From positions 1 through 46,046 of the IMG/VR virus record IMGVR_UViG_3300033052_000032: a stretch of 46,046 bases of DNA. One strand, 5' to 3'. Below the pieces are notes generated by a model, which did not search any database, was not told the DNA's origin, and saw only the letters and a list, made by a program, of their open reading frames with translations. Shown here in pieces: positions 1 to 46,046 of the stretch. The number at the start of each line of letters is the position of its first letter. Position 1 is the first letter of the stretch. Origin of the DNA: a virus. Position numbers and translations under genes: made by a program.

Positions 1-300
1 CGCGCGATTGCCTGTGAAGTTGCCCCGTAAATCCGATAGCGACATGTGCCGCGACGGTTCGCGCGCCGCTCAAATGCGGATCGAACACGCCGTCGATGAG
101 CCCGGAGGACTGCACGGCGTATCAAACCTCAACCACTTCGCAGACGTCCCAAAGCCCACGTCGAATAGTGCCCGATTACTTGCTATGAAGGAGAGATGGA
201 GATGGCGAAATCTTGCAGAAAACGGGAGCCAAATAGGACTGCAAGATAAAAGCCGTGCCAGCTGCGGGCCCGAGATGGTCGGTTTTAAGCCGCTTTGAGC

Positions 301-371
301 GTATGGCACTGCGCAAAAATGCCATACCCAGCGCGCGAAACGGCGCGCAGCCGCGCGCGTTTCGTATGGCA
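301..371. repeat. GTATGGCA repeats and nested inverted repeat in a gene-free stretch
   Basis: Positions 1-376 hold no gene I can support. The only structure is here: GTATGGCA at 301-308, its inverse TGCCATAC at 320-327 and another GTATGGCA near 364. The outer arms also enclose CGAAACG and CGTTTCG, giving a nested hairpin of about 50 nt. It lies just downstream of the minus-strand gene ending at 377, so it could act as a terminator for that gene. There is no clear T-run, so an operator or recombination site is equally possible. Confidence 0.4.
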
Positions 372-376
372 TTCGG

Positions 377-1309
377 CTAATTAGGGCGAATTGAAGCGTT
401 TGCTTCGAGTGCGGCGATCCGCTCCGAACAGATTGCGTGGACGGCGCGACTTAGCTCCTCGACGCAGCCGCCGAGCCACGCCAGCTCCTCTTCGGTGATC
501 CGGTAATGCTTCGAATAGCGGGCCTTCACATAGGCCTCTTTCAGCTTCTCAAATCGCGCCCGATCTTCGCGGCGTTCGCGCGGCCAGGCATCGACTAGCC
601 GCATGTCGATCCGCTCGGCCTGAGTGCGCAGAAAGGCGAGATTGTGGACATGCGGGGTATAGAAGGTGCAGACCAAGAGGACACAGTGATAAAGGCGCTC
701 AGTCGCCTGATGCATGTCGAAGGCAGCCTTTTTAAGCCAGCCTTGCGATATTGAATGCATTGCCGAGCCGTGGAATTGTCCGGCGGTAGGATACCATTCC
801 TCGTAATATTCTCGCGCCATCGCCAACGCCTGCTCGGGTGTTTTCGGCTTTGGTGTGTGGAGCGGCTTGTCGTCATATCCGTAGAGCGCGATCCCATCAC
901 GCGCGACGTCCATGAAGAAATAGCGCCCGTGCGCGAGCCCATCGTTCACCTCCTGCAAGGTATGAACAATGAAGTTCACTGGCGTCTTGAGCGTCTTGTC
1001 GATGGCGAGTTCGCGGATGAGCCGGTCTTCAAGCTTCTCCCAGAAATCGACCTTCTCGGTGAGCCGCTTGTCGTTGACGATGATGAGCAGGTCGAAATCC
1101 GAGCGATAGCCCTTGGCCGTATGCGGTTCATCGACCCAGCCGCCGCGCGCATAGCTGCCATAAAGGATGATCTTGTCGATCCGGCCCTTCTTCTTCCAGC
1201 CCATCGTGCCGAGCGCGATGGCATCCTCGAACTCTTCGAAGACAATCGCTTTCACGCGTTCGAGCTCGCGCTGTTTGTTGGCAGGAAGATGATCGAGGTC
1301 GGTTTTCAT
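377..1309 (-). CDS. Nucleotidyltransferase-HEPN fusion protein
   Basis: About 310 residues from the ATG at 1309; a TTG at 1348 would add 13. The N-terminal half has a minimal nucleotidyltransferase (MNT) core: GSYARG followed about 15 residues later by SDFDLLI, giving two metal-binding aspartates. The C-terminal half is a helical HEPN-like domain with Arg and His in RYSKHY. Separate MNT and HEPN proteins form toxin-antitoxin pairs in which the MNT modifies and silences the HEPN RNase. Fused forms are common in Proteobacteria, and their function is less clear. It is followed upstream by an integrase cluster on the same strand, which fits cargo of a mobile element. A role in defence or stress is inference. 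Confidence 0.75.
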   Translation of the reverse strand: MKTDLDHLPANKQRELERVKAIVFEEFEDAIALGTMGWKKKGRIDKIILYGSYARGGWVDEPHTAKGYRSDFDLLIIVNDKRLTEKVDFWEKLEDRLIRELAIDKTLKTPVNFIVHTLQEVNDGLAHGRYFFMDVARDGIALYGYDDKPLHTPKPKTPEQALAMAREYYEEWYPTAGQFHGSAMHSISQGWLKKAAFDMHQATERLYHCVLLVCTFYTPHVHNLAFLRTQAERIDMRLVDAWPRERREDRARFEKLKEAYVKARYSKHYRITEEELAWLGGCVEELSRAVHAICSERIAALEANASIRPN

Positions 1310-1361
1310 CGCTGGCGGCACCCTGTCGGCGCGGCGGCTGCTTGGCAAGGTCTAGGCGACT

Positions 1362-1610
1362 TTATGGCCGCCAGAATTGCCACCACCTACGGTTCTTTCT
1401 GTAGACCGATTGGGCAATGACCCGCAAACTGCGGATCATCGCTTCCTCGACTTCTACGACGCTAACGCCATGGCGCTCGGCAAGCTGGCGATAGCTAAGC
1501 TCCTCGACCCGGTGGCCGAGGAAGATGGCGCGGTCCGCCTCGTCGATCCGATCGACGGCGCGCTCATATTGGCGGAGCAGGTGGCGCCGCGCGCGGGCGT
1601 AGCGGCTCAT
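1362..1610 (-). CDS. Small sigma region 4-like HTH protein
   Basis: This 82-residue protein starts at the ATG at 1610, which overlaps the integrase stop as ATGA (1607-1610), so the two are translationally coupled. Its centre reads like sigma-70 region 4: AIFLGHRVEELSYRQLAERH followed by GVSVVEVEEAMIRSL, a helix-turn-helix. There is no region 2, so it cannot act as a complete sigma factor alone. The C-terminus ends in a Trp- and Arg-rich tail. Such short region 4-like proteins are frequent in sphingomonad genomes. It may regulate the integrase or its element, but nothing in the sequence shows its target. Confidence 0.7.
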   Translation of the reverse strand: MSRYARARRHLLRQYERAVDRIDEADRAIFLGHRVEELSYRQLAERHGVSVVEVEEAMIRSLRVIAQSVYRKNRRWWQFWRP

Positions 1611-2770
1611 CGCTTCCTCCCGTCGCAATAGTTCGCCCAATCCTCCATCATGAGGCGGCGCTTTTCGAGGAGATTGCCACGCCGGTAGGCGGCCTCGACC
1701 TTGTTGGCGACAGTATGGGCGAGCGCGGCCTCGGCAACGTCGCTGGGGTGGTTCGTTTCCTCGCTCACCCAATCACGGAAGGACGAGCGGAACCCATGCG
1801 CCGTGTACGGCTCGCCCATTTCCTTGAGCAGCTTGGTCAACGTTTGATCCGACAGCGGCCGATTGCGCCGCATGCCGGGAAAGACAAGATCACAGCCCTT
1901 GATACGCAACCGCGCGCACCGCTCGACGATGCGCAGCGGGCGGCGGGTGAGGGGAACCACATGCTCCCGATATGCCTTCATGCGATCCTTGGAGAGCTTC
2001 CACAGGCCCTTTTCGAGGTCGAACTCTCCCCACGTCGAGCCACGAACCTCGCCCGACCGGGCGGCGGTGAAAATCGCAAATTCGAGCGCGAGGCGACTGA
2101 ACGATTCCCGCTCGCGCAGTCGCTGCACGAAGGCGGGCACATCTTCATAGGGCATCGCCGCGAAATGATTGTCGCGGCGGGGCTGGCGGGGCAGGCCTTT
2201 CGTAATCGCGCGCATCGGGGCATCGGTCTCGCGATAGCCCGATGCGTATGCCCAATCGAGGACGGCGCCGACGCGCTGGCGAACGCGTCGCGCCGTCTCG
2301 GGCTTGGCGAGCCAGATTTCCGCGAGCAGGTCGCGGATCATAGGACCGTTGATCTGATCGACCTTGAATTTGCCGATGTGCGGAAACGCGTAGAGTTCGA
2401 GCGTCCGCGTCCACTGGGCGTGATGCTTGCCGTTGCGCCATGTCTTCGAATGAATCTCGTAGGTCTTGGCGGCGGCTTCAATGAAGGTCGGCACCGCCTG
2501 CCGCTTGCGCCGCTCGAAATGCGGGTCGATGCCGATCTCGACCTGCTCCCGAATTTCCTGCGCCAGCTCGCGAGCCTGCGCCAGACTGACCTTCTGGCAA
2601 CTGCCAAGGCCGAAGTCCCGGCGCACACCGTCCTTCTGTACCCGGCACACCCAACTGCTGGTGCCTCCCGGTCGATCGAGCCGGACGAGTCCGTCGCCAA
2701 GGCTGACCCGGCGCTGTTTGTCCTTGGGCTTCGCGAGCCCGTTCGAAGTGCGTTTCATCCCTTGAATCAT
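1607..2770 (-). CDS. Tyrosine recombinase (P4-type integrase) of the left element
   Basis: About 387 residues from the ATG at 2770; a second in-frame ATG is at 2758. Upstream in-frame codons run through inverted repeats likely to be binding sites, so I prefer the shorter start. The N-terminus resembles the DUF4102 arm-binding domain of P4-type integrases (SLGDGLVRLD, then FGLGSCQKVSLAQAREL). The catalytic domain shows Arg in AARSGEVRGSTW, the H-x-x-R box in HGFRSSFRDW, and the late His and Tyr in LAHTVANKVEAAYRRG. It should insert its element at a tRNA 3' end. Its 5' end points at the tRNA-Ser core copy about 130 bp away, which suggests the same target tRNA as the prophage. Confidence 0.9.
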   Translation of the reverse strand: MIQGMKRTSNGLAKPKDKQRRVSLGDGLVRLDRPGGTSSWVCRVQKDGVRRDFGLGSCQKVSLAQARELAQEIREQVEIGIDPHFERRKRQAVPTFIEAAAKTYEIHSKTWRNGKHHAQWTRTLELYAFPHIGKFKVDQINGPMIRDLLAEIWLAKPETARRVRQRVGAVLDWAYASGYRETDAPMRAITKGLPRQPRRDNHFAAMPYEDVPAFVQRLRERESFSRLALEFAIFTAARSGEVRGSTWGEFDLEKGLWKLSKDRMKAYREHVVPLTRRPLRIVERCARLRIKGCDLVFPGMRRNRPLSDQTLTKLLKEMGEPYTAHGFRSSFRDWVSEETNHPSDVAEAALAHTVANKVEAAYRRGNLLEKRRLMMEDWANYCDGRKR

Positions 2771-2778
2771 AAGATTTA

Positions 2779-2819
2779 GTCCCACATTGGCAAAAATGTC
2801 GGACTGGACGATGTGGGAC
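2779..2819. promoter_or_regulatory. Candidate binding sites upstream of the left integrase
   Basis: GTCCCACAT at 2779-2787 is the exact inverse of ATGTGGGAC at 2811-2819, and ATGTCGGAC at 2796-2804 matches eight of nine bases. The three sites lie between the integrase start and the tRNA-Ser core. This fits arm-type integrase sites or an autoregulatory operator. Confidence 0.4.
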
Positions 2820-2901
2820 GCACAGGGATACGAAGCGCCCTTCAAACCCGCAGCTAAGCTGGGGTCTTGGGGACGGTTCGGGAGAGAGTGGGATTAGAAC
2901 T

Positions 2902-2916
2902 TGGCGGAGCGGGAGG
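2902..2916. repeat. Left attachment core (copy of the tRNA-Ser 3' end)
   Basis: The 15 bases TGGCGGAGCGGGAGG are identical to the 3' end of the tRNA-Ser gene at 45809-45823, in the same orientation. Identity stops abruptly on both sides. It marks the left junction of the prophage and also sits next to the 5' end of the other integrase. A random exact match of this length in the window is very unlikely, on the order of one in ten thousand. Confidence 0.75.
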
Positions 2917-2943
2917 CCATTGAATTGAGCTATTTTGGCGTTG

Positions 2944-3231
2944 TTATTGCGTGATAAATTCTAAGCGATCTTCTCGTGTACCATGGATTATACCATGGAT
3001 ATGAAATTCACCCCTTCCCGATCCAAAACGGGACGGGGGTTTTCGGATAATCAGCCCGGGATAGATAGCGGGCATGTCCTCGCAGATCACCTTGCGGATC
3101 GTCGGTGTCCAGTTCCCGAACATGAGGGGGTGAGCCGCCGCTTCGCCGTCGGTTTGCAGCGTCCAGGTGATCCGGTCGAGCTGCCCTTTGAGCCCGACTC
3201 GACCGATCTCGGCACCACCAAAAAAGAAAAC
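2944..3231 (-). pseudogene. Open frame without a good start, possible gene remnant
   Basis: A minus-strand frame stays open for 95 codons with a protein-like composition: VGLKGQLDRITWTLQTDGEA, then an ATG at 3123 leading into FGNWTPTIRKVICEDMPAIY. It opens straight after a stop inside the operator repeat at 3229 and has no start codon with a ribosome site before 3123. The last 20 or so residues run across the arm-type sites, so the natural C-terminus may also be lost. I do not recognise the family. It could be a fragment stranded at the prophage edge, or a 59-residue gene starting at 3123. Confidence 0.35.
2978..2997 (+). promoter_or_regulatory. Left arm-type integrase sites
   Basis: GTACCATG at 2978-2985 and ATACCATG at 2990-2997 are direct repeats 12 bp apart. 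The same octamer occurs four times at the right end near the prophage integrase (45654-45806). Finding it only at the two ends fits arm-type binding sites. Confidence 0.5.
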
Positions 3232-3275
3232 TCAGTTTGCAAACCGCTTGACGGATGCAAACTGAGTTGTTATTC
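3229..3275 (+). promoter_or_regulatory. Promoter with paired operator for the left lysogenic cassette
   Basis: AACTCAGTTTGCA at 3229-3241 is perfectly inverted at 3256-3268 (TGCAAACTGAGTT) with a 14-nt spacer. Between the arms lies TTGACG (3248-3253), with a TATTCC-like -10 about 17 nt later. The arms flank the -35, so a bound dimer would block this rightward promoter. The XRE protein encoded downstream is the natural candidate to bind here. Confidence 0.5.
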
Positions 3276-3338
3276 CTTCTCTTGTCGGACGGAGAAGGAA
3301 CCCACCCGATCCCGCCGACAAACCCGAAAGGAAAGAGA

Positions 3339-3401
3339 ATGCAATTCTCGATCCGGCTCCGGGTTTGGAAAGTGACCTTTAGCTTCACAATCCAAGCCTA
3401 A
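3339..3401 (+). CDS. Possible 20-residue micropeptide
   Basis: An ATG at 3339 follows the purine-rich site AAAGGAAAGAGA and opens a 20-codon frame, MQFSIRLRVWKVTFSFTIQA, ending in TAA. Alternating hydrophobic and basic residues suggest a beta or amphipathic peptide. It lies between the operator promoter and a strong hairpin, so it could be a leader peptide for attenuation as well as a product. Length alone gives little support. Confidence 0.35.
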   Translation: MQFSIRLRVWKVTFSFTIQA

Positions 3402-3406
3402 GAGCC

Positions 3407-3434
3407 CCCGCCCCGGTCTAGCCACCGGGGCGGG
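3407..3434 (+). terminator. Strong GC hairpin between micropeptide and downstream genes
   Basis: CCCGCCCCGGT (3407-3417) pairs perfectly with ACCGGGGCGGG (3424-3434) around a 6-nt loop. No T-run follows on the plus strand, so termination is uncertain. It could be an attenuator or RNA-stability element in front of the gene at 3461. Confidence 0.4.
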
Positions 3435-3460
3435 ATAGGGTGCAAGATAAGGTCATACCG

Positions 3461-3619
3461 ATGACGATGCAAGTTGCGGGCGACAGCGCTCCTGCGCCCG
3501 TCCATATTGTTGAAGTCCGCGAAGCCCATGGCAGCGACTTCTATGTGTACATCGGCGACAAGCTCGTCCGCGTCTGCCCATCGGCGGGAATGGCGGCGGA
3601 AGTCGCAGCAGGGATTTGA
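3461..3619 (+). CDS. Small hypothetical protein upstream of the XRE regulator
   Basis: A 52-residue frame opens at the ATG at 3461 after AAGATAAGGTC and ends 4 nt before the next gene. Its sequence (VHIVEVREAHGSDFYVYIGD, then KLVRVCPSAGMAAEVAAGI) looks like a small beta-beta-alpha fold. Spacing and strand make it co-transcribed with the XRE gene at 3624. I do not recognise a family. It may modulate the regulator or be a host-affecting lysogenic gene. Confidence 0.5.
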   Translation: MTMQVAGDSAPAPVHIVEVREAHGSDFYVYIGDKLVRVCPSAGMAAEVAAGI

Positions 3620-3623
3620 GATT

Positions 3624-4136
3624 ATGGACGGAAAGCAATTGAAAGCCGCCCGGCAGGAGCTTGGCCTGACCCAAGGCGAACTCGCCGAGCGACTCGGCCT
3701 GACCCCGCAATTCATTGGCATGATGGAGCGCGACGAGAAGCCGATCGAGGTCCGAACGGCCCTTGCCGTGCGACAGGTGTTCAATGAAGACTCTCGGCCT
3801 TGGGGCGCGATGGATCGCGGGGACGTCGACGGCGACATTGCCTTGGCGAATGCAATGATCATCTGGGATGAATCGGCGTCGCCGAGGATCCGGGTCGTGT
3901 GGCACCCCGACCAAGACAATCTGGACTATTCGTCATCCATGGGTGCCTGCGAGCAGGGATGGCAGGATGGGGGCACGCCCGGTCAGCTTCTTCGGCTGTT
4001 GAGCTACGTGCCCTACTGGACCATTCTCGAAGGCATAGACCCGCGAGAGGTTCATGACGCGCTCTGGGTCATCCCCGAATATCGCAACGCCGTGGCATAT
4101 GACTTCGCGATCGAGAAGGGCGTGGCGCGCGGCTGA
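3624..4136 (+). CDS. XRE-family transcriptional regulator
   Basis: This 170-residue protein starts at the ATG at 3624, 4 nt after the previous stop. An N-terminal XRE helix-turn-helix spans about residues 5-40: LKAARQELGLTQGELAERLG, then LTPQFIGMMERDEKPI. The remaining 120 residues (NAMIIWDESASPRIRVVWHP, later DALWVIPEYR) are not a peptidase fold I know and may sense a ligand or dimerise. It is on the plus strand, opposite to the late genes, behind the operator-bearing promoter at 3229. It is therefore probably expressed in the lysogen and autoregulated. It could be a second immunity regulator or a controller of host genes. Confidence 0.8.
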   Translation: MDGKQLKAARQELGLTQGELAERLGLTPQFIGMMERDEKPIEVRTALAVRQVFNEDSRPWGAMDRGDVDGDIALANAMIIWDESASPRIRVVWHPDQDNLDYSSSMGACEQGWQDGGTPGQLLRLLSYVPYWTILEGIDPREVHDALWVIPEYRNAVAYDFAIEKGVARG

Positions 4137-4142
4137 CTCACA

Positions 4143-4170
4143 AAGGACGTCGGAGCGATCCGACGTCCTT
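4143..4170. terminator. Terminator hairpin between convergent genes
   Basis: AAGGACGTCGGA (4143-4154) pairs with TCCGACGTCCTT (4159-4170) around a 4-nt loop. It lies between the plus-strand XRE gene and the end of the minus-strand late operon, where it can serve either direction, although the T-run is short. Confidence 0.6.
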
Positions 4171-4233
4171 CATCACCCCCCCCCGGTGTTTATAAATCCC
4201 CGCGCCCCATGCGCCCCCGCGATGTTCGTTGAT

Positions 4234-4503
4234 TTAGCAGGCCGATGTCGCGGCGTTCAGCGCGTCGGAATAGTTGAGCCGCGCCAGCGCTTGGGCGGCC
4301 ATGATCTCGGCGCGCTGCTTGTGCGATAGCGAGTCCCACTGCTCGGCGGTCAGGGTCTGGTTGATCGGCGTCACCGCTTCCGGTTTCGTGGACGCGCATT
4401 TCTGAACGACGGGCACCGATACCGTCTTGATCGTCTCTTTCGTGACCACGCGCGGCCCGCAGGCGGTCAGGAACGTGGCGGCGAGCAAAAGGAGCCAGCG
4501 CAT
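4234..4503 (-). CDS. Outer-membrane spanin subunit (Rz1-like lipoprotein)
   Basis: An 89-residue lipoprotein whose ATG at 4503 shares a base with the i-spanin stop (TGATG). The N-terminus is a typical lipoprotein signal, MRWLLLLAATFLTACGPR, with lipobox LTAC and the acylated Cys about residue 15. The mature part is a short helical chain with one further Cys near the start (VVQKCAS) and one at the C-terminus. O-spanins span the periplasm with the i-spanin and fuse inner and outer membranes as the last lysis step. Its place after endolysin and i-spanin supports this. It is more a separate neighbour than an embedded Rz1. Confidence 0.75.
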   Translation of the reverse strand: MRWLLLLAATFLTACGPRVVTKETIKTVSVPVVQKCASTKPEAVTPINQTLTAEQWDSLSHKQRAEIMAAQALARLNYSDALNAATSAC

Positions 4504-4970
4504 CAGAAACCCTCCCTGTAGAGCGTATTTAGAGCCTCGTCGGCTTCCCTGATCTGCGCCCAGCAATCGGCGCGGTCGCCGGGATCGAGCGCATCGTCGC
4601 GCAGGCGCGCGATCAGGCTGTCCCGCTTCCGGTTGAGTGCGGAGACCTTGGCGGACAGTTCGGCATTTTCGGCCTGCAGGCGCTTCGTTTCCGCGCCCAT
4701 CGCATCGATCGTGCCCGATTGCAGTTCAGCCGTGTTCTTCCAGCCGGTGAGTGAAGCGTCGAGCGCATCGATTTGCGCCGGCACGTCCTGCCATGACAGC
4801 TTGGGATTGTCGGCCGCCTCGCGCACGGCGACGAGCACGGCGGTCGCTTCATTCGATAGCTCGCCATACTTATCCTTCCAGACGCCCCATTTGTGCCAGC
4901 AGAGAGCGGCGAAGATCGCGAGCAGGATCGCGAGACCACCGCGAATGCCGATGATGCGCAGGAAAGCCAT
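4503..4970 (-). CDS. Inner-membrane spanin subunit (Rz-like)
   Basis: A 155-residue protein from the ATG at 4970, which overlaps the endolysin stop as TGATG; an earlier ATG at 4991 lies within the endolysin gene. One N-terminal transmembrane segment (IIGIRGGLAILLAIFAALCW) is followed by a long periplasmic helical region. That region includes a coiled coil around ETKRLQAENAELSAKVSALN. One N-terminal anchor plus a coiled coil is the i-spanin plan. It should pair with the lipoprotein encoded next to bridge the periplasm during lysis. A Cys near the C-terminus (RADCWAQ) could form a disulfide. Confidence 0.75.
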   Translation of the reverse strand: MAFLRIIGIRGGLAILLAIFAALCWHKWGVWKDKYGELSNEATAVLVAVREAADNPKLSWQDVPAQIDALDASLTGWKNTAELQSGTIDAMGAETKRLQAENAELSAKVSALNRKRDSLIARLRDDALDPGDRADCWAQIREADEALNTLYREGF

Positions 4971-5500
4971 CACCGCAGCCCCGTCAGGCAAACGGCAATC
5001 TCGTCACGGCGGCGGTTCGCGAGCCCGCGAATCTCTTTCCCGCCCGCGTAACGCCACGCATAGAAGGCGTTGCACCCCCCGCGCCAGTCGCCCGCGATGA
5101 AGCGTCGCGCGACCGTCGAGCGGCAAAAGCCCGACGTCCCGATGTTATAGGCAAGGCTCACCGAAGCCGCGAGCTGCGCCTGACGCTCGGGAGCGCGCAG
5201 GCCCGGCACGCATTTGACGATGGGCGCGGCATGGTCGGCGATCTGCTGGTAAAGCCGGTCGGTGCATTCGGCGTCGCTGACCCGCTTGCCCATCGTGACA
5301 TTGCGCGTGTCGCCATAGCAGACGGTCGGCACGCCCACGATATCGCGATAGGGGTCGTTGCGCTTCCCCTCCCATGTCGCGATCAGCGGGGCGGCGAGCG
5401 CAAGAGCGCTGGCGCCGACAACGGCGATGGCGCTCTTCTTCGCCGACGACCCCGCCTGCGGATCGGTCATCGGCTGGATGCGGTCATTCCTTTGCGGCAT
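4970..5500 (-). CDS. SAR endolysin (T4-type lysozyme, GH24)
   Basis: A 176-residue muramidase that cuts the glycan strands of peptidoglycan. The catalytic triad is spaced exactly as in T4 lysozyme: E44 in ATWEG, D53 in PYRD, T59 in GVPT. In front lies a weak, Ala-rich hydrophobic segment (residues about 23-42, AIAVVGASALALAAPLIA) with few strongly hydrophobic residues. This is the signal-anchor-release type, which lets the enzyme be exported by Sec and stay tethered until the membrane depolarises. The start at 5500 has GGAG 6-7 nt upstream and overlaps the holin gene by 17 nt. Several Cys residues (C61, C98) could take part in activation by disulfide exchange, as in some SAR enzymes. Confidence 0.88.
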   Translation of the reverse strand: MPQRNDRIQPMTDPQAGSSAKKSAIAVVGASALALAAPLIATWEGKRNDPYRDIVGVPTVCYGDTRNVTMGKRVSDAECTDRLYQQIADHAAPIVKCVPGLRAPERQAQLAASVSLAYNIGTSGFCRSTVARRFIAGDWRGGCNAFYAWRYAGGKEIRGLANRRRDEIAVCLTGLR

Positions 5501-5714
5501 TGATCTTCTCCTGCGTTTTCGGCTGCGCGGTCACGCGGGCGAGAAAAACGACGCCGAACAGCGCGCCGCCGACGACGATCTCGATCCAGTCGGGCACGGC
5601 CTCGCGGACGGCGTAGGGCATGAGCCCCCACGCGGTGAGGGCACTGAAGCCGACGCCGCTCGCCCATACGGAGGTGAAGCGCCACGCCTGGCGCCATTCG
5701 TCGATCAGGGTCAT
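5484..5714 (-). CDS. Holin-type small membrane protein
   Basis: A 76-residue protein whose start at 5714 overlaps the previous gene as ATGA. It begins with a short amphipathic stretch (IDEWRQAWRFTSVWASGVG) that continues into a first hydrophobic segment. A second transmembrane helix follows (WIEIVVGGALFGVVFLARV), then a charged tail. Two membrane helices and the WRQAWRF-type start match a common phage holin family (DUF7940-like, recalled from memory). With a SAR endolysin next door it probably depolarises the membrane and so releases the enzyme, rather than forming large holes. Confidence 0.7.
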   Translation of the reverse strand: MTLIDEWRQAWRFTSVWASGVGFSALTAWGLMPYAVREAVPDWIEIVVGGALFGVVFLARVTAQPKTQEKINAAKE

Positions 5715-6013
5715 TTTCGCTTCTCCAATGCGAGGTCGAGCTTGGTTTCGATGCGCGCGAGGCGGTCGTTGGCCAGACTGGCGCCGCGATCCTGACTGTC
5801 GGCACGCTGCTCCAGCTTTTCGATGCGGGTGTTCGCCGTCGCCACGTCGCTGCGCAGCGACCCCGCCCCGAACACGATGCCGACGATCGACAGACTGAGT
5901 GCCATCCATGCTGGCCAACTGGCGCGCTGCTTGCCCTGTTCGGCCTTCCAGGCTTCGAATAATTGATACGCGACGATGCGGACTTGCGCAGCGTTGCCAG
6001 GGTCTGTGTTCAA
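5711..6013 (-). CDS. Membrane-anchored coiled-coil protein of the lysis cassette
   Basis: A 100-residue protein. I place the start at the TTG at 6013, which overlaps the previous stop as TTGA and has GGAGG 5 nt upstream. A more distal TTG at 6028 lacks such a site. It has one transmembrane segment (WMALSLSIVGIVFGAGSL) and a C-terminal helix rich in Arg, Glu and Leu (RIEKLEQRADSQDRGASLAN) likely to form a coiled coil. Small proteins of this plan between holin and tail genes can be antiholins or additional holins. The sequence alone does not say which. Confidence 0.65.
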   Translation of the reverse strand: MNTDPGNAAQVRIVAYQLFEAWKAEQGKQRASWPAWMALSLSIVGIVFGAGSLRSDVATANTRIEKLEQRADSQDRGASLANDRLARIETKLDLALEKRK

Positions 6014-6102
6014 CGAAACCTCCGCCAATAATAGAGACCGAGAAGAGCCAGGATCAGGCCAGCGAAGATCAGGAAGGCCGCGTCGGCCTGATCCGGTGTC
6101 AT
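6010..6102 (-). CDS. 30-residue single-span membrane protein
   Basis: This very short frame runs from the ATG at 6102 to the TGA at 6010. It is almost entirely one transmembrane helix, AAFLIFAGLILALLGLYYW, ending in a basic tail RRFR. Its stop overlaps the next start (TTGA), and its start overlaps a possible upstream stop as ATGA. Such tight coupling is the rule in this operon. Location suggests a lysis accessory such as an antiholin or pinholin-like peptide. Confidence 0.6.
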   Translation of the reverse strand: MTPDQADAAFLIFAGLILALLGLYYWRRFR

Positions 6103-6212
6103 GTCAGCGCCGGTCTGGATCGGTGAACGGCCGCTCTTTTGCGGGCGGATCGCCGGCGGGCGGGGGCGGCCAGGATGACGCACGGTGTTGAGCCCAGATC
6201 GACAATTTCCAT
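6099..6212 (-). CDS. Possible 37-residue basic protein
   Basis: The frame starts at the ATG at 6212, sharing a base with the stop of the DUF2829 gene (TGATG), and ends at 6099, overlapping the next gene as ATGA. It begins MEIVDLGSTPCVIL and then is Arg- and Ala-rich. Fit at both junctions is the main support. A competing frame in the same interval, starting at a TTG, gives a proline-rich peptide and ends just before the next ATG. Only one of the two is likely real. Confidence 0.4.
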   Translation of the reverse strand: MEIVDLGSTPCVILAAPARRRSARKRAAVHRSRPALT

Positions 6213-6577
6213 CAGGGCACCAAGCGCCAATCTTCGGCAAGGATATCGTCGGCGACCATCCAGATTTCGCCGACCTTGCCCTCACTCTCAAAGTGCTGGA
6301 TTTCAGCCCCGTCGGGCGCCAGTTGCAGGAACGCGCCGCTCCATGCCTCACGCGCCATCCGGTGTCCGCGCCTCAGATATTCGAGCGCATCGCCGAACCG
6401 CATCGCACCATTAATACGAAAATTGGCCTGAAACGCCGCGGCCGGCATCCAGATATTCGTGCCGTCCGGCAGCGCCAGATCGAAGCCGGCCTCCCCGACA
6501 ACCTCGCGGGCCGAGGCCATCACGATCAGCGTGCCCGTGAATGGGACGTTCTGAAAATCCATTGTTGCAAAATCCAT
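6212..6577 (-). CDS. DUF2829 protein, Tad2-like anti-Thoeris candidate
   Basis: A 121-residue protein with GGAG before the ATG at 6577. Residues about 60-120 fit the compact DUF2829 fold: RFGDALEYLRRGHRMAREAW, then LQLAPDGAE and the closing DILAEDWRLV. DUF2829 is the domain of Tad2, a phage protein that binds the cyclic ADP-ribose signal of Thoeris defence and so blocks abortive infection. The first 55 residues (LPDGTNIWMPAAAFQANF) are an N-terminal extension I do not recognise. The gene lies between tailspike and lysis genes, as DUF2829 genes often do. The function is inferred from family only; ligand-pocket residues cannot be checked here. Confidence 0.75.
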   Translation of the reverse strand: MDFATMDFQNVPFTGTLIVMASAREVVGEAGFDLALPDGTNIWMPAAAFQANFRINGAMRFGDALEYLRRGHRMAREAWSGAFLQLAPDGAEIQHFESEGKVGEIWMVADDILAEDWRLVP

Positions 6578-6589
6578 CGTCGATCTCCG

Positions 6590-8707
6590 TCAGGGAGCGA
6601 TCTGGCCCGTCGTCCGAAGACGGGCGAGCGCGGTATTTGTGGCGGTGCGGATGCTGGTCACGTCGGCAGCGAGCTGGGCGAGCGACGCGCGGCATTGCGT
6701 GTCGATCGTGGCGCCGCCTGAGGGCGCGACATAGGTCATGGCCGCGGCATCGGGAACAGCAGCCATGCGCGGACCCAGCACTTGGACCCCGTTCATCTCG
6801 AAGGCGACGCTGCTGACACGAACCACGGTGTTGGTCGCGCCACCGTCCTTGCCGATCCGGTTGACACTGGCGCCAGTGCTGTCGCCAAGATCGCCCGATA
6901 TTGTCGAGGTGCTGAAGGCGTAATAATTGTAGCTCTGCGTCCCGGCGCCGAGCACGGTCATGCCCCCGCCCAGCCGGATATTCGCATTGCCGTTTCCGAC
7001 AACGCCGAAGCTGCCACCTATAAGCGTGCTGCTATAGACTTCGCCCGTCGAGCCGTCCTGGAACTGGACGCAGGCCGCAGTCGTGCCGCGCACCTGCGCC
7101 TTCACGCGGACATTCAGGCCGGCAATCAGGATGCCCTGCGTTGAGGCGCCATTGATGACGACGTCGATATCGAGCCCGTCAACCCCGCCAGATCCCGCAT
7201 TGCCCTTGCGAACATTGATCGCGGGGCCGGTCCCCTTTCCACCGGTCACAACGTCGGTGCTGGCCTCGACGCGCGTATCGATCAACTTGCCCAACGTAAT
7301 GGCAGATGCCGGACACCCGATCTGAATCCCGCCCGTAACGGAGCTGTTCCAATCCTTGCCGCCGACACGGCGCATCCAGTTCCCGCGCTTGTCGAAATCC
7401 GTGACATTCGTGATCGCCGCGATCGCATTGCAGGTGTCGGCGAAGAAGCCGTCGATAAAGCTGTAGTTGCTGTTCTCGATCACGGCGCCGGTGTCGGTGC
7501 AGTCCTTGCCGCCGCAATCGATGATGCCGCAGTAATCGCCGCTGACATATATGCCGTCGGCCGCGTCAGTCCCGCTACTGCCACCGCACGACAGGCCGAA
7601 GCTGCGCCGGACAAAGCTGCGCAGGCCACCCCCGATCGACAGGCCAACGCCCGGAATGCTCGCATAACCGACCGCGTTTGTTCCGACGCAATCGACGAAC
7701 TCGCAGTCCGTTGGCAGTCGGAAGGCGGCCCCCATATACCGGATGTTCTGGCCCGCCGTCCGGTTCGCCCGATTGGCGTTGAAGATCAGGCCGCGAACAC
7801 TCAGCTTCGATTGCGTGTCGGCGTAGAACACATGCTCGAAGACGGTATTGTCCTTCGCCTTCAGTTCGGCCCCATAGCCCCGGATATTGAGGTTACTGCG
7901 ATTGCAGAGCGCGGTGCCATTGAGCAGGTAGACCTTCGGCGGAAAGACCAGCGTCCAGTTCGCGGGACACTCCGATAGTGCGGCATTGATGCGTATCAGG
8001 TCGGCCGCCGAGCCATCACCCGTAACGCCCCAATCGGTAACGCTGCGCGTTTCGAGGAAGCGCGAAAGAATCGTCCGCGCGATGGCGCCGGGCTCGGGCG
8101 TGATAAAGCGGACGATGCTCGCGCCGAGAGAGGAGCGCAGATGCGCAATAAACCCGGCGACGGTGGTCCACAGCGATCCGCCGGCCCCGTCATCGTCCCC
8201 GATATTGGCAGAAAATGGTGCCACGGCCACGGCGCCGGCGACCGGGACCATGTTGCCGCTGTCATCGAACGCGGCGAATTTGTTCGCGCGCGAAGCCACG
8301 CCAGCGATCGTGAACCCGAGTTCACCGAAGGGCACACGAACCGTTCGGTCGATCTGCCGCTGCTGCTTGAGGTCGCGCACCGCGGCGCGATCAAGCGCGC
8401 GCGTCAGGGCAGCAGGGTTGAATGATGGTCCCGTGTTATCGAAGTCGGAGGGCTGCGTCAGGGCGGGGTCTCCAACGACATAGATCTGACTGTAGTCAGC
8501 AAGCTGGGGAGCCACTGAAAAATCGAGGGCACCGCCCTCGTCATCGTCGAGCGTTATGCTGTACAAAGCGGGAGAGATGACGGCGCCGTCCTGGTCGACC
8601 GCCACGACTTCGTCAGCGGCAGTGGCCTTGAAGCCGAACGGAAATGATGTGGTGGACCCATTGGGCACGTATGGACCGGCAATGGATACTTCGCTGAAGA
8701 CTGGCAT
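6590..8707 (-). CDS. Tailspike or tail fibre with beta-helix domain
   Basis: A 705-residue receptor-binding protein. Residues 1-135 form a virion-attachment domain of the podovirus fibre type (SFPFGFKATAADEVVAVDQD, then PSFNPAALTRALDRAAVRDL). A Gly- and Ala-rich connector follows, and from about residue 221 there is a right-handed beta-helix of the pectate lyase 3 type (SVTDWGVTGDGSAADLIRIN). Turn-rich rungs continue to about 600. The end (DAAAMTYVAPSGGATIDTQC, then a helix) may be a trimerisation tip. It should bind, and perhaps cleave, a surface polysaccharide. The first copy of the TTTTGAGCGCCG motif lies 37 nt upstream of its start. Confidence 0.85.
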   Translation of the reverse strand: MPVFSEVSIAGPYVPNGSTTSFPFGFKATAADEVVAVDQDGAVISPALYSITLDDDEGGALDFSVAPQLADYSQIYVVGDPALTQPSDFDNTGPSFNPAALTRALDRAAVRDLKQQRQIDRTVRVPFGELGFTIAGVASRANKFAAFDDSGNMVPVAGAVAVAPFSANIGDDDGAGGSLWTTVAGFIAHLRSSLGASIVRFITPEPGAIARTILSRFLETRSVTDWGVTGDGSAADLIRINAALSECPANWTLVFPPKVYLLNGTALCNRSNLNIRGYGAELKAKDNTVFEHVFYADTQSKLSVRGLIFNANRANRTAGQNIRYMGAAFRLPTDCEFVDCVGTNAVGYASIPGVGLSIGGGLRSFVRRSFGLSCGGSSGTDAADGIYVSGDYCGIIDCGGKDCTDTGAVIENSNYSFIDGFFADTCNAIAAITNVTDFDKRGNWMRRVGGKDWNSSVTGGIQIGCPASAITLGKLIDTRVEASTDVVTGGKGTGPAINVRKGNAGSGGVDGLDIDVVINGASTQGILIAGLNVRVKAQVRGTTAACVQFQDGSTGEVYSSTLIGGSFGVVGNGNANIRLGGGMTVLGAGTQSYNYYAFSTSTISGDLGDSTGASVNRIGKDGGATNTVVRVSSVAFEMNGVQVLGPRMAAVPDAAAMTYVAPSGGATIDTQCRASLAQLAADVTSIRTATNTALARLRTTGQIAP

Positions 8708-8743
8708 GGGCTCACCTCAAAATTGAGGTACCCTCCCGCCTAT

Positions 8744-8755
8744 CGGCGCTCAAAA
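8744..8755 (-). promoter_or_regulatory. Late-region motif copy A
   Basis: Read on the minus strand this is TTTTGAGCGCCG, followed by ATAG as in copy C. It lies 37 nt upstream of the tailspike start. An inverted repeat, CCTCAATTTTGAGG, lies between motif and start and overlaps the ribosome site. Confidence 0.55.
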
Positions 8756-8810
8756 ACGGGACAGGCTTGCGGGTTGTTCGTTAACCAGCTCTCGGGCATA
8801 AGGCGTCGCC

Positions 8811-9101
8811 ATGAGGTACGCAGCGATCTTTCCCTTTTTTGTCATTCTCGCCGGATGCGCCGACGAGGGGCTGACCTACGCGGACATTGCGAAGCGCGAC
8901 GGAAAAATCGCCGAACTATCTGACAAGAACGCAAAGCTCGAAAAGCGAATTGCCGCCCTCGAAACACGCGTCGGACTTGATGCGGCGGCAAGCGCCGATG
9001 GCCGCAAGCAAGACGACGCCATCGCTCAAGCGGCCGAAAAGCGCCGGACAGCGGACAGCCTCGACACCGATCACCGGTTTCGCGCCATCGAGAACCAGTA
9101 G
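8811..9101 (+). CDS. Lipoprotein on the strand opposite to the virion genes
   Basis: A 96-residue protein with a lipoprotein signal MRYAAIFPFFVILAGC (lipobox LAGC, acylated Cys at 16, next residue Ala, so probably outer-membrane). The mature part is a helix with heptad pattern (DGKIAELSDKNAKLEKRIAA) likely to form a coiled coil. It is the only plus-strand gene inside the 27-kb minus-strand virion block, between tailspike and the giant virion protein. A weak promoter may lie before it (TTGTTC, 17 nt, CATAAG). This placement is typical of a moron expressed in the lysogen, for example for superinfection exclusion. It ends back-to-back with the next gene at TAGCTA. Confidence 0.7.
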   Translation: MRYAAIFPFFVILAGCADEGLTYADIAKRDGKIAELSDKNAKLEKRIAALETRVGLDAAASADGRKQDDAIAQAAEKRRTADSLDTDHRFRAIENQ

Positions 9102-12100
9102 CTATTCTTCGATCTTGCCCGTGGTCAGACCTTCGAGCCAGTCGCCGAAGGTTTGCGGATCCTGTTCGCCATAGCCGACGTCGACTAGGAACTGCGTCGA
9201 CTGCGCGATCTGCCCAGGCACCATGCCCGTTACATAGCCCGTCGCCTCCATGATCGTGCGCGTCGCGTTCGTCGTCTCTTCGCCACGCGCCACTTCGACC
9301 CCGGCGACGATGCCGTCGATCACGGTCTGCACCGACCGCTGGATCGGAGAAAGCTGATAGTCAAAGGCACGGTTGCCGGCGAGCTTGTCATAGAGCGGCC
9401 GCGCTGCGTCGCGCACGACGGGAATCGCCCCGACGGCCTGAAACAGCATGTTCTGAAAAGCCCACGCGCCCCAATCCTCGTCATCGTCGGGGCCGCGCCC
9501 GGCGAGCAACTCCGACAGGAGCGGGGGCAGGACCATGAGCCACCAGGCGCGCGCCACCAGTTGCGGCATATCAGTCGGCTTCGCCCGACGCACGTCACGG
9601 GCCAGCGTCCGCTGGCGCTGATACACCGTCGAGACATAGGAATAGAATAGCGTCATCAACTTGAGCGCCTGACCCCATTGCCCCTGACCCGTCGCGACTG
9701 CAGCAAGATCCTTTGCCGACGCGGAGCCCTGCGTTGAGCGGATCGCCTTGTCAGCGGCATAAACCGCTTGCTCGTCGGACATCCCCTCATGCAGCGCCTT
9801 GTTATACGCGCCAATCCAGGTTGGAATGGTCACGAGCCGATCCATGTAGCCAATGCCATGAAAGGCAAAGCGCTTGGCGGCGGTCAGCGGGTTTTGCCGT
9901 CCCGCCATCTTGGCGATCGTCGACCGGATATCGCGATCGAGCGTGTCCATGCGGTGTCGCATTTCGCCCGACTTCGACATCACCATTTTGAATGTTTCGA
10001 TAGGGCGGGCCGCGAACTGTGCGACGCCTCTCGCTCCCCACTTAGCTCCGATATACTCCAAGCTGTTCGAATAGCCCGCGGCCTGCATCACGACGGTACT
10101 AAATCGGAAACCCATCCCGACGACCGTCGTGTTCGAGCGCAAAGCCGTCATGAACTTGCCGATACCCTCGTTCCCGGCGCGCTCGACGGCCCATTGGTTA
10201 GCTACATGCTTGAGCCACGGCGTGAATGCACGGCGATATTCCCGACCGAGCTTTTCGTCGATCGCGCGCTTTATCCGGTGATCGCTAAGAAACTTGTGAG
10301 CCTGCATCACCGCCTCGCGATGCGTTACGTCGTGGATCACCTCACCAAGGTGACGGTTGATGACCCCGAGGCTCAGCAATATCGGGCGCTCGACGCGCTC
10401 GACGCGCTCTCGCGTCGATGACGCGCGGGTGTTGGCGCGCGTGTATTTCGCGGAGAACAGGTCGGTCGCCTTATCGGCATGGCCTTCCGCCTTGTAGTCT
10501 TTGGTCGAATCATAGATCGCCGGATAGTAACCGCCGCGCAGCACGCCGTAAGGCGTCTCAACCGGAATCGCCTCGACCTTGTCCGGGGCGACGCCATTGA
10601 CCCGGCGCTCCATCGAGGACGCTGCTGGCCATAGGGTATCGATCAAGTCCCAGACGTCCTGCACGAACTGCCAATCAGCCTCGGTAAGCTCCCGCGTGAG
10701 GACATCCATGACGCCGGCTTCCGACCAACCATATCCGTCGACCAGGCGCTGCCTATTGCCCTCGTTGCCGACATTCAGCGCCATCGCGATGAGATTTGAC
10801 CTATCCCCCTTCCACGCATTGCCGGTTTCTCGATTACGGAGCTGAGGCGTCTCGACGGGCTCAGACCAGCGACGAAGGTCTTCTTTAGATAGTTTCCCGA
10901 CGATGTCGCCGAGCCGGGCCTGATAATCCGCGAGCATGTCGTTCTCGCGGTCCTGCGCATCCGCCACCGGCTTGAACACCACCCGATTGAAGACACCGTT
11001 CGGATTGCCTTGATCGAGCCAATCGACGATCGTCTCGATCTTGAGCAGCGCCACGTCGGCGCTGGCGATGCCGGACTTCACATTTTCCCACCACGACGGT
11101 TCAAAGAGGTCGCTCGGCGGGATGGTCGGCATTCCGCCCACGCCATCGACAGCCTCGTTCACGACGTCGTCGAAGGCGCGCTGCTCGGCATTGTCGAGCA
11201 GCGTTTGTTTGAGGCGGCCTAGGTGGATGATTTGCTTCACCGCGTCATCGAGACCGAGAAAATCATCGACGGTAAGGCGAGACCAGTTTGTGCTCCCAAG
11301 CGTAGCTGCGAACGATGGCGGTACGGCTACGTCAACTCCGTTGGCCTCCTGTTCGCGAGCCCATTCCTCGAACTGCGACTGACGATTGATATTGATCTGC
11401 GAACGCGGCCGAAGATCAACCTGCTCAAGCAAGGCCTGCGCGCGCTCCAGATAATCCTGATCGATGCTCGGCGACGTCCGACGCTTCGCCACCTTCGAAA
11501 GGCGGGCAAGGGCGCTATCGACATCTTCCTGGGCCTGCTTGGCGGCCGAGACAAGCGCGTTGTTCAGCATCTGCTGCTGCTTCGCACTGAAAGCTGCATC
11601 GCGATCGCCCGCCATCATCGCTTCCATCGCCTTTCGGCCTGCCTGAGACGCCGCGCGTTCATAGCGCTGGATCGCGGAGCGCGAAGCCACATCGTTGACG
11701 ACCCCGGATCGGACGCGGCCGCGCGCCCATTCGCGCGCTACGCGATATGGCGTAGGCGTCCGGCCGGTTGTTCGAGAAAGGACACGCAATTCTGCGGCCA
11801 TCACCTCCCCCTGCTGGTCGTTATGGATGTATGCCAAGGCCTCCTCTTCGATCGAGCCGTCGGTGAATGGATCGCCATAGCGCTCGTTCATCGTCCGGCT
11901 GACCTCCTGCTCGATCACCGCGGTTCGAACCGAGCGCATATCGCCAGCCTCACGCATCCCCTTCCTGCTCACCTCCATCGCGAGCAGCGCCTCGATCATG
12001 TCTTGCGGGGTGCCGAACCCGGCCATTTCGGCAACGTCGGCCGGGTGAGCGCCGCCGCTCTTCACGAGGGGAGGGACGTTCGGCGGAAGCCGTCCGACCA

Positions 12101-15100
12101 CATCTTCGCCCATGCGCTCGCGGACCCATTCGGTATCCATCGGGGTATCGCGGAGCAACCGGACAGCGCGGAAAACGGCGCGGCTATCGACATCGGCCGT
12201 CACTTCTTCGCGAAGCGCTGCGGCCCGCTCTTTCCATTCCCGCGTGACCCTCGCGCGGATCGGCGCCATTACCTTGGCGAGCATCGCCTGGTTGGCGGCT
12301 TCACGCGCACCGCTCGCCAAATCACGCAGCGCCGAAAATTCCTCGCGGGTCATCCCCGCCGTCTCGGCGTCTTCGAACATCAGTTCGATCTGCTGTGCCT
12401 CTTTGGCGCGCGCGAGTTCTTCGTCGGTGGCAATGAGGCGATCCATGACGCCGCGTATTTCATCGGTTATCGGGGCATTGAGCCGGATAGCCGAGCGATA
12501 GATGTTCGTCAGCCATGACTTAAACGTCTCGAAAAGGCGGGCAAGGCTGGGTACCGGAGCCTTGCCCTCCATCAGATATCGCTCAACGCCACGCGCCCAA
12601 AGCTCGTGCGCTTCAACGGGGATCGTATCGCCATCGACAGGATGACCGTTTGCAGCGAACCAATCCCGAACGGCCTGCCAATCGGCCTTCAGTCCTTCGG
12701 TGGCGTCTTCGGATTGCGCGTCGTATCGCAACTCCTCTAGCCAAAGATGTCCGCCCTCATGCAGCATGGTGGAGAGGTTGCTCGACGCCATCAGTTCTAT
12801 TCGAGCATTGAATCCGTTGAAGCCGGTTTCAGGAAACACGATCCGGCCCTTGGGGCCGTCCGACTTTCGCTGGTCATAGCTGACGCCGTAGGCTCGCTCT
12901 GCGGTGTAGGCATCGACAGCCGCAGTGATCTCTTTCCGCGTCGCGGTCGCAGGATCTATGCCGCGCTCGCGGAGGAGCTGCTCCAGTTCGGCGGCGCCGT
13001 CCGCCAGCGTCGTATCCGGTTCGCGGGCGTAGCGCCTCTTCCCCGCCAACTCTTCGCCGATCGCATCGAGCAACACTCGGTTGTCGATCTTGTCCTCGGT
13101 TTGCACGAGATCGGGAAAATATCCCGCGTCGATCGCTGCCCGCAGCACGAGTTCCGGTGATGTGTCCCGGGCACCTGCGGCGACAATCGAGCCTTGGCGC
13201 GTATCGACTTGGCGTACGAGCTTGCGCGTCCCCGGCTTACCGCGGTGCCATTTGTCGCCGCCCATGCTCGCGATATCGCCACCGACATCGTCGACACCGC
13301 CGCGCTTCGAAATAAACTCCAGAAGCGATGGGCCAGCGCTTTCGCCTTTAATGCCGCGTCGCATCGCGTCGATGACCCGATCCAGACCCGAAACTTTCTG
13401 AGCGAGCGATACAAGCTCGGGCAGAATGCGCGCGACCTCTACCCCGGCGAACTCGTCACCAGCGACATGACGACCAAGACGCTCTTGTCGGGTGGCGTAG
13501 CGCTGGGTTAGCAACTCGGCCTGCGCCCGAGCGTTCGTTGGGGTAAATCCCGCATCCATCAACTTGTCAGCGATCGACTGAAATAGCGCATCCCGGCCGG
13601 TCGGGGGTGCGATCACCTCCTCCGAATACTGAGCCACGACATCAGCTAGCGCATCGTCGAAGGATTGGGCCTCGCTCTGAGATAGCCCGCCCGGCGAAAG
13701 TCGCATTGACGGACGGGTGGCCTTCCATCCCTCGGTTCCCGCCAGCTTGGTGAGGGCGTCGGCAATCGGAATAACAACATCGCCCCCCAGCGCTGCCGCC
13801 TCATAAGCCTGCGTCGACCAATCGTCGAACGAGCCGTCATACCCATCGCTTTGCATGTACGCGATGACGTCCGCTCCGGGGACGTAAATCTGACCGGTCG
13901 GGCTGTCCTCGCCCATCGCCTCCATCAACGATTTGAAAGCTTCAGGATCGCGCTCGCGGACCTTGGAGGCAACAGCAGCCTCGGCCGCCGCGTCAAGCGC
14001 GTCGCCCTCTGCCTTCGCCTGCCGCGCCCTAACCACCTTGTCGGCAAGCTTTCTCCCGGCGCCGCTCGCGCCCTCGGCCGCCGACACGGCTCCGACGGTC
14101 CCGCCGACACCCGCGAGTGTGGCGACCAATGTCGCACCGGCGCGCTCGGGGCGCTCACGCATGAAATCGCCTAGCGATTTTTCAGGGTTCAGCGTGGCCC
14201 ATTCGGACAGGTCCTGCAGAAAGGTCGCCGCCTGCTCACCCGGAACTTCGGTTACGATCTGACCGATCAGCTTCTTCCCAAGGGGGGACTTCGACGCGAT
14301 ATCGCCGAGCAGCCGAGAGGCGGGCAGTTTTTCGGTGATGTACTCGATACCGCCCTGCGTCAGGGCATAGTCAAGCGCCTTGTCCGGGGCGAGCCCCTTG
14401 TCTCTAGCGTCGCGATAGGCATTGCCGGCGACAGGTAACGACATGATCGACGTCGCTGCGCCAGGGCTTCGCGTAGCGAAGCCGACAGCCATCGCCCCCG
14501 CTGTGCCGGGTATTGATTCGACGCCAAGCAGCAAGTTGCGCGCTACCCAGTTTTGGACGTCAGGACGCGATGCGTCGGCATTTGAGCGATAGGCGGCCGC
14601 CTCCCGCTGATTCCACTTTTGGTAATCCTCGAAGATATCGAGAACCGGTGTCGTGATCGCGCGGTCCAGTTCGCCCAACCCGAGCATGTTAACCGCGCTG
14701 TTGGGATCGTCCCAACTCGCCCGCGTCTGAGCAATTTGCTGCTCGATCGTTGCGCCGGTCAACTCACCGAGCCCAGCCACGAGGCCGAGCGTACCAGCCT
14801 TTAGCGAAGAGCCGATATTCTTGATGCCCTGCCAGGTGTTGCCGATAAGGCCGAGATTGTCGCTGTCATCTATCGCGAGCGCCGCGTTGCGCGGCTCGCT
14901 CGCCCAAACCGACATCCCCGCGAATCGCAGGCTGGTGTTGACGAAATTCTGAATATCCTGCTGCCGCTTGAACCCGACCGGGTCGCTGTCAACGATCGGC
15001 GAGGGAACGCCCAAGCTGCGCGAAAGCCGGTTCGACTGACCGATCGCGTCAGGCGAGGGGGAGGAGAGCAGCCCTGACGCGATGGTGTTGCCAGTGTCTT

Positions 15101-15185
15101 CGTCAGCTAGGCGCTGCGCTTCCTCCTCGAAAACGTCACGGCGCGCGGGTCGTTTGCGTGGGCCCAGAAAGTCATTGATGATCAT
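9102..15185 (-). CDS. Giant internal virion protein with HEGGH metallopeptidase motif
   Basis: A 2027-residue protein of the large polyvalent class carried inside podovirus particles and ejected with the DNA. Visible parts: a membrane-prone, Gly/Ala-rich N-terminal region (residues about 100-400), a zincin-type site TMLHEGGHLWLEEL with H809, E810 and H813, a long helical Arg/Glu-rich section, and a C-terminal region from about 1600. The C-terminal region has short hydrophobic stretches (ARAWWLMVLPPLLSELLAG) resembling LPD domains. It is the last of a set with the transglycosylase and two small internal proteins, which correspond in order to the T7 core proteins gp13-gp16. It probably helps form the conduit through the envelope, and the protease may act in the host. 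Start ATG overlaps the upstream stop as ATGA. Confidence 0.82.
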   Translation of the reverse strand: MIINDFLGPRKRPARRDVFEEEAQRLADEDTGNTIASGLLSSPSPDAIGQSNRLSRSLGVPSPIVDSDPVGFKRQQDIQNFVNTSLRFAGMSVWASEPRNAALAIDDSDNLGLIGNTWQGIKNIGSSLKAGTLGLVAGLGELTGATIEQQIAQTRASWDDPNSAVNMLGLGELDRAITTPVLDIFEDYQKWNQREAAAYRSNADASRPDVQNWVARNLLLGVESIPGTAGAMAVGFATRSPGAATSIMSLPVAGNAYRDARDKGLAPDKALDYALTQGGIEYITEKLPASRLLGDIASKSPLGKKLIGQIVTEVPGEQAATFLQDLSEWATLNPEKSLGDFMRERPERAGATLVATLAGVGGTVGAVSAAEGASGAGRKLADKVVRARQAKAEGDALDAAAEAAVASKVRERDPEAFKSLMEAMGEDSPTGQIYVPGADVIAYMQSDGYDGSFDDWSTQAYEAAALGGDVVIPIADALTKLAGTEGWKATRPSMRLSPGGLSQSEAQSFDDALADVVAQYSEEVIAPPTGRDALFQSIADKLMDAGFTPTNARAQAELLTQRYATRQERLGRHVAGDEFAGVEVARILPELVSLAQKVSGLDRVIDAMRRGIKGESAGPSLLEFISKRGGVDDVGGDIASMGGDKWHRGKPGTRKLVRQVDTRQGSIVAAGARDTSPELVLRAAIDAGYFPDLVQTEDKIDNRVLLDAIGEELAGKRRYAREPDTTLADGAAELEQLLRERGIDPATATRKEITAAVDAYTAERAYGVSYDQRKSDGPKGRIVFPETGFNGFNARIELMASSNLSTMLHEGGHLWLEELRYDAQSEDATEGLKADWQAVRDWFAANGHPVDGDTIPVEAHELWARGVERYLMEGKAPVPSLARLFETFKSWLTNIYRSAIRLNAPITDEIRGVMDRLIATDEELARAKEAQQIELMFEDAETAGMTREEFSALRDLASGAREAANQAMLAKVMAPIRARVTREWKERAAALREEVTADVDSRAVFRAVRLLRDTPMDTEWVRERMGEDVVGRLPPNVPPLVKSGGAHPADVAEMAGFGTPQDMIEALLAMEVSRKGMREAGDMRSVRTAVIEQEVSRTMNERYGDPFTDGSIEEEALAYIHNDQQGEVMAAELRVLSRTTGRTPTPYRVAREWARGRVRSGVVNDVASRSAIQRYERAASQAGRKAMEAMMAGDRDAAFSAKQQQMLNNALVSAAKQAQEDVDSALARLSKVAKRRTSPSIDQDYLERAQALLEQVDLRPRSQININRQSQFEEWAREQEANGVDVAVPPSFAATLGSTNWSRLTVDDFLGLDDAVKQIIHLGRLKQTLLDNAEQRAFDDVVNEAVDGVGGMPTIPPSDLFEPSWWENVKSGIASADVALLKIETIVDWLDQGNPNGVFNRVVFKPVADAQDRENDMLADYQARLGDIVGKLSKEDLRRWSEPVETPQLRNRETGNAWKGDRSNLIAMALNVGNEGNRQRLVDGYGWSEAGVMDVLTRELTEADWQFVQDVWDLIDTLWPAASSMERRVNGVAPDKVEAIPVETPYGVLRGGYYPAIYDSTKDYKAEGHADKATDLFSAKYTRANTRASSTRERVERVERPILLSLGVINRHLGEVIHDVTHREAVMQAHKFLSDHRIKRAIDEKLGREYRRAFTPWLKHVANQWAVERAGNEGIGKFMTALRSNTTVVGMGFRFSTVVMQAAGYSNSLEYIGAKWGARGVAQFAARPIETFKMVMSKSGEMRHRMDTLDRDIRSTIAKMAGRQNPLTAAKRFAFHGIGYMDRLVTIPTWIGAYNKALHEGMSDEQAVYAADKAIRSTQGSASAKDLAAVATGQGQWGQALKLMTLFYSYVSTVYQRQRTLARDVRRAKPTDMPQLVARAWWLMVLPPLLSELLAGRGPDDDEDWGAWAFQNMLFQAVGAIPVVRDAARPLYDKLAGNRAFDYQLSPIQRSVQTVIDGIVAGVEVARGEETTNATRTIMEATGYVTGMVPGQIAQSTQFLVDVGYGEQDPQTFGDWLEGLTTGKIEE

Positions 15186-17311
15186 CGGCCCGCTTCGCTC
15201 CGCGAATAAGCATCTTTGATTTGTCCATTAGTCGGCCACGATCCGGTGCGGCGCTTTACAGCCTCGCCGTATGTCTTGATGAACTGCGCCGGGACGTCGA
15301 AGACATCATCGTCGGCGCGCATATCGCCCCCAGCCTCACCCACTGCCCAGTTGAACGCCGCGCGCCGCTCAGCATCAGTTGGCAGGCGCTTTGGGTCCAC
15401 ATTGCGGCGCAGATAGAGCATCATCGCATTGGCGACGCGATTGCGACGGAGTTGGTTGCGGTCGCCGTTGAGCTTGAGATCGGGTGTCGCGAAATAGGAT
15501 ATCGCGCTGCTGACCACGCCCAGCAGCGACTTCTCTTCGGCCGGATTGGCAGAGATGCGCGACTGCGATTTCTGCAGCTCGTCATATTCCGCCGGCGTCA
15601 CCTTGTTCCGATATTCGCGCAGATCGACGCTCAGGAACGCCTCGGGCTGCTCGATCGCCATCTTGCCGAGAATAATCGCCGTGTCTCCGTTCGGCTTGGG
15701 CGCCTCGCCAGCCAGCGCTGCCTTGCGGATCGAATCCGCCATGTTGCGGAGCTGGACGCGGCGATCGGGCGGGAGCCGGTCAAAGTTCGGGATCTGCGAC
15801 ACGTCGGTGAAATTATCGCCCAGCCCGTCGACGGTAGCGAGCGCAGAATCCCACTCGCTGTCGTCGCGACGCTTGTCGAGCATCTCGTCGCGCTTCACAT
15901 GCTCGTCGACGCGTTGGCGCGCCCGCTCGAGGCGCTCCGGCGTCCATGCTTCCCGTTTCGCCCTGTCTTCCAGCGCGGTATAGGCTCCGGCCAAATCCCA
16001 CTTGCGCGGTTCGCTCCCGCCCGTCGCGGCCTGTCCCGTCTTGCGCTGAAACTTGGCGACATAGTCGCGCGTCTCGGCCGGGAGATATGCCACCCAGTTG
16101 TCCGGCTCCCCAGCCTTCCGCGCGCGCGCCAGCGCGCCGTTGACGCCCGTACCCTTCACCGCGCTCCCCGGCCCGGCGTTATACGCCGCGGCGGCCTTGA
16201 CCGGATCGCCGCCGAAGCGGCGCAGCATGTCCTTGTAATAGGCCTGACCCAAGGCGCGGTTATAGTCTGGATCGCTGCGAAACTTCTCCGCGTCCCACGC
16301 CAGCCCGGCAAGGCGCGCCGCCTCGGGCCCGGTCGATGGCATGACCTGCATCACGCCGACGGCACCGGCCGATGAGGTGAGGGGCTTGCCGTTCTTGTCG
16401 AAATGGCGGCCGCCGCTCTCATTGCTCTCGATTGCCTTGAGCTGCGAATAGAGCGTCGACGCGACCGACGGGGTCGGCTCGCCCTCTGGCCCCGACGTAG
16501 GGACCGATCCAAGCGCGACGAGCGCGTCATTCTCGGCCTGACGATATTGCATGGCGGGCTGGAGCTTCGCCTCGATGCGCTGAGCGTCGGTGAACGAAAG
16601 GTCGTCGCGATATTTCTCGAACAGCGCTAGGGCTCCGTCGACATCGTCGGCGGTCAGCCTGCCGCTGATGACCGCGGTGTGGACGCCCGAGACGAATTTC
16701 TCTTCCTCGTCGTCGGTACGCTCGTCCGACCAGCCCTGCCGCTCCGCCAGCGCGCCGATCTCGGCGAGCCCGCCCGCGATATTGTCGGCATAGCGTTCCG
16801 GGTCGCTATACAGCCGCACCGCGTCTTCCTGAAACCCCGATAGCCGCGCCTCGGTCTGTTTCTGCCATTCGACGTTGAGCTGGTTTGTCGCGTAGCGCGA
16901 CACGTCGACCAGGTTGTCGCCGATGCTGCGATCGAGCGCTGCGCTCAACATGCCGCGCTGGCGATCGTTCTTCGCCTGCTTCAGCGCCTCGTCGCGCAGC
17001 TCGGTAAAGCGCTTCTCTACCCCGGCGCGTGCCTCGCCCGCGTCAAAGCCCTGCTTGGTGAAGAAGGCGTCGTCTCCGGTCCATAGCATCTCGCGCATCT
17101 GCGCCGTCGTGGCGTTGTGCAGTTTCTTCGCCGCGGCCTCGTCATAGGTGGCCTCGATCTCGTTCCATCCCTCGGCGACGCGGCTAAGGTCATCACCGGC
17201 ACGTTGGAGAGCCTGCCCGAAATAGTTGCGCGATTCGGCATAGGCAAACCGCTCTTGCGGCTGGCGCTGCACCTGGACGGAGCGGCCGGGCGTAACGGGG
17301 ACGCTGACCAT
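15182..17311 (-). CDS. Internal virion protein with lytic transglycosylase domain
   Basis: A 709-residue protein with a helical N-terminal half and an SLT (goose-type lysozyme-like) domain at about residues 290-400. The catalytic Glu is E298 in SNESGGR. SAGAVGVMQVMPST and AAAAYNAGPGS follow as the family's second and third motifs. In podoviruses this enzyme opens a local hole in peptidoglycan during DNA entry, as T7 gp16 does. The C-terminal 300 residues are helical with no motif I recognise. The start at 17311 overlaps the previous stop as TAATG. It should be ejected together with the giant protein encoded downstream. Confidence 0.88.
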   Translation of the reverse strand: MVSVPVTPGRSVQVQRQPQERFAYAESRNYFGQALQRAGDDLSRVAEGWNEIEATYDEAAAKKLHNATTAQMREMLWTGDDAFFTKQGFDAGEARAGVEKRFTELRDEALKQAKNDRQRGMLSAALDRSIGDNLVDVSRYATNQLNVEWQKQTEARLSGFQEDAVRLYSDPERYADNIAGGLAEIGALAERQGWSDERTDDEEEKFVSGVHTAVISGRLTADDVDGALALFEKYRDDLSFTDAQRIEAKLQPAMQYRQAENDALVALGSVPTSGPEGEPTPSVASTLYSQLKAIESNESGGRHFDKNGKPLTSSAGAVGVMQVMPSTGPEAARLAGLAWDAEKFRSDPDYNRALGQAYYKDMLRRFGGDPVKAAAAYNAGPGSAVKGTGVNGALARARKAGEPDNWVAYLPAETRDYVAKFQRKTGQAATGGSEPRKWDLAGAYTALEDRAKREAWTPERLERARQRVDEHVKRDEMLDKRRDDSEWDSALATVDGLGDNFTDVSQIPNFDRLPPDRRVQLRNMADSIRKAALAGEAPKPNGDTAIILGKMAIEQPEAFLSVDLREYRNKVTPAEYDELQKSQSRISANPAEEKSLLGVVSSAISYFATPDLKLNGDRNQLRRNRVANAMMLYLRRNVDPKRLPTDAERRAAFNWAVGEAGGDMRADDDVFDVPAQFIKTYGEAVKRRTGSWPTNGQIKDAYSRSEAGR

Positions 17312-17817
17312 TACCCGGCTTTCTGGCCCGCGCGGAACTTCGAATATTGCTGCGCACCGCCGAGCAGCGTCGATGTCGCGCCGAATGCGGCAGCAACGAT
17401 GGCCTGCTTGCCCTCCGCTTTCGCGGCGCGTTTCTGGCTCTCGTAGTTCCAGGCGTTGATCTGCAGCCCCTTGACCTCGCGCCTGACGTTCTCGCTCAGC
17501 GCCGCGCTGTCTTCCCGGCCGATCATCCGCGTATCGTCGATGACACGCGCCGCTGACCCAGTCGTGATATCGACGTTGTTCCCCGCCATGCGCGCGGACT
17601 GCGCCCCGACGCGGCCAGCGACCTCACGCCCGAGCTGGCGCTGCTGTTCCTGCCCCTGCGCAATGGCGTCCACCGCCGCCTCGCGCGCGAGCTGCTTGTT
17701 TTGCTCCGCGACCTGCGCTTGATAGCGAGCCATCTGGCTCTGATAGATGCCGCCCTGGATTTGCCCCGCCGCCGAGACGGCGGCGGCACCTAGGGCGAGA
17801 AGGCCGGGATTACACAC
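17311..17817 (-). CDS. Internal virion protein B (T7 gp14-like)
   Basis: A 168-residue protein. I choose the GTG at 17817, overlapping the end of the upstream gene, with GGAG about 10 nt before it. The start MCNPGLLALGAAAVSAAGQI is typical of this family. Longer in-frame extensions would be shadows of the neighbouring gene. The rest is a long helix rich in Gln, Ala and Arg (QMARYQAQVAEQNKQLAREA) with further helices to AGQKAG. T7 gp14 homologues are ejected first and insert in the outer membrane. Gene order directly before the transglycosylase supports the call. Confidence 0.75.
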   Translation of the reverse strand: MCNPGLLALGAAAVSAAGQIQGGIYQSQMARYQAQVAEQNKQLAREAAVDAIAQGQEQQRQLGREVAGRVGAQSARMAGNNVDITTGSAARVIDDTRMIGREDSAALSENVRREVKGLQINAWNYESQKRAAKAEGKQAIVAAAFGATSTLLGGAQQYSKFRAGQKAG

Positions 17818-18268
17818 GGTCGGGACGCTCCATGGCAAAGTCGATAAACGGAACGCCGCCGACCATGCGCAAGTCGTCGCAAAGCTCAAAACCAGCGTGC
17901 CGTATGAAAGCGATTGCGCGATCGTTATCGGCCGAGACGATGTTTTCGAGACGCGAGAAGGTGGAAAACATCTCGGCGAGGATGGCAGGGGTATGCCGCA
18001 CGAGGTCGCGGCCATGATCATATATCCGCTCCGTCCCGAGCATCCACGGCTCGCCGATACCCTCCATCATGCTCAACGACGCAACGCCCACCATGGCGTG
18101 CGGCTCGTCATCCACGAGGGCGGTCAGGGCCCAAAGAGAGGAGGCTAGTGCGCGATAAAGGGCGGCGGCCGGTCGCAGGCCGAACGCGGTGCATTCCGAC
18201 ACGTCGTGCGGTCGCATATGGTCAGCGACGAAGGGAACGTGTGAAGCGCGAGCCTCCACTAGCCTCAC
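17810..18268 (-). CDS. Gp13-like acetyltransferase-fold phage protein
   Basis: A 152-residue protein with an acetyltransferase (GNAT)-like layout: an N-terminal strand-helix (MRLVEARASHVPFVADHMRP), central strands (TALVDDEPHAMVGVASLSMM), and a C-terminal VSADNDRAIAFIRHAGFELC resembling GNAT motifs A and B. This matches the T7 gp13 family (DUF2833), encoded just before internal core genes and needed for assembly in T7. Whether it keeps catalytic activity is unknown. Start ATG overlaps the nozzle stop as ATGA. Confidence 0.75.
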   Translation of the reverse strand: MRLVEARASHVPFVADHMRPHDVSECTAFGLRPAAALYRALASSLWALTALVDDEPHAMVGVASLSMMEGIGEPWMLGTERIYDHGRDLVRHTPAILAEMFSTFSRLENIVSADNDRAIAFIRHAGFELCDDLRMVGGVPFIDFAMERPDRV

Positions 18269-20034
18269 TTCGCCTCGACCCCGTAGTGAATGCCGGTAAT
18301 AGTCATGGGGTAGGGCGATGATTGCATGACGATGATGGTCGCATCGCGATCGACAATCTGATCGGGGCGGGCAGGTTCGGGCTGACCAGTGAACATGATC
18401 GGCTCCCCGATTTCCCCTTCCTTTCGGGTTCGGAGCAGTTCCAGTTCGCCCTCTTTTCGGCCGGCGCGCACGTCGAAGCTCTCGACCATCTCAACATAGA
18501 TTTCGCCGGTGATCTTCTTCTTCGGCTCGGGTGGAATCGGCAAGGTTTCGACGATCGCGCTGTAGGGCAGTCCGACGATGACAAAACTGGCGGGCTCCTC
18601 GATAGAGATTGCCCCGTCCGCTACGGTTGTCCTGAGCGTATAGCCGTTGGCCAGCACCGTGACCTCTTCGCCTTCAAGATGGCCCAGGCCTCTGATCTCT
18701 GTCTGCGCGTCCTCGAATACATAGATCCGCGAGCAATCGAGGAACGAGGCTGTTCGGTAATCAGTCCACTTCAGCCTATCGAGATATTCGACATAGCGCA
18801 CGGTCTCGCCATCGATCACACGCTCGACGATTAGATAGACGCGGCTTTCCTGCCCCTCGGGAACGGAGCACACATCAAGCACCTTGCCGCCGACGTCCTG
18901 CTCGGTCCAACCCCAGACCTGCTGCTCCGCTTCCCATGTGAAGGCGAGCAGCGCGCCATCGTCGCGGACGCACCACAGGATCGACGACGGCTCAGCCTGA
19001 TAGGCCATCCGGACAATGCGAAAATCTTCGAACAAGTGCGGCGCGAAGATCGACACATCGTTCGAACGATAGCCGTCGATTTCGAAGGTATAGCCCAGCG
19101 TCCGAAGCCCAGATTCGACGCGCGGCTGATAGAAGGCCACTTCACCGACCATGATCGGCTTGGGTAAGGCGACGCCGCGGCCGACGTGACGCTTTGCGCC
19201 AGGCGGTGGATTGGGGACGAGAATGTCGTCATTCGGCCCGACGAGCGAGAAGATGTTGTCGCTCGTGCCGACGAGCAGGCGATCCATCGGAATGAAGGCC
19301 TCGATCACATTGCTCTGCCCCGTCGAGATCGACATGGCGATGCTGTCATTCTCGCGCTGCGGCCTCGCAAAATCCATGTTCTCGAAATCGGCCGAGCGCG
19401 AAGCGAACACGCCGTTGGGGCTCAGCGTCGTGCCGCCGAACCACAGACGCTGCTCCCAGAACCCGACACGCGACGGATATTTTCCCGTCGCGCCGAACGG
19501 CGTGTAGGCCTCGATCGGCGCGTCGGCATAGTCGGGCTGGTACCCATCGTCGACAAACGACGTACTCGTCGACTCGCCTATGAAGCCGAAACTGCCGCTT
19601 TCATGCGACTTGTATATGCGGTAATAGTCGACCGTGCCCGTGGCGGGCGCAGCCCATGTGATCGTCGTATAATTGCGCGGAAGTTCGGTGTCGTTCGTTG
19701 CGCCATCCGGCGCCGACCCGCGGCTTTCCTGCCCGTCGGTATTCACGGCCGAGATGATGTACGAATAGCTCTGCGGGAAATATCCGTCGCCCGAGTTCGC
19801 CGCATCGGTGTTGGCAACGGTCGCGACAGCGCTGACGCTCGTCGGCACCCCGATGCCAGGCGCGAAGGTTACCTCGTCATAGGTCCAATCCGCGTGATCG
19901 TTCCGAAACAGCTTCGACACGGGGTAATATTCGTGCGTCAGGTAGATCGCGTTATGCGCTTGGGCATAATCGATATCGCCCAGCTCGGGGGCGTTGTATG
20001 GCGTCGCCATCTTATAGAGCGGATAGACGGCCAT
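18265..20034 (-). CDS. Tail nozzle (tubular protein B), C-terminal part
   Basis: A 589-residue protein starting at the ATG at 20034, sharing a base with the stop of the N-terminal part (TGATG). It begins YKMATPYNAPELGDIDYAQA, a signature normally found about 150-200 residues inside a gp12-like nozzle protein. A fibronectin-like insert follows (YSYIISAVNTDGQESRGS to YYRIYKSHES). Then come the beta-propeller blades: GFWEQRLWFGGT, DFENMDFA, VWGWTEQDVGGKVLDVCSV. It forms the tail tip below the adaptor. The unusual point is that the N-terminal part is a separate coding sequence. Both parts may still assemble as one unit. Confidence 0.82.
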   Translation of the reverse strand: MAVYPLYKMATPYNAPELGDIDYAQAHNAIYLTHEYYPVSKLFRNDHADWTYDEVTFAPGIGVPTSVSAVATVANTDAANSGDGYFPQSYSYIISAVNTDGQESRGSAPDGATNDTELPRNYTTITWAAPATGTVDYYRIYKSHESGSFGFIGESTSTSFVDDGYQPDYADAPIEAYTPFGATGKYPSRVGFWEQRLWFGGTTLSPNGVFASRSADFENMDFARPQRENDSIAMSISTGQSNVIEAFIPMDRLLVGTSDNIFSLVGPNDDILVPNPPPGAKRHVGRGVALPKPIMVGEVAFYQPRVESGLRTLGYTFEIDGYRSNDVSIFAPHLFEDFRIVRMAYQAEPSSILWCVRDDGALLAFTWEAEQQVWGWTEQDVGGKVLDVCSVPEGQESRVYLIVERVIDGETVRYVEYLDRLKWTDYRTASFLDCSRIYVFEDAQTEIRGLGHLEGEEVTVLANGYTLRTTVADGAISIEEPASFVIVGLPYSAIVETLPIPPEPKKKITGEIYVEMVESFDVRAGRKEGELELLRTRKEGEIGEPIMFTGQPEPARPDQIVDRDATIIVMQSSPYPMTITGIHYGVEAK

Positions 20035-20684
20035 CAGGGAATCGGGAAGCCGGGTGTGAAGCCGCCCCACCCGCCGCCACCGCCGGGCGGAACCGTCGGG
20101 GCAGGCGTCGGGGCAGGCGTCGGGGCAGGGACAGGGGGAGGTGTCGGCGCCGGCGTCGGCGGCGCGACGCGCACCGTGCCATCGTCGGCGGTGAACGTGC
20201 CATACCCCGTCGTGTCGACCCCAATGCTGAAATTGTTGGCATTAATGACCGTTACCGTCACAACGCGACCATTGAGTTCAACCATTCCCTCTATGCCCGC
20301 CAGATAGACCTCATCATCATTGGCAAGACCGTGGAACGGCGCGGTCACGACACCCGGGTTTGCCTTCGTGATGCCGGTGATGCCGAACCCTTCGGACAGG
20401 ACCGCGCCGCCCAGCGCCATGGGCCGCATCGTGGCCTGCCCCATCAACAAGGCATAGCTCTGCCCCGGCGAATAGGTGAACGGCAGCAGTCTCGCGTCGA
20501 AATCCTCGGGTCGAAGCTTATAGACGAACCGCGTGCCGGGCCGCTTGCGAACACCGCCATATTTGAGGATCGTAACATTTGTCAGCCGCTTGGCACCGGC
20601 CGTCCATGTCTCCACGTCGCGGCGCGACTGGACCACCGGCGCGAAGATGCCGCGCGTGAAGTTGCGCTTGCTTACCGTGACCAT
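20034..20684 (-). CDS. Tail nozzle, N-terminal part with Pro-rich tail
   Basis: A 216-residue protein that starts as gp12-like nozzle proteins do: KRNFTRGIFAPVVQSRRDVE, then KYGGVRKRPGTRFVY and LLPFTYSPGQSYALLMG. Residues about 105-170 (PGVVTAPFHGLANDDEVYLA to VDTTGYGTFT) match the FCCH-like small beta domain often seen in this place. It then leaves the family and ends in about 40 residues of PTPAP repeats and a Gly-rich tail before a stop at 20034. The C-terminal part restarts at the overlapping ATG. The tail seems to replace or interrupt the usual connector, making a natural split of one structural protein. Confidence 0.78.
   Translation of the reverse strand: MVTVSKRNFTRGIFAPVVQSRRDVETWTAGAKRLTNVTILKYGGVRKRPGTRFVYKLRPEDFDARLLPFTYSPGQSYALLMGQATMRPMALGGAVLSEGFGITGITKANPGVVTAPFHGLANDDEVYLAGIEGMVELNGRVVTVTVINANNFSIGVDTTGYGTFTADDGTVRVAPPTPAPTPPPVPAPTPAPTPAPTVPPGGGGGWGGFTPGFPIP
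20094..20129 (-). repeat. Three perfect 12-bp tandem repeats coding for PAPTP
   Basis: CGTCGGGGCAGG (plus strand) occurs three times without change. On the minus strand it encodes the Pro-Ala-Pro-Thr periods of the nozzle N-part tail. Perfect DNA identity suggests recent slippage expansion, so copy number may vary between strains. Confidence 0.75.
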
Positions 20685-21346
20685 GCGCCACCGAGCCAGC
20701 CGCCGCGGGCAAGGATGCCCTCTGGCACGAACTCTTTGCGCACGCGCGGGTAGCGGTTGAGATCGTCAGCAATGGCTTCATTTAGAGCGCGATCCGCACT
20801 CTGCTGCTTGACCAGCCATTCGCGCGTGTCCGCCTTCTCCCCAAGGATGGGCCGATAGATCCTCGCCGCGAGCAGGCGGATGACAGCTTGCGCGAACAGG
20901 GGATGCCATTTGTTCGGCTGGACCGCGTCGAGCGAATATTCGAGGATCGCGCCCTCTAGATTTGTGTAGAGCGTGCCGTCGGCCAGCGTGTAGTCGATCC
21001 GCTCGAATCCCGGAGTGAGCGACGGGAAATAGAGCATCGGAGTCACGACGATGCCGGGGATCGGGACGGCGGACAGGTCGCGCACCAGCACGATCGGGGA
21101 CACGATCTCGTCGGGCAGGGCATAGGCAAATGCCCATTCGCCCTCGCGGTCGTTTGCAACCAGTGCAAGGGTGGCGCGGCGCTTGGCAAAGACCCAATCG
21201 TGCATCCCGATCAGGTCGGACACCACGCCGTTGAGGTGGCGGCTGCATTCCCGAGCCTCTTTCGCATCGTCGTCAATGCCGGTGATGGGATGCGCCGGGA
21301 GGTCCGATATCGCCTCGTTACAAATCTGGACGAGATTGCGCGCCAT
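20672..21346 (-). CDS. Tail tubular protein A (gp11-like adaptor)
   Basis: A 224-residue protein from the ATG at 21346, overlapping the preceding stop as TAATG. A distal TTG at 21508 would include the small gene in another frame and is unlikely. MARNLVQICNEAISDLPA, VSDLIGMHDWVFAKRRATLA and HPLFAQAVIRLLAARIYRPI are typical of the gp11-type head-tail adaptor that docks to the portal and carries the nozzle. It overlaps the nozzle N-part by 13 nt. The order adaptor-nozzle is standard in short-tailed phages. Confidence 0.82.
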   Translation of the reverse strand: MARNLVQICNEAISDLPAHPITGIDDDAKEARECSRHLNGVVSDLIGMHDWVFAKRRATLALVANDREGEWAFAYALPDEIVSPIVLVRDLSAVPIPGIVVTPMLYFPSLTPGFERIDYTLADGTLYTNLEGAILEYSLDAVQPNKWHPLFAQAVIRLLAARIYRPILGEKADTREWLVKQQSADRALNEAIADDLNRYPRVRKEFVPEGILARGGWLGGAWSR

Positions 21347-21474
21347 TATTCGTCGCCCTGCAGTTCCTGGACCGCCTGCTCGACCGCAGCAAGTCTGGCG
21401 CGATCCATTGGCGGCACACTGGAGCGTTTGGGCTTGCGAGCCGTTCCGCGAGGTCGGGAGGGATGCGATGCCAT
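21346..21474 (-). CDS. 42-residue basic protein ahead of tail tubular A
   Basis: The frame opens at the ATG at 21474, 25 nt after the motif at 21499, and its TAA overlaps the next ATG (TAATG). It is very basic at the start (HPSRPRGTARKPKRSSVP) and then helical (ARLAAVEQAVQELQGDE). I do not recognise it. Translational coupling to the adaptor and position right after a terminator plus regulatory motif argue that it is a real first gene of the tail unit. Confidence 0.55.
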   Translation of the reverse strand: MASHPSRPRGTARKPKRSSVPPMDRARLAAVEQAVQELQGDE

Positions 21475-21498
21475 TGCGTGACGCTAGGTCGACATCTT

Positions 21499-21510
21499 CG
21501 GCGCTCAAAA
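21499..21510 (-). promoter_or_regulatory. Late-region motif copy B
   Basis: TTTTGAGCGCCG on the minus strand, 25 nt upstream of the 42-residue gene. Its first T residues directly follow a terminator hairpin, so transcription may stop and restart here, between capsid and tail genes. Confidence 0.6.
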
Positions 21511-21543
21511 TGAAGGGCCGGAGCGCCTTGCAGCGCCCGGCCC
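21507..21543 (-). terminator. Rho-independent terminator after the capsid genes
   Basis: On the plus strand, GGGCCGG-a-GCGC (21515-21526) pairs with GCGC-CCGGCCC (21533-21543) around a 6-nt loop. On the minus strand the stem is followed by TTCATTTT (21514-21507), a T-rich tail. It lies 22 nt past the end of the gene at 21565. Confidence 0.65.
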
Positions 21544-21564
21544 CTCGCCCCCGGAAATGGAAAG

Positions 21565-22035
21565 TCAGCGACTGATTGCAGCGATCCGAGCAGAAATGGC
21601 GGCTTTCACCGCAGTGCGCGCAGGCCCCTTGCGCGAGAGTTCGCCCTGTTCGATGGCGCCGAGATGGTCGTCGACGTTGCCGTTCGTGATGGCCGCCACG
21701 ATGTCATCGGTTCCGCCTTTCAGAAAATCGGTGACGTTGAGACGGTCGATGGCCTCGCTCCCGCCGACCGGCTGGGCGCCGCGCGGGGTGCCCGCGATTT
21801 CGGCCGAGCCGACCGGCCGGAAGCGAGTGCGGACCTTGACCGTTTCAGTGAAGGTCCGCTGCAATTTGCCATCGACAACGATCGGCTGCGGCAACGTGAC
21901 CTCGATTTCCTTTTCGGTGAAATCTTCGTCCGAAACGAAATCCTCGTCGACCTGAACGATCTCGCCCGGCTCGTGCATCTCGCCATCGAAATAGGGCTCG
22001 GGGCCGCGAACAATGGCTTCAACAATCTTACCCAT
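21565..22035 (-). CDS. Hypothetical virion-region protein
   Basis: A 156-residue acidic protein between the cement protein and tail adaptor. The N-terminal part is beta-rich (MGKIVEAIVRGPEPYFDGEM, then EIEVTLPQPIVVDGKLQ). The C-terminal part is helical (AIDRLNVTDFLKGGTDDIVA, then TAVKAAISARIAAI). I do not recognise the family. Position suggests a head completion or minor head protein. It is the last gene before the terminator at 21507, so it closes the capsid transcript. Confidence 0.65.
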   Translation of the reverse strand: MGKIVEAIVRGPEPYFDGEMHEPGEIVQVDEDFVSDEDFTEKEIEVTLPQPIVVDGKLQRTFTETVKVRTRFRPVGSAEIAGTPRGAQPVGGSEAIDRLNVTDFLKGGTDDIVAAITNGNVDDHLGAIEQGELSRKGPARTAVKAAISARIAAISR

Positions 22036-22048
22036 GACTCAGGCCTCC

Positions 22049-22471
22049 TCAGTAGCCGGTATTGAACGTCGGGATTGCCGTGTCGTCGGTATCGCAGACG
22101 ATGCCGCCGAACACCTTCCCAGCGGTGTGCGTGCCCACGGTGACGTACTGGAACCCCAGATAGCGCTTCGTCGTCCGCGGGACGGCCGCGCGAAGCAGGA
22201 CCGCACCCTTGAGCAGGCTGGCTTCGGCGATGACGCCGGAAGTCAGCAGCACAGTCGGTGACGAAAGGTCGGAGTTGGCGCTCTCGACAAAGTTCACCGC
22301 GAGGCTAGTTCCGCTGGCGAAATCGGTCGTCACGGATGCAAAGACCTGTAGGCCGCGATTGGTGTTGATGTTCACACCGGCGAGGCCCTGGTCATAGACG
22401 TCGGTCGAATACTGGGTGCCAGTAGTGGGCGCCTGGTTGTTCGAGAACGTCATTTCACGATCGGTAAGCAT
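22049..22471 (-). CDS. Capsid cement protein (Bbp16-like)
   Basis: A 140-residue beta-rich protein directly downstream of the major capsid gene. The start MLTDREMTFSNNQAPTTGTQ and the central GLQVFASVTTDFASGTSLAV match the Bbp16 family, which decorates and stabilises the shell of Bordetella phage BPP-1. Further strands lead to RYLGFQYVTVGTHTAGKVFG near the end. It should bind the capsid exterior as trimers or in clusters during maturation. The match is recalled from family signatures and was not searched. Confidence 0.75.
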   Translation of the reverse strand: MLTDREMTFSNNQAPTTGTQYSTDVYDQGLAGVNINTNRGLQVFASVTTDFASGTSLAVNFVESANSDLSSPTVLLTSGVIAEASLLKGAVLLRAAVPRTTKRYLGFQYVTVGTHTAGKVFGGIVCDTDDTAIPTFNTGY

Positions 22472-22495
22472 TGGTCTATTCCTTTCCTGTCTCGA

Positions 22496-23530
22496 TCAGA
22501 CCACGCGGGCTTCGTCAGCCTTGAGGACGTCCGCCACACGCACCGGAACCTCGCCGAACACCATCATGCGCTTGCCGCCGACCGTCTCGTAAGAGAAGTT
22601 CGAGCTGTTCGCGTTGTTGATGAGCTGAAGGCGGAAGTTCTCGCGGATATTGCGCGGCATGTAGAACGCCGCCCGTGCGCCCGGCATGGTCAGGCCCTGC
22701 ACGCGCTCCAGAGCGCGGGCCATCAGCATCTCGATCTGCGCGCCGGTCGAATAGTTCGGCGTCAGGAGCGACTTGTCGATGTTGCAGATGCGGACGCCGC
22801 GGCGATAGTCTTTGATCGACAGGCCGGTCTTCCAGATGAAGTTGTCCGACACCGCGAGGAAGCGATTCCCGTCAGCGTCGAGCACGTAGCCACCGGTTTC
22901 GTAACCGTCGTCCGCCGTGCCAGTACCCGCGGTCACGTTGATGTGTGTGATGCCGGCCTTCGAGCCCTTGGGGTAGATGCCCTTGAAGCCCATCGGGTGC
23001 CAGACAATCAGCGCGATCGACGAGTTGTCGGTGCCAGTCCCGCCACCATCGATGATCTGGTCCTTCGTCGCGCCGGACAGGCTGTTATAGCGCGGGAACA
23101 TGCCCGTATACTGCTGCGGGCTGGCAGCGGCGTTGCCGTAGAAGATGCACTGGGCATTGGCCTGCCCGAGCGCTTCATAGAAAGCCGTCGCTTCGGTAAG
23201 ACGATAATTGTCGGGGTTTCCCGACATCATTGCCGCCTGACGATCGATGTCGCTCTGACCCTCGAACCACGCCACGCCTTCATCGATCTGGGCGACGCGG
23301 CTCTTCGAGCGCGGCACGCCCTGGTTTAGCCCTCGCGCGAAGACCGTCGGAAGGCCGGTGCGAACGGTTGTGCGCTCGCCGGTCGGCAGGTTGCCCTCCT
23401 CCCAGAGCTGATCCTCCAGAACCTCGTTCTGCTGCGACAGCCATTCGCCAATGATGGCGACCTTGCCGTCGGGATCGAGGCGCTGCGTGATGTCCGCGAG
23501 AGTGTGAAGCTGAGTACCGAGAACAGTCAT
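22496..23530 (-). CDS. Major capsid protein (BPP-1 Bbp17-like)
   Basis: A 344-residue shell protein. The start TVLGTQLHTLADITQRLDPD followed by GEWLSQQNEVLEDQLWEEGN, and the later LIVWHPMGFKGIYPKGSKAG and NIRENFRLQLINNANSSNFS, are characteristic of the BPP-1 group. That group's fold is a permuted version of the HK97 fold. It follows the scaffold gene and precedes the cement protein, as in BPP-1. No N-terminal prodomain is evident, so assembly should depend on the separate scaffold. Confidence 0.88.
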   Translation of the reverse strand: MTVLGTQLHTLADITQRLDPDGKVAIIGEWLSQQNEVLEDQLWEEGNLPTGERTTVRTGLPTVFARGLNQGVPRSKSRVAQIDEGVAWFEGQSDIDRQAAMMSGNPDNYRLTEATAFYEALGQANAQCIFYGNAAASPQQYTGMFPRYNSLSGATKDQIIDGGGTGTDNSSIALIVWHPMGFKGIYPKGSKAGITHINVTAGTGTADDGYETGGYVLDADGNRFLAVSDNFIWKTGLSIKDYRRGVRICNIDKSLLTPNYSTGAQIEMLMARALERVQGLTMPGARAAFYMPRNIRENFRLQLINNANSSNFSYETVGGKRMMVFGEVPVRVADVLKADEARVV

Positions 23531-23533
23531 GTC

Positions 23534-24343
23534 TTAACCCCTTCCGTAAAATTTCTGAGCAGCGGTAAGTGCGGTCTTCGCCGTTTCGCCCGAAGGCGTG
23601 CTGGCTTCGGAAAGCGCGCGCCCCGCGCCCGCGATGACGCGGGTGAGCAGCGGATGATTGCCGAGGCCGCTTTCGTTGAGGAATTTCGAGAAATCGGCGC
23701 GAACGGTCGCATCGGGAATGAAATGCGCGATGGCCTTCGCCGCGAAGGCTTGGCTTTCCTTCAGCTTGGCGCCGCCGACTTCCGGATCGGCTTGCAAGTC
23801 GCGGGCAAGATTGGCGCTCAGCTCGGCGCCGGCGGCGTCTATCGCCTTCGTAGTGCGCTCCGCGATCGCTGGCGCCACTTTCGACGCGAACAGCGCAACA
23901 ATCTGCTCAGCGCCTTTCTGGCTGAGATCGAGCCCCTTGAGATCGTCCTTCACCAGGTCGAACATCTCGGCGTCGAACTCCACGCCCTCGGGCATGGTGA
24001 AGGCCGAGGTGTCGTAGGCTTCGGGCGCGCCAAGGATGGCGTCGGCGGCAGCTTCGGCTCCATCGGAACCATCTTTACCAGCCTTGTCGTCGGCGGACTT
24101 GCCGGCGTCCGTCACATCGGCGGTCTCGGCCGTGGCTGCGGACGTTGCGTCGGCGGCGGCAGCGTCACCGAGCGCCGTAGCCTGCGCAGTCTCAGCGGCA
24201 TCGGTGGGCGGGCTGGTGTCCGTATGTTCATCGGGGGCACGCATCACGCGACCGATGCGGCGCTCGACAGGCGAAAGCCCGGAGCCCGACAGCAGGCGGA
24301 TGCGGGTTGAGCGGTGGCTATTCAGGATATTCTTGATCGTCAT
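23534..24343 (-). CDS. Capsid scaffolding protein
   Basis: A 269-residue protein from the ATG at 24343; upstream in-frame codons belong to the neighbouring gene's shadow. It has a basic start (NILNSHRSTRIRLLSG), a long Ala-, Thr- and Asp-rich disordered stretch (about residues 45-105), and a helical C-terminal half (KAIDAAGAELSANLARDLQA). The end contains GLGNHPLLTRVIAGAGRALS, common in podovirus scaffolds. Low-complexity acidic composition and position before the capsid gene fit. It should leave the procapsid before DNA packaging. Confidence 0.8.
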   Translation of the reverse strand: MTIKNILNSHRSTRIRLLSGSGLSPVERRIGRVMRAPDEHTDTSPPTDAAETAQATALGDAAAADATSAATAETADVTDAGKSADDKAGKDGSDGAEAAADAILGAPEAYDTSAFTMPEGVEFDAEMFDLVKDDLKGLDLSQKGAEQIVALFASKVAPAIAERTTKAIDAAGAELSANLARDLQADPEVGGAKLKESQAFAAKAIAHFIPDATVRADFSKFLNESGLGNHPLLTRVIAGAGRALSEASTPSGETAKTALTAAQKFYGRG

Positions 24344-24608
24344 GTCTTGCTCCTTTCGGGGGGATTTCTTTTCCGGCGGCGATTGCCAATGCGATGATGT
24401 CATCGGGCTCCGCAGGCGTTGCGGAGAGCCAGCCGAAGATTTCGAGCCCCAAGGAGCGCTTGCCTTCGAGAAAAAGGCGTTGCTGCTCATCGCGAGTGAA
24501 CCGGGTGATACCGCTCGCCCTATAAAGCTCAAAAATCACGCGCCGGAACGCGGGTTGCTGGAGAAGCCAGTCGCGATCGGCGACCGGTATCGGGCCGGAC
24601 GCAGCCAT
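24318..24608 (-). CDS. Bbp19-like phage protein
   Basis: A 96-residue helical protein between portal and scaffold genes. ELYRASGITRFTRDEQQRLF leading into EGKRSLGLEIFGWL fits the Bbp19 family of BPP-1-like phages (R-D-x-x-x-x-F-x-E-G-x-R-x-x-G-L pattern). Its biochemical role is not established; it accompanies the head module. Start overlaps the portal stop by one base, and its end overlaps the scaffold start by 26 nt. Confidence 0.75.
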   Translation of the reverse strand: MAASGPIPVADRDWLLQQPAFRRVIFELYRASGITRFTRDEQQRLFLEGKRSLGLEIFGWLSATPAEPDDIIALAIAAGKEIPPKGARHDDQEYPE

Positions 24609-26296
24609 CAGAACTGCTCCGAATTGTTGGACATCTCGGCAATGTTAAGCGCCGCCGTCGTGGCGTCCTTCGCGGGCTGCGCCAGCGCGGCCATTTGCGC
24701 CATCTGCTCCTGCTGGGCGCGCTGGGCGCGGATATCGTCGACCGTCGCCTTGTCGCGGATCGCCCGCGCCGGCATGTTCGCGCGCTCGGCATAATCGTCG
24801 ACGATCGCGTCGGGGTCGACCTTGTCGAGCACCTGCGGGCCGAAGAGCTGGCCAAGCGACCCGACAAAGCCGACCACGCGCTCCGTCGTCGAGAGGCCGA
24901 GCATTTTCTGCGCCATCGCGAGGACCGAGACAAACTCGACCTTCAACTCTTTGCCCTGCAATTCATCTGGCGCCGGGGGGATCAGATTGCCGCGGCGCGC
25001 AATCCCGATCATCCGCTCGACCGCAATCGGCAGCATGTCGTCGTTCACCATCTCGACGACGGGGCCGATCTGGGTCAGCTTCTCCTCGTCGCGCTTCAGC
25101 AGTTCTTCGACGTTGCGCGGCTGGACGCCGGGCATGTTCGTGATCGCCATGAACAGGTCGGCATAGGTGAGCCGGTCGATTGACTCGTGCAGCCGCAAAA
25201 TCTTCCTTTCAGCGGCCTGCAATGCCAGAGGGTTGATCTCGATCAGCGGCTTAATCGCCTGCACCTGCGTCAGGTCGGGAACGTAGTTGTGCCCGCCTGG
25301 ACGCATATCGAGGTCGCGAGCCGGTCCCGCAGTGGGCGGCTTCTCGATCAGGTCGAACATGCGCTGCTCGCGAAGGTTGATCAGCGCCAGTTCGCGCATG
25401 TCGCCGAGCGCATCATGGCCGACGCCGCGACCATAGCTCGTCGGATTGCCGTCGCTGGTATCCCAGCGCGGCGCCCAGAACGGTTGCTCGCTATAGCGCT
25501 TAGCTTCGAGCAGCGCGGTCTTACGATCGTCGTTGCAGTCCCAGATCACCGAATCCCATGCGGCGTTGGGGCCGGGCTCGATGAGCTGCTTGCAGAGGAC
25601 GATGTTGCCGTAATCCGACCTGTCCCACATCGCCTTGACCTGCGGCGACACGGTCGACCAGTCGTAGTTCCCGCCGGGGCGGCCGACGAACCGCTTCACC
25701 ACCTGGTCGACCGTCATCGGACACGAGCGCATCAGCGTGTCGACGCTGAACGCGTCATTGAGCCCCAGCCAGTACGAGCCGATGGGGAGAGCAAGGCACG
25801 GCGCGACTTCGAGCGGGTGCTCCGTCATGATACCGGCGCCGGGACCGAAGCGCGCCATGGAGCCATAATTCTGGCGCGCGACCTGATAGAAATTCGAGGC
25901 GTCGAACAGGGCGTAGATCACGCTCTGGAAATCATCGAGCCACTCGCGCGCAACCTGATATTCATTGAGCTCGGTATCGACGAATTTGAACTCGATCCAC
26001 GGCCGGTTCGGTGACGAGAGCCCGGTGTACATTCCGGATTGGACTGTGCGGAACGCCAAGATGGGGTGGCTGTCGTTAAGCTGGCGAGGCTTCGGCCGCT
26101 CCCGGCCCTTCGCGTTGACGCCCAATGCTGGCACCTGCCCATAGCCTGAGAAGTCGGCGATGTTGTACCAGTCGTCTTCGTGGTCGCTGCGGCCGGCCTT
26201 CAAGGCTTTCTCGACCTTGTCGGCATGTTCGCGTCGCGTCTTTTCCCGCGACGGCGCATGAGCCGGAGCGGCCTTCAGGGAAAGCGTCTCAGCCAT
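24608..26296 (-). CDS. Portal (head-tail connector) protein
   Basis: A 562-residue portal that forms the ring through which DNA enters and leaves. Diagnostic stretches: WYNIADFSGYGQ, FRTVQSGMYTGLSSPNRPWI, FARQNYGSMARFGPG-like RQNYGSMARFGPGAGIMTEH, and GRGVGHDALGDMRELALINL in the stem. The C-terminus is a Gln- and Ala-rich helix (AQRAQQEQMAQMAALAQPAK), as in podovirus barrel regions. It lies downstream of small zinc-ribbon and proline-rich genes and upstream of Bbp19, scaffold and capsid. Confidence 0.88.
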   Translation of the reverse strand: MAETLSLKAAPAHAPSREKTRREHADKVEKALKAGRSDHEDDWYNIADFSGYGQVPALGVNAKGRERPKPRQLNDSHPILAFRTVQSGMYTGLSSPNRPWIEFKFVDTELNEYQVAREWLDDFQSVIYALFDASNFYQVARQNYGSMARFGPGAGIMTEHPLEVAPCLALPIGSYWLGLNDAFSVDTLMRSCPMTVDQVVKRFVGRPGGNYDWSTVSPQVKAMWDRSDYGNIVLCKQLIEPGPNAAWDSVIWDCNDDRKTALLEAKRYSEQPFWAPRWDTSDGNPTSYGRGVGHDALGDMRELALINLREQRMFDLIEKPPTAGPARDLDMRPGGHNYVPDLTQVQAIKPLIEINPLALQAAERKILRLHESIDRLTYADLFMAITNMPGVQPRNVEELLKRDEEKLTQIGPVVEMVNDDMLPIAVERMIGIARRGNLIPPAPDELQGKELKVEFVSVLAMAQKMLGLSTTERVVGFVGSLGQLFGPQVLDKVDPDAIVDDYAERANMPARAIRDKATVDDIRAQRAQQEQMAQMAALAQPAKDATTAALNIAEMSNNSEQF

Positions 26297-26429
26297 TTGC
26301 GCTATGCTCTTTGGCGCAGCGCGCGCACTTCACCTTGCCATCTTCGGGCTCGGGGCTCTGCTGTTTCTGTCCGCATTCACAGGTGAAGCGGAGGAAAGGC
26401 TTGCCGCGAATGTCGATACGCTCAGCCAC
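26289..26429 (-). CDS. 46-residue zinc-ribbon protein
   Basis: The frame uses GTG at 26429, which overlaps the end of the upstream gene, and its TGA at 26289 overlaps the portal start by 8 nt. Two Cys pairs, FTCECGQKQ and VKCARCAKE, about 20 residues apart form a minimal zinc ribbon. Small zinc proteins next to portal genes occur in related phages, but their function is not known. The tight overlaps on both sides support translation. Confidence 0.6.
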   Translation of the reverse strand: MAERIDIRGKPFLRFTCECGQKQQSPEPEDGKVKCARCAKEHSANG

Positions 26430-26610
26430 CGAGCGTCGACGTCGTCATCGGCGTGTTGAGCGAGGGCGCCGCCGCGCTCATCAGCGCGGCATAGCCCCGG
26501 CGACGGCGCATCGGATCATCGATCGCGCCAGGCTCCTTCAGCTCGGGAACCTTCATCTCCTGACGCTGCGCGGGCGGCGGCGGGACTTTGGGGGCTTTCG
26601 GCATGCACAT
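26422..26610 (-). CDS. Small proline-rich head protein
   Basis: A 62-residue protein starting at MCMPKAPKVPPPPAQRQEMK (ATG at 26610, with AAGGTG 8 nt upstream; an ATG at 26622 adds four residues). It is rich in Pro and Lys, with a short basic segment DPMRRRRGYAALMSA. Proteins starting Met-Cys with repeated Pro-Lys next to the portal are common in podoviruses and may be capsid-associated. It is the first gene after motif copy C. Confidence 0.6.
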   Translation of the reverse strand: MCMPKAPKVPPPPAQRQEMKVPELKEPGAIDDPMRRRRGYAALMSAAAPSLNTPMTTSTLGG

Positions 26611-26653
26611 GCGCGGGATCACCTTTCGGAGATCGTGCTATTTCAGCGGCTAT

Positions 26654-26665
26654 CGGCGCTCAAAA
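26654..26665 (-). promoter_or_regulatory. Late-region motif copy C
   Basis: TTTTGAGCGCCG on the minus strand; with flanks it shares 16 bases (CTATCGGCGCTCAAAA on the plus strand) with copy A. It lies 44 nt upstream of the small proline-rich head gene and begins at the base after the stop codon of the repeat protein. Confidence 0.6.
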
Positions 26666-27151
26666 TCAGAGCCCAAGCCGTCCGATCCTTCGCAACCGAA
26701 GCCCACGCGCCACCCGCTTGTTCGCCACCGGGACGCCAATGATCGGCCGGTATCCGCGCAGGCGGATCGAACCGCGCGTTGGAACCGCGAAATTGTGGGC
26801 CGTGCGAACCACGGTCGGATTGTCGCCGGATACAAACAGGGATCCTCGCGACGGGAACGCATATCGGTGATCGCCGCGCGCCACCGTCGGTGCATTTCCG
26901 AGGATCAGGATCGACCCTCGCGTCGGCGCCGCGAACCGGTGATCCGTGCGAGATACCGAAGGCTGCTTCCCGGCTAGCCGGATCGCTCCCTTGGTAGGCG
27001 CGGCCCAGCGATGAGCGGTGCGGACCACTGCGGGCTGATCGCCCGACACGAATATCGAACCGCGGCCCGGGGCAACGGTCTTGTTGCCCGACGACGCAAC
27101 CTGCCCGTCATCCCCCAGCGCTGCGCCGCCGAGCGGGTAGAGCCCAAGCAT
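26666..27151 (-). CDS. Repeat protein with about five 23-residue units
   Basis: A 161-residue protein built from repeats of the form RGSI-x-V-x-G-x-x-P-x-V-x-R-T-x-H-x-x-A-x-P-T. Examples are RGSIFVSGDQPAVVRTAHRW, TRGSILILGNAPTVARGDHR and RGSLFVSGDNPTVVRTAHNF. The conserved Gly, Pro, Arg and His suggest a beta-solenoid or stacked strands. It ends in a basic tail (KRVARGLRLRRIGR). Position between minor tail-like genes and the portal suggests a virion surface or head fibre component, but I know of no assigned function. Confidence 0.65.
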   Translation of the reverse strand: MLGLYPLGGAALGDDGQVASSGNKTVAPGRGSIFVSGDQPAVVRTAHRWAAPTKGAIRLAGKQPSVSRTDHRFAAPTRGSILILGNAPTVARGDHRYAFPSRGSLFVSGDNPTVVRTAHNFAVPTRGSIRLRGYRPIIGVPVANKRVARGLRLRRIGRLGL

Positions 27152-27152
27152 C

Positions 27153-27518
27153 CTACATGCTCGCGGCTAGGCGAAAGAGATCGTCCGCTTGTTCTTTGGT
27201 CATGCCAAGACCAACCGCCGCTGCCTGCAAGGTCGCGTTGCCGCGCTCGATCGCCAGCGCATATTCCCATTCCTCGGCGGCCTCTTCGTCGAGCGTGGCG
27301 ACATAGGCATCCACGGTGGCCTTGAGCCCGAGATGACGCAGCGCCTTGCGCATCTGGAGAGGGGTGACGCTGGCGGGGACGGGCGGCTTGGCGTCGGGAT
27401 GCTCGGCACGGAATGCGGCAGCGGCCGCCTCCTGATCCTCGCCCTCTTTCAACTCAAGCCGCGTGCCATCGTCCGCGATCAGCACTTGCGATCCCTCGGG
27501 GGTAAATTCGAGCCGCAT
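27153..27518 (-). CDS. Hypothetical protein, possible assembly factor
   Basis: A 121-residue protein. The first 40 residues are beta-like (FTPEGSQVLIADDGTRLELK). After a proline linker comes a helical domain with pattern VTPLQMRKALRHLGLKATVD, then EEAAEEWEYALAIERGNATL and GLGMTKEQADDLFRLAA. This C-terminal layout recurs at the ends of many small phage structural or chaperone proteins near fibres. One base separates its start from the upstream stop. Function is not known. Confidence 0.6.
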   Translation of the reverse strand: MRLEFTPEGSQVLIADDGTRLELKEGEDQEAAAAAFRAEHPDAKPPVPASVTPLQMRKALRHLGLKATVDAYVATLDEEAAEEWEYALAIERGNATLQAAAVGLGMTKEQADDLFRLAASM

Positions 27519-27519
27519 A

Positions 27520-28407
27520 TCAGGTCACCTTGAACGTCAGGCAAGGGGCGTCCGAACCCAAATAGGACGGCTCCCCGCCAATCGGTGAATACATCTCGCT
27601 CGCGGTGTCGGTGAACGTCGGAGCGGACCCGGTGAACGTTGCATTCGCCACCATCCCCACCCCGAAACCACCGCCCCGGAGCAAGGCACCGGCTGCCATG
27701 GCCATCATCACGGCGTTTGTAGACCCGTTGCACCGTCCGAAGCGGTAGGTGCCGTTGTTGGCCCAGAAACACGCCAGATACATGTCAGCTTCCAGAATGA
27801 GGCTGAGACCGGTAATGTCGATGTCGGTGCTTGCGGTCTCCGTGGTCAGGGCACCGCTGTCGTAAACCGGCGCGCCGAGCAGATAGCCTTTTGGCCCCAT
27901 GCGATAAATGAGGATGCGCGTCTTGTGACCAGTGGTCGCCCCTGTGGCCATATAGAAATGCAGGCTCTTGATCGAAACCCGGCGCAGAATCGGCCAGGGG
28001 ACGATCTGCATCCGGTCAGCGACCGGGGCATCGGCGGCGTTCGTCTGAAGCCAACCAGACGGGCCGTACATCATCCCTGACCGATAGGCGCTCTTCAATC
28101 CCGGCAACTGATCGAAATCACGGGTGTTGGGCGAGATATACATGATCGCCGAGCCCGACAGGCTGATCGGCGAATTGGAGTTTGTCGAACGCAGGCAATT
28201 ACGGGTCAGCGTCGTGCCGCTCGATCCGGCCACGCCCCAGCCGACCTCGCGCGCCGATCCCTCTTCGATCACATAGGAATATTCTCGCCCGTCAACTCCT
28301 CCGCTGCCCGCAATAGTCAGAAAGCTGGCAATCGCCGTGCCGAGCGTCAGGGTGCCGGTGCCGGTCGACGTCACGTTGACCTTCACCATGTTGAGCAGAC
28401 CGGGCAT
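27520..28407 (-). CDS. Virion surface or minor tail protein
   Basis: A 295-residue protein from the ATG at 28407 (shares a base with the upstream stop, TGATG). The N-terminal part (VKVNVTSTGTGTLTLGTAIA to GREYSYVIEEGSAREVGWGV) is a small beta domain found in many phage structural proteins, ending in TRNCLRSTNSNSPISLSG. The remainder is a beta-sandwich-like domain (FYMATGATTGHKTRILIYRM, then EADMYLACFWANNGTYRFGR). This is consistent with a head fibre or secondary adhesin. Assignment rests on layout only. Confidence 0.6.
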   Translation of the reverse strand: MPGLLNMVKVNVTSTGTGTLTLGTAIASFLTIAGSGGVDGREYSYVIEEGSAREVGWGVAGSSGTTLTRNCLRSTNSNSPISLSGSAIMYISPNTRDFDQLPGLKSAYRSGMMYGPSGWLQTNAADAPVADRMQIVPWPILRRVSIKSLHFYMATGATTGHKTRILIYRMGPKGYLLGAPVYDSGALTTETASTDIDITGLSLILEADMYLACFWANNGTYRFGRCNGSTNAVMMAMAAGALLRGGGFGVGMVANATFTGSAPTFTDTASEMYSPIGGEPSYLGSDAPCLTFKVT

Positions 28408-28871
28408 CAGCTCTTGTCGAACCAGCCGCCCGAGGGGCCGGTCAGCGTCAGGTTGTTGCCCGCCGTCGTGGCGGGGATATCCGCTGGCGCGCTGTCGCCG
28501 ATGAACGACCCGATCAGCGGGTTCGTCAGGCCCCACAGCGACCCGCTCACATACATCACGGCATAGCGCCAGGCCGGGATGCTCCCGCCGGAGGCGGTCC
28601 ACACCACATCGTCGCTATCGAACAGGAAGCCGTTGACGATCGCGGTTTTCGCCTTGTTTGCGAGAGTGGCCCCGCCAGTCGTATAGCCGTTGCCGTTTGC
28701 AATCTCATTGGCTGACACAGCGGACCAAAGATGATGACCCGTCGTCTCGTCATAGTCGGGCGTATAGGACGAGGTCACCAGCGCGAACTTCACCGTTGCG
28801 CTCAGCAGGTCGCCGATGTTGATGATGTCGATATTGCGCGTGTAGATCAGGAACGTGCCAGCAGCGGCCAT
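28407..28871 (-). CDS. Phage structural protein, beta-rich
   Basis: A 154-residue protein, start MAAAGTFLIYTRNIDIINIG, followed by VKFALVTSSYTPDYDETTGH and WRYAVMYVSGSLWGLTNPLI. Short proteins with the ALVTSSYTPD-type motif occur beside minor structural genes in many tailed phages. Coupled to the next gene by TGATG. Likely a partner or homologue of that protein in a surface appendage; no specific function known. Confidence 0.6.
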   Translation of the reverse strand: MAAAGTFLIYTRNIDIINIGDLLSATVKFALVTSSYTPDYDETTGHHLWSAVSANEIANGNGYTTGGATLANKAKTAIVNGFLFDSDDVVWTASGGSIPAWRYAVMYVSGSLWGLTNPLIGSFIGDSAPADIPATTAGNNLTLTGPSGGWFDKS

Positions 28872-28872
28872 G

Positions 28873-29076
28873 TCATTGCCCCTTCATTCGTTCAGCCATG
28901 CGGCGTTCGAGCTTCGCGCGGCGCGCGGGATCGGTGGTTGCGGCGAGGCGGCGCTCGTCATCGGACTGAGCGATGTCGATTCTGCTCGGTTCCCTTTTGG
29001 GCCGCAGGGCAAGGAACGCCGCGACGATGACGGCTACGGCGATCAGGCCCACGATGATGATTGCCGCCTCGATCAT
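28873..29076 (-). CDS. Small single-span membrane protein
   Basis: A 67-residue protein with one N-terminal transmembrane helix (AAIIIVGLIAVAVIVAAFLA) and a charged cytoplasmic tail (DDERRLAATTDPARRAKLER). It overlaps the upstream gene by 4 nt and ends 1 nt before the next start. Its presence among structural genes is odd. It may be a minor virion membrane-interacting or regulatory peptide. Confidence 0.6.
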   Translation of the reverse strand: MIEAAIIIVGLIAVAVIVAAFLALRPKREPSRIDIAQSDDERRLAATTDPARRAKLERRMAERMKGQ

Positions 29077-29360
29077 ACCGCAATCACCGAAATCTTGTCG
29101 CCGGGCTCGACCTCGATATCGACCGGATCGTTCGCCGTGACGGGATAATCGGTTGCGGTCGCGGTGGGAGCCTTACCGACGCGGATCGCGCAGTTCGCAT
29201 CGGCGCGCACCGTAATGAACGTCGTCTGCCCGCTGAAGGCATTCGACGCGGCGGCGACACCCGAGAAGGTTACGGTCTGCGCGACGGTATGGTCACCGAG
29301 GCGCAGGACAGGGTAGCGCGAGCGCGACCGTGCCGTTTCCCAGATGCTGAGCGTTGCCAT
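29073..29360 (-). CDS. Small beta-rich virion-region protein
   Basis: A 95-residue protein (SRYPVLRLGDHTVAQTVTFS, then TTFITVRADANCAIRVGKAP and VDIEVEPGDKISVI) predicted to be an all-beta domain. This pattern, with strands ending in EVEPGDKISV, is common in small phage head or decoration proteins. It is the first gene after motif copy D, 26 nt away. Function is unproven. Confidence 0.6.
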   Translation of the reverse strand: MATLSIWETARSRSRYPVLRLGDHTVAQTVTFSGVAAASNAFSGQTTFITVRADANCAIRVGKAPTATATDYPVTANDPVDIEVEPGDKISVIAV

Positions 29361-29385
29361 GGCCGTTGCCTACGGCCCGCAGTAA

Positions 29386-29397
29386 CGGCGCTCAAAA
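29386..29397 (-). promoter_or_regulatory. Late-region motif copy D
   Basis: TTTTGAGCGCCG on the minus strand, 26 nt upstream of the gene at 29360. Its first bases include the stop codon of the small Cys-rich gene upstream, so it sits exactly between the packaging and virion gene sets. Confidence 0.55.
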
Positions 29398-29565
29398 TTG
29401 CTGATTCAGGTCGGAGTAGGGGTCAATGTCGCGGCGAAGGTCAGGCTCCCAGCGCCGCCGATCGATATGCCGGCATTCCCGACAGCGCCGTTCCTGCAAC
29501 ATGCTCTCGCCCTTGTCTTCCCATTCGCCGTACGAGTGCAGGCCTATGCGGCAGAACTCGTTCAT
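29392..29565 (-). CDS. 57-residue Cys/His-rich protein
   Basis: The frame starts at the ATG at 29565, overlapping the terminase stop as ATGA, and stops at 29392 inside the motif. It contains CRIGLHSYGEWEDKG followed by QERRCRECRHIDRRRW, a C-C-x-x-C-x-x-H pattern that could bind one zinc ion. The C-terminal DLRRDIDPYSDLN resembles the tail of the terminase large subunit (RRAYDPYADLSR), which may reflect a local duplication. Function is unknown. Confidence 0.65.
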   Translation of the reverse strand: MNEFCRIGLHSYGEWEDKGESMLQERRCRECRHIDRRRWEPDLRRDIDPYSDLNQQF

Positions 29566-31088
29566 CGGCTGAGGTCCGCATAGGGGTCATAGGCTCGGCG
29601 AGGCAACCGAAGGTCATCGTCGAGGCGGCGATGCACGGGCGCCGCAAACGTCAATGCCAAGGCGTCGCCCTTATCCGGCGACGCCAGACCACGCTTTTTC
29701 ATGTCCTTCTTCCGTTCAAGCTGAAGCGCCACCTGATCGGCACCATAACCATACTCGACGCCTGTCAGGTCCGCCTTCAACTCGTCGTCATCGGGAATCG
29801 CGCCGGCCGTCAGCCATTCGCGCATCGACGCCCACATCAGGGTGCGCTTGTTGGCAGTCTCAATGTGCAAGCCCTCGCCGACCATGACCTTACCGCCAGT
29901 GTCGCCGAAGTTGATGCCCATCACGTTCGGCACATTGAGCTGGTTCAGCCGGTCAATCAGGCCGGGGCCCATCGCGCCGCGGTCGATGAAGATCGCGTCG
30001 GGACGATATTGCTTCGCTTGCAGCGCAATGTCACCGGCGACGCGCATCAGGTTGCGCTGCATCTCGTTGCCCGTCCATTCGAGCCAGGGCATAGAGCGAG
30101 CGTCACGGCCTTGGCGGATCGCCATCACCGACTTGTCATCGCCATAGCGGGCAACATCGACGCCAAAGATGATAGGCTCGGAAAGCGACTGCATCGCGGG
30201 ACGGGCCATCGCCGCATCGGCGATGTCGCCCGCGATGAACTGCATCGAACCAGCGCGGGGGAACTGCCCTTTCACGCGGACGCGAACGAAATCGCTGTCC
30301 TCGCCATATGCCGTTACCCATTCTGCAAGCCTGTCCTTATTCGTCCGCTTGACTGTGCGGCTATCAATCTGGCGATGGCGCCAAAGATGGCGGAACCTGC
30401 CCTCGATGGCCTCTTTGAAGCGACCGGTGTTGCGCGTCGGGTTGCCGTAGATAGCCCATAGCATCTCGGTTTCATCGTCGGTGAGCGCGCCTTCCGAAAC
30501 CTCGAAGATCGGGTCGATGATCGAGCTGGCCTCGTCCATAATCAGGATCGTGCGCTTGCCGGCGTTGTGCAGGCCTGCAAAGGCTTCGGTGTTGCGCTCG
30601 CTCCACGGAATCGCGTCGATGCGCCAGTTGCGTTCGTGCCCGCGCTGCGTCGAAAAGAAGCTCGTTGCTTCCAGGCGGAACATCTCGCGCAGCATGGGGA
30701 ACCGGAGCATCGAGTACCACTTGCCAAGCTCAGGCCAGGTCTTTGTGCGAAGCTGAGTATCGGTATTGGCCGTGACGACGCCGCGCGTGTCCTCGTGCGT
30801 CATCAGCGCCCAATGGCAGATGAACGCGACCTCTGCGGACTTACCGATGCCGTGCCCGCTGGCAGTCGCCTCGCGGATCAGCCGGTATGGATCGTCTCGC
30901 AGCTTCGCCCCGATCTCCTGAAGCTGCTCGCACTGCCATTCGTCGGGGCCGGTCTCTCTTTCGAGAGGACCGCCCTGGATACCCCAGGGCCATGCCCACA
31001 TTACGAAGCCCAGCGGATCATGCGTGAAGCTGCCCAGATCGGTGAGCAGCTCGCGCCGGAACTCGGCAGGCGTCAGCATGTCGGCCAT
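29562..31088 (-). CDS. terL: Terminase large subunit
   Basis: A 508-residue packaging motor. The ATPase has Walker A GHGIGKS (residues 78-84) and Walker B ILIMDE (181-186). The nuclease domain begins near FGVDVARYGDDKS, with D311 as a likely metal ligand. It cuts the concatemer and pumps DNA into the procapsid through the portal. The start overlaps the small-subunit stop. The ATPase style (WELGK-like PELGKWYSMLRFPML, then GHERNWRIDAIPWSERNTEA) is close to those of other sphingomonad and rhizobial podoviruses as I recall them. Confidence 0.93.
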   Translation of the reverse strand: MADMLTPAEFRRELLTDLGSFTHDPLGFVMWAWPWGIQGGPLERETGPDEWQCEQLQEIGAKLRDDPYRLIREATASGHGIGKSAEVAFICHWALMTHEDTRGVVTANTDTQLRTKTWPELGKWYSMLRFPMLREMFRLEATSFFSTQRGHERNWRIDAIPWSERNTEAFAGLHNAGKRTILIMDEASSIIDPIFEVSEGALTDDETEMLWAIYGNPTRNTGRFKEAIEGRFRHLWRHRQIDSRTVKRTNKDRLAEWVTAYGEDSDFVRVRVKGQFPRAGSMQFIAGDIADAAMARPAMQSLSEPIIFGVDVARYGDDKSVMAIRQGRDARSMPWLEWTGNEMQRNLMRVAGDIALQAKQYRPDAIFIDRGAMGPGLIDRLNQLNVPNVMGINFGDTGGKVMVGEGLHIETANKRTLMWASMREWLTAGAIPDDDELKADLTGVEYGYGADQVALQLERKKDMKKRGLASPDKGDALALTFAAPVHRRLDDDLRLPRRAYDPYADLSR

Positions 31089-31618
31089 CAGCGACCCGCG
31101 GCCTTTCGGGCTTCGGCAAGCAGCTTGGCGGCGTCATCGGTGACATCGACCTCGACGCGTTCTCGGAAGGCCTGCACGTCAATATGCTTGCCCAGAAGAT
31201 CGATGCGCTTGATGCGGTCGGACAGCTTGACCTTGTCGACGAAACTGTCGTCGTCGCCGTCCTTACCTTTCTCACGAACCGTCTCGACACCAGCGACAAG
31301 ACCCTGACGCCAGATCAGCGGCCACTGCTTCACCGGCAGCAAATTCCCGCTGTCGTCGTACAAGTCAGCAAGGTCGGCTTCGGCTTCGGCCGTGAGGCGT
31401 TGGAGCACCCAGTCAGCATCAACCTTCGTCCGCTTGGAGCGCGCCGCCATCGCTTCCGCGATAGCAGCGGCCACCTTAGCATTGCTGAGCAGCCGACTGG
31501 CGTTCACCTCAGCCGAGTTGCCGGACGCGGTATAGCCCGCACGCCGATACGCGGCGGTTGCGTTCAGGTCGATCAGATACTCTTCGACGAAGCGCTGTTG
31601 CTTAGGTGCGAGAGACAT
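31088..31618 (-). CDS. terS: Terminase small subunit
   Basis: A 176-residue DNA-recognition subunit of the terminase 2 family. The start LAPKQQRFVEEYLIDLNATA, AYRRAGYTASGNSAEVNASR and LLSNAKVAAAIAEAMAARSK form the DNA-binding helix-turn-helix typical of these proteins. The C-terminal helices (KVKLSDRIKRIDLLGKHIDV) should oligomerise and contact the large subunit. Overlaps the large subunit start by one base. The pac or cos site is probably near, but I cannot identify it. Confidence 0.88.
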   Translation of the reverse strand: MSLAPKQQRFVEEYLIDLNATAAYRRAGYTASGNSAEVNASRLLSNAKVAAAIAEAMAARSKRTKVDADWVLQRLTAEAEADLADLYDDSGNLLPVKQWPLIWRQGLVAGVETVREKGKDGDDDSFVDKVKLSDRIKRIDLLGKHIDVQAFRERVEVDVTDDAAKLLAEARKAAGR

Positions 31619-31895
31619 TGCTCACGGCTTTCAGCACGGCGTTGAGCGAAGACGCGGCGCGATAATGAGCCGTACCGTCAGCTATCCACGAGATGTACCA
31701 GATGCCAGCATGGCCAATCGCGCGATCTCGCTCTTTGTCAGAGACCCAGGCGTCACCAGGAACGCCGGGCATCGGCTCAGCCTCGAAGCTGATGCTGACT
31801 GTCGCGAACCTCTCAGCGAGCAAAGGTGCGAGGACGTCCTCGACGCCGCCGAGAACTGTACCGTCGGTCGGACATTCATGTAGACTATTCATCAC
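31602..31895 (-). CDS. Hypothetical protein upstream of terminase
   Basis: A 97-residue protein overlapping the small terminase start by 17 nt. It reads as a compact alpha/beta protein (LLAERFATVSISFEAEPMPG, then IWYISWIADGTAHYRAASSL). I do not recognise a family. Co-directional overlap ties it to packaging or late early genes. Confidence 0.55.
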   Translation of the reverse strand: MMNSLHECPTDGTVLGGVEDVLAPLLAERFATVSISFEAEPMPGVPGDAWVSDKERDRAIGHAGIWYISWIADGTAHYRAASSLNAVLKAVSNVSRT

Positions 31896-31904
31896 GAAAT
31901 CCTT

Positions 31905-32555
31905 TCACACTTCATGGCTGCGCTCAAAATGAGCGATGGCTTCGACCTCCGCGACTTTCTCGGCAAACTCCGCCTCGGCGCGGGCGAGGGGATCGGGTAC
32001 AAAATCGAGAATTTCCGGTGCGAGGTCGCAAGTTACCCGCAGCACGCCGACGCCGGGGACGATGACGCGGCCTGTCCTGCGATAGCCATCGCCAGACAGG
32101 AACCATCCAGCGCTCAACAGTCCGGCATGATAGATGCGCGCCGCGGGCGATTCCGAACTCGGGAACTTCGCCCAATGGCTGCAACCTTGCGATCGACGCG
32201 CGCCACAGAGTGGGCATTCCGCGTTTGCGTCTCCGACGATCTCCGGCTCGCCGTCGCGAACGAGCTTGGCACGCTGGCGCTCCCATCGCTCATGATCTGA
32301 CGCCAGCCGATTGGCCTTGTGCTGTGCCTTGGTGATGCCGTTGGGAAAATCAGCCATTGCACCTCGCAGCTTATCTGCGGTCTCGATGGTCAGGCGCCGC
32401 CGGCGAAGGCGAACGGCCGAGCGAGTAGAGACCGTGACACGCGCTGCGAACATCAGCTTTGAGTAGTTTGTCCCGGTGCGCTTACACCAGGCGCCGATGT
32501 CTTCGATCAGCTTCACGGTCTTTGCGTGGCTGAGAAGGCGGTGCTCGTGTCTCAT
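31905..32555 (-). CDS. Hypothetical protein with HTH-like and Cys-rich segments
   Basis: A 216-residue protein whose ATG at 32555 overlaps the previous stop as ATGA. The N-terminal 70 residues look like a divergent helix-turn-helix (IEDIGAWCKRTGTNYSKLMF, then RLRRRRLTIETADKLRGAMA). The centre has CPLCGARRSQGCSHW, a Cys/His cluster that may bind zinc. The C-terminus ends in helices (ARAEAEFAEKVAEVEAIAHF). It could be a DNA-binding regulator or replication accessory factor; I cannot assign a family. Confidence 0.6.
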   Translation of the reverse strand: MRHEHRLLSHAKTVKLIEDIGAWCKRTGTNYSKLMFAARVTVSTRSAVRLRRRRLTIETADKLRGAMADFPNGITKAQHKANRLASDHERWERQRAKLVRDGEPEIVGDANAECPLCGARRSQGCSHWAKFPSSESPAARIYHAGLLSAGWFLSGDGYRRTGRVIVPGVGVLRVTCDLAPEILDFVPDPLARAEAEFAEKVAEVEAIAHFERSHEV

Positions 32556-32800
32556 CGAGATGCCACCGGATGTCGCGCCCAACTCATCACGCGCTCGCCA
32601 ATAGGCAATACCGTCACGACGACGCCGTCCTGGACGATTGCCCGCGCGCCGCATCTCATGATGACCGCGCACCTGCCCATTCGGGCCGCAACATGAAAGA
32701 TCGGTGTCGACAGGGCGGCGACGATGTCAGCCTCGGCAATATCGCCGACACGCTCGCGGTATCGCCGGATGGCATGAGCGGAGACGGTAATCGCGCTCAT
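32552..32800 (-). CDS. Small hypothetical protein
   Basis: An 82-residue protein. The start SAITVSAHAIRRYRERVGDI followed by AEADIVAALSTP, and the strands CAVIMRCGARAIVQDGVVVT, suggest a small alpha-beta fold. HAIRRYRERV is seen in many small phage proteins near replication genes, with no established function. Both junctions are 4-bp overlaps, so it is part of the replication-side operon. Confidence 0.55.
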   Translation of the reverse strand: MSAITVSAHAIRRYRERVGDIAEADIVAALSTPIFHVAARMGRCAVIMRCGARAIVQDGVVVTVLPIGERVMSWARHPVASR

Positions 32801-32982
32801 AGCCCCGCCTCCACAGTGCGGACGAGGAAGGGCTCAGACCCGACACATTTCGCGACCAGCGCCGATCCGCAGATAACGGCCAAGAAGGTCAGTCCGAATG
32901 CGGCAAAGGCTGAAAGTCTAGCAACTCTAGCTAGTCTAGCACCGGCGCCCGCTAGTTTTCTGAAATCACCTTGCCTGATCAT
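32797..32982 (-). CDS. Small membrane protein whose DNA carries iteron-like repeats
   Basis: A 61-residue protein with one hydrophobic segment (AFAAFGLTFLAVICGSALVA). Its N-terminal third (KLAGAGARLARVARLSAF) is encoded by CTAG-rich repeats that also occur in the next gene and the intergenic stretch. The basic Ala-Arg-Leu pattern may therefore be a by-product of DNA signals. Start at 32982 is followed upstream by the AT-rich region. Real translation is likely but not certain. Confidence 0.45.
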   Translation of the reverse strand: MIRQGDFRKLAGAGARLARVARLSAFAAFGLTFLAVICGSALVAKCVGSEPFLVRTVEAGL

Positions 32983-33614
32983 CCAAAAAATCCCATAAAA
33001 TTAATAAATACAATAGGATATTCATTCCATACCCTTTGTTTGGGAATGGATGTCTGACGCTGAAAATCGCGAAGATTAGCGAACTCTAGCATGGCCTATG
33101 CTAGCCTTACGGACCGGTACGCATGGAATATGCCTCCCAGAGGTGAACCGCGCCGGGCTTCTCCCGACGCAGATATCGAAGGACGTTTCCGCGATAATCG
33201 GTGAGGTCAGCATGATCAGGGGTGATGTCGGTCAACCTTACTGGCGTCAGGAGTCCGACGATGCTCGCGACCAAGCCGTTGCAGTCGAGGCGGCGAAACC
33301 ACGGGCGGCGATAGCAGCCGAACAGGTCGAGCGAAGACCATCCAGCTTCGATTGCCTGGGCTCCCCAGCGCTGCGAAATCGAAACCGCCTCGTTCGTCAG
33401 TTCGTCCCACACGATTGGGCGGGCAAAAGCAGGCGCTTTCCCGTTTGCCCATGGGATGAGGTCATCATCCCATGGCATCTTTTCGGCTTGGACCGGCGCT
33501 AGAGTTGCTAGAGTTGCTAGAGTACGCTCTGGCCGTCCATGGAAATGGCAGTTTTCTGCGGCTTTCGCGCTTGCAAATGACGCGGCGAAATCCTCGCACG
33601 GATCCGCTAGAGTT
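32915..33614. repeat. CTAG-rich iteron cluster with AT-rich core, candidate replication origin
   Basis: GCTAGAGTT occurs at 33498-33506, 33507-33515 and 33606-33614, with GCTAGAGTA at 33516-33524. The inverse, AACTCTAGC, is at 32923-32931 and 33082-33090, plus variants AGTCTAGC near 32915 and 32933. Between the two groups lies an AT-rich stretch (32981-33050) containing an imperfect inverted repeat, CATTCCATACCC to GGGAATGGATG. A second short hairpin, CTAGCAT-ggcct-ATGCTAG, lies at 33086-33104. CTAG is rare elsewhere in the window. The site is beside the primase and DUF3987 genes, so an origin or partition site is plausible. Confidence 0.5.
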
Positions 33615-33664
33615 TGCAAGCCTTCCGCCAATATGAAGGCGCTGGGGTCGAATAGATCAGCCAC
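33107..33664 (-). CDS. Hypothetical replication-region protein
   Basis: A 185-residue protein overlapping the DUF3987 gene by 8 nt. It has a variable N-terminal part including TLATLATLAP, encoded by the iteron-like repeats. The domain that follows looks conserved: MPWDDDLIPWANGKAPAFAR, then SSLDLFGCYRRPWFRRLDCN and RGNVLRYLRREKPGAVHLWE. Proteins of this type accompany helicase or primase genes in alphaproteobacterial phages, but I know no function. The repeat-coded linker suggests the DNA, not the peptide, is under constraint there. Confidence 0.6.
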   Translation of the reverse strand: MADLFDPSAFILAEGLQTLADPCEDFAASFASAKAAENCHFHGRPERTLATLATLAPVQAEKMPWDDDLIPWANGKAPAFARPIVWDELTNEAVSISQRWGAQAIEAGWSSLDLFGCYRRPWFRRLDCNGLVASIVGLLTPVRLTDITPDHADLTDYRGNVLRYLRREKPGAVHLWEAYSMRTGP

Positions 33665-35195
33665 GACGAGCCCCCGTTTCCCGGCCGACCTGCACCCGCC
33701 ACGCCAAGCGGACCTTGCGTCCGCTGACGTGACCGCCGCCCTGAACCTCGGTGAGATGATCGTGGCGCACCAGAACCTCGATCAGGCTCTTGATGTAATC
33801 CGCGCCCTTGCGGATGCTGGTCGGCACCACGTTCTGTGAAATGGCGGTAACGTCGATGAGATTTTCGGTCCACTTATCCCGCAGCCAGTCGGACAGGTGC
33901 TGAGCGTCTCGCGCTGTTGCATCGAGGCTCGGCTTCCCGAACAGGCGCACGGCTTCGGACAGGTAGAACTCGGCGAGCTTGATGCCGCGGGCGAGTGTGG
34001 TCGCGTCCAGTTCCTGCAGATGATATCCATGCTCGAACACGCCGACGTTTGCGGCAAGGCGGGCGGCTTGCTCGGGCAGTTTCCCGACGAAGCCCTTGAC
34101 CTCTTCGAGGTCTCCGCCCGGCCCGAGCCGGGCTTCGAGCGCATTGTAGAACGCCCACCACATGAGGCGGGCCTGTGTCGAAAACTTCAGCACCTTGGGC
34201 TTCAATACCGGCGTATCGTCGACAACCGGAAGCGGCGCTTCGAGAATTACCGTCAGCCGTTCGCGGAAGTCCTCGACCGCCTTTCGATGCTCCGCCCCCT
34301 GGCGTTGATCGGGATCAACGAACCGTGTGCCTGCGATGCTGTCTGGCGCCGCGACGAGAAGGCGGCTGAGAAAGCCCTGACCCTGCGCCTCGGCATTTCC
34401 GAGCAACCGGCCGGCGAGGATCGGCTGTATCATAAGGTGGAACGCGAGGCGGCGCCCCTTGAGGGCCGTAAACCCTTCGCCGACTGTGTTGATCTGGACG
34501 GGCTTGCCATCCCAGAAGTCGCTGAGCAGCGAGATCGTCATGAGCCGGTTGTCTTCCGTCATGCCGTACCCGCCGAGCCATGAACCGCCCTCGTCGGACA
34601 TCAGACCCATGGAAGGGCGCCCGGCGATGTACCTCTTGACCAGCCCTTGCGTGGTTCCGCTGCGAATGACGATTGTCGGATCGGGCGGGCTTTCCGGGCG
34701 AGGGCCGAGATCGCGATAGGCCGCCTCAAGGGCGGCGCGACCGTCGTTCTTCTTCTTGTTCGTGACCGCCTTTTTCGATTCATCCCACGCCGACTGCGCG
34801 ATGGCGGCGTCGCCCTTGCGAGAGAGATAGTTCTCCTCGAGCTTTTCCTGGTAGGTCCAGACCGGAGCCATCATGTAATCGTCGGAAGTCGATTTCCGGT
34901 CGCCGCTTTCGGCGATCGTTACCAGATCAAGCGATGTCGGACGCACCTGTCCAGTCGGCAGTTGAACATCGAAATGCCCTTGCACGGCCAGAGATATCGC
35001 GGCGAGACAGGACTGCGCTGCGATCGACACCGGCACATAGGCATGGTCGACGCAAGCTGCGGTCGCGCCCGCCAGTACCGGGCCGAGGGCTTCGATCGGA
35101 TACTCGGCCTGCTTGCCCTTCTCGGGCATGATGTCGAGCGGCTGAATAACCGTCGGTGTCGCTTCCTCGAAGCTGTCGGAGAAGCGCCCGCTCAT
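33657..35195 (-). CDS. DUF3987 (YfjI-type) replication ATPase-like protein
   Basis: A 512-residue protein of the DUF3987 family, related to replicative helicases with primase partners. The family's P-loop position reads IAESGDRKSTSDD, a modified Walker A with Lys-Ser-Thr kept. Later landmarks are TTQGLVKRYIAGRPSMGLMS-DEGG and RLAFHLMIQPILAGRLLGNA. The C-terminal end (HVSGRKVRLAWRV) may be a winged helix. It overlaps the primase stop by 4 nt, and the two probably act together at the origin. Alternatively it is a D5-like helicase. Confidence 0.78.
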   Translation of the reverse strand: MSGRFSDSFEEATPTVIQPLDIMPEKGKQAEYPIEALGPVLAGATAACVDHAYVPVSIAAQSCLAAISLAVQGHFDVQLPTGQVRPTSLDLVTIAESGDRKSTSDDYMMAPVWTYQEKLEENYLSRKGDAAIAQSAWDESKKAVTNKKKNDGRAALEAAYRDLGPRPESPPDPTIVIRSGTTQGLVKRYIAGRPSMGLMSDEGGSWLGGYGMTEDNRLMTISLLSDFWDGKPVQINTVGEGFTALKGRRLAFHLMIQPILAGRLLGNAEAQGQGFLSRLLVAAPDSIAGTRFVDPDQRQGAEHRKAVEDFRERLTVILEAPLPVVDDTPVLKPKVLKFSTQARLMWWAFYNALEARLGPGGDLEEVKGFVGKLPEQAARLAANVGVFEHGYHLQELDATTLARGIKLAEFYLSEAVRLFGKPSLDATARDAQHLSDWLRDKWTENLIDVTAISQNVVPTSIRKGADYIKSLIEVLVRHDHLTEVQGGGHVSGRKVRLAWRVQVGRETGARRG

Positions 35196-36190
35196 GCCGT
35201 CACCGCGCGGAGCTGGTCGTTCCAGTCGTCGAACTGGTCGTTCGGCCGAGCGCTGGCGACTTCTACACCGCGTTCGACCAGTGCGATTGCCGCCTTCGAG
35301 GCGGCGATTCGACCGGCCGTATTGTTCTGCTCAGCGATGATGACCTTGCGCACTTCCGGGGGAAGCTCGACCGCCGGCATCATGCTCGTCCCGAACGGAA
35401 CCCATACCGGGAAGCCCGGGCCTTCCTGCATGATCGAAAGTCCGTCTTCCGGGCCCTCGGCCATGATGATGACCGGCTCGGCCGGTGCCAAGCGGAGCGC
35501 CGAGCCCCGGATCGTGCCGAGGCTGAGCTTACAATCCTTCACGCCGAGCGAAGGATTGTCATTCCGGAAAAATATGCGCTGGATGCCGACGACCGCGCCA
35601 GTGCCATCCTGCGCGCCGCAGACGAGGGCAGGGCGGTTTCTACCCCATTCGCCGGTTTCTTTGTTCCGCCACGACGGAATCATGCCGAAGCGGACGAACT
35701 GCGGCGGCTCGATCGTGATACCGCGGGCGCGGAGATAGATGCGGCCGGGCGTCTCGGCGACCGGCTTGGATGCGTCGAAGAAGCGACGCGCCCATTGTTC
35801 CTTTTCGAGATCCTCGAGCCGGTCCTCGGCCTCTGCCTTTTTGCGCTCGGCCAAAGTCCACGTCGGCAAATCGTCGTTGGCGAGGCGGACATAGGCCTCA
35901 CGAAAGCCGCACCCTTCGCGATCCATCACGAACTTGAGGATGTCGCCGTTCCAGCCGCAGCCGAAGCAATTGGCGAAGCCCTTGGCGTCGTTGACGAAGA
36001 AGCTCGGCGTTTTCTCGTTATGAAAAGGGCACAGGCCTTTATACTCGCGCCCGCTTCGCGTCAGTTTTGTCGCCATCCCGACGACGCCGGACGTGAGCGT
36101 GCGCTCTTTCAGCTCGTCAACGCGCCGCCGAAACTCGGCGTCGTCGAGACGGAGTTTGCGACTACCGGAAGACCGGCCGCCAGCCCCCAT
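35192..36190 (-). CDS. DnaG-type primase (CHC2 zinc finger and Toprim)
   Basis: A 332-residue primase. The zinc finger is CPFHNEKTPSFFV with C54 and H57, then CFGCGWNGDIL with C75 and C78, which reads template DNA. A linker with MPSWRN-type strands (FGMIPSWRNKETGEWG) leads to a Toprim core, VIIMAEGPEDGLSIMQ, with metal-binding E245. The C-terminus DDWNDQLRAV closes the Toprim fold. It lacks the DnaB-interacting domain of host DnaG, and the neighbouring DUF3987 protein may supply helicase-like activity. Start overlaps nothing; a 5-nt gap follows cro. Confidence 0.88.
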   Translation of the reverse strand: MGAGGRSSGSRKLRLDDAEFRRRVDELKERTLTSGVVGMATKLTRSGREYKGLCPFHNEKTPSFFVNDAKGFANCFGCGWNGDILKFVMDREGCGFREAYVRLANDDLPTWTLAERKKAEAEDRLEDLEKEQWARRFFDASKPVAETPGRIYLRARGITIEPPQFVRFGMIPSWRNKETGEWGRNRPALVCGAQDGTGAVVGIQRIFFRNDNPSLGVKDCKLSLGTIRGSALRLAPAEPVIIMAEGPEDGLSIMQEGPGFPVWVPFGTSMMPAVELPPEVRKVIIAEQNNTAGRIAASKAAIALVERGVEVASARPNDQFDDWNDQLRAVTA

Positions 36191-36195
36191 TATGG

Positions 36196-36432
36196 TTACT
36201 CCGCCTCGTTTGAGGGAGGCGGACTCGCCAAGTCATCGGCGGTAACAACAAAAAAGTCATTTGGCTGCACGGTGCCGCTTGTTGCTGCGACGATCTTCCG
36301 CATCATTTCCTTGCCAGGAATTGACATGCCCTTAGCGTACCTCTCAACCGTGCGGGCATGTCGGGTGCCAATCTGATGGGCGAACTGAGTGTACGACAGC
36401 CTGTTGGCTGCGAGGTATCGATTTAGCTGCAT
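36196..36432 (-). CDS. Cro-like repressor
   Basis: A 78-residue protein with an XRE/YdaS-like helix-turn-helix (NRLSYTQFAHQIGTRHARTV, then ERYAKGMSIPGKEMMRKIVA). It is the first leftward gene, divergent from cI, which is the cro position. A promoter with TTGCTA and TAATTA boxes would start transcription about at the ATG itself, so the message may be leaderless. One imperfect operator overlaps its start codon and another lies just upstream. It should turn down cI and early transcription during lytic growth. Confidence 0.75.
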   Translation of the reverse strand: MQLNRYLAANRLSYTQFAHQIGTRHARTVERYAKGMSIPGKEMMRKIVAATSGTVQPNDFFVVTADDLASPPPSNEAE

Positions 36433-36465
36433 GGGCTATAATTAGCGCGTTAAGCTAATATTAGC
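36423..36465 (-). promoter_or_regulatory. Left operators and leftward early promoter
   Basis: Operator TTAGC-N7-GCTAA lies at 36442-36458, an imperfect copy (TTAGC-N7-GCTAT) at 36423-36439, and a half site TTAGC at 36461-36465. The minus-strand promoter reads TTGCTA, 17 nt, TAATTA (-10 at 36444-36439), so the perfect operator covers its spacer. Confidence 0.65.
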
Positions 36466-36521
36466 AAGAGGGTGCGAGAAGCCGTGGTTGGGCGCTTTCA
36501 TCGCTTGGGGTAGAGAGAATT

Positions 36522-37157
36522 ATGCAAAACCGAATCAGAGAAATTCGCCTTCAGAAGGGGCTCACCATGGAGCAACTCGCCGATAAGATCGGCGGTGTCC
36601 ATTTCACGACAGTCGGCAAGATCGAAACCGGCAAGATCGAAATGACCCTTTCGAGGATGCAGGACTTCGCTCGTGCGCTAGATGTTAGCGTAGCGGAATT
36701 GTACGAAGCCCCCGAGGAGCGGGAAAAAGGCGAAACCCTCCCCGTAAAGTATCTTCGGCGGGGCGATACGATTGAAAGCGGTTTGCTCGTAGAGAGATCG
36801 GTTTTGCGGGGCTTCGCGGAATACGCGCTTGGTGATGTTATCCTTCAGGCGGTCAGTTTTCAAAACCTGCTCAGTCTCACCGGAATGTTGCGCAACTCAC
36901 ACGTATTGGTGCGAAGCGACGACTTCGGATTGATCGAGGGCTGCTATTATGCGGTCAAAAACCAGAAAGGTGAAATCTTCCTGTCGGAGTATAAGGAGGG
37001 GCCCGCCCGGTTTGTCCGCCCGACAGTGGGCTCGCGCTTCAAGGACATGATTCTGGGCCAAGACCAGATAGTGATTTTGGGCATCTGCCTGGTGTGGGAA
37101 GTCGCGCTAGTCCCCGCGCGTCATCCTTCCGTTCCTAGCCGATCCGGAGAGAATTAG
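36522..37157 (+). CDS. CI-type prophage repressor
   Basis: A 211-residue repressor. Residues about 5-60 are an XRE helix-turn-helix (IREIRLQKGLTMEQLADKIG, then GVHFTTVGKIETGKIEMTLS). The C-terminal part (LVRSDDFGLIEGCYYAVKNQ, then KGEIFLSEYKEGPARFVRPT) resembles the strand pattern of S24/LexA-type repressors, but I cannot find the expected catalytic Ser and Lys pair. It is flanked on both sides by TTAGC-N7-GCTAA operators controlling outward promoters. It should maintain lysogeny by silencing leftward cro-replication and rightward early transcription. Its own start has only a weak site (GAGAG). Confidence 0.82.
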   Translation: MQNRIREIRLQKGLTMEQLADKIGGVHFTTVGKIETGKIEMTLSRMQDFARALDVSVAELYEAPEEREKGETLPVKYLRRGDTIESGLLVERSVLRGFAEYALGDVILQAVSFQNLLSLTGMLRNSHVLVRSDDFGLIEGCYYAVKNQKGEIFLSEYKEGPARFVRPTVGSRFKDMILGQDQIVILGICLVWEVALVPARHPSVPSRSGEN

Positions 37158-37207
37158 CGTATTGCGCTAATTTTGAAATTGACATCATTTAGCGCCAAAC
37201 GCTAAAA
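37154..37207 (+). promoter_or_regulatory. Right operators and rightward early promoter
   Basis: Perfect operators lie at 37154-37170 (TTAGC-N7-GCTAA) and 37189-37205 (TTTAGC-N7-GCTAAA), 35 bp centre to centre. Between and over them is a strong plus-strand promoter: TTGACA at 37179-37184, 17 nt, CTAAAA at 37202-37207. The second operator fills the spacer, so CI should block it directly. Confidence 0.7.
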
Positions 37208-37335
37208 GCGCGGCATCACCTGATCGCCTTCGGGCCGAAGACGGAGATGCAGGCACGGAAAGACGCGCTCGGCCGCCAGCGATAGGGGCCAGCCTCCGCC
37301 GATCCACCTGCTCCACACCAGCAGGAGGTAGGCTT

Positions 37336-38025
37336 ATGGCCGCCGATGTTTCTCAAGCGCCTCGCATGGCGCGCAGTACAACCAACATGGAGGATGCCGC
37401 AGCCGCGGCGCGCGCTCGCCGGGCACCGGCAGGCGACCACGTTGACCCAGACCTGACCGACAACGCCCTCGCCGACATCGAGATCGCGCGCATCTTTCTA
37501 GATGCGGCGGACAACTATCACGATGAGCTGACTGCGTGGTTCAATCTGCGTGGCTGCACCCCGAACCGGGCACTGCTCGAAGAGGTCAACAAGGCGCAGA
37601 TCATTTCGCGCGAAGCCGACGACCGGCTGAGCCTCGCCGAAGGGCGACTGCGCAAGGCGCTCGACCAATCCTACAATGCGATGCCGAACCAACTGCGCCC
37701 CGCGCCAGACCCGCGCAGCTTCGACGCCGCATGGAGGGCCTACGTGACCGCGTTCTCGGCAGGGAATGCGTTCTACCTGCTCAACACCGAAGCCGATGGA
37801 ATTGTCGGCGAGGCGGCGCAGGAACTGTTCGACGCCCATGTGTCCGCCGCGTTCGATTGCGCAAGAATCTTGCTCTCGACCCCCGCTACCTGCGTCGGGC
37901 ACATCGAACTCAAGAAGATGGTGATCGACCAGCAGAATGCTGTTTGCTGGAACCACGAACATGTGGAGCCTTTCGTCCACCAGCTCATTGCCGACGCCAT
38001 CGCGCTCGCGGGCGGTGCGAAATGA
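37336..38025 (+). CDS. Early protein 1, hypothetical helical
   Basis: A 229-residue protein, first in the rightward early operon, with AGGAGG 7 nt before the ATG. A small hairpin, CCTGCT-ccacacc-AGCAGG (37307-37325), ends just at the ribosome site and could modulate it. The sequence is helical (DIEIARIFLDAADNYHDELT, then AWRAYVTAFSAGNAFYLLNT) without recognisable domains. Similar AW-x-x-Y-x-x-A patterns recur in several neighbours, suggesting a related family. As the first early product it may act on the host. The first 30 residues look disordered. Confidence 0.65.
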   Translation: MAADVSQAPRMARSTTNMEDAAAAARARRAPAGDHVDPDLTDNALADIEIARIFLDAADNYHDELTAWFNLRGCTPNRALLEEVNKAQIISREADDRLSLAEGRLRKALDQSYNAMPNQLRPAPDPRSFDAAWRAYVTAFSAGNAFYLLNTEADGIVGEAAQELFDAHVSAAFDCARILLSTPATCVGHIELKKMVIDQQNAVCWNHEHVEPFVHQLIADAIALAGGAK

Positions 38026-38360
38026 GTGTCACCATCCGCCAGTCGCCGTTCTCGATCCACGCTGCAGCTTATTGGGCTGCGCGACAGGCGTACGAGAACC
38101 ATCGCGTCGAATGTCAGGTGCCGCTCGCAGAGGATAGCCCCCTGCAAATGGACTACGACAGCGCCTATACGCCGCTGGTCGGGGCAATGCACGACGCAGC
38201 CCATGCCGCCATCAGGGTTCCGGCTGACACCGCCGCAGATATGTCCAAGAAGATCGAAATCTTCTTGAACGAAGACCTTCACTGCGATCACCGGGACACG
38301 GTTCGTGAGTTGATCGAGTGCCTCGGCCGCGATGCCGCCAAGATCGGCGGTGCGGCATGA
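38022..38360 (+). CDS. Early protein 2, hypothetical helical
   Basis: A 112-residue protein starting by ATGA overlap at 38022. It has the recurring helix pattern HAAAYWAARQAYENHRVECQ, followed by YTPLVGAMHDAAHAAIRVPA. It ends with CDHRDTVRELIECLGRDAAK. No known domain. It looks like a distant relative of early proteins 1, 3 and 6, so it may have arisen by duplication within the operon. Confidence 0.6.
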   Translation: MSVTIRQSPFSIHAAAYWAARQAYENHRVECQVPLAEDSPLQMDYDSAYTPLVGAMHDAAHAAIRVPADTAADMSKKIEIFLNEDLHCDHRDTVRELIECLGRDAAKIGGAA

Positions 38361-38788
38361 CGGTCCCCGCCACAACGTTCGCAGTCGACAACCCCGTTGC
38401 CACGGTCAAGGATGAGGCGCTGATCGCGGCATGGCGTCGCTTCAAGATCGCCCGCGCGACCTATTCCGCCCTACCTCACGACGAACCATGCGCGGAGGGC
38501 GAAACGGACAGCCCGGCCGCCCTTGAACAGATAGCGATCTTTGAGGCCGCAGAGCAGGAGATCATCGCGACGGTTCCCGAAACCGACCGCGGGATCGAAA
38601 TCAAGCTGTGGCTCGCGCTCGCGACGAACATCGATCAGAGCGAAATCGACATCCTCTGTGCGATCCGCGAGGACGAGCGTCACTTCCGCGAGGACGAGCA
38701 CGGCCTCGACTGGACCGACAAGATCGTCTTTTCCGCGATCCAAGGTCTGCGCGAGCTGCAAGCTGCCGAGAAGGGCGGTGCAGCATGA
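38357..38788 (+). CDS. Early protein 3, hypothetical helical
   Basis: A 143-residue acidic protein from the ATG at 38357 (ATGA overlap). It has the same local pattern, IAAWRRFKIARATYSALPHD, after a short leader. The C-terminal half is charged and helical (EIDILCAIREDERHFREDEH). No domain is recognised. Its acidity and small size would fit a DNA-mimic or partner-binding protein, but that is speculation. Confidence 0.6.
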   Translation: MTVPATTFAVDNPVATVKDEALIAAWRRFKIARATYSALPHDEPCAEGETDSPAALEQIAIFEAAEQEIIATVPETDRGIEIKLWLALATNIDQSEIDILCAIREDERHFREDEHGLDWTDKIVFSAIQGLRELQAAEKGGAA

Positions 38789-39270
38789 CTGAGTACTTCA
38801 ACGACCCCGCAGCCCGTGCAGGTTTCCACGCGCAGGCAATCGCCACCATGGGCGAATGCCCGGCGTGGGACGCGGCAATCACGGCGTTCGTGACTACCGA
38901 CATTGTCGCCCGCGCTCACCAAGAATTTGGTCCCCTTAAGCGGGCGCGCAACGATAGCGATCTCGAGAAGGACGAACTCGACCAGAAGCACGGCAAAGGC
39001 TGGCACAATCTGCCCGAGCATCAGGCGACGTGGGAGCGCCTGTGTGCGGCGGGTGCATCCTACGACGATGCGATAAGCGAGCGCTACTATAGCCCAATGT
39101 GGGAGGCGCAGCGTCGGCTTGTACTGACCCCGGCGCCTACGCTCGCCGCGCTGGTCGTCAAAGCAGCCGTCATGGAGTGGCACGAAGTCTGGAACGACAG
39201 CGCCATCGAACAGGACGGCGCCGAGCTGCTTGAAGTCGAAGCGCGTCGCCTGACCGGGGCTGGGGCATGA
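38785..39270 (+). CDS. Early protein 4, hypothetical
   Basis: A 161-residue protein starting at 38785 (ATGA overlap). It is helical and Trp-rich (HGKGWHNLPEHQATWERLCA, then YYSPMWEAQRRLVLTPAPTL and VMEWHEVWNDSAIEQDGAEL). No family recognised. It ends in the start of the multi-HTH regulator gene and is translationally coupled to it. Confidence 0.6.
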   Translation: MTEYFNDPAARAGFHAQAIATMGECPAWDAAITAFVTTDIVARAHQEFGPLKRARNDSDLEKDELDQKHGKGWHNLPEHQATWERLCAAGASYDDAISERYYSPMWEAQRRLVLTPAPTLAALVVKAAVMEWHEVWNDSAIEQDGAELLEVEARRLTGAGA

Positions 39271-40376
39271 GCGCCCGCGGCTACATGTCGCCGCGGCGGC
39301 TTGCCGAGATGACGGCCGCACTCCGGACTGGCGACAGTTTCGTCAAGATCGCCGCCGACAACGATATGTCGGTGCCCAGCGTCCGCCGCTGGCTTCAGCC
39401 GGTGATCGACCTCCTGACCGAGCATGGCCGCGAACCGCGATGGATAGCGAAGGTTGCTGGGCATCGGGCACCGATCACTGCTGACCAAAAGGCTGAGATC
39501 AAGCAGCGCCTGACGACGGCGCTTAGCATTCGCCAGATCGCCCAAGCGATGAACCTCGACAAGAGCACGGTGACGAAGATCGCCAAGCCGCTGATCGCGG
39601 CCATGCGTGAGGCCGGCAGCCTTGGGCTTTGCGAGTGCGGGCAGGATCGGTTCCATCAACGGATTTGTTCCAGAACGGCAGGCACCGGCGCGACCGAAGA
39701 TCAGTTGCGCAAAAGGATCGAGGTCACCGCGGCAATCATGGCTGGCGACTCGTTTGCTGCGATAGCCGAGCGCTTCGGCATGGGTGGCCCGACCAGCGCC
39801 AGGCGCTACCTGCGCCACTTGACACCGGAGCAGCGCCGCCAGCGAAAGGTGATGGAAAGCGCTAGGAGTATCGGCGAGCAGCCGGAAAAGCGAGCCGCGG
39901 TGGTCGCCGCTATCCTTCGCGGAGAAACCTATTCCGCCATCGCCGATCGCTTGGGCATGAGCGCCAACGGGGTCGCGCGCTATCTGCGTTGGCTAACGCC
40001 GGAGCAGCGCGAGCGCCGCAAGGCGCTGGAGCGTGACCGGACGTGCGGGACAGCGGAGCCTGCGCTTCGTCCATTCATCGACGCGACCTATTCCCAGATC
40101 GCGGCGGCAATGCCGCGGTGGCTCAGCGAGGCCGCCCGCGATGACGCGATCAGCGACATGTATTTGGCGCACCTTGAGGGCGCAGTTTCGATGTCGGACG
40201 TCGCCGCCGAAGCAAGGCGCTTCGCCAGCCGCACGGTCGCCGCTTTCGAGAGCAAGTTCGGCCCGCGTTCGCTGGACGAGAAGCTGTTCGATGACGGCGA
40301 CACGACCCTGAAAGACACGCTGGTCGATCCGGCCGCGCTCGAAGCTTTCGACTACATTTTCGAGGAGGCACTATGA
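39267..40376 (+). CDS. Multi-HTH regulator with sigma factor-like C-terminus
   Basis: A 369-residue protein with four helix-turn-helix-like units: residues 24-43 (SFVKIAADNDMSVPSVRRWL), 87-106 (SIRQIAQAMNLDKSTVTKIA), 162-182 (SFAAIAERFGMGGPTSARRY) and 221-240 (TYSAIADRLGMSANGVARYL). The last two, with LTPEQR(R/E)RRK tails, are clear duplicates. A C-x-C-x5-H-x3-C cluster lies at 122-134. The C-terminus (280-352) reads like sigma-70 region 2 plus linker: RDDAISDMYLAHLEG, then SLDEKLFDDGDTTLKDTL. That last motif is very similar to the SLD-x-x-x-x-x-D-G-x-x-x-L-x-D-x-L linker of sigma-70 proteins. If it binds core polymerase, its domain order is reversed relative to sigma. Start overlaps as ATGA. 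Confidence 0.7.
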   Translation: MSARGYMSPRRLAEMTAALRTGDSFVKIAADNDMSVPSVRRWLQPVIDLLTEHGREPRWIAKVAGHRAPITADQKAEIKQRLTTALSIRQIAQAMNLDKSTVTKIAKPLIAAMREAGSLGLCECGQDRFHQRICSRTAGTGATEDQLRKRIEVTAAIMAGDSFAAIAERFGMGGPTSARRYLRHLTPEQRRQRKVMESARSIGEQPEKRAAVVAAILRGETYSAIADRLGMSANGVARYLRWLTPEQRERRKALERDRTCGTAEPALRPFIDATYSQIAAAMPRWLSEAARDDAISDMYLAHLEGAVSMSDVAAEARRFASRTVAAFESKFGPRSLDEKLFDDGDTTLKDTLVDPAALEAFDYIFEEAL

Positions 40377-40591
40377 TGCACCTGGCATTCGAACAATCGC
40401 CGGTCGACGCGGCTTGGGCGGCGTTTGACGCCGCCGCGATCAGGCTGAACCGCATGTACGCGGAATGCTCGCCGGACTGGGACACCCCTGAGGAAACAAC
40501 GGCGCGGCGGGAATTGTCGATCGAGGTCGTCCGCCTCTGGAATGAATTTCGGACGCTGCTCGTCGGCCAAGACCCGAGGCCAGCAGCATGA
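40373..40591 (+). CDS. Early protein 6, hypothetical small
   Basis: A 72-residue protein; the ATGATG at 40373 offers two adjacent starts. It repeats the operon's common pattern, DAAWAAFDAAAIRLNRMYAE, followed by ARRELSIEVVRLWNEFRTLL, two helices that could form a hairpin. No known domain. It is the shortest member of the proposed helical family. Confidence 0.6.
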   Translation: MMHLAFEQSPVDAAWAAFDAAAIRLNRMYAECSPDWDTPEETTARRELSIEVVRLWNEFRTLLVGQDPRPAA

Positions 40592-41715
40592 CGCTCCCGT
40601 CGTTCATCAACAAGGGGCAGCCCAAGACCGCTTGGCCCGAATGGCTGCTGAAGCACGCCGTTGGCCGGCCGGATGAAAACGGCTCTTTTCTGATCCGCAC
40701 GAAGATCGGCAAGGATGAAGACCTGCGCGCGCGGGTCCATAAGGGCGCTATCGTCTTCGAGCGCAAGGGCGTCGCCTACACCCGACCCGACGCCGACGAC
40801 GCGCGTCGGTTCATCGCCGAACTGGAGGAGGCCGAGAAGCCGGACCCGAAGAATGCGCCGGTGGACGCCGCTCCCAAACCGTTCAAGATGCGGATCGTAT
40901 CTCCCCCGAAACCGAAGCCAGCGGGCCGCAAGTTCGCGGCGCCGAAAGGCAATCCGCCCTCTATCGAAATGCGCAACCCCGGCGAGCTGCGGATTGACGA
41001 CAGCTATCAGCGGTCGATCGACACCGGCCCCAGCCGGGCGCTCATCAACCGGATCGCGAGCGATTGGGACTGGCGCATGTGCTTGCCACTAGTCGTGTCG
41101 AAGCGCGACGACGGCTATTTCTATGTGATCGACGGGCAGCACCGGCTCGCCGCGTCGAAACTGCGCACCGACATTCCCTTTCTGCCGTGCTGCGTCTTCG
41201 TCTTCGAGAGCGTGGCCGAGGAGGCGAAGATGTTCGTCGCCATGAACCGCGCGCGTCGCGCGGTGAACCGGCTGGACGACTTCCACGCGGCGCAGGCCAG
41301 CGGCAACGAGGATGCGCTTGCGATCAAGGGGCTGATCGAAGCCGTCGGCTTCACGGTCAGCCGCAAGACTGGATCCGGCGCGTGGGCGCCCGGCGAGGTT
41401 GCATTCACCAGCGCGATCGGAAAGGCCCGCCGCCGCTATGGCGAGCGCGTTGTGATGACCGCGCTCGAAATCATGGCCGAGGCGTTCAAGGATGAGCGGC
41501 TTGTCGTCGGCTCCCCCGTCTTCACCGCCATCTGCGGGATGCTTGGCGATGCCGAGTTGAAACCAGACCGCGCGCGCCTGCTGGCGGGGGTCCGCACCCT
41601 CGATATGTCCGGCTGGGCCAGTCTGATTGCAGAATGCCGGGGTGGGACCGACCGGAACAAGCATATCCGCGACTTCCTGCTCGCTGCTTACAGCGATGCG
41701 CAGGTGGCGGCATGA
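40588..41715 (+). CDS. ParB-like domain protein (DGQHR type)
   Basis: A 375-residue protein. After an N-terminal domain (WPEWLLKHAVGRPDENGSFL) and a proline-rich linker (about residues 85-120), the central part is ParB/Spo0J-like. It has RIDDSYQRSIDT, PLVVSKRDDGYFYVIDGQHR and LAASK, where DGQHR (182-186) is the family's signature. The rest is helical (FVAMNRARRAVNRLDDFHAA). In phages such proteins may be nucleases, NTP-dependent DNA-binding factors or host modifiers; the family is broad. ATGA overlap at the start and end places it in the early operon. Confidence 0.75.
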   Translation: MTLPSFINKGQPKTAWPEWLLKHAVGRPDENGSFLIRTKIGKDEDLRARVHKGAIVFERKGVAYTRPDADDARRFIAELEEAEKPDPKNAPVDAAPKPFKMRIVSPPKPKPAGRKFAAPKGNPPSIEMRNPGELRIDDSYQRSIDTGPSRALINRIASDWDWRMCLPLVVSKRDDGYFYVIDGQHRLAASKLRTDIPFLPCCVFVFESVAEEAKMFVAMNRARRAVNRLDDFHAAQASGNEDALAIKGLIEAVGFTVSRKTGSGAWAPGEVAFTSAIGKARRRYGERVVMTALEIMAEAFKDERLVVGSPVFTAICGMLGDAELKPDRARLLAGVRTLDMSGWASLIAECRGGTDRNKHIRDFLLAAYSDAQVAA

Positions 41716-42008
41716 CCGACTTGCGACTGGAACGAGTAAACACTGCAAAGGGTCGCGGTCGCGACCCCATCCCGGCCGTCACCTTTCTCGGCGCTACGCA
41801 ATTTGGCGGTTTGACCTTCGTCGAGGAAGTGGAATCGCGCGTGTATAATAAGATCGACGGTCGTCGCTTCATTCGGCTTGGTCGCTTCAAATGCAGGTGT
41901 GGTGCCGAAACGGTTGCAGAGCTGCGCAATGTAAAGCGTGGTTTTACTACGTCGTGCGGCTGCATTCTGAAAGCGCATATGGCTTCTGCGTGGAGGTCCG
42001 CAACATGA
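41712..42008 (+). CDS. Zinc-ribbon early protein
   Basis: A 98-residue protein from the ATG at 41712 (ATGA overlap). The C-terminal half has RFKCRCGAETVAELRNVKRG followed by TTSCGC, two Cys pairs about 20 residues apart, a zinc ribbon seen in many small phage proteins. The N-terminal half is a strand-rich segment (GATQFGGLTFVEEVESRVYN). Probably nucleic-acid or protein binding. Function is not known. Confidence 0.65.
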   Translation: MTDLRLERVNTAKGRGRDPIPAVTFLGATQFGGLTFVEEVESRVYNKIDGRRFIRLGRFKCRCGAETVAELRNVKRGFTTSCGCILKAHMASAWRSAT

Positions 42009-42241
42009 CCTGCCGAGCCTGCGGACAACTCTGCTGCGACCATAGCGACGCCGAATATCAGGGCGTTGTGCTGACCCGCGCGGCCGCGCTTGTTCAGGCG
42101 CGCCAGATCGTGTCGGACAACCTCAACCCGACCAGCCACCGGGCCTGCAATTGCCGGGAACGCATCGCGGCTGGCGAGTGGGACCGAGAGCTATCGGTGC
42201 GATCGGTGATGACTGCGATGGGCTGGGGAGCCAGCGGATGA
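42005..42241 (+). CDS. Small Cys/His-rich early protein
   Basis: A 78-residue protein beginning MTCRACGQLCCDHSDAEYQG, with five Cys and a His within 20 residues, then RACNCRERIAAGEWDREL. It probably binds zinc. Start and stop are ATGA overlaps. No family assigned; it could be a regulator or an inhibitor of a host enzyme. Confidence 0.55.
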   Translation: MTCRACGQLCCDHSDAEYQGVVLTRAAALVQARQIVSDNLNPTSHRACNCRERIAAGEWDRELSVRSVMTAMGWGASG

Positions 42242-42561
42242 CCGACCTCTTCACCTATCCCCACGCGCCGGGCGCGCAGGACCGCGACACGTCGCGCGCG
42301 GCAGCGGCGGAAATCGCGCCGGAGACAGCGCTGTTGCGCGCCCGCGCGCTGGCGGTCGTCGAACGCTCGAACGGCCTCACCGCCGACGAGGTCGCGGGCA
42401 AGCTAGGGCTGTCCATCCTCTCGATCCGGCCGCGAATGACCGAGCTGTCACGGCTCGGCAAGGTCCGCGACAGCGGCCAGCGCCGGCCGAACGCGAGCGG
42501 TCGCAATGCGATCGTCTGGGCGCCGGTGTATCCGGCCGCCCTCAAGGGGCAGCGATCATGA
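42238..42561 (+). CDS. Winged-helix early protein
   Basis: A 107-residue protein with a winged helix-turn-helix: LLRARALAVVERSNGLTADE, then VAGKLGLSILSIRPRMTELS and RLGKVRDSGQRRPNASGRNA for the wing. Proteins with this layout and an ending like NAIVWAPV are common in phage replication and early regions. They probably bind DNA. Its targets are not visible. Confidence 0.7.
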   Translation: MTDLFTYPHAPGAQDRDTSRAAAAEIAPETALLRARALAVVERSNGLTADEVAGKLGLSILSIRPRMTELSRLGKVRDSGQRRPNASGRNAIVWAPVYPAALKGQRS

Positions 42562-42776
42562 CCGACGATGAAAAGGATGCGCTTGCGCTCAAGATCGCCC
42601 GGATGGCGGTCGAGGAGGTCGGCCCCGTCGAGGCGCCCGGCGTGCTCTGGCAAGCGCTGATCACCGCACATGTCACCTGCCATTCTCTCGAATCCGCTGT
42701 GGCCTGCATCGGAGCCGGACTGGAAAAGCTGAGGCACGATCTTGCGGAGTTTCAGGCCAAGAGGTCGATCCAATGA
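42558..42776 (+). CDS. Small helical early protein
   Basis: A 72-residue protein (DEKDALALKIARMAVEEVGP, then LESAVACIGAGLEKLRHDLA), mostly two or three helices. No domain recognised. It is held in the operon by ATGA overlaps on both sides. It may be a partner of the winged-helix protein upstream. Confidence 0.55.
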   Translation: MTDDEKDALALKIARMAVEEVGPVEAPGVLWQALITAHVTCHSLESAVACIGAGLEKLRHDLAEFQAKRSIQ

Positions 42777-43162
42777 GCGGCGGCGACTTCTGGGCGAAGT
42801 GCCCCGAGTGCGGAAACGTATGGTGCGTGGTCCGCCTGCCGATGCCGATCGAGGAGGCCGCGCGCGCCATGATCGCCGCCTTTTGTCCTGTCTGTGGCAA
42901 CGACAGCCCAACGACGGCGCCACCATCCTCAATCCCTCACGCTCAGCAGGAGAACGAAATGAGCGCCACCACGCGGCCCGCGGGGGCCTATATCTTGAAC
43001 AAGGCCGACCCGGCGAAGCCCCGGCGACAGCATCGCACCTTTGAAATCGCGGAAGGCGAGGCCCGACGCCTCGCCAGCCTTAATCCTGGTACCGAGTTCA
43101 TCATCAGCCAGGAGATCGCGCGCGTTGTTTCGGAGCCCGACAGTTATCCGGAGCCCCGATGA
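42773..43162 (+). CDS. C4 zinc-finger early protein
   Basis: A 129-residue protein with an N-terminal zinc ribbon, CPECGNVWCVVRLP and later FCPVCGNDSPTT. A flexible linker follows, then a domain PAGAYILNKADPAKPRRQHR, FEIAEGEARRLASLNPGTEF. The second part starts with an in-frame ATG preceded by GGAGAACGAA (about 42960). A shorter internal product of 68 residues is therefore possible. No function known. Confidence 0.6.
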   Translation: MSGGDFWAKCPECGNVWCVVRLPMPIEEAARAMIAAFCPVCGNDSPTTAPPSSIPHAQQENEMSATTRPAGAYILNKADPAKPRRQHRTFEIAEGEARRLASLNPGTEFIISQEIARVVSEPDSYPEPR

Positions 43163-43344
43163 TGGCGGACGACGTCGACATGGCAACCGAGCTTTCCCAA
43201 CAGCATCTAGACCACAGCTTGCGCGCCGCGCGCGCCGCTGTTCCGGCAGGCGCCCCCGGCGAGTGCAAGCAGTGCGGCGAGGACATGCCGCGGATGGTCG
43301 ACGGCCGGTGCGGATATTGCAGAGACGGAAGGAAGCCGAAATGA
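43159..43344 (+). CDS. TraR/DksA-type zinc-finger protein
   Basis: A 61-residue protein with ECKQCGEDMPRMVDGRCGYC, the four-Cys finger of the TraR/DksA family. The N-terminal helix (MATELSQQHLDHSLRAARAA) matches the short TraR form, which lacks the coiled coil of full-length DksA. TraR binds the secondary channel of RNA polymerase and changes promoter choice without ppGpp. In this early operon it could redirect host transcription, alongside the sigma-like protein. Confidence 0.75.
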   Translation: MMADDVDMATELSQQHLDHSLRAARAAVPAGAPGECKQCGEDMPRMVDGRCGYCRDGRKPK

Positions 43345-43535
43345 GCGAGGGGCAGGCCAGAGCCTTCAGAATTATGGCGGTCGGGTACGCGGTTTTGCGC
43401 GACTTGTCCGAATCGATCGGGCCGGAGGCCGTGCGAGCGATATTCTGTGACACGCTCACCGATGGCGACCTTGCCCGCACTCTCGGACGAGCGGCTTTGG
43501 CAGCGGTCGAGGCTACAGACGAGGCAAACATATGA
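43341..43535 (+). CDS. Small helical early protein
   Basis: A 64-residue protein (RAFRIMAVGYAVLRDLSESI, then VRAIFCDTLTDGDLARTLGR) with several helices. No family recognised. It overlaps both neighbours as ATGA. It lies between the TraR-like and AlpA-like genes, so a role in regulation or excision control is possible but not shown. Confidence 0.55.
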   Translation: MSEGQARAFRIMAVGYAVLRDLSESIGPEAVRAIFCDTLTDGDLARTLGRAALAAVEATDEANI

Positions 43536-43768
43536 AGGTGACCAAGGCGGAAGATACCAAGCCCGAGGTCGACTACGGCCTCGATGATCGCTTTTTGCCG
43601 CTCGATGCCGTGATGCAGATTGCTGGCCTCAAGAAGACGATGATCTATCGGAAGATGCGCGAGGGGACGTTCCCCAAGTCGTGTAAACCAGGCGGCTCGT
43701 CTACCCGGTGGAGCGAGCGCGAGGTGAAAGAGTGGAAAGAGCAGGTAATGGCCGAGCGCCAGAACTGA
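43532..43768 (+). CDS. AlpA-family DNA-binding protein, possible excisionase
   Basis: A 78-residue protein of the AlpA/MerR-like winged-helix family: FLPLDAVMQIAGLKKTMIYR, then KMREGTFPKSCKPGGSSTRW and EVKEWKEQVM. AlpA-type proteins often act as recombination directionality factors or activate integrase genes of P4-like elements. It is the last gene of the overlapped operon and the nearest DNA-binding protein to the integrase. Excision control is a reasonable inference. Lytic induction would then couple excision to early transcription. Confidence 0.75.
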   Translation: MKVTKAEDTKPEVDYGLDDRFLPLDAVMQIAGLKKTMIYRKMREGTFPKSCKPGGSSTRWSEREVKEWKEQVMAERQN

Positions 43769-43825
43769 CGGAGGTTGCCGAATCGGTGCGCACTGGCGCA
43801 GATTGATTGCTCAAGGGAGCACAAC

Positions 43826-44206
43826 ATGAACGAAAACAAGGCCTACCTTCTAACGGGCAGCAAGGGCATTGGCACCGGCAGCCATTTTTTCCGTTTCTGG
43901 ATGCCGTATCTGTTTCATCGCATCAGCCACCCGAAGCATAAGCACGCCTTCATCCCGCTCAATCGGAACTACAAGCCGCTTGGTCAGATGACGAAAGAGC
44001 ATGTCGACTATGACGCGCTCGCCATGTCCCATGGGGTCGTCTTCGCGCGCGATCCGATCAACTATCCTGGAATTTGGCATAACGTCGAGGGCGACCACTA
44101 CTGGCTCTATTCCGATGACCCTCGGACGCGCATGGACTATTTCAAGCGGCTTGAGACGCTGATGACCTATGACATCAGCGTCATGAAGCCGGACAGCCGA
44201 CGCTAG
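43826..44206 (+). CDS. Hypothetical protein convergent with the integrase
   Basis: A 126-residue protein from the ATG at 43826 (AGGGAGC upstream). It is aromatic- and His-rich (FFRFWMPYLFHRISHPKHKH, then WHNVEGDHYWLYSDDPRTRM) with GSKGIGTGSHF near the start. I do not recognise a family. Unlike the preceding 15 genes it is separated by a 57-nt gap, so it may have its own regulation. Its TAG overlaps the integrase TAG on the other strand (CTAG, 44203-44206). Confidence 0.6.
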   Translation: MNENKAYLLTGSKGIGTGSHFFRFWMPYLFHRISHPKHKHAFIPLNRNYKPLGQMTKEHVDYDALAMSHGVVFARDPINYPGIWHNVEGDHYWLYSDDPRTRMDYFKRLETLMTYDISVMKPDSRR

Positions 44207-45642
44207 GCATCGCCGAGCCTTTTGCGCGGCGCCTTCGGAGACGTGTCGGCCCAGCGGATCGGCTTGCCGATATGCGCGGCTGGCTCTTCGAGGCCCTCGG
44301 TGATTATGTCGCCCCACGCTTGCGCAATTTCCCGGCGCCGCGGCATATAGGCGGCGCGGTTATACGCCCCCTCAACCTTGTCCTTCGGCACATGCGCCAG
44401 CATCAGGTCGATAACGGCCCGGTCACCCTCCTGTCGATCCGGCCGCTCGTTCATGATCGTGGAGAAGGCCGCGCGGAAGCCATGCGGGACGTGGCGCTGA
44501 TAATAGCCGGCGCGGATCAGCAACGCGCGCAGCGTGTTTTCTGAAATCGGCCTGTGGACGTGGCGCTCGCTCGGGAACATCAAGCGATAGTGCCCGGTGA
44601 GCGGACGTAACGCGCGCAGCACTTCTACGGCTTGTGTCGACAGCGGAACTACATGGTCGCCGCCTTCCTCGGCCTTGCGATCAAGGTCACCCTTCATCCG
44701 GGCGGCCGGGATGCGCCATACCGGCTCATCGCCGTCGAGGCCCTCGATTTCCGACCATTCGGCATTCTGGATTTCGTTCGGCCTTACGGCCGTCAGCGCT
44801 AGAAGGCGGAGCGCGAACTTGGTCGCCGCGCGGCAACGTTCGTCGTCGCAGTCGCGGAGCATTTTGCGAACTACCTTGATCTGGTCTTCGTGCTTCTCGA
44901 TTCGGTCGATGATGGCTGGCTGCTTCTTCGAACGCGGAACGCGGGGCAGCGCCTTCGCCATGCTCGCGGCCGGGTTCGCCTTCGCGAGCCCGGCGGGGAT
45001 GGCATAGACATACACGTCGCTGATGCGCTGGCAGAGCCGATGCGCCGTCTCGATCGCGCCGCGCCGAACCACGGCGTTCAAGACCTCAAGCACCTTCGGG
45101 CTTTCGACCTCGGCGATCGGCAAATTGCCGATTGCGGGAAAGATATCCTTCTCCAGCGACTTGAGCACGTCACCAGCATGGACGATTGACCATCCGGCGT
45201 CCGGCCGGTCGATCCAGTTGGCAGCATCTCGAGCGTTCCATTTCCCGCCCTTCGCCTTCCGCCAGTCGCGGAACTTCGTCAGAGACCAGCCGCTCTTAAG
45301 CTCGAACCAGCGCTCGGCTACCAACTGGAAAGTGTTCTCGGTCGCGATCGCCTTTGCCTTCGTCGCGACGCGCTTCTCGACGGCGGGGTCTCGTCCTTCG
45401 CGGATCAGCGCCTTCGCCTCATCGCGCTTGGAGCGCGCCTCGATCAGCGACATGGCCGGGTACGATCCGAAGGTGAGCGTCTTCTGAGCGGGCTTGCCCC
45501 GGGCATTCTTCCCGAAGGTGTAATTCATTCGCCAGTGCTTTCCGCCCGCCTTCGTGACGTGCAGGAAAAGCTGGCCTGAGTCGGCGAGCTTGTAATCGGC
45601 GGCGAGGGGCTTCGCGGCCTTGATCTTGGCATCGGTGAGCAC
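44203..45642 (-). CDS. int: Prophage tyrosine integrase (P4-type)
   Basis: About 479 residues from a GTG at 45642 with GGAG 8-9 nt upstream; an ATG at 45660 would add six residues. The N-terminal DUF4102 arm-binding domain reads LTDAKIKAAKPLAADYKLAD, then TLTFGSYPAMSLIEARSKRD. The catalytic domain shows Arg in TAVRPNEIQNAEW, H-x-x-R in VPHGFRAAFSTI, and His and Tyr in LAHVPKDKVEGAYNRAAY. It integrates the prophage into the tRNA-Ser 3' end lying 170 bp upstream. It is longer than the left element's integrase and differs in sequence, so the two elements are not duplicates. Confidence 0.93.
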   Translation of the reverse strand: MLTDAKIKAAKPLAADYKLADSGQLFLHVTKAGGKHWRMNYTFGKNARGKPAQKTLTFGSYPAMSLIEARSKRDEAKALIREGRDPAVEKRVATKAKAIATENTFQLVAERWFELKSGWSLTKFRDWRKAKGGKWNARDAANWIDRPDAGWSIVHAGDVLKSLEKDIFPAIGNLPIAEVESPKVLEVLNAVVRRGAIETAHRLCQRISDVYVYAIPAGLAKANPAASMAKALPRVPRSKKQPAIIDRIEKHEDQIKVVRKMLRDCDDERCRAATKFALRLLALTAVRPNEIQNAEWSEIEGLDGDEPVWRIPAARMKGDLDRKAEEGGDHVVPLSTQAVEVLRALRPLTGHYRLMFPSERHVHRPISENTLRALLIRAGYYQRHVPHGFRAAFSTIMNERPDRQEGDRAVIDLMLAHVPKDKVEGAYNRAAYMPRRREIAQAWGDIITEGLEEPAAHIGKPIRWADTSPKAPRKRLGDA

Positions 45643-45653
45643 CGCGCATCTCC

Positions 45654-45806
45654 ATACCATGGATTCGCTGGTGCCATACCATGCGATATACCATGCCGAG
45701 GAGTGAACGCATAAGAACAACTGCGAACATCCTCCGTCACATCAAACCCCAGAAAACGCCGAAAAGCAAGGGTGAGTGAACGGATAAGAACGATTACGCA
45801 TGGTAT
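45654..45806. promoter_or_regulatory. Right arm-type integrase sites
   Basis: ATACCATG occurs at 45654-45661, 45676-45683 and 45688-45695, and in inverse orientation (CATGGTAT) at 45799-45806, immediately next to the core. The same octamer appears at the left end. The cluster also covers the integrase promoter region, so integrase could repress itself. Confidence 0.55.
45701..45791. repeat. 18-bp direct repeats between integrase and core
   Basis: GAGTGAACGCATAAGAAC at 45701-45718 and GAGTGAACGGATAAGAAC at 45774-45791 differ at one base and lie 73 bp apart. They fit a second class of binding site, for example for an excisionase such as the AlpA-like protein, or for integrase. Confidence 0.5.
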
Positions 45807-45808
45807 GA

Positions 45809-45823
45809 TGGCGGAGCGGGAGG
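45809..45823. repeat. Right attachment core inside the tRNA-Ser 3' end
   Basis: TGGCGGAGCGGGAGG, identical to 2902-2916. It forms the CCA end and acceptor strand of the tRNA, so integration keeps the tRNA intact. Confidence 0.75.
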
Positions 45824-45899
45824 GATTCGAACCCTCGATACGCTTTTGACGTATACTCACTTTCCAGGCGAGCGCCTTCGACCACTCGGCCACCGCTCC
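45809..45899 (-). tRNA. tRNA-Ser (anticodon GGA)
   Basis: The minus strand reads GGAGCGG at the 5' end, pairing with CCGCTCC before an encoded CCA. The anticodon loop is CTGGAAA with anticodon GGA, reading UCC and UCU codons. A long variable arm (about GTATACGTCAAAAGCGTATC) and T-loop GTTCGAATC fit a 91-nt class II tRNA-Ser. Its 3' end is the attachment site of the prophage. It is the only tRNA I see in the window. Confidence 0.96.
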
Positions 45900-46026
45900 G
45901 CTGCACCCGGTCGTTTCGTGCGAAGCACGGAGCGTGAATCGGGTGCTATCCAATTCGCACTGGAACGCGCGCCCTAATCGCTTGGCGGGTCTTTCGCAAG
46001 CCGATTGGGCGTGGCAGACACGTCGC

Positions 46027-46046
46027 ATGAGACACCTGCTTCTGGC
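46027..46046 (+). CDS. Possible start of a host gene cut by the window edge
   Basis: An ATG at 46027 opens MRHLLL, hydrophobic like the start of an exported or membrane protein. Only six codons are visible, so this is weak. The stretch 45900-46026 holds the upstream region of the tRNA and no other gene. Confidence 0.2.

Follow-up and report, generated by a model that had tools for sequence, protein, structure and literature searches.

A phage regulator combining an HTH array with a sigma finger-like C-terminus

The window analysed here, a whole stretch of 46,046 nucleotides that constitutes an IMG/VR virus record, encodes a regulator for which the best explanation, given about an even chance of being correct, is a phage transcription factor that recruits host RNA polymerase via a sigma-derived module. 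The C-terminal module defines a phage regulator family whose proteins end in a sigma finger-like stretch; this family is real and, as far as we could find, undescribed. A preliminary description of this DNA had reported a reversed order of parts, with helix-turn-helix (HTH) units first and a sigma-like piece last, and this main observation stands because the order is reversed throughout the family: HTH units are followed by a region 2.2-like helix and then by the finger, which is the opposite of the order in sigma factors. The firm part of the sigma likeness is the finger, rather than region 2. Beyond that earlier account, we identify a zinc-knuckle-like motif and a tandem duplication relating HTH units 3 and 4, and we recognise that an entire protein family carries the module at its C-terminus. 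The parts of the gene are as follows (AF2, AlphaFold2).

39267..40376, + strand: regulator gene, a 369-aa ORF with four HTH units, then the C-terminal sigma-like module
39285..39422, + strand: HTH unit 1 (residues 7-52; AF2 helices 9-20, 25-31 and 36-52; unit search)
39474..39614, + strand: HTH unit 2 (residues 70-116; Pfam HTH_Tnp_ISL3 and HTH_IclR; AF2; sigma region 4 profile match)
39630..39668, + strand: zinc-knuckle-like motif CECGQDRFHQRIC (residues 122-134; from sequence)
39693..39866, + strand: HTH unit 3 (residues 143-200; AF2, unit search, repeat comparison with unit 4)
39870..40049, + strand: HTH unit 4 (residues 202-261; Pfam HTH_23 at 207-242; AF2; sigma region 4 profile)
40056..40268, + strand: helical part of the module (residues 264-334), its middle helix weakly resembling sigma region 2.2
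40269..40340, + strand: sigma region 3.2 (sigma finger)-like stretch SLDEKLFDDGDTTLKDTLVDPAAL (residues 335-358; PDB profile matches, hhalign)

The tail of the module matches sigma region 3.2

Region 3.2, the sigma finger, is the part of sigma that reaches into RNA polymerase. The preliminary description had read SLDEKLFDDGDTTLKDTL as a motif of this sigma linker, and the family profile bears that reading out, its matches in the PDB being almost only sigma factors and falling at this stretch. When a profile of 25 members was compared with 177,635 distinct PDB sequences, 19 matches were obtained at E <= 10 (best E 0.0018), 17 of which are sigma factors (SigA, SigB, HrdB, RpoD) that are all matched over the region 3.2 stretch; the corresponding part of the module is its last 30 residues (SLDEKLFDDGDTTLKDTLVD). 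Using hhalign, the tail scored 30.1 against primary sigma and 27.6 against RpoH, compared with 14.1 and 16.3 for the best of 60 column shuffles, and the whole module scored 32.3 and 36.5, compared with maxima of 19.1 and 22.2 among 16 unrelated proteins of the window. The same method gave no match between the tail and the ECF sigma set used. Pfam returns a weak Sigma70_r3 match on the linker (residues 332-359, E 0.001) and, beyond it, no C-terminal domain in the regulator. Within the family, 28 of 29 members retain SLD, 24 retain D350 and 22 retain D354. Taken as a sequence match, the assignment of the tail to sigma region 3.2 is well supported.

The helical part weakly resembles sigma region 2.2

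The preliminary description had also proposed a region 2-like helix set, of which one part stood: the module does contain three helices (AF2, pLDDT about 92) and the middle one aligns with ECF region 2.2 above controls, but neither a significant fold match nor a Sigma70_r2 match accompanies it. Against ECF sigma region 2.2 the helical part scored 23.4, with shuffles reaching at most 18.2 (0 of 60 attained the score) and 16 unrelated proteins at most 20.1, in an alignment of 24 columns that pairs RdDiiSdlYlaileG with aeDlvQEvflraw. One joint alignment takes in region 2.2 and then the tail, in sigma order. The Q of the sigma motif is present in some members (DIIQ, DVVQ, EVVQ), and the 2.2-like helix has conserved acidic positions at 293 (86% D/E) and 297 (72%) and a conserved aromatic at 299. 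Foldseek gave no significant match for the module, with all E-values above 1, and 4 of its 28 marginal matches are ECF sigma factors bound to polymerase; across the PDB and viral sets, searched with both module and full protein, nothing was significant except one BFVD entry (A0A6B9SWJ1, 274 residues), which is probably a member of the module family. The helical part alone retrieved no sigma factor from the PDB, Pfam Sigma70_r2 was found in 0 of 25 members, and the region 2.3/2.4 signature (WL..ia.N pattern) was not recognisable in members; helix 3 is rich in aromatics. We therefore describe the resemblance of these helices to region 2.2 as weak and suggestive.

Set beside the features that define sigma-70 factors, the regulator has its HTH units at the N-terminus rather than a region 4 HTH at the C-terminus, gives no match to the Sigma70_r2 domain and shows no recognisable 2.3/2.4 residues for -10 recognition and melting, and carries its finger sequence at the C-terminus, with a short tail after it, rather than between region 2/3 and region 4. 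By this membership test we do not file it in the sigma-70 family. In the model that we favour, the N-terminal four-HTH array and zinc knuckle would read phage promoter DNA while the sigma-derived C-terminal module would dock on the polymerase core, its short helical domain binding the beta' clamp as sigma region 2.2 does and its acidic tail entering the active-site cleft as the region 3.2 finger does; the likely target would be phage late promoters, possibly the TTTTGAGCGCCG sites described below. Core polymerase binding, late-gene activation and the DNA target of the regulator are thus what we infer. More tentatively, members of the family may constitute sigma factors of reversed architecture, in which a long promoter element (TTTTGAGCGCCG here) is recognised by an array of HTH/zinc-knuckle units, numbering from one to about six, and the C-terminal 2.2/3.2-like module turns host core polymerase into a phage-specific holoenzyme with no region 4 behind the finger; we consider this possible rather than probable.

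The region 2.3/2.4 features needed for melting are not clear in the module, which is also what one would expect of an activator or antiterminator that acts on the holoenzyme together with host sigma70, using the tail as a contact surface and replacing no sigma factor. Precedents come from GafA and GafYZ, alphaproteobacterial activators of phage origin that resemble sigma in part and make contact with polymerase omega or RpoD (PMC6363796, PMC9638019, PMC11150451): GafA, from the same bacterial class, contacts omega (PMC9638019), and GafY contacts RpoD domains 3-4, with GafYZ acting in antitermination (PMC11150451). However, a region 3.2 finger would fill the cleft taken by the finger of sigma70, so that a protein simply binding alongside sigma would collide with it, and the sigma-like part of GafA is a C-terminal DNA-binding domain rather than a finger. 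We hold this activator reading to be a realistic minority view.

The module defines a family in alphaproteobacterial phages and prophages

The module spans approximately 105 residues and is shared by 30 distinct members, which come from prophages, phages and one plasmid of alphaproteobacteria. It is C-terminal in 30 of 30 distinct sequences, with 0 to 40 residues after it, and in front of it stand up to about six DNA-binding units of varied type, or none at all; a few members consist of the module or nearly so (L028, L029, L032, L033). Searches with the C-terminal part found relatives in Brevundimonas phages, an unclassified faecal phage, a Microvirga plasmid and IMG/VR contigs, and Novosphingobium and Methylobacterium genomes carry relatives as well. 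We detected the module in at least 8 of 301 genomes of Novosphingobium's family and at least 5 of 298 genomes of Methylobacterium's order, both counts being lower bounds in that 16 candidates were scored in most genomes. Neither Pfam nor NCBIfam holds a family covering the module in the 25 members searched. PHROG 24127 matches 9 of these 25 sequences (best E 5.3e-5) and explains nothing because it is without assigned function. A phmmer search of the PDB with the single regulator sequence gave nothing useful, and scanning viral contigs with a single protein found no relatives, whereas alignment-based scans did. Scans of genome contigs confirmed none with one alignment (A3) and two with another (A5); a third (A2) was too diverse for pattern scans.

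One genome of Novosphingobium's family (G061) contains four module genes (L020, L027, L028, L029), two of them module-only, and the L032 phage encodes a module-only-like protein (5755-6312) and a multi-HTH module protein (6751-7905) a few hundred bases apart. At L002, two proteins classified by eye, a HerA/FtsK-like ATPase (21-1226) and one with SANT/Myb-like repeats (1223-2470), are encoded directly upstream of a long multi-HTH module protein; the L008 module gene is also preceded by an ATPase of similar look.

That module-only versions exist would fit a decoy role, in which the module prevents sigma from binding and switches host transcription off, with the DNA-binding array serving autoregulation or targeting, and a finger plus clamp-binding helix without a full region 2 could indeed compete with sigma70. 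Most members nevertheless have DNA-binding units, and the wide range in their number points to targeting; we judge a decoy function to be highly improbable.

The N-terminal array comprises four HTH units and a zinc-knuckle-like motif

The four HTH units given in the preliminary description are recovered by Pfam (HTH_23, 3.5e-12, and related families) and by structure prediction, in which trihelical units occupy residues 9-52, 72-116, 144-184 and 206-242 and are succeeded by three more helices and a low-confidence tail (AlphaFold2, six relatives). The zinc-knuckle-like motif, of pattern CxCGx4Hx3C, is located between HTH units 2 and 3, and a similar motif lies between HTH units in eight other members (L007, L008, L016, L002, L020, L021, L027, L032). 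HTH units 3 and 4 form a tandem duplication and agree at 104 of 171 aligned bases; L007, which at 66% overall identity is the closest relative, is one HTH unit shorter. Two HTH units of the regulator match the sigma region 4 profile; this match is unspecific because the units match many HTH families.

The regulator gene lies in a tight block opposite the late genes

Two further genes of the + strand frame the genetic context of the regulator.

36522..37157, + strand: CI-like repressor (Pfam HTH_3, 3.2e-14), which opens the + strand gene block
40588..41715, + strand: ParB-like protein (DUF6551), a conserved neighbour of the module gene

The regulator sits in a tight + strand gene block, because its ATG overlaps the stop codon of the upstream gene (ATGA) and a short frame and then the ParB-like gene at 40588 follow directly 3' of it. 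On the - strand are genes for terminase subunits, a head-tail adaptor, the major head protein, tail proteins, an endolysin-like protein, a primase and a helicase. Position 2902 shares 15 bases with the end of a tRNA-Ser at 45809, a match that fits integration at tRNA-Ser and suggests a prophage at approximately 2902-45823 with a second element abutting it. The window holds two integrases (1607-2845 and 44203-45720), and beside the first of these a 76-aa stand-alone sigma region 4-like protein is encoded at 1362-1592 on the - strand (Sigma70_r4_2, 2.4e-8), probably outside the prophage of the regulator. An operon partner resembling TraR, which the preliminary description had offered as an argument for polymerase redirection, was not confirmed: the candidate, a 129-aa zinc-ribbon protein at 42773-43162, has no DksA/TraR match, nor does DksA_TraR match the other small neighbours tested, and the argument drops out because no TraR-like neighbour could be established.

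The ParB-like gene adjoins the module gene in L007, L032 and L033 and is one gene off in L008. Its presence near the module gene in these four relatives could be taken to indicate that the regulator is a DNA-binding protein without a polymerase role, working in replication, partition or packaging (for example with the ParB-like neighbour), and that its SLD tail is convergent. The HTH part has several PHROG matches to terminase small subunits and transposases, and the existence of module-only proteins (L028, L029, L032, L033) can likewise be counted in favour of such a role. On the other hand, the tail match is specific to one functional sigma element among all of the PDB sequences compared, and the tail is the best conserved stretch of the module family. 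A role away from polymerase thus appears unlikely to us.

A repeated late-strand motif is a candidate target

The preliminary description suggested that host polymerase might be redirected to the motif TTTTGAGCGCCG. This motif, the top repeated 12-mer of the window, occurs as four exact copies and one copy with one mismatch, all on the - strand, where 0.53 copies with up to one mismatch are expected and none of 100 shuffles reached five.

8744..8755, - strand: motif TTTTGAGCGCCG, exact; upstream of the gene at 8707
21499..21510, - strand: motif TTTTGAGCGCCG, exact
26654..26665, - strand: motif TTTTGAGCGCCG, exact
29386..29397, - strand: motif TTTTGAGCGCCG, exact
31918..31929, - strand: near copy TTTTGAGCGCAG (one mismatch), located upstream of the terminase genes; in the relative G600, the corresponding site carries the exact motif

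The copies fall within, or border on, the intervals separating late genes. We regard the motif as a good candidate late promoter or operator. In the closest relative, G600, whose regulator module is about 86% identical, four copies are found at matching positions (11758, 14730, 20136 and 33073), with flanks that have diverged in places. Six more distant phages, searched de novo for motifs, yielded nothing comparable. A TA roughly 13 nt downstream of the motif seemed conserved, but as a possible -10 box it was set aside because a window-only test was not significant (P 0.45). Redirection of polymerase to TTTTGAGCGCCG by the regulator, which may bind the motif, is plausible because the motif is late-strand, intergenic and conserved with the regulator in the closest relative; it is no more than plausible because no copy was found in more distant members and the second promoter element is not significant.

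Comparison with known systems

If our interpretation is true, the polymerase-engaging part of sigma has been detached and reused as a C-terminal plug-in behind interchangeable DNA-binding arrays, and a finger can function without region 4 behind it. Control of the late genes in many temperate phages of alphaproteobacteria would then have an explanation, and proteins that now carry the label 'HTH protein' or 'hypothetical' would gain a function. The family would also be a source of modular phage-specific transcription tools. A literature search of incomplete coverage found no design with a C-terminal finger behind an HTH array, and none of gp55, gp226, GafA and GafYZ has been described with one.

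T4 gp55 is a region 2-type phage sigma in which three acidic residues of one helix bind the clamp helices (PMC7892883). Like the regulator, it is encoded by a phage, and its minimal sigma design, in which acidic residues of a region 2-like domain bind the clamp (PMC7892883), is one that the module of the regulator may resemble, but it consists of a helix-loop-helix and a sliding-clamp-binding tail and has no HTH array. It gave no match in our PDB profile or Foldseek searches, a negative that is not firm given how highly diverged gp55 is.

GafA and GafY/GafZ are similar to the regulator in that DNA-binding and sigma-like parts occur in one protein or operon, and they recruit polymerase, as we propose for the regulator (PMC6363796, PMC9638019, PMC11150451), the DNA-binding ends of GafA having sigma and DnaA similarity (PMC9638019). 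GafA homologues differ from it in their DUF6456/HTH annotation and DnaA-like N-terminal DNA-binding domain, and no finger module is described for them. DUF6456 is absent among the best 25 of 36 Pfam families (E <= 1) for the regulator, and membership in the GafA group, considered from literature descriptions, was not supported.

AR9 gp226 keeps region 2 and the finger, other parts being replaced (PMC9209446). The layout of gp226 and phiKZ gp68, where a finger-like element comes after a region 2-like domain and the remaining DNA-binding parts have been exchanged (PMC9209446), recalls that of the regulator; unlike it, both proteins work with a polymerase encoded by the phage and retain the order of sigma, the finger of gp226 being followed by a region 4-like helix. 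Compared with sigma-70 factors (primary, RpoH and ECF), the regulator is reversed, with four HTH units rather than one, no recognisable 2.3/2.4 and no Sigma70_r2 match, but it shares with them a region 3.2-like finger, a weak region 2.2 similarity and HTH units comparable to region 4.
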